In this document: piece by piece, positions 1 through 42,575 of the stretch | Layout of the letters: each line of letters begins with the position of its first letter | Position numbering within the stretch: position 1 is the stretch's first letter | Source of the DNA: an uncultured Clostridia bacterium | GTDB taxonomy: Bacteria > Bacillota > Clostridia > Lachnospirales > Anaerotignaceae | Direction: 5' to 3' | DNA: 42,575 bases | Assembly (NCBI GenBank): GCA_944380455.1 | Contig: CALWHR010000107.1 | Location: forward strand, 1 to 42,575 | Program-made: the position numbers and the translations under genes | Notes under the pieces: model-generated | The model's input: only the letters and a program-made list of their open reading frames with translations | Told to the model about the DNA's origin: nothing | The model's database searches: none

Positions 1-2
1 AA

Positions 3-3000
3 AAAAAAAAAAAGAAAAAAATAAAAAAAAAAAATGAAAGTTTGATTGATAAAAACAAAAAAATAGTTATTGAAAATAAAGACCTGCAAAAAAAAGAAGA
101 ATTATATAATAAAAAAATTGAAGAAAAAGAAGAGAGTTTTTATAAAAAATTAGAAGAAAAAGAAGAAATATTTTCCCAAAAATTAAAGGAAAAAGAAGAA
201 ATATTTTCTAAAAAATTAGAGGAAAAAGAAGAAATATATAATAAAAAAATAGAAGAAAAAGAGGAAATATTTCTTCAAAAACTTGAAGAAAAAATTAATG
301 TTATAAATGAAATAAAAAATCAAAATGAAAAAAATGAAAAAGATATCTTAATATATAAAAGAAAACTTAAAGAAAGCAAGAAAATTTCAAAAGATATAGA
401 AAAAAAATATAATATTTTATCAAATTCTAAATTTGGCAGACTGCAAATTAAATATTGGAACTTTAGAAGCAGAACAAAATATGGATTAAAAAGTATAAAA
501 TACAGAATAAGAGAAACTGCAAAGAAATCACCGCTTTTGTGTGAGATTGTATGGAAGTACAGAGAACGTAATAAAAAAAATATTCTATTACCTCAGACAA
601 ATGCTATTCCTATGCTTACTGGAAATGACAAATTATCTAAATTAAATGCAGCACAGAGAAGACAGCGTTTTGAGGAAAATACAGATAAAAATTATTTTGA
701 ATCAATTAAGGAGATATTAGATAAAATTCCAGAAAGTAACGGCGGAAGGTATTATGAAAAGCACAATTATAAAATAGGAATTGTAGCAGATGAATTTTTA
801 TATGCTGCTTTTAAAGATGCTGCCGATTTTGTTTTTATAACGCCTGAAAATTGGAAAGAAGCTGTAAATGTTACAGATTTTCTTCTTATGGTTTCGGCAT
901 GGAGAGGGTTAAATGAAGAGTGGCGCGGAGCAGCACAGGAAAATTCACCAAACAGACAACTCATATATGACATTATTGATGAGTATAGAAATCAGAATAA
1001 AATAACGGTCTTTTATTCCAAGGAAGATCCGCCAAATTACAATAGCTTTTTAGGCATAGCAAAAAAATGTGATTATATATTTACAACTTGTGCCGAAGTT
1101 GTAGAAAACTATAAACGCGATTGTGAGAATGATAATGTCAATGTACTGTGCTTTGGGATAAATCCTCTTTATCATAATCCGGTAGGATTTAAAAATCCGT
1201 TTAAAAAAGATGGTGTAATTTTTTCTGGTTCTTGGATGACAAAATATCCAGAAAGACTGAATGATATGAGGATGCTTTTTGACGGAGTTTTAGAAGGCAG
1301 CAAGGATTTAAAGATTATAGACAGGAATTATAATTATACTAAATCAGAAATTTACAGATACCCTGAGGAATACTGGAAATATGTTTCACCGTCTATTGAC
1401 CATACTTTACTTCAGAAAGTTCATAAATTATATAACTGGGCACTTAATATCAATACTGTAACTGCAAGTACTACTATGTTTGCAAACAGGGGTTATGAGC
1501 TTCAGGCAGCAGGAAATTTATTAATTTCCAACTACAGTGTTGGTGTAAATAATAAACTTCCGATGGTTTACACAGTGACAGATAAATTTGAGATAGGTCA
1601 GATTTTGAATAGTTATTCCGATGATGATTTATACAGACGTCAAGTTCAGGCAATACGTTCTGTTATGACTGGTGAAACTGCTTTTGACAGAGTTGGACAG
1701 GTTATAGAGACTATTGGACTTGAGAAAAATAAAAATGAAAGACGTATTTTAGTTGCTGCAAATAAAATTAATGATGATATTAAAGAAATGTTTGACAGAC
1801 AAAGCTATCAGTTTAAAAAATTAATATCAGAAGATGAGCTTAATGATAAAGTCTTGGCTGAAAGTGATATGATTGCTTTTTTCAATTCAGATATGGATTA
1901 TGGAATGTTCTATCTTGAAGATATGTCAAATGGTTTTAAATATACTGACAGCAGCTATGTTACAAAAGATGGATATTTAGACGGAAACAAGTTAGTAGAA
2001 GGCAAGGAACACGATTATGTAAATGTAATGAAAAATAAATATGTCTCTGTTTTTTGGAGCAAAGATTTTACAGCTGAGCAGCTGAAGAACTTTAACGGAG
2101 AAGTTGCGCTTGAAAATGGCTATAGCATAGACCATTTTAATTATAATACTCAAAAATATAGTATTGAAAAGAAAAAAGAATTTAAGTTATCTGTTATTGT
2201 ACCTGTATATAACAATGGCAAACAGCTTTTAGGAAAAGCTTTTTCATCACTCCAAAGAAGTTCTATGTTTACTGATATGGAAATTTTGTTTGTTGATGAT
2301 GGGTCAACAGATGGTTACACAGATAAACTTGTTAAGCACCTTGAAAGGAACTACAGTAATGTAAAGGCATATCTTTTTAATGATGGAGGAAGCGGTTCTG
2401 CTTCAAGACCAAGAAATAAGGGCGTTGAAATAGCATCATCTGCTTATGTGACATATCTTGATCCCGATAATGAAGCAATTTTTGATGGGTATGCAAAATT
2501 ATACAATTTAAGCACTGAGAATAATTATGATATAACTGTTGGAAATATGCTTAAACTTACTACAGAAATACTTGATGCTAAGTATTTCAGAAATTTTGAA
2601 GAGAAGTATGGTTCAGATGTTATTATAAACGATACTAAAAACTATATGGAAAAAACCAATTTTTCACCTATGAGTATTCAGGCTATGGTTATAAAAAAAT
2701 CTATAATAACTGATAGCGGTATAACTCAGCCGGTTGGCGCTGCCGGTCAGGATACTTTATTCTGCTGGGAACTGTTTTTCAATGCAAAGACAATAAAGGC
2801 TATAAATCTGCCGATTCATATTTATTATGCTGCTGTTGAAGGTTCAACAGTTAACAGTATAGGAAAAAGATTTTTTGAAAAATACTATTTAATAGAGGGT
2901 CCAAGAAGAAAAGCTCTTGAAAAATATGGTGTTTTGGATTTATATATGAAACAAAGATATAATTACTATTTTATAAACTGGACACTTAAAAAGCTTTCAC

Positions 3001-3137
3001 AGGCGAAAAAGGAAGAAGCAGACGAGTGTGCTGAAATAGTTTATAAAATGCACAAGATTTATGAAGATGTTTATCTGAATAACAGCAAAGTAATAAATGA
3101 GTTTGTTGAGACCTGTAAAAATAAGCATACTAATTAA
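3..3137 (+). CDS. Coiled-coil, two-domain glycosyltransferase (5' end outside window)
   Basis: The reading frame is open to the first base of the window, and the only nearby ATG (34) is in another frame. The true start is therefore probably upstream; TTG at 42 is a fallback giving 1031 residues. Residue numbers below count from that TTG. Residues 1-120 are Lys/Glu-rich coiled coil, including six 11-residue repeats at about 22-87. A basic linker follows (about 128-185). Residues about 240-560 resemble CgeB/DUF3880-type GT-B glycosyltransferases. Residues about 715-930 are a GT2 GT-A domain, with the family start motif LSVIVPVYNN and the nucleotide-binding VDDGSTDG at 751-758. Such tandem enzymes decorate surface glycans or flagellin; the acceptor here is unknown. 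It heads the AT-rich glycan locus. I am confident of glycosyltransferase activity, not of substrate. Confidence 0.8.
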   Translation, partial: KKKKKKIKKKNESLIDKNKKIVIENKDLQKKEELYNKKIEEKEESFYKKLEEKEEIFSQKLKEKEEIFSKKLEEKEEIYNKKIEEKEEIFLQKLEEKINVINEIKNQNEKNEKDILIYKRKLKESKKISKDIEKKYNILSNSKFGRLQIKYWNFRSRTKYGLKSIKYRIRETAKKSPLLCEIVWKYRERNKKNILLPQTNAIPMLTGNDKLSKLNAAQRRQRFEENTDKNYFESIKEILDKIPESNGGRYYEKHNYKIGIVADEFLYAAFKDAADFVFITPENWKEAVNVTDFLLMVSAWRGLNEEWRGAAQENSPNRQLIYDIIDEYRNQNKITVFYSKEDPPNYNSFLGIAKKCDYIFTTCAEVVENYKRDCENDNVNVLCFGINPLYHNPVGFKNPFKKDGVIFSGSWMTKYPERLNDMRMLFDGVLEGSKDLKIIDRNYNYTKSEIYRYPEEYWKYVSPSIDHTLLQKVHKLYNWALNINTVTASTTMFANRGYELQAAGNLLISNYSVGVNNKLPMVYTVTDKFEIGQILNSYSDDDLYRRQVQAIRSVMTGETAFDRVGQVIETIGLEKNKNERRILVAANKINDDIKEMFDRQSYQFKKLISEDELNDKVLAESDMIAFFNSDMDYGMFYLEDMSNGFKYTDSSYVTKDGYLDGNKLVEGKEHDYVNVMKNKYVSVFWSKDFTAEQLKNFNGEVALENGYSIDHFNYNTQKYSIEKKKEFKLSVIVPVYNNGKQLLGKAFSSLQRSSMFTDMEILFVDDGSTDGYTDKLVKHLERNYSNVKAYLFNDGGSGSASRPRNKGVEIASSAYVTYLDPDNEAIFDGYAKLYNLSTENNYDITVGNMLKLTTEILDAKYFRNFEEKYGSDVIINDTKNYMEKTNFSPMSIQAMVIKKSIITDSGITQPVGAAGQDTLFCWELFFNAKTIKAINLPIHIYYAAVEGSTVNSIGKRFFEKYYLIEGPRRKALEKYGVLDLYMKQRYNYYFINWTLKKLSQAKKEEADECAEIVYKMHKIYEDVYLNNSKVINEFVETCKNKHTN
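105..302 (+). repeat. Six tandem 33-bp (11-residue) coiled-coil repeats
   Basis: Six consecutive 11-residue units lie inside the first gene, with the pattern aromatic-x-K-K-I/L-E-E-K-E-E-I (for example FSKKLEEKEEI and YNKKIEEKEEI). They are encoded by near-identical 33-bp units. An 11-residue period is a hendecad, which favours a straight or slightly right-handed coiled coil. The runs of A and AAG/GAA codons are prone to slippage, so copy number may differ between strains. Confidence 0.8.
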
Positions 3138-3151
3138 AGGCGATATATATA

Positions 3152-3381
3152 GTTTTTTTACGAAAATATAAGAAAATATTAGTAATAATAAAAAATAGGA
3201 TTTTTTTAGCAGCTTTTATTAGCGTTTTTTATCACATTTTTTGCTTACCAATAAACTGCCAAATCATAATGATTTAAGATTGTATTTAGGTGTAGTTGGA
3301 GAGCTTTCAAATGGATTTCATTTTCTAAGTTTGCTGTTTATCTTACTATTATTATTTCTGTTTTTTAGAAAGGAAGTTTAA
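3152..3381 (+). pseudogene. Possible frameshifted remnant of a small membrane protein
   Basis: This gap of about 270 bases has no intact ORF, yet two overlapping frames read like protein. One frame, from about 3152, encodes a basic start and a hydrophobic helix (NRIFLAAFISVFYHIF) and ends about 3276. The other, 3223-3381, continues with NDLRLYLGVVGELSNG, a second hydrophobic helix and a basic end, then stops. Joining them needs a single frameshift near 3240, close to T-rich runs. No convincing start codon or ribosome-binding site is visible. I read it as the decayed tail of a membrane protein, but chance coding-like AT-rich DNA is possible. Confidence 0.3.
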
Positions 3382-3411
3382 TTAAACTTATTGTAACAAT
3401 GGGAGGAAAAA

Positions 3412-5286
3412 ATGAAAACAAAAAGAATTTTTCTAAAGAGTATAGAAAATTTTTATGAAGCTATACAAAATAGAATTAATTTATCTTCAGAATTTTTAAG
3501 TTTTTTAATAGGCATGGTAGGCTTTTATATTGTACATGCATCTTATTTTATTGAGAGACATGTTAATGAAGATTATAGACACTATATAACTGACTTAGCA
3601 GGAAATGCTCAAGTGTTTTTTAGTGGTTCAAGAATTTCTTTAGGCAGATTTTTAGGCGGCTTTACGGTATACTGCAATTCTTGGACTATAGGTTTTATTT
3701 GTGCTTTACTTTTATCATTAACTTGTGTTGTAATTATAAAGTTATTTGAGGTAAAAAATAAAATTAATGCGGCATTAATTTCTTTGGCTGTTGTTTCTTT
3801 TCCAAGTTTAGCCTGTACCTATGGTTATCTGACGATGGCACAAAATGTAAGCATTGCAATTTTTTGTGCAGTTATGTCTGTTTACTTAACAAAAAGATAT
3901 AAATTCGGGTTTATAATAGGTAGTATTTTGCTGATGATATCATTAGCTGAATATCAAGCTTATATTGCTTTGTCAGTAGTTTTATCGCTAATGATGGTAT
4001 TCGTATATTTAATAAATGAAAAGTCAATTAATAAAAGTTTTTTTATTTATTTGCTTAGATACCTGCTAATGGGAATATTAGGTGTAATATTATACTTAAT
4101 TATTTTAAAATTAATTTTAAAATTTAATAATGGCAGCTTGGCTAATTACAGAGGTGTAGAAAGTATGGGAAAGATACCTTTGTTAGAGCTGCCTAAACTG
4201 ATTTCTAACTCATACAGTAATTTTATAAAATTCTTTAAAGGAAGAATTTATTTTTATTTTCCATCGTTTGTTAAATGGTTTTATATTGTTATTGCTATTG
4301 GTTCGATTAATACGATTTTTGAGTATATTAAAATTAAGAATATAAAGATAAAAATAGCAGCGTTAATTTTTATAATAATCTTTCCTTTATCTGTGGATAT
4401 AATTGAGATAATTGCTCCTGAATCCGGTTTAGATGCTATTAGTTCGTATGTATTTGTTATGTGTATAATAGTACCTTTGGGTATGCTGGAATATTCAAAA
4501 AGTAATTGTTTGAAACTGATAACTGGAGTATTAACATTAGGAATACTTACATGTAATTATAGCTCTATCAGCAGATATTATTTATTTTTAGATAGTGTTT
4601 ATGAGCAGACGGCTTTTTTTGAAAATAGATTGTATGCAAGAATAGAAGAAACTGAAGGTTTTGAGTATGGTATGCCTGTTGCAATAATTTCGGGAAAGGA
4701 CGCTCCTATAAATAATACAAACTATAATAATGATACAGAATTTCCTGAATTAAGAGGCGAAAGAGGAATATTTACAAAGTACATTGGTTTGAGTCAGACT
4801 GATGCACGAAATTCACAAAAAACTGTAAATTTATTTCAAGTAATGTTAGGCGCAGATGTATCTATTGCTGATAGTAATGCAATAGAAGAAATTAAGAATA
4901 CAGAAGAATATAGGAATATGGGAATATATCCTGATAAAGATGGAATTAAAGTTATAAATGGTGTTATGGTTGTTAATTTTGTCGATCACTCTATAGGACC
5001 TGACCTTTTAACAGATGATTTTGATATTTTTGCTGAAGAAAATATCGTTACAATAACGAATAATTATAGTTTTGGTGATTTTGAATATGCTTGGTATATT
5101 TATAATGACGGACAGGCAATAGATAAAATTATGTATAGTGATAATAATTCTTTAGAATATACTTTTGAAGCTGATGGCAATTATAGTGTTAAGGCGTTTA
5201 TTATGGATAAATCAAACAATGATAACAGAAAATCTGTAATAGTAAGTGATTTTACAGTAAAAGATGGAATTGTTAGTATTAAATAA
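3412..5286 (+). CDS. GtrII-type membrane glucosyltransferase with C-terminal beta domain
   Basis: A 624-residue integral membrane protein starting at ATG 3412 behind GGGAGG. The N-terminal 400 residues carry about ten hydrophobic helices. Between helices 1 and 2 lie acidic residues and the stretch FSGSRISLGRFLGG, which resembles the GtrII family (serotype-converting O-antigen glucosyltransferases). These act on the outer face, using an undecaprenyl-phosphate-linked sugar made by GtrB and flipped by GtrA. A GtrB/GtrA pair is present at 9995-11355. Residues about 400-530 are soluble. Residues about 531-620 form a beta-rich domain (NNYSFGDFEYAWYIYNDG, then KIMYSDNNSLEY) that is repeated at the end of the next gene. 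That domain faintly recalls Y_Y_Y or PKD-like folds; I do not recognise it firmly. Transferred sugar and acceptor are inferred. Confidence 0.72.
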   Translation: MKTKRIFLKSIENFYEAIQNRINLSSEFLSFLIGMVGFYIVHASYFIERHVNEDYRHYITDLAGNAQVFFSGSRISLGRFLGGFTVYCNSWTIGFICALLLSLTCVVIIKLFEVKNKINAALISLAVVSFPSLACTYGYLTMAQNVSIAIFCAVMSVYLTKRYKFGFIIGSILLMISLAEYQAYIALSVVLSLMMVFVYLINEKSINKSFFIYLLRYLLMGILGVILYLIILKLILKFNNGSLANYRGVESMGKIPLLELPKLISNSYSNFIKFFKGRIYFYFPSFVKWFYIVIAIGSINTIFEYIKIKNIKIKIAALIFIIIFPLSVDIIEIIAPESGLDAISSYVFVMCIIVPLGMLEYSKSNCLKLITGVLTLGILTCNYSSISRYYLFLDSVYEQTAFFENRLYARIEETEGFEYGMPVAIISGKDAPINNTNYNNDTEFPELRGERGIFTKYIGLSQTDARNSQKTVNLFQVMLGADVSIADSNAIEEIKNTEEYRNMGIYPDKDGIKVINGVMVVNFVDHSIGPDLLTDDFDIFAEENIVTITNNYSFGDFEYAWYIYNDGQAIDKIMYSDNNSLEYTFEADGNYSVKAFIMDKSNNDNRKSVIVSDFTVKDGIVSIK

Positions 5287-5315
5287 AGTTATGTAAAGTA
5301 AAAAGGAGACTTTTT

Positions 5316-7073
5316 ATGGAAAGGTATGTTAATAAAAAAATAAAAATTAATACTTTTTTAATAATATTTTTAATAATACTTTTGTTTAATTACATTGTAT
5401 CTAAAAGAATAGTGTATTATGATAGTAATTCTTATTGGACTTTGGGAGATGAAGTCATTAAAAATGGATTTTTGGCTTATCCTGAAAGTTTTAGAGGATA
5501 TTTTTTCCCATGTCTTATATCGCTTTTAAAAGAAATAGGCATTGCAATGTTTAGTTCTAAATGGATACTTTTTATGGTTTTTGGAAGTTTATGTGCTTCC
5601 TTTATAATTACTATAGCTATACCTTCATTATTAGATATTAAAAATATAACAAAAAAGAGATATTTTATTGGAACAATTATTAATACTGTAATATTTTTGT
5701 ATTTTTGGAAAGATTCTATATTATATCCTTTAACAGATATATTTGCGATTTTTTTCTATAGTATAGGATTAATGCTTTTAAATAAAATAATTAATTTTAG
5801 CAAAGAGAAATTTAGTATTATACTATTTTTTATTTCTTTATTTGTAGGTATATTTTTATATTGTGCTTACAATACAAGAACAATATATCTTGTTCCATCT
5901 TTTTTACTTATTATAAGTTATTTTATTTATATGTTTCATAAATTGAAAATAAATAAATACTTAACGATTTGTATTTGTGCAATAGGAATTGTTATAGGAG
6001 GTTCAATAGTTGCTTACCCTCAAATGAAAATAAACCATCAATATACAAACAAATATACTCCTAAGGTATTAACAGAATTTAGATCGTGATATGAATATAG
6101 TTTGAGTGATTGGCAGTTATTGCAGGGAATGAGATATGAAAGATATGAAACTTATGTAGGTGATAAGGTAGGAAATCAAGATACTGGTGGCGTAAGATTT
6201 TATGATTATACAGGAAGTAAGATTGTATCTTTAGAAAATTTACCAAACAATATAAGTCTTTTCCAATTTATTAAATTATTTCTAAAATATCCATTAGATT
6301 TTATAGGAATGTATGTTAGGTCAACTATTAACTATATGACGCCTATTTATTCAGAAATATATGTAAATGATATTTGGAAAGATAAAAGCTTTAATATTTT
6401 ACTAAACGCAATAATTTGGATTATAGCATTTGGTACGTTGATTTTTCAGCCAAAAGAAAAAGTAAGGGAGTGGTTTAAGAATTTTAAATTTTCAGTCCCA
6501 ATTTTTTGTTTTATATTTCCATGTTTAATGATAATACCGGGTGCTCCGGAAACTAGATTCTTTTTGCCAGCATATTTTCTATTGTATGGTTTTGTATGTT
6601 ATAAAATTAATTATAAAGAATTATTTAGTTTATTGAAAAAATATAAATATAGTTTAACAATAATGTTTTTTGCTATTCTTTTTACGTGGATATCTGTAAT
6701 TGGTTCAACTCTTGGAAACACCGGACAGCCAGAAGATGCAATATTAATTTCTGGCATAGAACAAAATTTTGGGGCTCCAGATTTAGTTTCAGCAGACTTT
6801 AAAGTATCATCAAAAGAGAATAAAATTATTATAGAAAATAATTATGATTATGGAGATTATAATTACGCATGGTATATATATTGTAATGAAGAAGCTATTG
6901 ATAAAATAATGTATAGTGATAATAATACTTTAGAGTATGAATTTAAGGAAGATGGAAAATACAGTATTAAATCATTTATAAAAAATACTAAAGATAGCGA
7001 AGACAAACAATCTATAATAGTTTGTACAGTAGATGTTAACAATGGAAAGACAAAAGTGTCTAAAGGGATGTGA
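5316..7073 (+). pseudogene. GT-C-like membrane glycosyltransferase split by in-frame TGA
   Basis: A start at ATG 5316 with AAAAGGAG upstream reads 257 codons to TGA at 6087-6089. The same frame then stays open to 7073, so the intact form would be about 585 residues. The first part begins with a helix, then YYDSNSYWTLGDE, an acidic first loop typical of GT-C enzymes (ArnT/PMT-like, lipid-linked sugar donors), and many further helices. The second part has RYERYETYVGD, more helices, and a C-terminal beta domain (fused residues about 489-580) closely similar to that of the upstream GtrII-like protein. A single change such as TGG to TGA explains the break. No good ribosome-binding site precedes TTG 6102, so restart is doubtful. 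It could be a true mutation, a sequencing error, or two short polypeptides. Confidence 0.72.
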
Positions 7074-7077
7074 TTTT

Positions 7078-8175
7078 ATGAATATACCGGCAAATAGACT
7101 TGACAGAGGTTTTTATAAGTATCAGAAGGAATTTGAACAGAAAGCACTTGATGTATTGCGCTCAGGTTGGTATGTTTTAGGTAATGAAGTGTCTTCTTTT
7201 GAAAAGGAATATGCTGAATATACTGGTGCAAATCATTGTGTTGGTTTGGCAAGCGGATTAGATGCACTTTGGATTGCATTTAGAGTGCTTGGAATAGGCA
7301 AGGGCGATGAAGTGATTGTCCAAGGCAACACTTATATAGCAAGCGTAATGGGAATTACAATCAATGGGGCAACACCTGTATTTGTTGAACCCGATGAATA
7401 TTTCAATATTGATGCTGACAAAATTGAAGAAAAAATTACAAATAAAACAAAAGCTATTCTTGTTGTTCATTTATATGGACAAGCTTCAAATATGGGAAAA
7501 ATAATGGAGATTGCTAAAAAGTATAATCTTAGAGTTGTGGAAGATTGTGCCCAGTGTCATGGTGCACTCTATGATGGAAAAATGACTGGAACTTTTGGTG
7601 ATGTAGGGTGTTTTTCATTCTATCCGTCTAAAAATTTAGGTGCTTTTGGTGATTCAGGTGCAATTACAACAAATGATGCTAAAATTGCTGAAGATGTTAA
7701 AGTATTCAGAAACTACGGAAGTGAAAAAAGATATTATAATAAAGTTGTAGGAACAAATTCACGATTAGATGAAATACAGGCTGGTTTACTTAGGGTAAGA
7801 CTTAAACATTTAAAAGAACTTAATGAAGAGAGAAAAGAAATATGTGAGCGATATTTGTCTTGTATTGATAATAAATTAATTATTTTGCCAACTGCAAGAG
7901 AAAATGCAACAACAGTATGGCATCAGTTTGTAATAAAATGTGAATACAGAGACGAATTAATTGAATACTTAAAAAATAAAGAAATAGGTACTATTATACA
8001 TTATCCAATTCCGCCTCATTTGTCAGAAGCATATAATTATCTGAATATTAAGGAAGGTTCATTGCCTATAACTGAAAAATATGCAAAAACTGTATTATCA
8101 ATACCATTATATAATGGTATGACAAAAGAAGAACAGGACTATGTCATAGATGCTATTAATAATTTTAGGAAGTGA
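7078..8175 (+). CDS. dTDP-3-keto-sugar aminotransferase (FdtB/QdtB-type, DegT/DnrJ/EryC1)
   Basis: A 365-residue PLP-dependent sugar aminotransferase. ATG 7078 is chosen over the in-frame upstream ATGs because TAAAGGGA sits just before it and the product then starts [11 protein letters not shown], as family members do. K185 in [12 protein letters not shown] is the expected Schiff-base lysine. Other DegT-family marks are GVGLASG-like GLASGLDAL near the N-terminus, the EDCAQCHGA stretch and the NYGSEKRY region. With a 3,4-ketoisomerase at 9595 and RmlA/RmlB downstream, the likely reaction is glutamate-dependent amination of dTDP-3-keto-6-deoxyhexose to a 3-amino-3,6-dideoxyhexose. Whether the product has galacto (Fuc3N) or gluco (Qui3N) configuration depends on the isomerase and cannot be told here. 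Confidence 0.86.
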
Positions 8176-8180
8176 ATTTT

Positions 8181-8723
8181 TTGAAAACAAGAGAATTAGA
8201 ACTTAAAGATGCTGAGTATATGTTAGAATGGATGAAAGACGAAGGTACAAAAAAAGTTTTTAAATTTAACTTCAATAATATGACTCTTCAAGATACACAA
8301 AATTTTATTATTAACAGCAGAGAGGATAATACTAATTGTCATTTAGCTGTTGTTGATGAAAATGATGAATATTTAGGTACTGTAAGTCTTAAAAATATTG
8401 ATTATGAAAATATGAATGCAGAATATGCTATTAGTTTAAGAAAAAAAGCTTTTGGTAAGGGTGCTTCAAGTTTAGCAACATCAGAAATTTTAAAAAAAGC
8501 TTTTTATGATTTAGGATTAAAAAGAGTCTATCTTAATGTTTTAAGTGATAATTTAAGAGCTATTTCTTTTTATGAAAAATTTGGTTTTATATATGAAGGT
8601 GAATTTAAGGAACATATTTTTATAAACAACACTCTAAAAAATATAAAATGGTATCGAATGATGAAACAAGAATATGAAAACAAAATGTTAACTAATTGTC
8701 AATCGGGGGGCAGAATTATTTAA
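8181..8723 (+). CDS. GNAT (RimJ/RimL-like) acetyltransferase
   Basis: A 180-residue GNAT-fold acetyltransferase. TTG 8181 is preferred because AGGAAG lies about 9 bases upstream; GTG 8172 is in frame but only one base from that site. The RimJ/RimL layout is visible: RELELKDAEYMLEWM at the start, the LGTVSL strand, an acetyl-CoA-binding region around KKAFGKGASSLATSEIL, and the NLRAISFYEKFGFIYEGE ending typical of the fold. Its stop region follows the aminotransferase without a gap, so it is probably a sugar N-acyltransferase of the same pathway (compare WecD and PseH, which are GNATs). It could instead modify a protein or a second sugar. A run of six G lies near its 3' end. Confidence 0.75.
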   Translation: MKTRELELKDAEYMLEWMKDEGTKKVFKFNFNNMTLQDTQNFIINSREDNTNCHLAVVDENDEYLGTVSLKNIDYENMNAEYAISLRKKAFGKGASSLATSEILKKAFYDLGLKRVYLNVLSDNLRAISFYEKFGFIYEGEFKEHIFINNTLKNIKWYRMMKQEYENKMLTNCQSGGRII

Positions 8724-8741
8724 CATATCTTTTTTCATTCT
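8705..8741 (+). other. G6 tract and hairpin between the two acyltransferase genes
   Basis: GGGGGGCAGAAT (8705-8716) can pair with ATTCTGCCACC, about 20 bases downstream, forming a stem of about 10 bp with one mismatch. No T-tract follows, so it is not a normal terminator. It ends about 20 bases before the ribosome-binding site of the next gene and could affect its translation or mRNA stability. The six-G run is also a potential slippage site near the end of the GNAT gene. Confidence 0.35.
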
Positions 8742-8776
8742 GCCACCTAGCGGCATGAATGAAAGGAGAAATGATC

Positions 8777-9580
8777 ATGGGTGCAAATCAAACAATAGGA
8801 AAGAATGTTATTATTAAAGAAAATGTTATATTGGGTGATAATATAAATATTGGTGATAATGTTTACTTTGATGCGAACTGCATTATTCGTGATAATGTTA
8901 CAATCGGAAATAATAGTACTATAGGAGCAAATTGCATTATTGGTGAGTATCAGATGGACTTTTATACTAATGGCAGAAAATCTGCTTATCATCCTCTTAC
9001 AATTGGTGAAAATGATTTGATAAGAAGTGGTACAATTATTTATGGTGATTGTGTAATTGGAAATGATTTTCAGACAGGACATATGGTTTCTATTAGAGAA
9101 AAAGCTAATATAGGAAACCATGTAAGCGTTGGTACACTTTCTGATATACAGGGATTTTGTGAGATTGGTAATTATGTTAGAATGCATAGTTACTGCCATA
9201 TAGCACAAAAAACAGTTATAGAAGATTATGTATGGTTATTTCCAAGAGTTACTTTTACGAATGATCCAACACCTCCATCTGACAGACTTATTGGTGCAAC
9301 TGTAAAATCTTTTGCTGTTATTTCTACTGGTTCAACTATTTTACCTGGTGTAACAATAGAGGGAGATTCTTTAATTGCTGCAGGAGCAACAGTTGTAAAG
9401 GATGTTAAGGCTTTTTCTGTGGTAGGTGGAGTTCCTGGCAAAGTGATAGGTGATATAAGAAATATAAAGAATCATTTTACAGGAGAACAGGTATATCCTT
9501 GGAGATATAGCTTTAAACGAGGTATGCCATGGCAGGATTGCGGGTATGAAGCTTGGGATGAGGCCAATAATAAAGAATAA
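8777..9580 (+). CDS. Left-handed beta-helix (hexapeptide-repeat) sugar N-acyltransferase
   Basis: A 267-residue acyltransferase of the LbH class. ATG 8777 is chosen because AAAGGAGA lies at ideal distance; ATG 8771 would be too close. From residue 5 on there are many imperfect hexapeptide repeats ([LIV]-G-x-x-x-x pattern: IGKNVIIKENVILGDN, IGDNVYF, IGNNSTIGANCIIGE), interrupted by a loop containing YHPLTIGEND and returning with ILPGVTIEGDSLIAAGATVV. This is the fold of QdtC/FdtC-type dTDP-3-amino-3,6-dideoxyhexose N-acetyltransferases. Its place between the aminotransferase and the ketoisomerase makes that the most likely role, with acetyl-CoA as donor. The chain beyond the helix ends in an aromatic, Trp-rich segment (YPWRYSFKRGMPWQD). 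Acyl group and exact sugar are not determined. Confidence 0.82.
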   Translation: MGANQTIGKNVIIKENVILGDNINIGDNVYFDANCIIRDNVTIGNNSTIGANCIIGEYQMDFYTNGRKSAYHPLTIGENDLIRSGTIIYGDCVIGNDFQTGHMVSIREKANIGNHVSVGTLSDIQGFCEIGNYVRMHSYCHIAQKTVIEDYVWLFPRVTFTNDPTPPSDRLIGATVKSFAVISTGSTILPGVTIEGDSLIAAGATVVKDVKAFSVVGGVPGKVIGDIRNIKNHFTGEQVYPWRYSFKRGMPWQDCGYEAWDEANNKE

Positions 9581-9594
9581 TTAAGGTGAAATAA

Positions 9595-10002
9595 ATGAGA
9601 AACTATAAGTTATTAAATTTTAAAGTTAATGGCAATGAAATGGGAAAACTTGTGGCAATAGAAGGATTAAATCAAATACCTTTTGAAATTAAAAGAATAT
9701 TCTATATTTATGGTGTCAAAGGTGACGCAGTTAGGGGCAGACATTCAAATCGTAACAGTGAGTTTGTTATGATTAATGTTAAAGGAAGTGCAGATGTACG
9801 TTTACATGACGGAAGTAAGGAGCATGTTGTTAATCTTTCAAAACCAAATGAAGGACTTTATATACCTAAGCTTATGTGGAAAGACATGTATAATTTTTCA
9901 GATGATTGTGTAATGCTCGTTTTATCAAGTGAAGTATATGATGAAAATGAGTATATTCGTGACTTTGATGAATTTTTAAAGGAAGTGTCAAAGAATGAAT
10001 AA
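9595..10002 (+). CDS. dTDP-4-keto-6-deoxyhexose 3,4-ketoisomerase (FdtA/QdtA, WxcM-like cupin)
   Basis: A 135-residue single-domain cupin. It should convert the dTDP-4-keto-6-deoxyglucose made by RmlB into the 3-keto isomer used by the aminotransferase at 7078. Family features seen are RIFYIYGVKGDAVRGRH before the active-site strand, then SEFVMINVKGSADVRLHDG, GLYIPKLMWKDMYNF, and the hallmark ending VLSSEVYDENEYIRDFDEFL. The usual RGxHAH motif reads RGRHSN here: the first His (H50) is kept and the second is Asn (N52). This may be a subfamily variant. The gene overlaps the next by 8 bases (ATGAATAA), which suggests translational coupling with the GtrB-like enzyme. Confidence 0.84.
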   Translation: MRNYKLLNFKVNGNEMGKLVAIEGLNQIPFEIKRIFYIYGVKGDAVRGRHSNRNSEFVMINVKGSADVRLHDGSKEHVVNLSKPNEGLYIPKLMWKDMYNFSDDCVMLVLSSEVYDENEYIRDFDEFLKEVSKNE

Positions 10003-10951
10003 ATTATCAATAATTATACCTGTTTATTATAACAGTGAAACGCTTGAAGCTCTTTATAACGATATAGAAAAAGAAGTTTTGCCTCAATTAAATGATTATG
10101 AGATAGTAATGGTTGATGATGGTTCAGGCGATTCTTCTTGGGAAGTTATGAATTTAATTGCAGAAAAAGACAGTAATGTAAAACTTATAAAGTTATCAAG
10201 AAATTTTGGTTCGCATGCAGCTATCTATGCTGGACTTTCTTACTGTACAGGTGACTGTGCTACGATAAAAGCTGCTGACTTACAAGAGCCTTCCAGTATA
10301 TTGATTGACATGTATAAAAAATGGGAAGAAGGCAACAAAGTAGTTTTAGCGGTAAGGAGTGACCGGAAGGAGAGCTTTTCTCAAAAACTATTTGCAAATC
10401 TTTACTATTGGCTGGTTAGAAAGTTTGCAATACCTAAAATGCCAAAGGGCGGATTTGACTGTTATTTAATTGACAGAAAAGTTATAGATGTGTTAAAGTG
10501 CCTTGATGAGGTAAATTCTGCCGTAACATTACAAATTTTATGGTCGGGATTTAAAACGGATATGATATATTATGTAAGAAAGAAAAGAGAAGTAGGAAGT
10601 TCAAAGTGGACTTTAGCAAAGAAAATAAAACTTGTTGTTGATTCAATGATAGGTTTTTCTTTTTTCCCTATTCGTTTTATGTCGGTCTTAGGTATATTTT
10701 TTACTGTAATAGCGTTTTGTTGGGGTATTTGGGTTTTAATTGGCAAAATGCTTGGCAGAGTACCGGTAGAAGGTTGGACAAGTTTAATGATTATAGTTAT
10801 TTTATCATCAGGAATGATTTTGACAACTTTAGGCATATTGGGAGAATATATATGGCGAGCTTTGGATGCATCGAGAAACAGACCAGTTTTTATTGTTGAT
10901 GAAAAAAACTTTAATTGTAATACAAGCGCAGAAGAAAATGAGGATAGTTAA
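9995..10951 (+). CDS. GtrB-like undecaprenyl-phosphate glycosyltransferase
   Basis: A 318-residue GT2 enzyme of the DPM1/GtrB type. It transfers a sugar from a nucleotide donor to undecaprenyl phosphate at the inner membrane face. Residues 1-220 are the GT-A catalytic domain: LSIIIPVYYN at the start, VMVDDGSGDSSW as the first acidic motif, and KAADLQEPSS as the DxD-like metal site. The SRNFGSHAAIYAGLSYC stretch is characteristic of GtrB/DPM1 proteins. Two C-terminal transmembrane helices lie at about 225-300. The start overlaps the ketoisomerase stop, and the stop overlaps the start of the GtrA-like gene (TAATG). Donor sugar is unknown; an acylated dTDP-3-amino sugar from the neighbouring genes is possible, as is UDP-glucose. 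Confidence 0.82.
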   Translation: MNKLSIIIPVYYNSETLEALYNDIEKEVLPQLNDYEIVMVDDGSGDSSWEVMNLIAEKDSNVKLIKLSRNFGSHAAIYAGLSYCTGDCATIKAADLQEPSSILIDMYKKWEEGNKVVLAVRSDRKESFSQKLFANLYYWLVRKFAIPKMPKGGFDCYLIDRKVIDVLKCLDEVNSAVTLQILWSGFKTDMIYYVRKKREVGSSKWTLAKKIKLVVDSMIGFSFFPIRFMSVLGIFFTVIAFCWGIWVLIGKMLGRVPVEGWTSLMIIVILSSGMILTTLGILGEYIWRALDASRNRPVFIVDEKNFNCNTSAEENEDS

Positions 10952-11355
10952 TGTATTTAAATAGTGAGTTGAAATTTAAATTATTACAGCTAATTAGATT
11001 TATTTTTGTTGGATTTTCAAATACACTAATTTCATTAATTGTGTATTATGTCCTTGTATATATTGGAGTAAATTATTTAATTAGCAATGTGGTAGGATAT
11101 ATAATAAGTTCAATTTGGGGGTACTTTTTAAGTAAGATATGGGTTTTTAGTGCAAAGAAAGTAAGTGTTAAAGAATCTCTTATTAAGTTCTACATTACTT
11201 ACGGAAGCTCTTTTTTACTTAATGTTTGTTTGATGTTTATATGGGTTAACATATTTGAAATTTCAAAATTAGTAGCTCCGATTTTAACTTTATTTTTTAC
11301 TATACCTTATAATTTCATATTAAGTAAATTTTGGGTTTTTAAATTGAAAGATTAA
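10951..11355 (+). CDS. GtrA-like membrane protein (putative lipid-linked sugar flippase)
   Basis: A 134-residue protein with four hydrophobic helices, the size and layout of the GtrA family. The opening LIRFIFVGFSNTLISLIVYY and the ending YNFILSKFWVF, echoed by YFLSKIWVF mid-protein, are the family's two signature stretches. GtrA proteins are thought to flip undecaprenyl-phosphate-linked monosaccharides made by GtrB to the outer face. Its start codon overlaps the stop of the GtrB-like gene, the usual gtrA/gtrB coupling in reversed order. The matching outer-face transferase would be the GtrII-like protein at 3412 or the broken GT-C at 5316. Confidence 0.83.
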   Translation: MYLNSELKFKLLQLIRFIFVGFSNTLISLIVYYVLVYIGVNYLISNVVGYIISSIWGYFLSKIWVFSAKKVSVKESLIKFYITYGSSFLLNVCLMFIWVNIFEISKLVAPILTLFFTIPYNFILSKFWVFKLKD

Positions 11356-11388
11356 TAATTTTAGTTTGTTTTTTAATAGGAGATTGAT

Positions 11389-12270
11389 ATGAAAGGCATT
11401 ATTCTTGCCGGAGGCTCCGGCACACGTCTTTATCCGTTAACTAAATCGGTTTCAAAGCAGGTTTTGCCTATATATGACAAACCTATGATATATTATCCTT
11501 TGTCTACCCTTATGCTTGCTGGAATAAAGGAAATATTAATTATATCTACACCAAGAGATATGCCAGTTTTTGCAGAGCTTTTAAAAGATGGTTCAGACTT
11601 AGGTCTTAATATTTCTTATGCCATGCAGATGAATCCAAATGGACTTGCTGAGGCATTTATTATCGGCGAAAAATTTATAGGCAATGACTCTGTGTGTCTT
11701 GTTTTAGGTGATAATATATTCTATGCAAGCAGGTTTTCGGAAATGCTTGAAAACGCCAAATGTAAAGTTGAATCTGAGGGCGGTGCAGTTATTTTTGGCT
11801 ATAACGTGCCTAATCCGTCTGCTTTTGGTATAGTTGAGTTTGATAAAAACGGAAATGTACTTTCAATAGAAGAAAAGCCAGAAAATCCAAAATCAAACTA
11901 TGCTGTTCCAGGACTTTATTTTTATGATAACTCCGTAATAGAAATAGCCAAAAATGTTAAACCTTCTGCAAGAGGAGAGCTTGAGATAACATCTGTAAAT
12001 AATAAATATTTAAAGCAAAATAAACTAAAAGTTTTGCTTTTTGGCCGTGGCATGGCGTGGCTTGATACAGGAACTCATGAAGGACTTTTGGAGGCATCTA
12101 ATTTTGTTTCTATTATTCAGAAACGTCAGGGTCTTTATGTATCTTGCATTGAAGAAATTGCATACAGAAAAGGCTACATAACAAAAGAAAAGCTTGTTGA
12201 ATTAGCTCAGCCGATGTTAAAAACTGATTATGGAAAGTATCTTATGCGTGTTGCGGAGGAAAAAATATGA
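11389..12270 (+). CDS. rfbA: Glucose-1-phosphate thymidylyltransferase RmlA
   Basis: A 293-residue cytosolic nucleotidyltransferase that makes dTDP-glucose from dTTP and glucose-1-phosphate. The N-terminal [11 protein letters not shown] signature is intact, followed by [20 protein letters not shown] and the LGDNIFY metal-binding region; [20 protein letters not shown] and [11 protein letters not shown] are also diagnostic. Length is normal for the short RmlA class. The start has AGGAGA at the right distance, and its end overlaps rmlB by 4 bases (ATGA). Codons here are richer in G and C than in the genes before it, so it may belong to an older part of the locus. Confidence 0.96.
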
Positions 12271-13319
12271 AAAATATACTTGTAACTGGCGGAGCTGGTT
12301 TTATAGGCTCAAATTTTGTAAAGCAGATGCTTGATAAAGAAAAAGAATTTGATTTGCTTATTAATCTGGATTTGCTTACTTATGCCGGAAATCTGGAAAA
12401 TCTTAAAGAAATTGAAAATGATAAAAGATATAAATTCATAAAAGGCGATATATGCGACAGAAACCTTGTTGAAAACATATTTAATGAATATGATATTGAT
12501 ACGGTTGTAAATTTCGCTGCAGAAAGCCATGTAGACAGGAGTATTGAAGACCCTGAAATATTCTTAAAAACTAATATTTTTGGTACACAGGTGCTTCTTG
12601 ATGCAGCCAAAAAATATTGGAAGATAAATCCTGATGATAAATATTCAAAAGAATATAAATCTGGAGTAAAATATTTGCAGGTTTCAACAGATGAGGTTTA
12701 TGGTGCTTTGGGCAAATCCGGGATGTTTACAGAAACAACACCTCTTTCACCAAACAGCCCTTACTCAGCATCAAAAGCAAGTGCGGATATGTTTGCAAGA
12801 GCTTATTATGAAACTTATGCTCTGCCTGTAAACATAACACGTTGTTCAAACAATTACGGTCCTTATCAGTTTCCTGAAAAGCTTATTCCGCTTATGATAA
12901 ATAACTGTAAAACGGGTAAAAAACTGCCTGTATATGGTGACGGAATGCAAATTAGAGATTGGCTTCACGTTAGCGACCATTGTGCTGCAATAAGAACTGT
13001 TTTGCATAAAGGTATTGTTGGTGCAGTTTATAACATAGGCGGAAACAATGAAAAAGCTAATATAGAGATTGTTAAGCTTATTATAAAAGAGCTTGGTGCT
13101 TCGGAAAATTTAATTGAACATGTGAAAGACAGGCCAGGGCATGACAGAAGATATGCCATTGATAATACTAAAATAACTTCTCAGCTTGGATGGAAGCCTG
13201 AATATACATTTGAACGTGGGATACATGAAACAATTCAGTGGTATTTAAAAAATGAGGACTGGCTTAAAAATATTACATCAGGAGCTTATGAAAAGTATTA
13301 CGAAAATATGTATAAGTAA
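12267..13319 (+). CDS. rfbB: dTDP-glucose 4,6-dehydratase RmlB
   Basis: A 350-residue extended short-chain dehydrogenase that converts dTDP-glucose to dTDP-4-keto-6-deoxyglucose. The NAD-binding [10 protein letters not shown] opens the protein. [14 protein letters not shown] and [10 protein letters not shown] contain the family's catalytic Thr-Asp-Glu, and [12 protein letters not shown] gives the Tyr-x3-Lys pair. [15 protein letters not shown] and [13 protein letters not shown] complete the substrate site. rmlC and rmlD are not in the window, so its product probably feeds the ketoisomerase at 9595 rather than rhamnose. It is translationally coupled to rmlA. Confidence 0.96.
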
Positions 13320-13336
13320 TGTAAAGGAGCAACAAA

Positions 13337-14434
13337 ATGAAAAAAGTAATGGTTGTATTCGGCACACGCCCGGAAGCTATTAAAATGTGTCCGCTTGTAA
13401 ACGAGTTAAAATCAAGAAAAAGCTTTGAAACAGTTGTTTGTGTAACAGGTCAGCACAGACAGATGCTCGACCAGGTTTTAAAGGCGTTTAATGTAGAGCC
13501 AGAGTACGATTTATCCATTATGAAGGATAAGCAGACTCTTTTTGATGTTACAACAAACATTTTAAACAGAATAAAAGAAGTTCTTGAAAAGGAAAAGCCT
13601 GATGTAGTACTTGTTCATGGAGACACAACTACTACATTTACAACGGCCTTAGCTTGTTTCTACCTTCAGATACCTGTAGGTCATGTAGAGGCAGGACTTA
13701 GAACATATAATATTTATTCTCCATACCCTGAGGAGTTTAACCGTCAGGCTGTTGGTATTATGGCAAGGTTTAACTTTGCGCCTACAGAGGTTTCAAAGGG
13801 CAATCTTTTAAGAGAAGGCAAAAGTGAGGACACAATTTTTGTAACAGGAAACACTGCCATAGATGCCCTTAAAACAACTGTCCGTGACGATTATGAAAAT
13901 GAGCACTTAAAATGGGCAGAGGACAGCCGCCTTATAATGCTTACAGCTCACAGACGTGAAAACTTAGGCGAGCCAATGCACCATATGTTCAGAGCAATAC
14001 GCCGTATTGTAGACGAAACGCCAGACATAAAAGTTATATATCCAATACACATGAACCCTGTTGTAAGAAAAGCGGCAGATGAGGAACTTGGTGATGATGA
14101 TAGGATTCGCATTATAGAACCTCTTGATGTGCTTGATTTCCATAACTTCCTTTCAAGGAGCTATCTTATACTTACAGACAGCGGCGGAATACAGGAGGAG
14201 GCACCTTCACTTGGAAAGCCTGTTCTTGTAATGCGTGACACAACAGAAAGGCCTGAAGGTATTAAGGCCGGAACACTTAAACTTGTTGGAACAAATGAAG
14301 AAACTATATACAACGAGTTTAAAAAGCTTCTTACAAGCAAAGAAGAATATGACAAAATGAGCAAAGCGTCAAACCCTTACGGTGATGGTTTTGCTTGCAG
14401 GAGAATTGCTGATATACTGGAGAAACATTTATAA
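13337..14434 (+). CDS. wecB: UDP-N-acetylglucosamine 2-epimerase (non-hydrolysing)
   Basis: A 365-residue GT-B-fold epimerase interconverting UDP-GlcNAc and UDP-ManNAc, a precursor for teichoic-acid linkage units and other wall glycans. Family marks are VFGTRPEAIKMCPL at the N-terminus, TGQHRQMLD, VHGDTTTTF, HVEAGLRTYNIYSPYPEE, LTAHRRENLG, and the C-terminal LTDSGGIQEEAPSLGKPVLV with RDTTERPE. The start is set by AAAGGAG. It follows rmlB by 17 bases in the same direction. No ManNAc dehydrogenase (WecC) is in view, so free UDP-ManNAc is probably used. Confidence 0.95.
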   Translation: MKKVMVVFGTRPEAIKMCPLVNELKSRKSFETVVCVTGQHRQMLDQVLKAFNVEPEYDLSIMKDKQTLFDVTTNILNRIKEVLEKEKPDVVLVHGDTTTTFTTALACFYLQIPVGHVEAGLRTYNIYSPYPEEFNRQAVGIMARFNFAPTEVSKGNLLREGKSEDTIFVTGNTAIDALKTTVRDDYENEHLKWAEDSRLIMLTAHRRENLGEPMHHMFRAIRRIVDETPDIKVIYPIHMNPVVRKAADEELGDDDRIRIIEPLDVLDFHNFLSRSYLILTDSGGIQEEAPSLGKPVLVMRDTTERPEGIKAGTLKLVGTNEETIYNEFKKLLTSKEEYDKMSKASNPYGDGFACRRIADILEKHL

Positions 14435-14452
14435 TTTTAGAGGTTATTAATT

Positions 14453-15265
14453 ATGGATTATTCCGTTTTAATGTCGGTATATAAAGGCGAGAAGGCTGAG
14501 TTTTTTGAACTCAGCCTTAAAAGTATGTTTGAACAGACAGTTATGCCGGAACAGGTAGTTATAGTTTGTGACGGACCTCTTACAAAGGAACTGGATTTGG
14601 TAATTGAAAAATTTCAAAAATTATATCCTGAAATATTGACAGTAAAAAGGCTTAATAAAAATATGGGAACAGGTTATGCTGCTAATATTGGACTAAAGTT
14701 ATGCAGAAACGAATTAATTGCTAAAATGGATTCTGATGATATTTCATATAATACAAGGTGTGAAAAACAGCTTAAAGAGTTTGAAAAAGACATTTCATTA
14801 GATATGGTTGGAGGATATGTTTCTGAATTTGAAACAAACATAGAAAATGAAATATCTGTTAAAAAAGTTCCTTTAAAACATAATGAAATATTGAAATATG
14901 CAAGAAAAAGAAATCCTTTTAATAATCAAACTCTTATGTATAAAAAATCCAAAGCAATAGATTGTGGAGGATATACATGTAATACTCGTTGTGAAGATTA
15001 TGATTTTGTTGCAAAAATGATAATCAATGGTGCAAAGTGCAGGAATATTTGCGAAAATCTTGTTCATTACAGGCTGGATTCAGGAGCCTATGAGAGAAGA
15101 AAAAATCTAAAAAACACATTGGGCTTTATTAATGTAAGGTACAGAAACTGGAAAAGAGGATTTTGTTCGTTTTTTGATTTTTTAATTCCTTGTATGGTAC
15201 AGATTTGTCTGTTTATATTGCCGATTGCTTTTACTAAAAAAATATATAGTAAATTTTTACGTTAA
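14453..15265 (+). CDS. GT2-family glycosyltransferase
   Basis: A 270-residue inverting glycosyltransferase. The GT-A start SVLMSVYKGEKAEFFELSL is typical of the capsular/amylovoran GT2 subgroup. KMDSDDIS holds the DxD metal-binding motif and RCEDYDFVAKM holds the expected catalytic-base acidic pair. A hydrophobic segment near the C-terminus (FLIPCMVQICLFILPIAF) probably anchors it to the membrane. It closes the glycan gene run 19 bases after wecB. Donor and acceptor cannot be told. Confidence 0.82.
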   Translation: MDYSVLMSVYKGEKAEFFELSLKSMFEQTVMPEQVVIVCDGPLTKELDLVIEKFQKLYPEILTVKRLNKNMGTGYAANIGLKLCRNELIAKMDSDDISYNTRCEKQLKEFEKDISLDMVGGYVSEFETNIENEISVKKVPLKHNEILKYARKRNPFNNQTLMYKKSKAIDCGGYTCNTRCEDYDFVAKMIINGAKCRNICENLVHYRLDSGAYERRKNLKNTLGFINVRYRNWKRGFCSFFDFLIPCMVQICLFILPIAFTKKIYSKFLR

Positions 15266-15304
15266 TTTTTCCAATATTCAACAACTCTTTGTATCTTCCT
15301 TTTT

Positions 15305-15334
15305 TGTATAATTTTTTACTCAATACAAATACTA
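15305..15334 (+). promoter_or_regulatory. Sigma-G/sigma-F-like promoter for spoVT
   Basis: TGTATA (15305-15310) and AATACTA (15328-15334) are separated by 17 bases. This resembles the forespore sigma-G/F pattern (TGnATA, 17-18 bases, CATACTA) with one mismatch in the -10. It lies about 67 bases upstream of spoVT, which is sigma-G-dependent in Bacillus subtilis. An overlapping TATAAT could also serve a housekeeping promoter. Confidence 0.5.
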
Positions 15335-15400
15335 CAAGTACAAAAAGATTAAAAGAACGGAATTAAAATTCCGCTTAAAAAAGATACAGGAGGATGTAGA

Positions 15401-15946
15401 ATGAAAGCTACAGGGATTGTAAGAAGAATTGACGACCTTGGTCGAATTGTAATACCAAAAGAAATAAGGCGTACTCTTAGAATCAGAGAGGGTGACCCTT
15501 TAGAAATATTTACAGACAGAGAAGGCGAAATAATACTTAAAAAATATTCGCCTGTTGGGGAACTTGGTGCTTTTGCTAAAGAATATGCCGAAAGTCTTGC
15601 ACAGACAGCCGGACATATAACATGTATACTTGATAAAGACCACATTATAGCTGTTTCAGGCGGACCTAAAAAGGACTTCCTTGAAAAACATATAAGCGAT
15701 GCCATGGAGGAGTGTATTAATTCAAGAAACACTCTTAATGCTAAAAGAAGCGATGGAAATTTTGTACCGGTACTTGATGATGAAAGTGATGAAAGCTATA
15801 ATTATCAGCTTGTAACACCTATTATCTCGGAAGGCGATGTTATTGGCGCTGTAATGTTCTTATCACAGGATAAAAAGATGGGTGAAATTGAGGGGAAATT
15901 GGCACAGACGGCAGCCGGATTTTTGGCAAAACAAATGGAACAATGA
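15401..15946 (+). CDS. spoVT: Stage V sporulation transcriptional regulator SpoVT
   Basis: A 181-residue forespore transcription factor. Residues 1-50 are the AbrB/MazE-type swapped-hairpin DNA-binding domain (ATGIVRRIDDLGRIVIPKEI, then RIREGDPLEIF). Residues about 55-178 are the GAF-like domain that marks SpoVT rather than AbrB. The start has AGGAGG at good distance. SpoVT adjusts sigma-G-dependent genes late in spore formation. It has its own terminator downstream and a sigma-G-like promoter upstream, so it is probably a single-gene unit apart from the glycan genes before it. Confidence 0.95.
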   Translation: MKATGIVRRIDDLGRIVIPKEIRRTLRIREGDPLEIFTDREGEIILKKYSPVGELGAFAKEYAESLAQTAGHITCILDKDHIIAVSGGPKKDFLEKHISDAMEECINSRNTLNAKRSDGNFVPVLDDESDESYNYQLVTPIISEGDVIGAVMFLSQDKKMGEIEGKLAQTAAGFLAKQMEQ

Positions 15947-15957
15947 TTAATATTTTA

Positions 15958-15990
15958 AGGCGGAAATATTTTGTTTCCGTCTTTATTTTT
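15958..15990 (+). terminator. Intrinsic terminator after spoVT
   Basis: Inverted repeat GGCGGAAA / TTTCCGTC with a short loop, followed by TTTATTTTTAT. It begins about a dozen bases after the spoVT stop. Confidence 0.8.
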
Positions 15991-16072
15991 ATGTTTAAAA
16001 ATATTAATAAATTTAATAAAGAATATGTAAAATACATAAATTTCAATTTTTAGTTTTATAACTTCCCTTTTG

Positions 16073-16081
16073 TGGTATAAT
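16073..16081 (+). promoter_or_regulatory. Extended -10 promoter upstream of ddl-murI
   Basis: TGGTATAAT is a perfect extended -10 element (TGn plus TATAAT). No strong -35 lies at the right distance, which extended -10 promoters tolerate. The ddl start is about 100 bases downstream. The leader between them has a small CGGC/GCCG hairpin near 16148-16161. Confidence 0.6.
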
Positions 16082-16181
16082 TAAGTCTGTTTTTACCTTA
16101 TTTATGTTGTCATTAATGCGTAAATTGAATATAATAAAAATATTAACGGCTTATTAGCCGATTAAAGAAAGAGGGATAAAC

Positions 16182-17240
16182 TTGAATAAAAAAACGATAG
16201 TTGTATTATTTGGCGGGCAGTCATCAGAGCATGAAGTTTCAAGAGTTTCAGCCTCCACTATAATTTCAAATATAAGTCAGGCAAAATACTATGTTATACC
16301 TGTAGGAATTACAAAAGAAGGCAAGTGGATGATTTACAACGGCCCGGTAGAAAACATTAAAAACGGTGAATGGGAAAAATACGGCACACCTGCTGTTTTA
16401 AGTCCTGACGCAACGCATAAGGGTCTTATTAAAATTGTAGGCACAAAGGCAAAAGTTATACCGGTTGATGTTGTAATACCTGTTCTTCACGGCAAATGGG
16501 GTGAGGACGGTACAGTTCAGGGCCTTTTGGAGCTTGCCCAGATACCTTATGTTGGATGCGGCGTTTTAAGCTCATCTGTTTCTATGGATAAGGTTTATAC
16601 AAAAATAATAGCTAAAAACGCAAGAATAAATCAGGCTGATTTTGTTTGCGTTACTAAAGACGAAATTGAAAAGAAATCTGTTTTAAACAAAATAGAGAAA
16701 AAACTTGGTTATCCTTGCTTTATTAAACCGGCCAATGCAGGTTCTTCTGTAGGCATTACAAAGGCGCATAACAGACAGGAGCTTGAAAGCGGCCTTAAAT
16801 TAGCATCTGAGCACGACAGAAAAATACTTGTTGAGGAATTTATTGACGGACATGAGGTAGAGTGTGCTGTTTTAGGCAGTGTTGAAAAGGCAGACGCTTC
16901 TACAGTAGGCGAAATATTCTCCGCTGCTGAGTTTTACGATTACGACGCTAAATATAACAATGCAGAGTCTAAAACAGTTATCCCTGCCGGGCTTGACGAG
17001 AGTGTTATAGAGGAAATTAGAAAAACAGCTCTTAAAGTATTTAAGGCTGTAGACGGTTCAGGCCTTGCAAGAGTTGACTTTTTTGTTGAAAAAGGCACAA
17101 ACAGAGTTATATTTAACGAGCTTAACACACTTCCTGGTTTTACATCAATAAGCATGTACCCTAAGCTTTGGGAAAGTGCCGGCAAACCTATAGAAGAGCT
17201 TATTGACGAGCTTATATCTCTTGCCTGCTGCGGCAAGTAA
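16182..17240 (+). CDS. ddl: D-alanine--D-alanine ligase
   Basis: A 352-residue ATP-grasp ligase joining two D-alanines for the peptidoglycan stem peptide. The N-terminal VVLFGGQSSEHEVSRVSA is the Ddl signature. VLHGKWGEDGTVQGLLEL, KPANAGSSVGITKA (ATP-binding loop), VEEFIDGHEVECAVLG, and the metal-site stretch ARVDFFVE...FNELNTLPGFT are all present. TTG 16182 is used as start, with AAAGAGGG upstream and the natural MNKKTIVVLFGG beginning. It is followed 12 bases later by murI, so D-Ala-D-Ala and D-Glu supply are coupled. Confidence 0.95.
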   Translation: MNKKTIVVLFGGQSSEHEVSRVSASTIISNISQAKYYVIPVGITKEGKWMIYNGPVENIKNGEWEKYGTPAVLSPDATHKGLIKIVGTKAKVIPVDVVIPVLHGKWGEDGTVQGLLELAQIPYVGCGVLSSSVSMDKVYTKIIAKNARINQADFVCVTKDEIEKKSVLNKIEKKLGYPCFIKPANAGSSVGITKAHNRQELESGLKLASEHDRKILVEEFIDGHEVECAVLGSVEKADASTVGEIFSAAEFYDYDAKYNNAESKTVIPAGLDESVIEEIRKTALKVFKAVDGSGLARVDFFVEKGTNRVIFNELNTLPGFTSISMYPKLWESAGKPIEELIDELISLACCGK

Positions 17241-17252
17241 GGAGGTTATTTA

Positions 17253-18056
17253 ATGGATAACAGGCCTATAGGTATTTTTGATTCCGGTGTAGGGGGACTT
17301 ACTGTTACAAGCCGTGTTATAAAAGAACTTCCAAACGAGGCTATAGTTTATTTTGGAGATACTGCAAGAGTGCCTTATGGCAGTAAATCAAAAGAAACAA
17401 TAACAAAATTTGCCAAACAGGATATACGTTTTTTATTAAGCCGCAATGTTAAAGCAGTTGTTATAGCCTGCAACACTGTAAGCTCCAACAGCCTTGAGGA
17501 GCTTAAAAGCACATTTGACATACCTATTTTTGGTGTTGTTGAGCCGGGAGCGGCTGAAGCAGCAAAGATTACGCAGAATAGGAATATAGGCGTTATTGCT
17601 ACAGAAGCCACTATAAGAAGCGGAGCATATGAAAAAGAAATACTTAAAAACGATAACAGTGTAAAAGTATACTCAAAGGCATGTCCGCTTTTTGTACCAC
17701 TGGCTGAAGAAGGCTGGGTAAATGAAGAAATTACACTGCTTACGGCTAAAAAATATATTTCGGAGCTTACAGCCAAAAATATAGATACTATTGTTATGGG
17801 CTGTACACATTATCCGCTTTTAAGGGAGTGTATTAAAAAAGCTGTTGGGCCGGAAGTTGAGCTTGTTGACCCGGCTTATGAAACGGCTCTTGTTTTAAAA
17901 GATTATCTTTTAAAAAATGATATGGCACGGCTTAAAGAAAGAGAGCCTGAGCATGAGTTTTATGTAAGCGACCAGACGGAGATGTTCAGCAGGATTTGCC
18001 GTCAGGCCTTGGGCAGAAATTTTGCCACAAGAGTTATTAATATAGAAGGATTTTAA
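17253..18056 (+). CDS. murI: Glutamate racemase
   Basis: A 267-residue cofactor-independent racemase making D-glutamate for peptidoglycan. The two catalytic Cys lie in VIACNTVSSNS and VMGCTHYPLL. The substrate-site motifs DSGVGGLTV and FGDTARVPYGSKS are intact. AAGGAGG precedes the ATG. The gene ends shortly before a strong bidirectional terminator shared with the convergent HAD gene. Confidence 0.95.
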   Translation: MDNRPIGIFDSGVGGLTVTSRVIKELPNEAIVYFGDTARVPYGSKSKETITKFAKQDIRFLLSRNVKAVVIACNTVSSNSLEELKSTFDIPIFGVVEPGAAEAAKITQNRNIGVIATEATIRSGAYEKEILKNDNSVKVYSKACPLFVPLAEEGWVNEEITLLTAKKYISELTAKNIDTIVMGCTHYPLLRECIKKAVGPEVELVDPAYETALVLKDYLLKNDMARLKEREPEHEFYVSDQTEMFSRICRQALGRNFATRVINIEGF

Positions 18057-18082
18057 TAAAAATACTTTAAGTGAAAAATAAT

Positions 18083-18129
18083 AAAACCACAGTATAAAAG
18101 AATTTATCTTTTGCTGTGGTTTTGTTTTA
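18083..18129. terminator. Bidirectional terminator between murI and HAD gene
   Basis: AAAACCACAG and CTGTGGTTTT form a 10-bp stem around a loop of about 21 bases. The A and T flanks provide a U-tract in either direction. It lies between convergent genes. Confidence 0.85.
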
Positions 18130-18155
18130 GTTTTATTATGTGGTATTTAAGTTAA

Positions 18156-18971
18156 TTAAAACATATCCTCAAGTATTCTGGCAACACCATAGTCATCGCA
18201 GGATGAGGAAACAATAAGACCTTGTGTTTTAAGGCTGTTATCGGCGTTTTTCATTAAAACACCTGTTCCTGCAAACTCCAGCATGTCAATGTCGTTTTCA
18301 CTGTCGCCAAAGGCTATAACTTCGTTATTTTTAATTCCCAGCATTTGGCAGAGGTTTTTTAAAGCATTGCCTTTTGCGGCTTTTGAGGAGCTTACTTCTA
18401 TATTATCTGTGGAAGAAGAAGTAACAAAGGCATTAGTTGAATTTTTAATATCTGCCCTGAATTCTTCCCTAAGGCGCATATTGTTGAATATAACATTTAT
18501 GTTTTCTATATTTTCAATATTTGAGTGAAGAAGTGAGTATATGTCAGGCACTACTGTTCTTGTTGTTTTAATATAGTTGGCTCTGCGGCCGGTTATGCCG
18601 AACTGCTGTAAGTACTCAAAATGACTTTTACCTATATATGCCATTCCATCGGCAAATACTTCTATAACCGTATCAAGCTGAGAAGCGGCGCTGTATACTA
18701 TTTCTACCTGCTCCGGAATAAGACATTCTTTAAATATAGGTATTTTAGAGCCTTTTTTATATACACATGCGCCGTTAGATGTTATTATATATTTTGCAGA
18801 AGGTATGTCTTTAACATACTGCGGTATGGCACATAATGTTCTGCCTGTAGCGGGAACAAACAGCGCACCGTTTTGTGCGGCTTTATCAAGGGATTTTTTA
18901 AGCCGTGGAGTAAGCTCTTTATTAGTTGTTAGAAGTGTTCCGTCTAAATCAGAAGCTATTAATTTTATCAT
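18156..18971 (-). CDS. Cof-type HAD-superfamily phosphatase
   Basis: A 271-residue HAD hydrolase, type IIB (Cof/YidA group), that dephosphorylates small phosphorylated metabolites, often sugar phosphates. Motif I is ASDLDGTLL with the nucleophilic Asp. Motif II is the Thr/Ser-type TSNGACVY region, and motif IV is AFGDSENDIDML near the C-terminus. The start at 18971 is preferred over 18977 because AAGGAG then has normal spacing. It is a single gene facing murI. The exact substrate cannot be read from sequence. Confidence 0.88.
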   Translation of the reverse strand: MIKLIASDLDGTLLTTNKELTPRLKKSLDKAAQNGALFVPATGRTLCAIPQYVKDIPSAKYIITSNGACVYKKGSKIPIFKECLIPEQVEIVYSAASQLDTVIEVFADGMAYIGKSHFEYLQQFGITGRRANYIKTTRTVVPDIYSLLHSNIENIENINVIFNNMRLREEFRADIKNSTNAFVTSSSTDNIEVSSSKAAKGNALKNLCQMLGIKNNEVIAFGDSENDIDMLEFAGTGVLMKNADNSLKTQGLIVSSSCDDYGVARILEDMF

Positions 18972-19058
18972 AAGCATTCTCCTTTATATCTAAATAGTAT
19001 CAGAACGTAATGTGTTATTCAATACATTGTTTGATTTTTGTGGAGGTAGGGTTATAAA

Positions 19059-19202
19059 ATGAAAGTTAAAAAGACTGTAAAAAGAGTTATGTTTATTAAA
19101 AATATGGCCATACCAATGGCTAAAAGAATAAGAGGTGCTGTTGGATTAGCTATGGGGATATATAGTTTTTACACAATGGCGGCAAAGATTAAAAACAGGT
19201 AA
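19059..19202 (+). CDS. Small basic membrane-active protein, 47 residues, unknown
   Basis: An ORF of 47 codons from ATG 19059 to TAA 19202 in an otherwise gene-free stretch of about 490 bases (18972-19463). GGAGG lies 12 bases upstream, slightly far but plausible. The product starts MKVKKTVKRVMF, is strongly basic, has a weakly hydrophobic centre (GAVGLAMGIYSFYTMAA) and ends KIKNR. An intrinsic terminator follows 40 bases later, which supports a real small gene. I do not recognise a family. It could be a small membrane or spore-associated protein, or an amphipathic toxin-like peptide. Confidence 0.5.
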   Translation: MKVKKTVKRVMFIKNMAIPMAKRIRGAVGLAMGIYSFYTMAAKIKNR

Positions 19203-19242
19203 AATATGTTTAGCAATGTAAAATTTAATATATATTTTTATA

Positions 19243-19288
19243 AACCGGCCGGATATCAACAACAAAAATATCTGAGCCGGTATTTTTT
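19243..19288 (+). terminator. Intrinsic terminator after the 47-residue ORF
   Basis: ACCGGCCGGATAT and ATATCTGAGCCGGT form an imperfect stem around an A-rich loop, followed by ATTTTTT. It separates the small ORF from the pot operon promoter. Confidence 0.7.
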
Positions 19289-19371
19289 GCAAATTTTGTA
19301 TAAACTTGTAAGTTTAAAGGTATTTTCTATTGTATGAGTTTAATAAAATTAAATAAATTGTTTAAAGCATA

Positions 19372-19399
19372 TTGAAATTGCAGAAAGTTATAGTATAAT
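19372..19399 (+). promoter_or_regulatory. Vegetative promoter for the puuR-like/potABCD operon
   Basis: TTGAAA (19372-19377) and TATAAT (19394-19399) with a 16-base spacer, about 65 bases before the regulator's start. The regulator may bind near here to control its own operon. Confidence 0.65.
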
Positions 19400-19463
19400 G
19401 TTTTTGGTTTAGTAAAAATAATTGATTTGTTTAGTATATCTAATCCGACAGGAGGGCTGTTTA

Positions 19464-19997
19464 ATGGATATCGGATATAAAATAAAACAGCTGAGATTAA
19501 AAAAGTGTCTTACTCTTGAGGAACTGGCAAGCCGCTGTGAGCTTACAAAAGGCTTTTTATCTCAGGTAGAAAGAAACCTCACATCGCCTTCAATAGCTAC
19601 TCTTTACGATATTCTTGAGGCTTTAGGCACTACTCTGGGCGAGTTTTTTAAAGAGGACAGAGATGAGAAGGCAGTTTTCAGCACAGACGATTTTTTTGTA
19701 GACGAAAGAGAGGGCTATACAGTAAACTGGATTGTGCCTAATTCACAGAAAAACGAAATGGAACCGGTTATGATTGAAATAGAACCGGGAATGAAAACAT
19801 TTGAGGTTCAGCCGAATGACGGAGAGGAGTTCGGGTATGTGCTTGAAGGCCGTGTTACACTTGTAAACGGTGACAAGGAATATACAGTTAAAAAGGGCGA
19901 AACCTTTTATCTTAACGGAAAGAACTTTCATTATATAAGAAACGACAGGAAAACAGCGGCAAAGCTTATTTGGGTGTCTACGCCGCCTTTATTCTAA
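19464..19997 (+). CDS. XRE-family regulator with C-terminal cupin (PuuR-like)
   Basis: A 177-residue transcription factor. ATG 19464 behind AGGAGGG is chosen over an upstream in-frame ATG. Residues about 5-60 are a helix-turn-helix of the XRE type (IKQLRLKKCLTLEELASRCE, then TKGFLSQVERNLTSPSIATL). Residues about 105-175 are a cupin, a probable small-ligand sensor (EEFGYVLEGRVTLVNGDKEY, then YLNGKNFHYIRND). This architecture commonly sits directly upstream of potABCD in Firmicutes. Here it is 15 bases from potA and likely co-transcribed, so polyamine-responsive control of uptake is the natural inference. Confidence 0.9.
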   Translation: MDIGYKIKQLRLKKCLTLEELASRCELTKGFLSQVERNLTSPSIATLYDILEALGTTLGEFFKEDRDEKAVFSTDDFFVDEREGYTVNWIVPNSQKNEMEPVMIEIEPGMKTFEVQPNDGEEFGYVLEGRVTLVNGDKEYTVKKGETFYLNGKNFHYIRNDRKTAAKLIWVSTPPLF

Positions 19998-20012
19998 AAG
20001 GAGGACTTAAAA

Positions 20013-21590
20013 TTGGAGCCGGTAAAACTTATTCAGTTTAAAAACATTGTAAAGGATTTTGACGGACAGCTTGTGCTTAAAGGTATCAATCTTGATATTT
20101 ACGAAAACGAATTTGTAACTCTATTAGGCCCGTCTGGCTGCGGTAAAACAACTCTTTTAAGAATTTTAGGCGGATTTCTTAAACAGAATGAAGGCGAAGT
20201 TATATTTGGCGACCAAGAGATAACTAATGTTGAGCCGTATAAAAGAGAAATTAACACTGTTTTCCAAAAATACGCTCTTTTCCCTAATATGAATGTATAC
20301 GATAACGTGGCTTTTGGCCTTAAAATTAAAAAAGAGCCTAAAGACGTTATACAGCAGAAAGTTATGCGTATGCTTAAACTGGTTGGTCTTGAGGAATACG
20401 GCAAAAGAAGCGTTACGGCATTAAGCGGTGGTCAGCAGCAGAGGGTAGCTATTGCCAGAGCACTTGTTAATGAGCCGAGAGTGCTTCTTCTTGATGAGCC
20501 TTTAGGCGCTCTTGACCTTAAACTTAGGAAGGAAATGCAGCACGAGCTTAAAAAAATTCAGCAGGAAGTAGGCATTACGTTTATATATGTAACCCACGAC
20601 CAGGAAGAAGCCCTTACAATGTCTGACAAAATAGTTGTTATGAAAGACGGCGAAATTCAGCAGATAGGTACACCAACTGATATTTACAACGAGCCTAAAA
20701 ATGTGTTTGTAGCAAACTTTATAGGCGAAAGCAACATTATAGACGGTGTAATGGTTCAGGACAGAGAAGTTATATTTGAAGATAAGCACTTTGAGTGTGT
20801 AGACGGCGGTTTTGAGCCGAATGAAAAAGTTGATGTTGTTATAAGACCGGAAGACCTTGAGATTGTTCCTAAGGAAAAAGGTAAATTAAGAGGAGTTGTT
20901 AAGTCTGTTCTTTTTAAAGGCGTTCATTACGAAACTGTAGTTGAAACCCGCTCTGGAACAAGCATAACGGTTAAAATGCACGTTTCAGAAGATAACTCTA
21001 TATTTAATATGAAAGCCAACGAAAGAATGAGTGCAAACGATTTTTATCTTGATGCCGAAGACGTTGCAGAGCTTACGGAGGCTGATATTATAGCCAGAGC
21101 CGACGCGCAGGCATGGAATCCTGAAACAGACGAGTTTGTTTCAATAAACAAGGTTGAGTACAAAATAAGCCCTCAAAACGGTACTTATCCTGTTACATTC
21201 TCAACTTCGGCCGGAACAATGGTTACTGCAAACATGATAGTTGCTGACCAGAACAAAAAAGTAAGCACGGAATATAATGAAGAAATTTTTGCTGTTAATT
21301 TCTTTAAAAAGACAGACGAAATTAAAGAAAGTATTGCCCTTGAAACTGACCTTAAAACATGGGCAAATGCTTCTGCTTGGAGTCTTGATGACGATACAGA
21401 GGTAGACATTACAGAAGTTGACTACGACTTTGACCCAGAAAATATTGTTCCGGGAGTATATTCAGTTACATTTAAAACTGAAGGATATGAATATAAAATA
21501 GATACCACAAAAGAACATAAGGAAGGCGATATTGTAGGTCTTACATTTGAACCGGAAGATATTCACATAATGAGCAAAGGAGGTAACTGA
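20013..21590 (+). CDS. potA: Polyamine ABC transporter ATPase PotA with inserted beta-repeat domains
   Basis: A 525-residue ATPase that energises spermidine/putrescine import; PotA is usually about 350-370 residues. TTG 20013 follows AAAGGAGG. Residues 1-235 are a normal ABC domain: Walker [10 protein letters not shown] at 39-47, signature LSGGQ at 137-141, Walker B LLLDEP near 160. The TOBE-like tail starts normally ([11 protein letters not shown]) but is interrupted at about 336-497 by two repeats, [20 protein letters not shown]... and a second ending [14 protein letters not shown]. They resemble the Ig-like beta repeats of surface adhesins (pattern [22 protein letters not shown]). TOBE then resumes with [16 protein letters not shown]. 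The frame is clean and codon use matches its neighbours, so the insert looks genuine. Confidence 0.93.
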
Positions 21591-21592
21591 AA

Positions 21593-22435
21593 ATGAAGCA
21601 ATTCAGGACAATGGCCTATCCATACATAGTTTGGATTTGTCTGCTTATTGTGTTGCCTATGCTGCTTATACTTGTTTACGCCTTTACTAAAGCCGGAAAT
21701 GATGTAGCTACAATTAAGTTTTCGTTTGAGAATTTCGGTAAGTTCTTCAGTGATGCCATATTTCTTGATGTTTTGCGGCGTTCCCTTTTAATAGCTATTG
21801 CTACAACTATTATTTGTGTTCTGCTTGGTTATCCAGCGGCTTATATTATAGCCAATGCTGAGGGGCGAAAAAAGGTAATGCTTATACTTCTTGTCACAAT
21901 ACCTACATGGATAAACATGCTTGTAAGGACTTACGCATGGATGGGTATTTTGCAGGATGATGGCATTATTAATACCGTTCTTGGACTTATAGGTTTAGGA
22001 CCTATTAAGATGATTCACACGAGCTTTGCGGTTATAGTCGGTATGGTGTATAACTTTATACCGTTTATGATATTGCAGATTTATACATCTCTTACTAAAA
22101 TGGATAAAAGCCTTTTGGAGGCGGCCAGCGATTTAGGCGCAAATAAGGTTCAGGCATTTTTAAGGGTAACTCTGCCGCTTTCCATACCGGGAGTTATAAG
22201 CGGTATAACACTTGTTTTTCTTCCGGCTGTATCAAGCTTCTTTATACCAAAGCTTTTAGGCGGCGGTCAGTATGTACTTATAGGAAATGTAATAGAAAAT
22301 CAGTTCCTTACAGCAGGAGACTGGAATTTCGGCAGTGCCATATCTCTTATAATGGCCGTTATAATTATGATTTCTATGTATATTACAAAGAAAATAGATA
22401 AAGGCGAGGCTATGGAAGGAGGAGACAAAAAGTAA
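21593..22435 (+). CDS. potB: Polyamine ABC transporter permease PotB
   Basis: A 280-residue inner-membrane permease with six transmembrane helices. The cytoplasmic coupling loop carries the EAA motif (LEAASDLGANKVQAFLRVTL, then PLSIPGVISG), where PotA docks. The long helix after it includes the conserved SSFFIPKLLGGG stretch of PotB proteins. AAAGGAGG from the end of potA serves as its ribosome-binding site. The stop overlaps the potC start (TAATG), so the two permease halves are translationally coupled. Confidence 0.95.
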   Translation: MKQFRTMAYPYIVWICLLIVLPMLLILVYAFTKAGNDVATIKFSFENFGKFFSDAIFLDVLRRSLLIAIATTIICVLLGYPAAYIIANAEGRKKVMLILLVTIPTWINMLVRTYAWMGILQDDGIINTVLGLIGLGPIKMIHTSFAVIVGMVYNFIPFMILQIYTSLTKMDKSLLEAASDLGANKVQAFLRVTLPLSIPGVISGITLVFLPAVSSFFIPKLLGGGQYVLIGNVIENQFLTAGDWNFGSAISLIMAVIIMISMYITKKIDKGEAMEGGDKK

Positions 22436-23223
22436 TGAAAAATAAAAAGATATTTTCAAAACTTTTTATGATTTGCGTAATGATATTCTTCTATATGCCT
22501 ATTGTTTATACAGTGGTTTTTTCGTTTAACAGCAAAAAATCACTTACCCATTGGAGCGGTTTTTCACTTACTTGGTATGAAAAAATGTTCTCCAGTAGGG
22601 ATATGATGAGCGCTTTATGGACAACTATATCAATAGCTGTGCTTGCTACAATTATTTCAACAGTTGTAGGTACAATTACGGCTATAGGCCTTTCAAAATC
22701 AAATAAGGTGCTAAAAAATATTGTGGAAAGAATAAATGATTTTCCTATTATGAACCCGGAAATTGTAACAGCTATAAGCCTTTTAATGCTTTTTAGCGCT
22801 TTGGGGGTACAGAAAGGATATATAACAATGCTTTTGGCACATGTTATGTTTTGTATTCCTTATGTTATGCTCAGCGTTAATCCAAAGCTGAGAAGCCTTG
22901 ACCCTAACCTTGCAGATGCGGCTTTGGATTTAGGTGCTACACCGTGGCAGGCACTTATAAAAGTTATAATACCACAGATAATGCCGGGTATAGTTTCAGG
23001 TGCATTGGTTGCTTTTACAATGTCTTTTGACGACTTTATAATATCATACTTTGTAACCGGAAATGGCGTAAGCAACATTTCCATACTTGTTTATACAATG
23101 AGCAAGCGAATTAATCCATCTATAAACGCCCTTTCAACCATAATTATACTTGTTATAACGGTTGTTCTGGTGCTTATAAATATTATACCTGTACTTAAAC
23201 GAAGGGGAGGAGTAAAAGAATGA
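22435..23223 (+). CDS. potC: Polyamine ABC transporter permease PotC
   Basis: A 262-residue permease with six helices, the second half of the channel. The EAA loop reads DAALDLGATPWQALIKVIIP. The following SFDDFIISYFVTGNGVSN is the PotC signature. The N-terminus has a helix ending in VVFSFNSKKS, as in other PotC proteins. The gene overlaps potB and potD by a few bases each, so the operon is tightly coupled. Confidence 0.95.
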   Translation: MKNKKIFSKLFMICVMIFFYMPIVYTVVFSFNSKKSLTHWSGFSLTWYEKMFSSRDMMSALWTTISIAVLATIISTVVGTITAIGLSKSNKVLKNIVERINDFPIMNPEIVTAISLLMLFSALGVQKGYITMLLAHVMFCIPYVMLSVNPKLRSLDPNLADAALDLGATPWQALIKVIIPQIMPGIVSGALVAFTMSFDDFIISYFVTGNGVSNISILVYTMSKRINPSINALSTIIILVITVVLVLINIIPVLKRRGGVKE

Positions 23224-24302
23224 AAAAAATAATATTGGCTGCATCTCTTATTGCGGCAGCAGCACTTGCAGGATGCGGTTCAAGCTCATCATCAACATCG
23301 GATGCCGTGGAGAAATACGGCTCAGACACTCTTAAATTTTACAACTGGGGTGAATATGTTGGAGAAGATGTAATTGCGAATTTTGAGGAAGAATACGGTG
23401 TAAAGGTTATTTCCGAATATTTTGACTCAAATGAGATGATGTATACAAAGCTTCAGGCAGGCGACGCTTATGATGTTATTGTGCCTTCTGATTATATGAT
23501 TGAAAGACTTATAAAAGAAGATATGCTTCAGGAGCTGGATTTAAGCCTTATACCTAATATGAGCGAGCTTGCAGACGGTGTTAAAAATCTTTCTTTTGAC
23601 CCTGAAAATAAATACTCAGTGCCTTATTTCTGGGGCTCTGTAGGCATTGTTTATAACCACAACAATGTACCACAGGAAGAAGTTGAGGAAAAAGGATACA
23701 GCATACTTAAAGATACAAAATATAAAGGCCGTATTTATATGTATGACTCTGAAAGAGACTCATTTATGGTGGCTCTTAAATCTTTAGGCTATTCAATGAA
23801 TACAGATAACGAAGAAGAAATAAATGAGGCTTACAACTGGCTTGTAGAATTAAACAATACAATGGAGCCTGTATATGTAACTGACGAGGTTATAGACAAT
23901 ATGGCTAACGGTCTTATGGATATGGCTGTTGTTTACAGCGGTGACGCGGCTTATATACTTTCTGAAAACGAGGATATGAGCTACTGGATGCCTACTGAAG
24001 GAACAAACCTTTGGGTTGACTCAATGGTAATACCTAAAAATGCTGAAAACCCTAAGCTTGCCCATGAGTTTATTAATTACATTCTTTCATATGACGCTTC
24101 TTATGACAACAGCTCAACTGTAGGATATGCTTCTACAAACAAAGAAGTTCTTGCTGAAATGAGCGGCGAAGGCGGAGAATACGAAGGAAATGAGGCTTAC
24201 CTTCCAAGAGAAGGCTATGAAAAAGATGAAGTATTTAACGACAACGAGGTTTTAAGACAGAAGCTTTCTGAGCTTTGGATTAAAGTTAAGGCTTCTAAAT
24301 AA
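23220..24302 (+). CDS. potD: Polyamine-binding lipoprotein PotD
   Basis: A 360-residue substrate-binding protein. It has a lipoprotein signal peptide with lipobox ALAGC and Cys at residue 19, followed by a Ser-rich tether (GSSSSSTS), so it is anchored outside the membrane. The mature domain starts LKFYNWGEYVGEDVI, typical of PotD/PotF, and includes YDVIVPSDYMIERL, PYFWGSVGIVYN and the NLWVDSMVIPKNAEN region near the polyamine pocket. Whether putrescine or spermidine is preferred cannot be told. A terminator follows 15 bases after the stop. Confidence 0.95.
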   Translation: MKKIILAASLIAAAALAGCGSSSSSTSDAVEKYGSDTLKFYNWGEYVGEDVIANFEEEYGVKVISEYFDSNEMMYTKLQAGDAYDVIVPSDYMIERLIKEDMLQELDLSLIPNMSELADGVKNLSFDPENKYSVPYFWGSVGIVYNHNNVPQEEVEEKGYSILKDTKYKGRIYMYDSERDSFMVALKSLGYSMNTDNEEEINEAYNWLVELNNTMEPVYVTDEVIDNMANGLMDMAVVYSGDAAYILSENEDMSYWMPTEGTNLWVDSMVIPKNAENPKLAHEFINYILSYDASYDNSSTVGYASTNKEVLAEMSGEGGEYEGNEAYLPREGYEKDEVFNDNEVLRQKLSELWIKVKASK

Positions 24303-24316
24303 TTAAATAAACAGTA

Positions 24317-24358
24317 AAAAGCACTGAAATCTTTCAAGAAATCAGTGCTTTATTTTTT
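24317..24358. terminator. Terminator after potD
   Basis: AAAGCACTGA and TCAGTGCTTT form a 10-bp stem with a loop of about 14 bases, followed by ATTTTTTAT. The A-rich left flank lets it also serve the convergent flavin reductase gene. Confidence 0.85.
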
Positions 24359-24860
24359 ATTCTTTAATAAGGATTTCTTTAATTTCTGCGGCGTACATTG
24401 TGTGATAATCTTTTTGCGGATACCATTTATCTAAAATTGATTTATCTATAAAGCTCTCTTCTTTAAGCTCCTGAGCAAAAACTTTTTTACAAATAAGCAC
24501 AATTTTGCTTTCTTCAAAATATGGAACGTCTTTTTTATAATTAACTGTAAGATTTGAATTTTTTATTTTATCCTCGTTTCGTCCTGAAACAGTACCGCAG
24601 TAGTTTAAAATATTTCTGTAAGCGTCACCTAAGACATTAATTGAAAATTCATCTGAAGCGTCAACAAATTCCTTTGTGTATCTCTGCGGACGAATGAATA
24701 CAAATGCTGTTGGCTTGCCCCACATTATGCCGGCACTGCCCCAAGAAGCAGTCATTGTATTTACTTTATCTTCTTTTTTAGCTGTTATTAAAAGCCAGTC
24801 TTTGCCTATCATTTTAAATATGTTCTGGTCTAATTCTTCTGCCTGAATTGTTTTAAACAT
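24357..24860 (-). CDS. Flavin reductase family protein (flavoredoxin-like)
   Basis: A 167-residue protein of the FMN-binding split-barrel fold, similar to flavin reductases and flavoredoxins. Visible marks are LLITAKKEDKVNTMTASWGS near the N-terminus (FMN-phosphate region), the FVFIRPQRYTKEFVDAS stretch, and FSINVLGD. GGAGGA sits upstream. Its ATG overlaps the stop of the PHP gene by one base, so both form one minus-strand unit. The physiological electron partner is unknown. Confidence 0.87.
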   Translation of the reverse strand: MFKTIQAEELDQNIFKMIGKDWLLITAKKEDKVNTMTASWGSAGIMWGKPTAFVFIRPQRYTKEFVDASDEFSINVLGDAYRNILNYCGTVSGRNEDKIKNSNLTVNYKKDVPYFEESKIVLICKKVFAQELKEESFIDKSILDKWYPQKDYHTMYAAEIKEILIKE

Positions 24861-25732
24861 TATATATTCCTCCTTTTTTTAATTTCATCTAAAAATTTGT
24901 ATGGTATTTTAAGATTGCCTTTGCCTATTCCCAGGTAAATCCCGGTTTTGTTTGTGCCATGAAAATCACTTCCACCGCTTTTGGCAAAATTATATTTTTC
25001 GGCTATGGAGTTTATAAATTTTTCTTCTTCAGCTGAATATGTGGAATACATAACCTCTATGCCTTCCATGCCTTTTTGCCTTAAATCCTGCGCCATTAAT
25101 TCTATCTGCTCACTATTAAGGCGGTAAAGAGTAGGGTGTGCTAAAACGGGTACTCCTCCGGCATTTTTAATAAGGCTAATACATTCTTCCGGTGTTGGAA
25201 GTATTCTTGGTACATAGCCTGGCATACCGGTAGATATATATTTGGCAAAAGCCTCTTTTTTGTCTTTAACATAGCCTTTTTTGACCATTAAAAGGGCATA
25301 GTGTGTTCTTGAACAGCTGTCCCTGCCGGCTATGGCCCTAAGCTCGTCATAAGTCATAGGAAAACCAAGCTCCGTAAGGCGCTTAACCATTTTTTGGTTG
25401 CGTTCAATCCTCTGCTGGAGTATTATTTCGGTTTTTTCAAGAAGCGGCTTGTTTTTGTTGTCTATAAAAAGACCAACAATATGGATTTCTTTTGTGCGCT
25501 CAATAAACGGTGCTGAATAATATGAGGCAAGCTCAATGCCGTTTATTGCCTCAATGCCGTATTTTTTGCCGGCGTCTGCAAATTCCTCTGTGCCGAATAC
25601 GCAGTCGTGGTCTGTAAGGGCAACGGCCAAAAGTCCTATCTGTGCCGCATTTTTTATTATTTCCTCAGGTGTAAGTGTTCCGTCGGAATATGATGAGTGT
25701 GAGTGAAGGTCTATAAAACCGGTTAATTCCAT
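24860..25732 (-). CDS. PHP-domain phosphoesterase (RNase AM/TrpH-like)
   Basis: A 290-residue polymerase-and-histidinol-phosphatase (PHP) metal-dependent phosphoesterase. The metal-binding motifs are FIDLHSHSSYSDGTLTPEE, ALTDHDC, NGIELASYY, VLAHPTLYRL and GGSDFHGTNK. This set and length match the YciV/TrpH group, whose E. coli member is a 5'-3' exonuclease on RNA ends (RNase AM). An exonuclease or 3',5'-nucleoside bisphosphate phosphatase role is likely; substrate is inferred from the family. AGAGGTGAT precedes the start. Confidence 0.88.
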   Translation of the reverse strand: MELTGFIDLHSHSSYSDGTLTPEEIIKNAAQIGLLAVALTDHDCVFGTEEFADAGKKYGIEAINGIELASYYSAPFIERTKEIHIVGLFIDNKNKPLLEKTEIILQQRIERNQKMVKRLTELGFPMTYDELRAIAGRDSCSRTHYALLMVKKGYVKDKKEAFAKYISTGMPGYVPRILPTPEECISLIKNAGGVPVLAHPTLYRLNSEQIELMAQDLRQKGMEGIEVMYSTYSAEEEKFINSIAEKYNFAKSGGSDFHGTNKTGIYLGIGKGNLKIPYKFLDEIKKRRNI

Positions 25733-25831
25733 TTGTTATCACCTCTCTGATATATATTTAATCACAAAGATTTTATTGGGGCAATGAATATTTTTTAAAT
25801 ATGGCAAGTAAAATTGTAAAAAAGGAAAGAA

Positions 25832-26239
25832 GTGTTGTTTTTGAAAACTACAGCAAATCAGACTCAGTCAGGAAAGGAAGGTGTGCTCTACGGCATGCTT
25901 TACGGCCTAATACCGGCATTGTTTTTTACAGCGGCGGCGTTTTTAGTATGTGCAGTACTTATTACATATACTGATATAAGTGAAAGCTTTATTGCCCCGT
26001 TTTCGCTGGCTGTAACGGTTATAAGCTCATTTTTTGCCGGGTTTAAAACAGCGTCTAAAGCAGAGAAAAAAGGCATACTCTGGGGAGCTCTTTCGGCAGG
26101 GGTTTATATAGTTATTGTTCTGCTTATTATAATGCTGCCTTACGGCGAGAATATAAGCTTTTTCAGGGTATTGTCTATTGTTTTGTCTGTTGTAAGCGGT
26201 GCGGTAGGCGGTATTTTGGGAATCAATACAAAAAAATGA
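25832..26239 (+). CDS. TIGR04086-like four-helix membrane protein
   Basis: A small integral membrane protein of about 135 residues. GTG 25832, TTG 25835 and TTG 25841 are all possible starts behind AAAGGAAAG; the middle one has the best spacing. It has four hydrophobic helices in two pairs, with a Gly/Ala-rich FAGFKTASKAEKKGILWGAL loop between them and a Gly-rich last helix (SGAVGGILGI). Size, layout and position just before the SCIFF peptide match the TIGR04086 membrane family of Clostridia, as I recall it. Function is unknown. Confidence 0.7.
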   Translation: MLFLKTTANQTQSGKEGVLYGMLYGLIPALFFTAAAFLVCAVLITYTDISESFIAPFSLAVTVISSFFAGFKTASKAEKKGILWGALSAGVYIVIVLLIIMLPYGENISFFRVLSIVLSVVSGAVGGILGINTKK

Positions 26240-26240
26240 C

Positions 26241-26269
26241 TTTTCAAAATAATATAAACGTGATATAAT
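26241..26269 (+). promoter_or_regulatory. Promoter for the SCIFF peptide gene
   Basis: TTTTCA (26241-26246), a 17-base spacer and TATAAT (26264-26269), preceded by TG one base away (extended -10). The SCIFF start is about 48 bases downstream, so the peptide can be transcribed apart from the membrane-protein gene. Confidence 0.65.
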
Positions 26270-26316
26270 GTGCCATGATAAAGTACTTATACGACTACAT
26301 AAAAGGAGGGTATATC

Positions 26317-26457
26317 ATGAAGCACGTTAAAACAATGAATACTTCTATGCTTAAAAATACAATGGCTAAAGGCGGATGCGGCGAGTGCCAGACATCTTGT
26401 CAGTCAGCATGCAAAACAAGCTGCACAGTTGCAAATCAGGCTTGCGAAAACAGATAA
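26317..26457 (+). CDS. scfA: SCIFF ranthipeptide precursor (six cysteines in forty-five)
   Basis: A 46-residue ribosomal peptide precursor. ATG 26317 behind AAAAGGAGGG gives the classic start MKHVKTMNTSMLKNT. The leader is residues 1-18. The core carries Cys at 21, 24, 28, 32, 36 and 43, the SCIFF six-Cys pattern. In the Clostridium thermocellum homologue the maturase CteB makes a thioether from Cys32 to Thr37 (from memory); both residues occur at the same positions here. It is the substrate of the radical-SAM enzyme at 26636. SCIFF peptides are found across Clostridia; proposed roles include signalling, not proven. Confidence 0.97.
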   Translation: MKHVKTMNTSMLKNTMAKGGCGECQTSCQSACKTSCTVANQACENR

Positions 26458-26475
26458 GAAAAGAGATTTGCGTTT

Positions 26476-26511
26476 AAAACCTCGGTTGCAAAATCGAGGT
26501 TTTGTTTTGAC
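26476..26511 (+). terminator. Terminator directly after the SCIFF peptide gene
   Basis: AAAACCTCG and CGAGGTTTT form a 9-bp stem with a loop of about 10 bases, then TGTTTT. It lies 18 bases after the peptide stop and before the maturase gene, so it should favour peptide mRNA over maturase mRNA. Confidence 0.8.
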
Positions 26512-26539
26512 TTAAAGTTAATTAAAAAATGATTATAGA

Positions 26540-26597
26540 CCTGTTTTAAAACATGAAGTTTTATTTGGCTGTCAGTATTTAAGACAGGGCTTTTTAT
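26540..26597 (+). terminator. Second hairpin (terminator or attenuator) before the maturase
   Basis: CCTGTTTTAAA (26540-26550) pairs with TTTAAGACAGG (26578-26588) through one G-U pair, followed by GCTTTTTATT. An alternative shorter stem (CTGTC/GACAG) shares the 3' arm, so two exclusive folds are possible. It lies about 40 bases before the maturase start. Confidence 0.5.
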
Positions 26598-26635
26598 TGG
26601 CTTATTATATTTTTATTTTATAAGGAAGTGACGAA

Positions 26636-28018
26636 ATGATACATAAATTCAGTATGAACGGTGTTAATGTTGTATTGGATGTTTTCAGCGGTGCTGTTCA
26701 TGTAGCAGATGATACAATGTTTGACATTGTGGATTCATATGAGAATGGTTCAAGGGATGAAATTATTAAGCTTTTCGGTGATAAATACTCAAAAGACGAG
26801 CTTAACGAAACAATGGACGAGCTTGACGAGCTTAGAAAAGAAGAAATGCTTTATGCACCGGATATATATGAAAATGTTATTGATTTTGTAGATGCAAGGG
26901 AACCAGTTGTTAAGGCTCTCTGTCTGCATATTGCCCACGACTGCAACCTTAAATGCAAATACTGCTTTGCAGAAGAAGGCGAGTACCACGGACACCGTTC
27001 TTTAATGATCAGTAAAGTAGGAAAGGCTGCTATTGATTTTATAATAAAAAATTCCGGCAAAAGACATAACCTTGAGGTTGACTTTTTCGGCGGCGAGCCT
27101 TTAATGAATTTTGATGTAGTTAAGGAAATAATTGAGTACGCAAGAGAGCAGGAAAAGCTGTATGACAAAAACTTCAGATTCACTATCACTACAAACGGCG
27201 TACTTTTAAATGACGAGATTTTAGACTACATTAATAAAAATATGCACAATGTTGTTATAAGCCTTGACGGAAGAAAAGAAATTAACGACATGATGCGCCC
27301 AAGAGCCGGCGGACAGGGCAGTTATGACCTTATAGTGCCTAAGTTTATTAAGCTTGCAGAAAGCAGAAATCAGACAGACTATTATATAAGAGGCACATTT
27401 ACAAGGCATAACCTTGACTTTTCAAAAGATGTGCTCCACATGGCGGATTTAGGATTTAAACAAATTTCCGTTGAGCCTGTTGTTGGCTCTGATGATACTG
27501 ATTACGCTATAAGAGAAGAAGACATACCAGCTATATGCGAAGAATACGAGAGACTTGCTGCTGAGCTTTATGAAAGACATAAAAAAGGCGGAGAGGGTGA
27601 CTTTAATTTCTTCCACTTTAATATAGACCTTACAGGCGGCCCTTGTGTTATAAAAAGACTTGTAGGCTGTGGTTCTGGTACAGAGTATCTTTCTGTTACA
27701 CCGGAAGGAGAGCTTTATCCTTGCCACCAGTTTGTAGGCCTTGAAGGCTTTTCAATGGGCAATGTATTTGATGGCATGAATAATTTTGAGCTTAGAGAAA
27801 AATTCTCAAAATGCAATGTTTATGCCAAAGAAGAATGTAAAAACTGCTGGGCAAGATTTTATTGCAGCGGTGGCTGTGCGGCTAATGCCTACCAGCTTTC
27901 AGGCGATATACTTAAACCGTATGAAATCGGCTGCGAGCTTCAAAGAAAAAGAATAGAGTGCGCCATTATGATTAAGGCAAAAGAATTTCAGGAGGAACAG
28001 TTAAACAATGAAAACTAA
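26636..28018 (+). CDS. scfB: SCIFF peptide maturase, radical SAM/SPASM thioether-forming enzyme
   Basis: A 460-residue radical SAM enzyme that installs thioether cross-links in the SCIFF peptide. An N-terminal RiPP-recognition-like region (about 1-90) precedes the [4Fe-4S] motif C-N-L-K-C-K-Y-C at 103-110. DFFGGEPLMNF is the SAM-binding GGE motif. The C-terminal SPASM region has Cys in VGCGSG, LYPCHQF, and the cluster CNVYAKEECKNCWARFYCSG followed by GCAANAY, enough for two auxiliary iron-sulfur clusters. It is close in size to CteB. Its stop overlaps the secD start by 11 bases, so maturase and SecD are translationally linked. Confidence 0.97.
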   Translation: MIHKFSMNGVNVVLDVFSGAVHVADDTMFDIVDSYENGSRDEIIKLFGDKYSKDELNETMDELDELRKEEMLYAPDIYENVIDFVDAREPVVKALCLHIAHDCNLKCKYCFAEEGEYHGHRSLMISKVGKAAIDFIIKNSGKRHNLEVDFFGGEPLMNFDVVKEIIEYAREQEKLYDKNFRFTITTNGVLLNDEILDYINKNMHNVVISLDGRKEINDMMRPRAGGQGSYDLIVPKFIKLAESRNQTDYYIRGTFTRHNLDFSKDVLHMADLGFKQISVEPVVGSDDTDYAIREEDIPAICEEYERLAAELYERHKKGGEGDFNFFHFNIDLTGGPCVIKRLVGCGSGTEYLSVTPEGELYPCHQFVGLEGFSMGNVFDGMNNFELREKFSKCNVYAKEECKNCWARFYCSGGCAANAYQLSGDILKPYEIGCELQRKRIECAIMIKAKEFQEEQLNNEN

Positions 28019-29264
28019 AGGCAGAAGCTTGGCTGTTCTTATTGTGCTGGCTATAGCTGCAGTTGTGCTTTGTTATACTGCAGTTGTAGGCATAGGTTCT
28101 GACAGAAAGCTGAGCATGAGAGACATAAAAAGAGGCCTTGATTTAAGTGGCGGTGTATCTATTGTTTATCAGGCCGACAAAGAAAATGTTACAGACGATG
28201 AAATGAGAATGGCAACTACTCTTATTCAGAACCGTTTGGACAGAAAAAACTGGACAGAGGCTGAAGTTGCAAGACAGGGCAGCAACAGAATAAGAGTTGA
28301 GATACCGGGTGTTGAAGATGCCGAAACGGCTATTGAAGAGCTGGGAAAAACGGCGCAGCTGATGTTTGTTGACGAAAGCGGAAATGTACTCCTTGACGGA
28401 AGCATGGTGGAAGATGCAACAAAAGAAGTTGGTGCAGTAAGCAAAAACTCTGCGTCACAGCCGTACGTTTCACTTAAATTTAATGAAGAAGGCACAGCGG
28501 CATTTGCTGAGGCTACAAAAAATAATCTTAACAAAATAATATATATTGTAATGGACGATGAGGTTATAAGCGCACCTACTGTAAACAGTGTTATTTCCGA
28601 CGGAAATGCAATGATTACAGGAAGCTTTACAGGCGAGTCGGCACAAGAGCTGGCTGATTTAATTAAAGAAGGCGCTATGCCGTTTAACCTTACAGTTATG
28701 GAAATGAATAATATCGGTGCAAGGCTTGGTGCAAACGCCATTGATACAAGTCTTAAATCAGCTGTTGTAGGTGTTGCTTTAGTATTGCTTTTTATGCTAC
28801 TTGTTTACAGGGCAGGCGGATTTGCGGCTGACTGGGCTCTTGGCATTTATATGGGTCTTGAAATTGCTGTTTTAAGCCTTTTTAATGTAACACTTACTCT
28901 TCCGGGGATTGCCGGAGTTATACTTTCTGTTGGTATGGCGGTTGATGCCAATGTAATTATATTTGAAAGATTTAAAGAGGAAATTTCGGCAGGAAAAACA
29001 ATGCGTTCAGCTGTAAAAAGCAGTTTTTCAAGAGCGCTTCCTGCTATACTTGACGGAAATATAACAACACTTATTGCCGCAGCTGTGCTTTACTTTATGG
29101 GTACAGGCACAATAAAAGGCTTTGCCATAACACTTATGATAGGTATTGTGCTTTCCATGTTTACAGCTATAGTTATAACAAGACTTATAATTATGGGACT
29201 TATAGGCATTGGTATTGACAAGCCGTCGTATTTTGCGGTTAAAAAAGTTAAAACAAATAATTAA
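28008..29264 (+). CDS. secD: Protein translocase subunit SecD
   Basis: A 418-residue inner-membrane protein that, with SecF, uses the proton gradient to help release exported proteins. It opens with one helix, then KRGLDLSGGVSIVYQ (SecD signature). An extracellular domain of about 200 residues follows, then a C-terminal block of five helices with GIAGVILSVGMAVDANVIIFERFKEE and the ending GFAITLMIGIVLSM. This is the short SecD form usual in Firmicutes. ATG 28008 lies inside the end of the maturase gene. It is followed by secF after AAAGGAGG. Confidence 0.96.
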   Translation: MKTKGRSLAVLIVLAIAAVVLCYTAVVGIGSDRKLSMRDIKRGLDLSGGVSIVYQADKENVTDDEMRMATTLIQNRLDRKNWTEAEVARQGSNRIRVEIPGVEDAETAIEELGKTAQLMFVDESGNVLLDGSMVEDATKEVGAVSKNSASQPYVSLKFNEEGTAAFAEATKNNLNKIIYIVMDDEVISAPTVNSVISDGNAMITGSFTGESAQELADLIKEGAMPFNLTVMEMNNIGARLGANAIDTSLKSAVVGVALVLLFMLLVYRAGGFAADWALGIYMGLEIAVLSLFNVTLTLPGIAGVILSVGMAVDANVIIFERFKEEISAGKTMRSAVKSSFSRALPAILDGNITTLIAAAVLYFMGTGTIKGFAITLMIGIVLSMFTAIVITRLIIMGLIGIGIDKPSYFAVKKVKTNN

Positions 29265-29278
29265 AGGAGGTAACGGAA

Positions 29279-30151
29279 ATGAATATTGTTAAAAACAGAT
29301 TTAAGTTTTTTGCTCTTTCCGTAATCCTTATTATTTGCGGAATAGCGGCTATGGCATTTAATCAGGCAAAAGGCAGCGGAATATTAAATTTTGATATAGA
29401 ATTTACAGGCGGAACTGAAATGACAGTTCAGATTGGTGATGTACCTAATGAAGAAATTGTACAGGCTGTTAGAGATGTTACAGGCCAGTCAAATCCTCAG
29501 ATTGAAAAGCTTTTAGGCACTGAAAATGTAACCATTAAAACCCAGTCTATGGACAGCGAGACAAGAACTGCGCTTTCAAACGCACTTAAAGAAAAGTTTT
29601 CATTAACAGATGATGCCATATTAAGAGTACAGGATATAAGCGGCACAATAAGCGGTGAAATGCAGAAAACTGCCGCTGTAGCTGTTGTTATAGCCTGCGC
29701 TGCAATGCTTATTTACATCACTATAAGGTTTATGGACTTAAAAATGGGTGTAAGCTCTATACTGGCGCTTGTTCACGATGTGCTTATTATGCTGGCGTTT
29801 TATGCCATATTCAGAATACCAGTAAATAACTCATTTATAGCGGCTCTTTTGACTGTTTTGGGTTATTCAATTAACGCAACTATAGTTATTTTTGACAGAG
29901 TGCGTGAGAACAAAAAGCTTATGACGCATTCTGGCACTGAAGAGATAATAAATACAAGTCTTTATCAGACAATGAGAAGGTCTGTATATACATCTCTCAC
30001 AACGCTTTTTGCTATTGGTGCGGTATATGTATTTGGTGTACAGTCTGTAAAAGAATTTGCTCTGCCGATGATGGTTGGTATTATAAGCGGCGCATATTCT
30101 TCTGTATTTCTTTCAGGTTCAATTTGGTATACACTTACCGGCAAAAAATAA
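29279..30151 (+). CDS. secF: Protein translocase subunit SecF
   Basis: A 290-residue partner of SecD. One N-terminal helix is followed by the signature NFDIEFTGGTEMTVQ, a small extracellular domain, then five helices containing LALVHDVLIMLAFYAIF and the conserved GYSINATIVIFDRVREN. It is separate from secD, not fused as in Bacillus. The ending SGAYSSVFLSGSIWY is typical. A terminator-like hairpin follows 28 bases later. Confidence 0.96.
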   Translation: MNIVKNRFKFFALSVILIICGIAAMAFNQAKGSGILNFDIEFTGGTEMTVQIGDVPNEEIVQAVRDVTGQSNPQIEKLLGTENVTIKTQSMDSETRTALSNALKEKFSLTDDAILRVQDISGTISGEMQKTAAVAVVIACAAMLIYITIRFMDLKMGVSSILALVHDVLIMLAFYAIFRIPVNNSFIAALLTVLGYSINATIVIFDRVRENKKLMTHSGTEEIINTSLYQTMRRSVYTSLTTLFAIGAVYVFGVQSVKEFALPMMVGIISGAYSSVFLSGSIWYTLTGKK

Positions 30152-30179
30152 TAACCGGAAAAATTTTGTTTGCTGAAAA

Positions 30180-30217
30180 CCGGAACAGGGCATTTAAACC
30201 CTGTGCCGGCTTTTATT
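30180..30217 (+). terminator. Hairpin with T-tract between secF and recJ
   Basis: CCGG-AACAGGG and CCCTGTG-CCGG form an almost continuous stem with loop CATTTAAA, followed by CTTTTATT. It ends about 19 bases before the recJ start. It may reduce recJ transcription or sit in its leader. Confidence 0.65.
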
Positions 30218-30235
30218 AGTGAGGAGAATTTTTAT

Positions 30236-31996
30236 ATGAGTATTTGGAAGATTAAGCGAACAAAAGTGGATACGGCTAAAATGGCAAAGGCTTTAAATGT
30301 GCGCGAGCCTGTGGCCTGCGTGCTTGCTAACAGAAAAATTGGTACATTAAGCGGCGCAAAAAGATTTTTGGACTGTGATTTAAACGGTCTTTATGACACA
30401 AAGCTTTTTAAAGATGCTGTTAAAGGCTGTGATATTATAAAAAAATCAGTTTTGAGCAGTAAGAAAATAGCTGTTTACGGAGACTATGATGTAGACGGTG
30501 TTATGAGTACAGCTATACTTTATAAAACCCTTAAATATTTAGGTGCTGATGTTATTTTTTATCTGCCTCACAGGCAGAAAGAAGGCTACGGCATGAACTG
30601 CGATGCTGTAAGAGAATTAAAAGAAAGCGGCATTGATGTTATATTAACATGCGATAATGGAATAGCGGCAGTTGAAGAAATAGCACTTGCTAAAGATTTA
30701 GGCATTGCCACTGTTGTTTTAGACCACCACGAATGTCAGTACAGTGAGAATGAGAGCAGGGAAAAAGTAATAAAGATTCCGCCGGCAGATGCCGTTATAG
30801 ACGCAAAACAGCCTGAATGCGGGTATCCTTTTAAATTCCTGTGCGCGGCAGGCATGAGCTATAAATTTGCCAAACTGCTTTTTGAGGCTTTTAATAAAGA
30901 TTTCGTTTTTGACAAAGAATTTTTGTCTTTTGCGGCGGTAGCCACTGTATGCGATATTGTGGATATGCTGGATGAAAACAGGATTATAGTTAAAAACGGA
31001 CTTAAAGAGCTTACAAGAACCACTAATACAGGAATGAGGGCGTTAATTGAGCTTACAGGTATTTCTGACAGAGAAATAAACGAATACCATGCCGGTTTTG
31101 TAATAGGCCCATGTGTTAATGCCACAGGACGCCTTGAAAGTGCCACAACGGCAGTTAGGCTTTTTACTGAAAATAATTATAATAAGGCTTATGAGCTGGC
31201 AAAAGAGCTTGTGGACTTAAATGCCGAAAGAAAAGAAATGACATTAGGCGCTGTTGAAAGGGCAAAAGAGCTTGTTTTAAATTCAGAGCTTAAAGATGAC
31301 AGGGTGCTGGTTTTATACGATGAAAGTGTGCACGAGAGTATAGCAGGTATAGTTGCCGGAAGAATTAAGGAAATGTTTTATAAACCGGTAATTATGATTA
31401 CCAAAAGCGGAGATATTGCTAAAGGCTCTGCCAGAAGTATTGAAGCTTACAATATATTTGAGGAGCTTTTAAAGTGCAGTGATTTGTTTATTAAATTCGG
31501 CGGCCACCCTATGGCGGCAGGTCTTAGTTTAAAGAAAGAAAATGTTGAAATTCTCAGAAAACGTCTTAATGAGAACTGCACATTAACTCAAACTGAACTT
31601 ACAAACGTTATACGTATTGAAAAGGAGCTTTCGTTTAATGAAATAGACTTAACTCTTGCGAGACAGTTGGAGGATTTAGCGCCTTTCGGCAAGGAGTGTC
31701 CAGTGCCTGTTTTTGGAACAAAAAAAGTTTTTGTAAAAAAAGTATCCCTATTAGGCAAAAAAAGAGATATAATTAAATTTATGCTTGGCAATGAAGACAG
31801 CAGAATTTTAATTGATGGAATATCTTTTGACGGATACGAAAAATTCACAAGCCTAATTGAAAGCATGAATTATACTATTGAAGAAGTTGTTTGTTCGTCA
31901 GTTCCTATTTGTATGGATATAGTTTACTGCATTAGAATAAACAGATTTAACGGCAGAGAAAGCGTACAGCTTGAAATTAAGGATTTTAGATTTTAA
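30236..31996 (+). CDS. recJ: Single-stranded-DNA-specific exonuclease RecJ
   Basis: A 586-residue 5'-3' ssDNA exonuclease of the DHH superfamily, used in recombination and repair. ATG 30236 behind GAGGAG is chosen; an upstream TTG would run through the preceding hairpin. Motif I is YGDYDVDGVMSTA at about residue 81, motif III is the LDHHE at about 160, and the DHHA1 nucleic-acid-binding motif is visible as FGGHPMAAGLSL. A C-terminal OB-like domain (about 450-586) completes the usual RecJ plan. The secD-secF-recJ-apt order is common in Clostridia. Confidence 0.95.
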   Translation: MSIWKIKRTKVDTAKMAKALNVREPVACVLANRKIGTLSGAKRFLDCDLNGLYDTKLFKDAVKGCDIIKKSVLSSKKIAVYGDYDVDGVMSTAILYKTLKYLGADVIFYLPHRQKEGYGMNCDAVRELKESGIDVILTCDNGIAAVEEIALAKDLGIATVVLDHHECQYSENESREKVIKIPPADAVIDAKQPECGYPFKFLCAAGMSYKFAKLLFEAFNKDFVFDKEFLSFAAVATVCDIVDMLDENRIIVKNGLKELTRTTNTGMRALIELTGISDREINEYHAGFVIGPCVNATGRLESATTAVRLFTENNYNKAYELAKELVDLNAERKEMTLGAVERAKELVLNSELKDDRVLVLYDESVHESIAGIVAGRIKEMFYKPVIMITKSGDIAKGSARSIEAYNIFEELLKCSDLFIKFGGHPMAAGLSLKKENVEILRKRLNENCTLTQTELTNVIRIEKELSFNEIDLTLARQLEDLAPFGKECPVPVFGTKKVFVKKVSLLGKKRDIIKFMLGNEDSRILIDGISFDGYEKFTSLIESMNYTIEEVVCSSVPICMDIVYCIRINRFNGRESVQLEIKDFRF

Positions 31997-32010
31997 GGAG
32001 GAGTATTTTT

Positions 32011-32523
32011 ATGGATTTGGCATCTGCTATTCGTGATATTAAGGACTTTCCGCAAAAAGGCATTATATTCAGGGATATTACAACGCTTCTTATTAATCCT
32101 CAGGCTATGAAGGAGTCTATTGACCGTATAGCTGAAGGCTTAAAGGATTTGGATTTTGATTATATTCTTGGAGCAGAAAGCAGAGGGTTTATATTTGGCG
32201 TGCCTGTTGCCTATAAACTTAACAAAGGCTTTATACCGGTTAGAAAGCCGGGAAAGCTTCCTGCTGCCACATTGAAAAAGGAATATGCTTTAGAGTATGG
32301 CACATCTACAATAGAAATTCATGCTGATGCTTTAAAACCAGGTGATAAAGTTGTTATTATAGACGACCTTATAGCTACTGGCGGAACATCTAAGGCAATG
32401 GCAGAGCTTGCAGAGGAAATGGGCGCAGAAGTTGTGGCTCTTAGCTTTTTGATTGAGCTTGAAGGTCTTAAAGGCCGTGACGTACTTAAAAATTATAAAG
32501 TAAACTCTATAATAAAATATTAA
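32011..32523 (+). CDS. apt: Adenine phosphoribosyltransferase
   Basis: A 170-residue purine-salvage enzyme making AMP from adenine and PRPP. The PRPP-binding motif VVIIDDLIATGGTSKAM is intact. IRDIKDFPQKGIIFRDITTL at the N-terminus and the GAESRGFIFG loop are Apt signatures. It follows recJ by 14 bases with AAGGAGG. In many relatives relA follows; here the next gene is rplS behind its own promoter. Confidence 0.96.
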   Translation: MDLASAIRDIKDFPQKGIIFRDITTLLINPQAMKESIDRIAEGLKDLDFDYILGAESRGFIFGVPVAYKLNKGFIPVRKPGKLPAATLKKEYALEYGTSTIEIHADALKPGDKVVIIDDLIATGGTSKAMAELAEEMGAEVVALSFLIELEGLKGRDVLKNYKVNSIIKY

Positions 32524-32530
32524 GTTTTGC

Positions 32531-32559
32531 TTGATAATAATAAAGAAAAGTGATATAAT
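32531..32559 (+). promoter_or_regulatory. Strong promoter for rplS
   Basis: TTGATA (32531-32536), a 17-base spacer and TATAAT (32554-32559) with TG one base upstream of the -10. Close to consensus, as expected for a ribosomal protein gene. Transcription should start near 32566. Confidence 0.8.
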
Positions 32560-32565
32560 ACTTCA

Positions 32566-32640
32566 GAATTGTGTTTAAAAATGGTCCGCTGTCGTTGTAT
32601 GGATACGGCAAGAACATTTGTTGATTTTCAGGAGGAATAC
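32566..32640 (+). ncRNA. Possible ribosomal protein L19 leader
   Basis: The untranslated stretch of about 75 bases between the rplS promoter and its ribosome-binding site contains GTCCGCTGTCGTTG, then GTATGGATACGGCAAG, which can form a short stem-loop. Firmicutes rplS is often preceded by an L19 autoregulatory leader. Placement and size fit, but I could not check the covariance model. Confidence 0.4.
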
Positions 32641-32643
32641 AAA

Positions 32644-32991
32644 ATGAACGAAATTATCAAAAACATTGAAGCTGAACAGCTCAAAGGCGAAATTCCTGCA
32701 TTTGGCGTAGGTGATACAATCCGTGTTTACGCTAAAGTTGTAGAGGGTGAGAAAGAAAGATTACAGATGTTTGAAGGCGTTGTAATCAAAAGACAGAACG
32801 GCGGTATCCGTGAAACATTTACAGTAAGAAGAATTGCTTCTGGTGTAGGTGTTGAAAGAACATGGCCTCTTCACTCACCAAGAATTGACCGCATCGAGGT
32901 TGTAAGAAAAGGCGTTGTTAGACGTGCTAAACTTTACTATCTCCGTGACAGAGTAGGTAAAGCAGCTAAAGTTAAAGAAGTATTAAGATAA
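32644..32991 (+). CDS. rplS: 50S ribosomal protein L19
   Basis: A 115-residue ribosomal protein at the 30S-50S interface. ATG 32644 behind CAGGAGG is the true start; an in-frame ATG farther upstream lies in the leader. Typical stretches are [55 protein letters not shown] and [18 protein letters not shown]. It has its own promoter and terminator and is probably highly expressed. Confidence 0.98.
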
Positions 32992-33007
32992 TTTTAATGT
33001 ATTCATG

Positions 33008-33040
33008 GCCTGGTGACTTTTATCGCCAGGCTGGTTTTTT
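33008..33040 (+). terminator. Terminator after rplS
   Basis: GCCTGGTGA and TCGCCAGGC form a 9-bp stem with loop CTTTTA, then TGGTTTTTT. Some readthrough into lepB is likely because I see no separate lepB promoter. Confidence 0.8.
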
Positions 33041-33072
33041 ATCAGCCTTTTTAGCTGCATAGGGGTTTTTGT

Positions 33073-33624
33073 ATGGAAGCAGAAGTTTCGAGCAAGAGAA
33101 AAAATAAGAATAAAGAGCTTAAAGAATGGGTTATTTCTTTAGTAATTGTTTTATTGGCGGCGGTTTTTATCAGATACTTTGCAATAGGCACTCTTGTTGT
33201 AAAAGGTGTTTCAATGGAGCCTGCATTTTACCATGGAAATGTTATTATAGTAAATAAGCTTATTTATAAAGTAAGCGAGCCTGAAAGAGGAGATATTATA
33301 ATATGCAGTTACAGCGATATAAAAGACGAGCTGATTATAAAGCGTATTATAGCACTGCCTGGGGAAACAGTTGATTTTGTACCTAATGACAGTGGAAAGT
33401 ATGATGTTGTTATAGAAGGGAATATTTTAGAAGAAAGTTATACAAAAGACGGAACAGGATTTTATGGCGATATGCAGTATCCTTATACAGTCCCTCAAGG
33501 ATGCTACTTTGTAATGGGGGATAACAGAGACAACAGTACAGACAGCCGTTGGGAAAGCATCGGCGCTGTAAACAAAAAAAATATAGTAGGTAAAAAATGG
33601 TTTAAAATATGGCCTGTTTTGTAA
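33073..33624 (+). CDS. lepB: Signal peptidase I
   Basis: A 183-residue type I signal peptidase that removes signal peptides on the outer face of the membrane. One N-terminal transmembrane helix (about 19-38) is followed by the catalytic Ser47 in KGVSMEP and the general-base Lys90 in IIKRIIALPGE. The box GCYFVMGDNRDNSTDSRW is intact. This is the short, Bacillus SipS-like form. Its place after rplS is conserved in Clostridia. The ribosome-binding site is weak (AGGGG). Confidence 0.95.
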   Translation: MEAEVSSKRKNKNKELKEWVISLVIVLLAAVFIRYFAIGTLVVKGVSMEPAFYHGNVIIVNKLIYKVSEPERGDIIICSYSDIKDELIIKRIIALPGETVDFVPNDSGKYDVVIEGNILEESYTKDGTGFYGDMQYPYTVPQGCYFVMGDNRDNSTDSRWESIGAVNKKNIVGKKWFKIWPVL

Positions 33625-33636
33625 AATGGAGTAATT

Positions 33637-34230
33637 ATGGGCATAAAAAGAAACTTATTTTCTTATTTTAAAGACGATAATTCAGTTAAAAAGTTTAAAG
33701 ATATATTTTTATATTTTATATTTTACTCTGTTTTAGGCTGGATTTATGAGGTGTTTCTGGAAGTTGTAGTTTATAAATGGGGTTTTTCAAACCGAGGAGT
33801 ACTTTTTGGACCATATTGTCCTATATATGGTTTTGGAGCAATTATATTTATTTGTCTATTTACAAATGGAGTAAAAAAATACAGAAGTAAAGTTGGTTTT
33901 GTAAAATACATATTATTTTTGTTTTTTGCAAGTGCTATAATTGCTACATTAATAGAGCTTGCGGCAAGTTACATACTGGAGTATTTTACCGGAAGCTGGC
34001 CATGGCAGACTTATGTGGACTATGCTGTAAATTTTCAGGGTAGAATTGCTCTGTCAACTTCTGTAAGGTTTGGTTTAGGGGCCTTAATTATAATTTTATT
34101 TATTCAGCCGGTGCTTGAGGCTTTATTAAAATCTATGCCACAAAAAGTATATAATATAGTTTTGTATTTGATTTTATTTGTGTTTTCAGCAGATTTAGCA
34201 TTGCTTATTTATAATTATTTAAAACTCTAA
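33637..34230 (+). CDS. CmpB-like putative ABC-transporter membrane protein
   Basis: A 197-residue protein with five or so hydrophobic helices, matching the PF06541 (ABC_trans_CmpB) family by its stretches YSVLGWIYEVFLEVV and FSNRGVLFGPYCPIYGFGA. The family is frequent in Clostridia and Lactobacillales; despite its name no ABC partner is encoded nearby and its function is not established. It follows lepB by 12 bases and ends at a terminator. Confidence 0.8.
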   Translation: MGIKRNLFSYFKDDNSVKKFKDIFLYFIFYSVLGWIYEVFLEVVVYKWGFSNRGVLFGPYCPIYGFGAIIFICLFTNGVKKYRSKVGFVKYILFLFFASAIIATLIELAASYILEYFTGSWPWQTYVDYAVNFQGRIALSTSVRFGLGALIIILFIQPVLEALLKSMPQKVYNIVLYLILFVFSADLALLIYNYLKL

Positions 34231-34254
34231 AAATTTAAAATTTGAAAGTTATAT

Positions 34255-34275
34255 GCCGGTTAGACCGGCTTTTTT
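34255..34275 (+). terminator. Terminator after the lepB/CmpB-like unit
   Basis: GCCGGT and ACCGGC with loop TAG, then TTTTTT. Short but complete. Confidence 0.75.
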
Positions 34276-34279
34276 AATG

Positions 34280-34312
34280 CAAAAAAAAGAAACAGCGTAA
34301 AACGCTGTTTCT
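34280..34312 (-). terminator. Minus-strand terminator after the AstE/AspA-like gene
   Basis: On the minus strand AAGAAACAGCG and CGCTGTTTCTT form an 11-bp stem around TTTTA, followed by eight T. It lies about 57 bases past the stop of the gene at 34369. Confidence 0.85.
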
Positions 34313-34368
34313 TGAATATTTGCAGTTAGATTGAACAGGTGTTTTGTTTAATCGGTAACTGTTAATTT

Positions 34369-35391
34369 TTATTCTTCATCCTGGAATTTACCGAAAAGGC
34401 AGCACCATTCTCTTGGCTGAATAACTGGCGGTGTCCATGTACCTACTACAATTCCATCGTAAGGTGCAGTGCGCTCATCTACTACATTGCCGAATATGTC
34501 TGTAACATAGCCAAGAACTTCGCCTTTTTTAGCACGGTCGAATATGTATTTTGTTGGGTGATATATACCGCCGTGTGTTATATGAAGGTAATCAACATCT
34601 ACGTCAATTACATCAGTTCTGAATTCAGGAACAGGGCCGTCTGTCATTTTTAAGTAATTAAGGAGATTTCTTATACCGTCATGGCACATTTTGTAAATAC
34701 GCTCTCTGTCTTTCATGAACATTACGTTGCCGCCCATTTCAAGGCAGATATAAGCTATTTTTTTAACTTCTGAAAGACCGCGCATAGTAGCTGTGCTTCC
34801 TTCTTTGCTTGCACCTGGGTTGCATCTCCAAAGATATGGAGTCATAAAGCAGCGTGCCATGTCGTAAGTTAAAGAACCAAATACTGTGTCTAATTTAGTG
34901 TTTGTATAGCATGCTATAGGTTCAAGATAAAGAGTGTTGCCGCCGCTGTGGAATGTTACCCAGTAATCAGCATATTCTACAAAGTGCTTTACATATTTAG
35001 CAATTATTGTAGTGCTTATTTTTCCGCTTACATCATCACCAGGGAAAACACGGTTCATGTCGGCTGCCGTATAGTCAATAGAGCTTGCAACACGTTTTCC
35101 GATATTAAAGCCTTCAAGGTTAAGATGAGGTATTCCAAGATAAACGCCTTTAAATGTTTTAGGGTCAAGCTCTCTATATACATTTGCAATGGCATCTGCG
35201 CCTTCAACTTCATCACCGTGAATACCGCCGTCCATAAGAAGTGTAGGACCATCTTGCTCACCTACAACAATAACATAAGGAATTTTCATCATTGAGCCGT
35301 CTGGTTTAAGGCCTATCTCGAAAAATCCGCACTTTTTTGTTCCGCGGTTTTTAACAATTTCATTGTAATCAAATGTTTCTAACTGTACCAT
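34369..35391 (-). CDS. Succinylglutamate desuccinylase/aspartoacylase-family metallohydrolase
   Basis: A 340-residue zinc hydrolase of the AstE/AspA branch of the M14 fold. The start at 35391 is used because AAGGAG then has proper spacing; a GTG at 35400 overlaps that site. H58 and E61 in GGIHGDEVEG and the His in WVTFHSGG are the expected zinc ligands. ICLEMGGN holds the likely catalytic Glu. The C-terminal YHPTKYIFDRAKKGEVLGYV stretch resembles the family's lid domain. Members deacylate N-acyl amino acids or related compounds; substrate is unknown. It stands alone between terminators. Confidence 0.87.
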   Translation of the reverse strand: MVQLETFDYNEIVKNRGTKKCGFFEIGLKPDGSMMKIPYVIVVGEQDGPTLLMDGGIHGDEVEGADAIANVYRELDPKTFKGVYLGIPHLNLEGFNIGKRVASSIDYTAADMNRVFPGDDVSGKISTTIIAKYVKHFVEYADYWVTFHSGGNTLYLEPIACYTNTKLDTVFGSLTYDMARCFMTPYLWRCNPGASKEGSTATMRGLSEVKKIAYICLEMGGNVMFMKDRERIYKMCHDGIRNLLNYLKMTDGPVPEFRTDVIDVDVDYLHITHGGIYHPTKYIFDRAKKGEVLGYVTDIFGNVVDERTAPYDGIVVGTWTPPVIQPREWCCLFGKFQDEE

Positions 35392-35535
35392 TAAAATCAC
35401 TCCTTACACTTAAAATAACAAATAGAATACTATTAATCTATAACTTACAAATAAATTATATTACAGGCAGTGTATTATATTAAATGGAAATTTGTCAATA
35501 AATAATTGTGCACATATACAAAAAATAATTATTCA

Positions 35536-35569
35536 ACAAAAAAATACGCAGCATATGCCGCGTATTTTA
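35536..35569 (-). terminator. Minus-strand terminator after ychF
   Basis: On the minus strand AAAATACGC and GCGTATTTT form a 9-bp stem, with GCATATGC able to pair inside the loop, followed by seven T. It lies within a few bases of the ychF stop. Confidence 0.85.
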
Positions 35570-35574
35570 ATTTA

Positions 35575-36672
35575 TCACACGTTAAACCTGAAAAGTATTA
35601 CATCTCCGTCTTTTACAACATATTCTTTGCCTTCAGAACGCACAAGACCCTGCTCCTTTGCGGCTGGCATTGAACCAAGTCTGTCAAGGTCGTCAAATGC
35701 CACAACTTCAGCACGGATAAAGCCTCTTTCAAAGTCTGTATGGATTTTGCCGGCAGCCTGAGGTGCTTTTGTTCCGTTTTTAATAGTCCAGGCTCTTGTT
35801 TCGTCAGGGCCTGATGTAAGATAGCTTATAAGACCAAGAAGCTTGTAGCTGGCTTTAATAAGTCTGTCAAGGCCGCTGGAAGATACGCCTAAAGCTGATA
35901 AAAACTCTTCTTTTTCATCGTTATCAAGCTCTGAAATTTCTTCTTCTATTTTTGCACAAAGTACGAATACCTCTGAGCCGTCTTTTGCGGCGTAGTCACG
36001 TACTGCCTGTACGTTTTCGTTTGAAGCTCCGTCATCAGCAAGGTCATCTTCTGCTACATTTGCAGCATAGAGCACTGGCTTTGATGTAAGAAGGTCAAGA
36101 GTGTCTACAAAAGCTGCATCGTCTGGGTCGTCAAAAGATATCATTCTCGCACAAATGCCTTTTTCAAGACCTTCCTGAAGCTTTTTAAGCACATCAAGCG
36201 CTTTTTTAAGTGATTTATTGCCCATAAGGCTTTTTGTAGTTTTTGCAATACGTCTTTCAAGTATCTCAAGGTCTGAGAATATAAGTTCAAGATTGATAGT
36301 TTCAATATCCCTAACAGGGTCAACGCTTCCGTCTACATGTACAACATTAGCATCCTCAAAACAGCGCACTACATGCACTATAGCGTCAACCTCACGGATA
36401 TGGCTTAAAAACTTATTGCCTAAGCCTTCGCCTTTGCTTGCGCCTTTTACAAGACCGGCAATGTCTACAAATTCGATAACAGCCGGTGTTGTTTTTGCTG
36501 AGTTATACAGGGAGGTAAGTCTGTCAAGACGTTTATCCGGCACAGCAACAACACCTACGTTTGGGTCTATTGTGCAGAAAGGATAGTTTGCCGCTTCGGC
36601 CTTTCCCAGTGTCATAGAGTTGAATAATGTGGACTTTCCTACATTTGGAAGTCCTACGATACCTAATTTCAT
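35575..36672 (-). CDS. ychF: Redox-regulated ATPase YchF (Obg-family)
   Basis: A 365-residue Obg-family P-loop protein that prefers ATP and binds ribosomes. G1 is GLPNVGKSTLFN at the very N-terminus. FVDIAGLVKGASKGEGLGNKFL is the G3 region, with the coiled-coil helical domain after it. The C-terminal TGS domain includes TIKNGTKAPQAAGKIHTDFERGFIRAEV, a YchF hallmark. It has its own promoter and terminator on the minus strand. Confidence 0.96.
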   Translation of the reverse strand: MKLGIVGLPNVGKSTLFNSMTLGKAEAANYPFCTIDPNVGVVAVPDKRLDRLTSLYNSAKTTPAVIEFVDIAGLVKGASKGEGLGNKFLSHIREVDAIVHVVRCFEDANVVHVDGSVDPVRDIETINLELIFSDLEILERRIAKTTKSLMGNKSLKKALDVLKKLQEGLEKGICARMISFDDPDDAAFVDTLDLLTSKPVLYAANVAEDDLADDGASNENVQAVRDYAAKDGSEVFVLCAKIEEEISELDNDEKEEFLSALGVSSSGLDRLIKASYKLLGLISYLTSGPDETRAWTIKNGTKAPQAAGKIHTDFERGFIRAEVVAFDDLDRLGSMPAAKEQGLVRSEGKEYVVKDGDVILFRFNV

Positions 36673-36705
36673 AATGCTCGTCCTTTCGTAAAAATACTAA
36701 AAACT

Positions 36706-36734
36706 ATTATACTTTAGTAAAGTGCAAACCGCAA
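36706..36734 (-). promoter_or_regulatory. Promoter for ychF
   Basis: Read on the minus strand: TTGCGG (36734-36729), a 17-base spacer, then TATAAT (36711-36706). It ends about 34 bases before the ychF start. Confidence 0.7.
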
Positions 36735-36761
36735 TAATTTTATTACTTTTAGTCTTAGGAC

Positions 36762-36932
36762 TTATTTTAACATATAGTGCATTTTTATAGATGTTGAAAT
36801 CTTTGTTTTAACAGCTACAAGTGTAATTAAAACAGCAGATGAAAAAAGCATAATTACAGCATCCTTTTTTGTAATATACATGCCTTTAGCAGGGGAGTCG
36901 TTTATTTCTTTAATTTTTATTCGCTCAACCAT
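36762..36932 (-). CDS. Small single-helix membrane protein, 56 residues, unknown
   Basis: An ORF of 56 codons starting at ATG 36932 behind AAGGAG and ending TAA at 36762. The product begins MVERIKIKEINDSPAKGMYI with mixed charge. A central hydrophobic helix (AVIMLFSSAVLITLVAV) and a basic tail follow. It starts 12 bases after the deoB stop on the same strand, so it looks like the last gene of a pdp-deoB unit. I do not recognise a family. The strong ribosome-binding site, tight spacing and clear transmembrane helix argue for a real gene. Confidence 0.6.
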   Translation of the reverse strand: MVERIKIKEINDSPAKGMYITKKDAVIMLFSSAVLITLVAVKTKISTSIKMHYMLK

Positions 36933-36943
36933 TGTTTTTCTCC

Positions 36944-38122
36944 TTATATAATTTCATTAAGATATGATGTTCCCGGCAGGCTGTTTCTTATTTCAAGATA
37001 GTCAAGAATTGTTTTGCCTAAATCAGAAAAAGTGCTTCTTGTGCCTAAGTTTACATTACTTTTAGCTTTTTTGCCGTAGCACAATACAGGTACATATTCC
37101 CTTGAATGGTCGGTGCTTTCTGTTGTAGGGTCGCATCCATGGTCAGCTGTAATAAAAAGCAAGTCATCATCATTAAGTGCGTCTAAAATTTCAGGCAGTT
37201 TTGAGTCGAAATATTCAAGGCCGTTTTTATATCCGTCTATGTCGTTTCTGTGGCCGTAAACCATATCAAAATCAACTAAGTTTGTAAATATAAGTCCATT
37301 GGAAGGCTTTTTAATATAATCTATTGTTTTTTCTATACCATCGTTATTGTTTGTAGTGTGGTCAGCTAAAGTTATGCCTCTGTGCTGGAAAATATCCTCA
37401 ATTTTTCCTATGGCAATAACGTCTGCACCTTTTGATGATATAACATCAAGTATTGTTTCGCCTGTTGGCTCAAGTGAAAAATCACGCCTGTTTTTTGTTC
37501 TGGTGTAATTACCGCTTGTTCCTGTAAAAGGCCGTGCTATAACCCTTGCTACAGCATAAGGACCAGTTAATATTTTTCTGGCATTCTGGCATATTTCATA
37601 AAGCTTTTCAACAGGCACTATATCTTCGTGGGCGGCTATCTGCATTACACTGTCGGCTGATGTGTATACAATAGGGAAGCCTGTACGAACATGCTCATCG
37701 CCTAATATGTTTATAATTTCTGTTCCGGAAGCGGCAAGGTTTCCTAAAAATCCCATATCGCCGTTTACCTCTTCAAGCTTACGCATTACCTCGTAAGGAA
37801 AGCCGCTTTTTGTAAATGTAGGGAAAGGGTTTTCTGTTATAATGCCTGCCATTTCCCAATGGCCTGTTGTGGTATCTTTGCCGTTGGAGGCTTCTGCCAT
37901 TTTGCCGAAACATCCGGAAGGAGAGTCAACCTTCCCTAAAATTTCTATATCTTTGCCGTCTATATTGCCAAGACCAAGGCTACAGAGATTTTTTAAATCC
38001 ATATCAGGCCGTGCTTTTTTTATATTAACAAGTGTGTTGCTTCCTTCATCGCCGTATTTTGCGGCATCAGGCATTTCTCCTATGCCCACACTGTCAAGAA
38101 CTATTATAATGGCTCTTTTCAT
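36944..38122 (-). CDS. deoB: Phosphopentomutase
   Basis: A 392-residue alkaline-phosphatase-superfamily mutase interconverting ribose- or deoxyribose-1-phosphate and the 5-phosphate. The start at 38122 is chosen because AAAGGAG then lies 8 bases away, giving MKRAIIIVLDSVGIGEMPDA. DTTTGHWEMAG holds the phosphorylated Thr region. FTNLVDFDMVYGHRND and FITADHGCDPTTESTDHSRE hold the metal ligands. It works directly after the nucleoside phosphorylase encoded upstream: that enzyme frees the sugar-1-phosphate which DeoB isomerises. Confidence 0.95.
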   Translation of the reverse strand: MKRAIIIVLDSVGIGEMPDAAKYGDEGSNTLVNIKKARPDMDLKNLCSLGLGNIDGKDIEILGKVDSPSGCFGKMAEASNGKDTTTGHWEMAGIITENPFPTFTKSGFPYEVMRKLEEVNGDMGFLGNLAASGTEIINILGDEHVRTGFPIVYTSADSVMQIAAHEDIVPVEKLYEICQNARKILTGPYAVARVIARPFTGTSGNYTRTKNRRDFSLEPTGETILDVISSKGADVIAIGKIEDIFQHRGITLADHTTNNNDGIEKTIDYIKKPSNGLIFTNLVDFDMVYGHRNDIDGYKNGLEYFDSKLPEILDALNDDDLLFITADHGCDPTTESTDHSREYVPVLCYGKKAKSNVNLGTRSTFSDLGKTILDYLEIRNSLPGTSYLNEII

Positions 38123-38139
38123 ATACATCGCTCCTTTGT

Positions 38140-39444
38140 TTACTCTATTATGTCCAGTATAAGTTTTGGTATTTCCGGTTTACTGTCTGAAAGCTCAAAA
38201 GAGCTGCTGAACATTTCGGCGGCATTTTTAAGGCGCGTTTCGTCTTTGGCATAAAGAGTTGCCACAATATCGCCTTTTTTAATATAATCACCTATTCGGC
38301 AGTTAATTTTAATGCCAGCACCTAAATCAATATTGTCTGTTTTCTGTTTTCTGCCGGCGCCAGTTTCTACAGAAGCAAGACCTATTTTGTGTGTATCAAA
38401 TGAGCTTAAATATCCGTTTTTAGGTGATAAAACATCAAAACTGCAATTAGAAAGAGGCATAAGCGAATAATCATTTATTATATCTGGATTTCCGCCCTGA
38501 TTAATAAGCAGTTCTTTGAATTTATTTAGTGCTTTGCCGCTGTCAATGGCTTCTTCTATCATTTTTGAGCCGGATTTTATATCCTTTGCTTTGCCGGCAC
38601 ACATAAGCATTGCACCGCCTAAAACAGAAGACACATATCTTAAATCACCTTTTGTTTTGCCTTTAAGCACGTCTATGGCTTCGTATACTTCAAGGCTGTT
38701 GCCTATATAATTTCCCAAAGGCTGGCTCATAGAAGAAATAACGGCCATACATTTTTTATTGAATTTCTCTCCTATTTGTATTAAATCCTTTGCCAGTGTA
38801 CGGGCAGAAGGCAAATCCTTCATAAAAGCACCGCTTCCGCATTTTACATCAAAAACTATTGCATCACTGCCAGTTGCTAATTTTTTGGACATTATACTGC
38901 TTACAATAAGCGCTGTGCTTTCAACTGTGCCGGTTACATCTCTTAAAGAGTAAAAAATTTTATCAGCAAGGGCAATACTTTTACTTTGACCCATTAAAAC
39001 TATACCGCTTTTTTTAGCTAACTCTTTGGCTTTTTCAATTGAAATTTCGGTTGAAAAGCCTGGTATTGCTGAAAGCTTGTCTATTGTTCCCCCTGAAAAA
39101 CCAAGACCGCGGCCGCTCATTTTAATTACCGGCACGCCTAAAGAAGCAACAGCAGGAGCAAGTATCAGTGTTGTGGTATCGCCAACTCCGCCGGTTGAGT
39201 GCTTGTCAGTTTTAATTCCAGGAATATCAGAAAAATCAAGTATTTCGCCGCTTTGGAGCATAGCTTTTGTGATATAAAAAGTTTCTTCGTCGTTGAGGCC
39301 GTTTATAAAAGACGCCATTAAAAATGCTGAAAGCTGATAATCAGGTATAGAGCCATTTACAGCACCTGTTATCATATATTCTATTTCGTTTTGAGTTAAA
39401 GTGTATTTGTCTCTTTTTTTAGTAATAATATCAACAGTATTCAT
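38140..39444 (-). CDS. pdp: Pyrimidine-nucleoside phosphorylase
   Basis: A 434-residue nucleoside phosphorylase (NP-II family) cleaving thymidine/uridine with phosphate. DKHSTGGVGDTTTLILAP is the phosphate-site signature. KMSGRGLGFSGGTIDKL is the family pattern, and GQSKSIALADKIFYSLRDVT follows. The C-terminal PYNP domain (about 345-430) holds GLASVETGAGRKQKTDNID. It leads the minus-strand unit pdp-deoB-small ORF, for nucleoside catabolism and salvage. deoA is a common alternative name. AAAGGAGG precedes the start. Confidence 0.94.
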   Translation of the reverse strand: MNTVDIITKKRDKYTLTQNEIEYMITGAVNGSIPDYQLSAFLMASFINGLNDEETFYITKAMLQSGEILDFSDIPGIKTDKHSTGGVGDTTTLILAPAVASLGVPVIKMSGRGLGFSGGTIDKLSAIPGFSTEISIEKAKELAKKSGIVLMGQSKSIALADKIFYSLRDVTGTVESTALIVSSIMSKKLATGSDAIVFDVKCGSGAFMKDLPSARTLAKDLIQIGEKFNKKCMAVISSMSQPLGNYIGNSLEVYEAIDVLKGKTKGDLRYVSSVLGGAMLMCAGKAKDIKSGSKMIEEAIDSGKALNKFKELLINQGGNPDIINDYSLMPLSNCSFDVLSPKNGYLSSFDTHKIGLASVETGAGRKQKTDNIDLGAGIKINCRIGDYIKKGDIVATLYAKDETRLKNAAEMFSSSFELSDSKPEIPKLILDIIE

Positions 39445-39467
39445 AAATTTGCGCCTCCTTTAATATA

Positions 39468-39486
39468 TAGTATACAGCTTATACTA
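39468..39486. promoter_or_regulatory. Inverted repeat in the divergent pdp/spoIIP region
   Basis: TAGTATA and TATACTA form a perfect 7-bp inverted repeat around CAGCT, midway between two divergently transcribed genes. It could be an operator or overlap -10 elements for both directions. Confidence 0.4.
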
Positions 39487-39517
39487 AAATTTGAAAACAA
39501 AAAACGGAGGCGGTAAA

Positions 39518-40477
39518 ATGCTTTTGTTTAAAACAATAAAGCTACCTATTCACATTAAGAGAAAAAACAGGACAGGCCGTAATAACTACACAAGAAAAAA
39601 ATATACGTATAGACGCAGGCGAAAAGGCATTACAATAAATAAAAAGACTTTTTTAGTTTTAGGCGCTATTATAATTTTATACGGAGTTAAAAACCATATA
39701 TTTTTTAATGAAAATAATAACAATTACCAGGAATATAACGGAGCAAGTGTTTTTTCAGTAGAAAGCGGGGCTTATATTGAAAACGGACTTCTTGATACAA
39801 ATAATTTGATTAATAATTTTCAGAAAGTAGCATTTAAAAAAGACGGTTCACCGGAAATACTTATTCTACATACCCATGCAAGCGAAAGCTATTCAGACGG
39901 AAACGGCGGCACAAGCGGAACTGTTAAAGAAGCAGGGGATAAACTGGCGGAGATTATATCCGAAAACTATGGTGTGGGAGTAGTCCACGATATTTCAGTA
40001 TATGATAATGTAGATGGAACAGTTACGACAGAGGGAAGCTATGAAAGAAGCGGAGATGGTATTCAAAAGCTTTTAAACAAATATCCGGATATTAAAGTTA
40101 TTATTGATATACACCGTGACAGTGCCGGAAGCAATGGGAAAGATACCGTAAATTATAACGGAAACGAAGCGGCAAGGCTTATGCTTGTAAACGGTGTATG
40201 CGCTCTTAATGAAAACGGACAAAAAGGTGACGCTGGTGTTGAAAACCCGTATATAGCTCAAAATTTAGCCTACAGCTATGCACTTAAAAATTCAATAGAT
40301 GCAATGGCGCCGTCAGTTATGAAAAACATATATATTAAGCCTTACAGATACAGCTTAAATAACATGCCTTGCTCATTTCTTTTGGAATTAGGAAACGAGC
40401 AGAATACATTACAGGAAGCTGAAAATTCTCTTTCTGTTTTTGCGTCGGCACTTTTTAACAGCCTTGAAGAAAACTGA
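39518..40477 (+). CDS. spoIIP: Stage II sporulation protein P
   Basis: A 319-residue amidase/endopeptidase that degrades septal peptidoglycan during engulfment together with SpoIID and SpoIIM. ATG 39518 behind GGAGGCGG is chosen over an upstream TTG. A very basic N-terminus (TRKKYTYRRRRKG) precedes one transmembrane helix at about 47-65. The extracellular domain carries EILILHTHASESYSDG and VIIDIHRDSAG, with the zinc-binding His and acidic residues, and FLLELGNEQNTLQEAENSL near the end. The spoIIP-lepA order is typical of Clostridia and Bacilli. Confidence 0.94.
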   Translation: MLLFKTIKLPIHIKRKNRTGRNNYTRKKYTYRRRRKGITINKKTFLVLGAIIILYGVKNHIFFNENNNNYQEYNGASVFSVESGAYIENGLLDTNNLINNFQKVAFKKDGSPEILILHTHASESYSDGNGGTSGTVKEAGDKLAEIISENYGVGVVHDISVYDNVDGTVTTEGSYERSGDGIQKLLNKYPDIKVIIDIHRDSAGSNGKDTVNYNGNEAARLMLVNGVCALNENGQKGDAGVENPYIAQNLAYSYALKNSIDAMAPSVMKNIYIKPYRYSLNNMPCSFLLELGNEQNTLQEAENSLSVFASALFNSLEEN

Positions 40478-40492
40478 TATTTTTGTTATAAT
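40464..40492 (+). promoter_or_regulatory. Promoter for lepA
   Basis: TTGAAG (40464-40469), a 17-base spacer, and TATAAT (40487-40492). The -35 lies inside the end of spoIIP. The lepA start is about 70 bases downstream, with GGAGGA as ribosome-binding site. Confidence 0.7.
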
Positions 40493-40560
40493 CATTCAGA
40501 TATAGTACAATAAGAACGGCTTATGCCTTAATTTACATTTATTAGTTTGGAGGAAAGTAC

Positions 40561-42375
40561 ATGTCTTTATCAAGACAGGAGAAAATACGTAATTTTTGTA
40601 TAGTGGCGCATATCGACCACGGTAAAAGCACACTGGCAGACAGGCTGATACAAAAAACTGGTTTGCTTACAGAAAGAGAAATGCAGGAACAGATACTTGA
40701 CAACATGGATATTGAGCGGGAAAGAGGGATAACAATAAAATCACAGGCTGTAAGGCTTGTGCATAAAGATTCTGACGGCGAGGAATATATATTTAATCTT
40801 ATAGATACCCCAGGCCATGTTGACTTTAATTACGAGGTTTCACGCTCCCTTGCGGCTTGCGAAGGCGCAATACTTATTGTAGACGCAGCACAGGGTGTTG
40901 AGGCTCAAACACTGGCTAATGTATATTTAGCCATAGACAATAACCTTGAAATTTTGCCTGTAATTAATAAAATAGACCTTCCAAGTGCTAACCCGGAAAT
41001 GGCTATTAAAGAAATTGAAGACATTATAGGCATACCGGCAGAGGACGCGCCAAGAATTTCAGCAAAAAACGGTGTTAATATAGAAGAAGTTCTTGAAAGA
41101 GTGGTAACGGATATACCAGCACCTAAAGGTGACGAAAATGTACCTTTAAAAGCTCTTATATTTGATTCTGTTTACGACCCGTATAAAGGTGTTATAGTTA
41201 TAATGCGTGTTTTTGACGGTACAGTTAAAAAGGGTACAAAAGTGCGCATGATGGCTACCGGCAAAGAATTTGAAATAGTAGAGGTAGGATATTTTAATCC
41301 GGGCAAGCTTGTGCCTTGTGCTGAGCTTAAAGCCGGAGATGTAGGATACCTTACAGCAAGTATTAAAAATGTGGCAGATACACGTGTAGGTGATACTGTT
41401 ACAGAAGCTAATAACCCTACACCGGAGCCTTTCCCAGGTTATAAAAAAGCAAATCCTATGGTTTACTGCGGTATTTTCCCGGCAGACGGCGCAAAATATC
41501 CAGAGCTTAAAGATGCTCTTGAAAAGCTTCAGCTTAATGACGCATCATTGTTTTTTGAGCCGGAAACATCAGTTGCTTTGGGCTTTGGTTTTAGATGCGG
41601 CTTTTTAGGGCTTCTGCATTTGGAAATTATACAGGAAAGACTTGAAAGAGAATTTAATCTGGATTTAGTAACGACAGCACCAAGCGTTATATATAAAATT
41701 TATCTTACAGACGGAACTGTAATGGAAATAAGCAATCCAAGCAATATGCCAGACCAGGCAAGAATACTCAAAATGGAAGAACCTATTGTTAAAGCAGAAA
41801 TTATACTTCCTAAGGATTATATAGGTGCCATAATGGAGCTTTGCCAGCAGAGGCGAGGTGTTTACGAAAGCATGGAATATCTTGACGACACAAGAGCTAT
41901 GCTTATTTACCACATACCGCTTAACGAGATTATATATGACTTTTTTGATGTTCTTAAATCAAGAAGCCGCGGTTATGCGTCATTTGATTACAGTCTTGAA
42001 GGCTATCAGGAATCTGAGCTTGTTAAGCTGGACATACTTGTAAACAGAGAGCTTGTAGACGCACTTTCGTTTATTGTCTTTAAAGGCTCAGCTGTTGAAA
42101 GAGGACGCAAGATTTGCGAAAAGCTTAAAACAGAAATACCAAGACATCTTTTTTAAATTCCTATTCAGGCAAGTATTGGAAGCAAAATAGTAGCCAGAAC
42201 AACAGTAGGTGCTATGCGCAAAGATGTTTTGGCAAAGTGCTACGGCGGCGATATATCAAGAAAGAGAAAGCTTCTTGAAAAACAGAAGGAAGGCAAAAAA
42301 CGTATGCGTCAGGTTGGCAGTGTAGAAGTGCCGCAGGAGGCATTTATGAGTGTCCTTAAACTCGAGGAGGAATAA
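40561..42375 (+). pseudogene. lepA: Elongation factor 4 (LepA) interrupted by in-frame TAA
   Basis: The frame reads 604 codons from ATG 40561 to TAA 42375, the normal LepA length, but codon 532 is TAA (42154-42156). The first 531 residues hold the GTPase domain ([39 protein letters not shown]), domain II, and the EF-G-like domains III and V. After the stop the frame continues perfectly: [55 protein letters not shown]. Family members have Glu at the stop position, so one GAA-to-TAA change explains it. The product would lose the last 72 residues, most of the LepA-specific C-terminal domain. LepA is usually dispensable under rich growth, so the loss is tolerable; a sequencing error is equally possible. 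Confidence 0.9.
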
Positions 42376-42378
42376 AGT

Positions 42379-42513
42379 ATGACATGGGCTTAAAACCCAG
42401 TAAAATCAAGGCTTCCAGAGGTTTTCTATGCCGATTTTGAGGCACTTAAATTCCTTGATTTTGACAGATGTGTAAGTAAAATAATTACGAAAGCAGATAG
42501 AAAAACAGTATAA
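42379..42513 (+). pseudogene. Tiny ORF after lepA with an early in-frame stop
   Basis: ATG 42379 lies 3 bases after the lepA stop with GAGGAGG ideally placed, yet the reading is MTWA then TAA (42391-42393). The same frame continues as 39 protein-like codons (VKSRLPEVFYADFEALKFL, then FDRCVSKIITKADRKTV) to TAA 42511. The tail overlaps a terminator. It may be a 44-residue gene with a nonsense codon, or a four-residue leader peptide followed by chance coding-like sequence. hemW, the usual gene after lepA, is not present here. No family recognised. Confidence 0.35.
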
Positions 42514-42539
42514 AAGGGAATTTTTATACTGTTTTTTTG
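42500..42539 (+). terminator. Terminator ending the lepA unit
   Basis: AAAAACAGTATAAAA and TTTTTATACTGTTTTT form a stem of about 15 bp with loop GGGAA, then more T. The last 35 bases of the window after it show no gene. Confidence 0.88.
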
Positions 42540-42575
42540 TTGCCCCAAATAGTGACAAGTTTCGACAGAGGAAAA

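Follow-up and report, generated by a model that had tools for sequence, protein, structure and literature searches.

A beta-sandwich domain common to surface-glycan transferases, a methyltransferase and an exporter permease in an uncultured Clostridia bacterium

The window analysed here is a stretch of 42,575 nucleotides from contig CALWHR010000107.1 (C107) of an uncultured, anaerobic Clostridia bacterium of the Anaerotignaceae, whose assembly (GCA_944380455.1) is fragmented into 176 contigs and is 88.6% complete. Pfam and other model searches identify the first ~15 kb of the window as a surface-glycan gene cluster, with the following features.

42 to 3137, plus strand: coiled coil with two glycosyltransferase domains (Glycos_transf_2)
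3412 to 5286, plus strand: GtrII-family membrane glycosyltransferase of 624 aa (PF14264, 8.4e-38, 130.7 bits, residues 77-350)
5002 to 5283, plus strand: shared beta-sandwich domain, copy 1, GtrII residues ~531-624 (BLASTP, Y_Y_Y score, AF2 model)
5316 to 7073, plus strand: GT-C-like membrane glycosyltransferase, 585 aa with a TGA read through (homologue in genome G059)
6087 to 6089, plus strand: in-frame TGA splitting the GT-C gene (open reading frames; homologue continuous across the site)
6780 to 7070, plus strand: shared domain, copy 2, residues ~489-585 of the fused GT-C frame (BLASTP, AF2 model)
7072 to 14434, plus strand: sugar-nucleotide genes (DegT aminotransferase, acetyltransferases, FdtA, RmlA, RmlB, WecB)
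9995 to 10951, plus strand: GtrB-like polyprenyl-phosphate sugar synthase, GT2 (PgfS/ArnC-like models, scores below cut-offs)
10951 to 11355, plus strand: GtrA-type flippase (PF04138, 1.3e-23)

The GtrII protein is thus encoded together with a GtrA flippase and a GT2 enzyme of the PgfS/ArnC type, the three making up a set that adds a lipid-linked sugar outside the membrane. Its neighbour matched no Pfam family, and its assignment to the GT-C superfamily, which is marked by a catalytic aspartate in the first outer loop and 7-13 transmembrane helices, is tentative. Crude hydropathy gives nine hydrophobic segments, as it does for GtrII, and the sequence YYDSNSYW can be seen by eye after the first transmembrane segment. 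The fused frame of the initial annotation comes down to a single in-frame TGA at 6087-6089, which interrupts the gene, while the G059 homologue (36% identical, residues 11-466) reads through the site; the TGA could represent decay to a pseudogene, a strain variant or a consensus error of the assembly. The homologue lacks the shared domain. It possesses instead two extra transmembrane segments and a different, beta-rich C-terminal domain without a Pfam match (L123), and the C-terminal accessory domain of this GT-C enzyme therefore seems to be exchangeable.

That the GtrII and GT-C-like proteins end in a common domain of about 90 residues was the central claim of the initial annotation, and both the claim and the limits it gave for the domain are borne out by BLASTP (47 of 102 positions identical, 109 bits, E between 1e-29 and 3e-29). 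The membrane bodies differ, as had also been claimed, and are without detectable relation: with composition correction off, BLASTP returned only matches of low-complexity level (E at least 0.008). The description of the two copies as near-identical holds for the segments YAWYIY and AIDKIMYSDNN and fails for the domain as a whole, which is 44-50% identical depending on the alignment. Similarity does extend to the DNA, at 73% identity over 166 nt, and this likeness between neighbouring genes is what would lead one to see in the pair a recent duplication or gene conversion of adjacent genes, devoid of functional meaning. Synonymous sites between the copies, however, are saturated (pS 0.70, dS ~2.1) with dN at 0.38 and dN/dS at ~0.18, so that the pair is under purifying selection, and the resemblance of the DNA, including the exact run AIDKIMYSDNN, results from constraint on the protein, which alone keeps the copies alike. 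A recent exchange between the two genes is accordingly rejected, an explanation of the shared domain in those terms is very improbable, and the pair likely originated by an old local duplication.

What kind of domain is shared was approached through AlphaFold (AF2) models, built on alignments of the two window copies with five copies of one relative. Both window copies are modelled as an FnIII/PKD-like sandwich with identical strand order, at a pLDDT mostly above 90 over the domain for copy 1 and a model mean of 87.6 for copy 2, and the segment IDKIMYSDNN falls in a conserved C-C' hairpin. In structural comparison the copy-1 model is closest to FnIII receptor and monobody domains (VIA Z ~9), with PKD1 (4l9d) at 8.8, while the Wzt CBD (8dky_A) gives a weak Foldseek match (E 0.014, TM 0.32) and is not among the VIA matches listed. 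As modelled, then, the fold is a generic FnIII/PKD/Ig-like sandwich, by itself no sign of sugar binding, and the two invariant tyrosines of the domain look structural.

By sequence the domain is best called a borderline relative of the Y_Y_Y family (PF07495, gathering cut-off 26.6 bits), with which it shares a G-x-Y strand. Copy 1 scores 27.9 bits in the genome scan, 27.3 as the domain alone and 23.4 within the whole protein; copy 2 stays below the cut-off at 17.3 bits in the genome scan and 15.5 otherwise, and a copy on a Wzm permease, described below, reaches 22.5-25.7 bits. Sequence searches also found the triple-tyrosine protein PRK14081 and, as the one match in the PDB, an endoglucanase PKD domain (2c26) at a weak E of 0.0085. 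The initial annotation had proposed comparison with Y_Y_Y, PKD and carbohydrate-binding folds, holding that membership of a well-described family found broadly outside glycan genes would count against a glycan-binding module. That is partly the case, since copy 1 is a borderline member of Y_Y_Y, a broad family; both copies are modelled as PKD-like, and the match to the Wzt CBD is weak. The characterised Y_Y_Y domain, that of BT4663, belongs to a periplasmic sensor, where it lies beside propellers and serves as a spacer engaged in dimerisation (PMC5121618), whereas here the domain is an accessory of glycan-assembly enzymes.

A profile built from the window pair uncovered two more copies in the genome, both on contig C158. 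One is the C-terminus of a SAM methyltransferase, for which no kinase part is seen, and the other is the N-terminus of a Wzm-type ABC-2 permease (ABC2_membrane, PF01061, 5.6e-17, residues 135-329) adjoining Wzt, the ABC_tran domain lying in the next gene. The methyltransferase gene (L025:2765-3900, G000:C158) carries a frameshift near its start, with MENKHNVPETYLKRK... in one frame and VLEVGCGGGYV... in another; with the TGA at 6087 counted in, disruptions affect two of the four host genes in this assembly. The four copies form two pairs, GtrII with GT-C at 50% and methyltransferase with Wzm at 40%, each pair on adjacent genes, a deeper tree of domain copies being weakly supported. Copies from one genome are not independent of one another, and profile E-values overstate confidence for those copies that were used to build the profile.

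Several comparisons of sequence and gene order make it very probable that contig C158 adjoins the window on its left. The last open reading frame of C158 and the first of the window correspond to residues 15-193 and 354-1232, respectively, of one 1236-aa protein of a relative (G228); the two contig ends, which have no exact overlap, show 93% identity over 97 nt; of WecC and WecB, the first is encoded on C158 and the second in the window; and a second relative (G035) presents the matching order Wzm, Wzt, methyltransferase/coiled coil, glycosyltransferase and GtrII. The join itself is inferred from these agreements, under which the window gene at 42-3137 and L025:17-763 appear to be halves of one methyltransferase/coiled-coil/glycosyltransferase gene split between the contigs. 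Within the coiled coil, the C158 half of that gene has a stop codon at a position that encodes leucine in the window. Thus the genome holds four copies of the domain, very probably in one cluster, on GtrII, GT-C, methyltransferase and Wzm.

Beyond this genome the domain is rare. With a 15-copy profile at E <= 1e-4, 7 of the 392 genomes of the order have a match, this genome included, and a 398-genome sample of the phylum added two further matches, both weak. In five relatives the strong matches lie in a glycan locus every time, as do all 17 copies that were aligned, from six genomes. The hosts are DUF6270 proteins with an N-terminal copy (G017, G031, G035), a radical SAM protein, also N-terminal (G031), heparinase II/III-like proteins with one or two C-terminal copies (G017, G031, G228), GtrII with a C-terminal copy (G035), Wzm with an N-terminal copy (G122) and a two-domain protein with an N-terminal hydrophobic segment (G017). 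Its hosts in glycan loci, GtrII, GT-C, methyltransferase, Wzm, heparinase-like, DUF6270 and radical SAM proteins, count as carbohydrate-active or glycan-export proteins. Remote profile matches outside glycan assembly comprise a cohesin-type protein (G090), an amidase (G704) and a PRK14081-like protein (G746).

Several of these hosts have features of their own. The DUF6270 proteins with an N-terminal domain recur in three genomes (L022:11078-12184, L020:12961-14040, L023:7614-8687) and show by eye an SGNH-like GSCVSRD motif; in the 17-copy alignment their domains cluster across genomes, that is, by enzyme rather than by gene cluster. Heparinase II/III-like proteins carry two tandem copies within glycan assembly loci (L022:7818-10310, L021:6116-8137), a lyase-like protein being unexpected inside a biosynthetic cluster. 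Nearly all the GtrII homologues examined end before the domain, which among them occurs only here, in G035 and, weakly, in G216; like the GT-C homologue of G059, they show that the host bodies exist without it. Many Wzm reading frames of the order are 330-500 aa long, and the domain was considered as a general N-terminal extension of Wzm. This was rejected, in that the Wzm proteins examined carry other extensions, either a unit of transmembrane segment, beta domain and transmembrane segment or hydrophobic segments, and the domain is found on Wzm only in this genome and in G122. The different extension seen in many Wzm of the order is of about 190 aa, consisting of a transmembrane segment, an outer beta-rich domain and a second transmembrane segment (L088, L089, L091, L093, L094, L097, L100, L103, L111), and the one tested had no Pfam match.

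A distribution as rare and patchy as 7 genomes in 392, together with the generic fold and the spacer role of Y_Y_Y in BT4663 (PMC5121618), might be expected of a ligand-free spacer or stability domain that has spread by chance among neighbouring genes. Such a domain is improbable here. In GtrII, GT-C and the methyltransferase, three of its four hosts, the domain ends the protein and so separates nothing, and a pure spacer is for that reason unlikely. The purifying selection on the window pair, with saturated dS, also argues against it, as does the finding that strong matches, though on diverse enzymes, lie only in glycan loci.

On which side of the membrane the copies reside differs among hosts. 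In Shigella, GtrII has its C-terminal tail in the periplasm (PMC3259042), and because both window proteins have nine hydrophobic segments, an odd number, both window copies are probably extracytoplasmic. The methyltransferase and radical SAM hosts, by their chemistry, are cytoplasmic, and homologous proteins and hydropathy would place the N-terminal copy of Wzm in the cytoplasm as well: before the normal Wzm start, the domain-bearing Wzm shows no hydrophobic segment (maximum KD 0.54). The domain would therefore be found on both membrane faces, and a module used only for export is ruled out by the Wzm and methyltransferase copies. The initial annotation had spoken of an exported module, reasoning that a cytoplasmic location would speak against it and that a profile search would show whether its hosts are always extracytoplasmic glycan enzymes. 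For the window copies the exported location probably stands; further hosts were indeed found in glycan loci, yet some of them, including the DUF6270 and radical SAM proteins of relatives, would place the domain in the cytoplasm.

This topology bears on the main rival interpretation, in which the domain is a protein-protein module whose copies pair mutually or with one common partner, giving a membrane-linked assembly line or homodimers. Sandwiches of the FnIII/Ig type are classic folds for binding proteins, and in structure the model is matched best by receptor FnIII domains; in BT4663 the Y_Y_Y domain takes part in dimerisation (PMC5121618); the most similar copies sit on adjacent genes (50% and 40%); and the DUF6270 copies track the enzyme and not the cluster. 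A single common complex is nonetheless impossible if the copies lie, as is probable, on opposite membrane faces, so that two separate assemblies would be required, and in two genomes the heparinase-like lyases, whose family acts on glycans, have two copies apiece. We regard a role confined to protein-protein contacts as possible but doubtful.

The reading that we favour, with a probability of about 0.5, is that the domain is an accessory FnIII/Ig-like sandwich that docks the enzymes and the exporter of one ABC-transporter-dependent pathway onto the polysaccharide made there. Glycan binding by the domain is what we infer from the hosts, since the feature common to all of them is the glycan. At the cytoplasmic face, the copies on the methyltransferase and on the N-terminus of Wzm would grip the chain, or check it, while it grows or once it is capped; at the outer face, the C-terminal copies of GtrII and GT-C would keep the exported chain in place during the addition of side-chain sugars from lipid-linked donors. 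Against docking stand the generic fold, for which FnIII domains of receptors and monobodies are the best matches (Z ~9), the weakness of the match to the Wzt CBD, the structural look of the invariant tyrosines, and the spacer and dimerisation role of Y_Y_Y in BT4663 (PMC5121618). The DUF6270 copies, moreover, follow the enzyme rather than the cluster, as expected of an enzyme-specific role, and the assembly has disruptions in two of the four host genes.

Characterised systems provide parallels for individual hosts. The GT-C enzyme ORF12 of Citrobacter youngae O1, of family GT136, has an Ig-like C-terminal domain that binds the acceptor O-polysaccharide, and the CBMs of EmbC and AftD contact the acceptor (PMC11127046). 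The window copies resemble the ORF12 CBM and those of EmbA/B/C and AftD in kind and position, being Ig-like domains of beta structure that form the C-terminal end of a GT-C-type enzyme, one that acts outside the membrane on a polysaccharide exported by an ABC transporter and modifies it; in ORF12, however, acceptor binding by a domain of 150 aa has been shown, whereas here the domain is of ~90 aa, its binding is a proposal, and the family is also present on cytoplasmic proteins of the cluster. That the ORF12 CBM is dispensable for activity (PMC11127046) weighs against the docking proposal. The Wzt CBD, known from E. coli O9a and A. aeolicus, accepts the capped chain (PMC9445017) and is likewise a beta-sandwich on an O-antigen ABC exporter at the cytoplasmic face, but in this cluster it is the permease Wzm that bears the domain, at its N-terminus, Wzt is without it, and the fold match is weak. 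In the model search, the Wzt of the cluster (282 aa) and that of G122 (279 aa) gave matches to ABC-transporter ATPases alone, with no domain found C-terminal to the nucleotide-binding domain in either. Finally, ORF6 of Klebsiella O7, a methyltransferase-kinase chain terminator, has an Ig-like predicted CBM (PMC11231755), so that there too a methyltransferase from a glycan cluster dependent on an ABC transporter bears an Ig-like domain; the methyltransferase here differs in showing no kinase part and in carrying a domain related to those on other proteins of the cluster.

A bolder version of the docking proposal holds that one chain-reading domain licenses successive glycan steps on both membrane faces and spreads from gene to neighbouring gene within a cluster, every participant thereby coming to read one sugar: the methyltransferase would perhaps cap the chain, the Wzm copy would serve as the export checkpoint in place of the Wzt CBD, and the side-chain transferases outside the membrane would carry the domain as well. 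We consider this version rather unlikely as a whole.

CBMs on single glycan-assembly proteins are known, from Wzt, from a GT-C enzyme and, as a prediction, from a chain terminator. In the literature we found no description of one domain family common to a methyltransferase, Wzm and two outside-acting transferases of one cluster, and no paper combining 'Y_Y_Y domain' with 'glycosyltransferase'. Should the favoured reading be correct, one chain-reading part would act on both sides of the membrane, and the export checkpoint would reside on Wzm instead of Wzt. Chain binding by the domain would then provide a direct test of how modifying enzymes and exporters recognise one and the same polymer.
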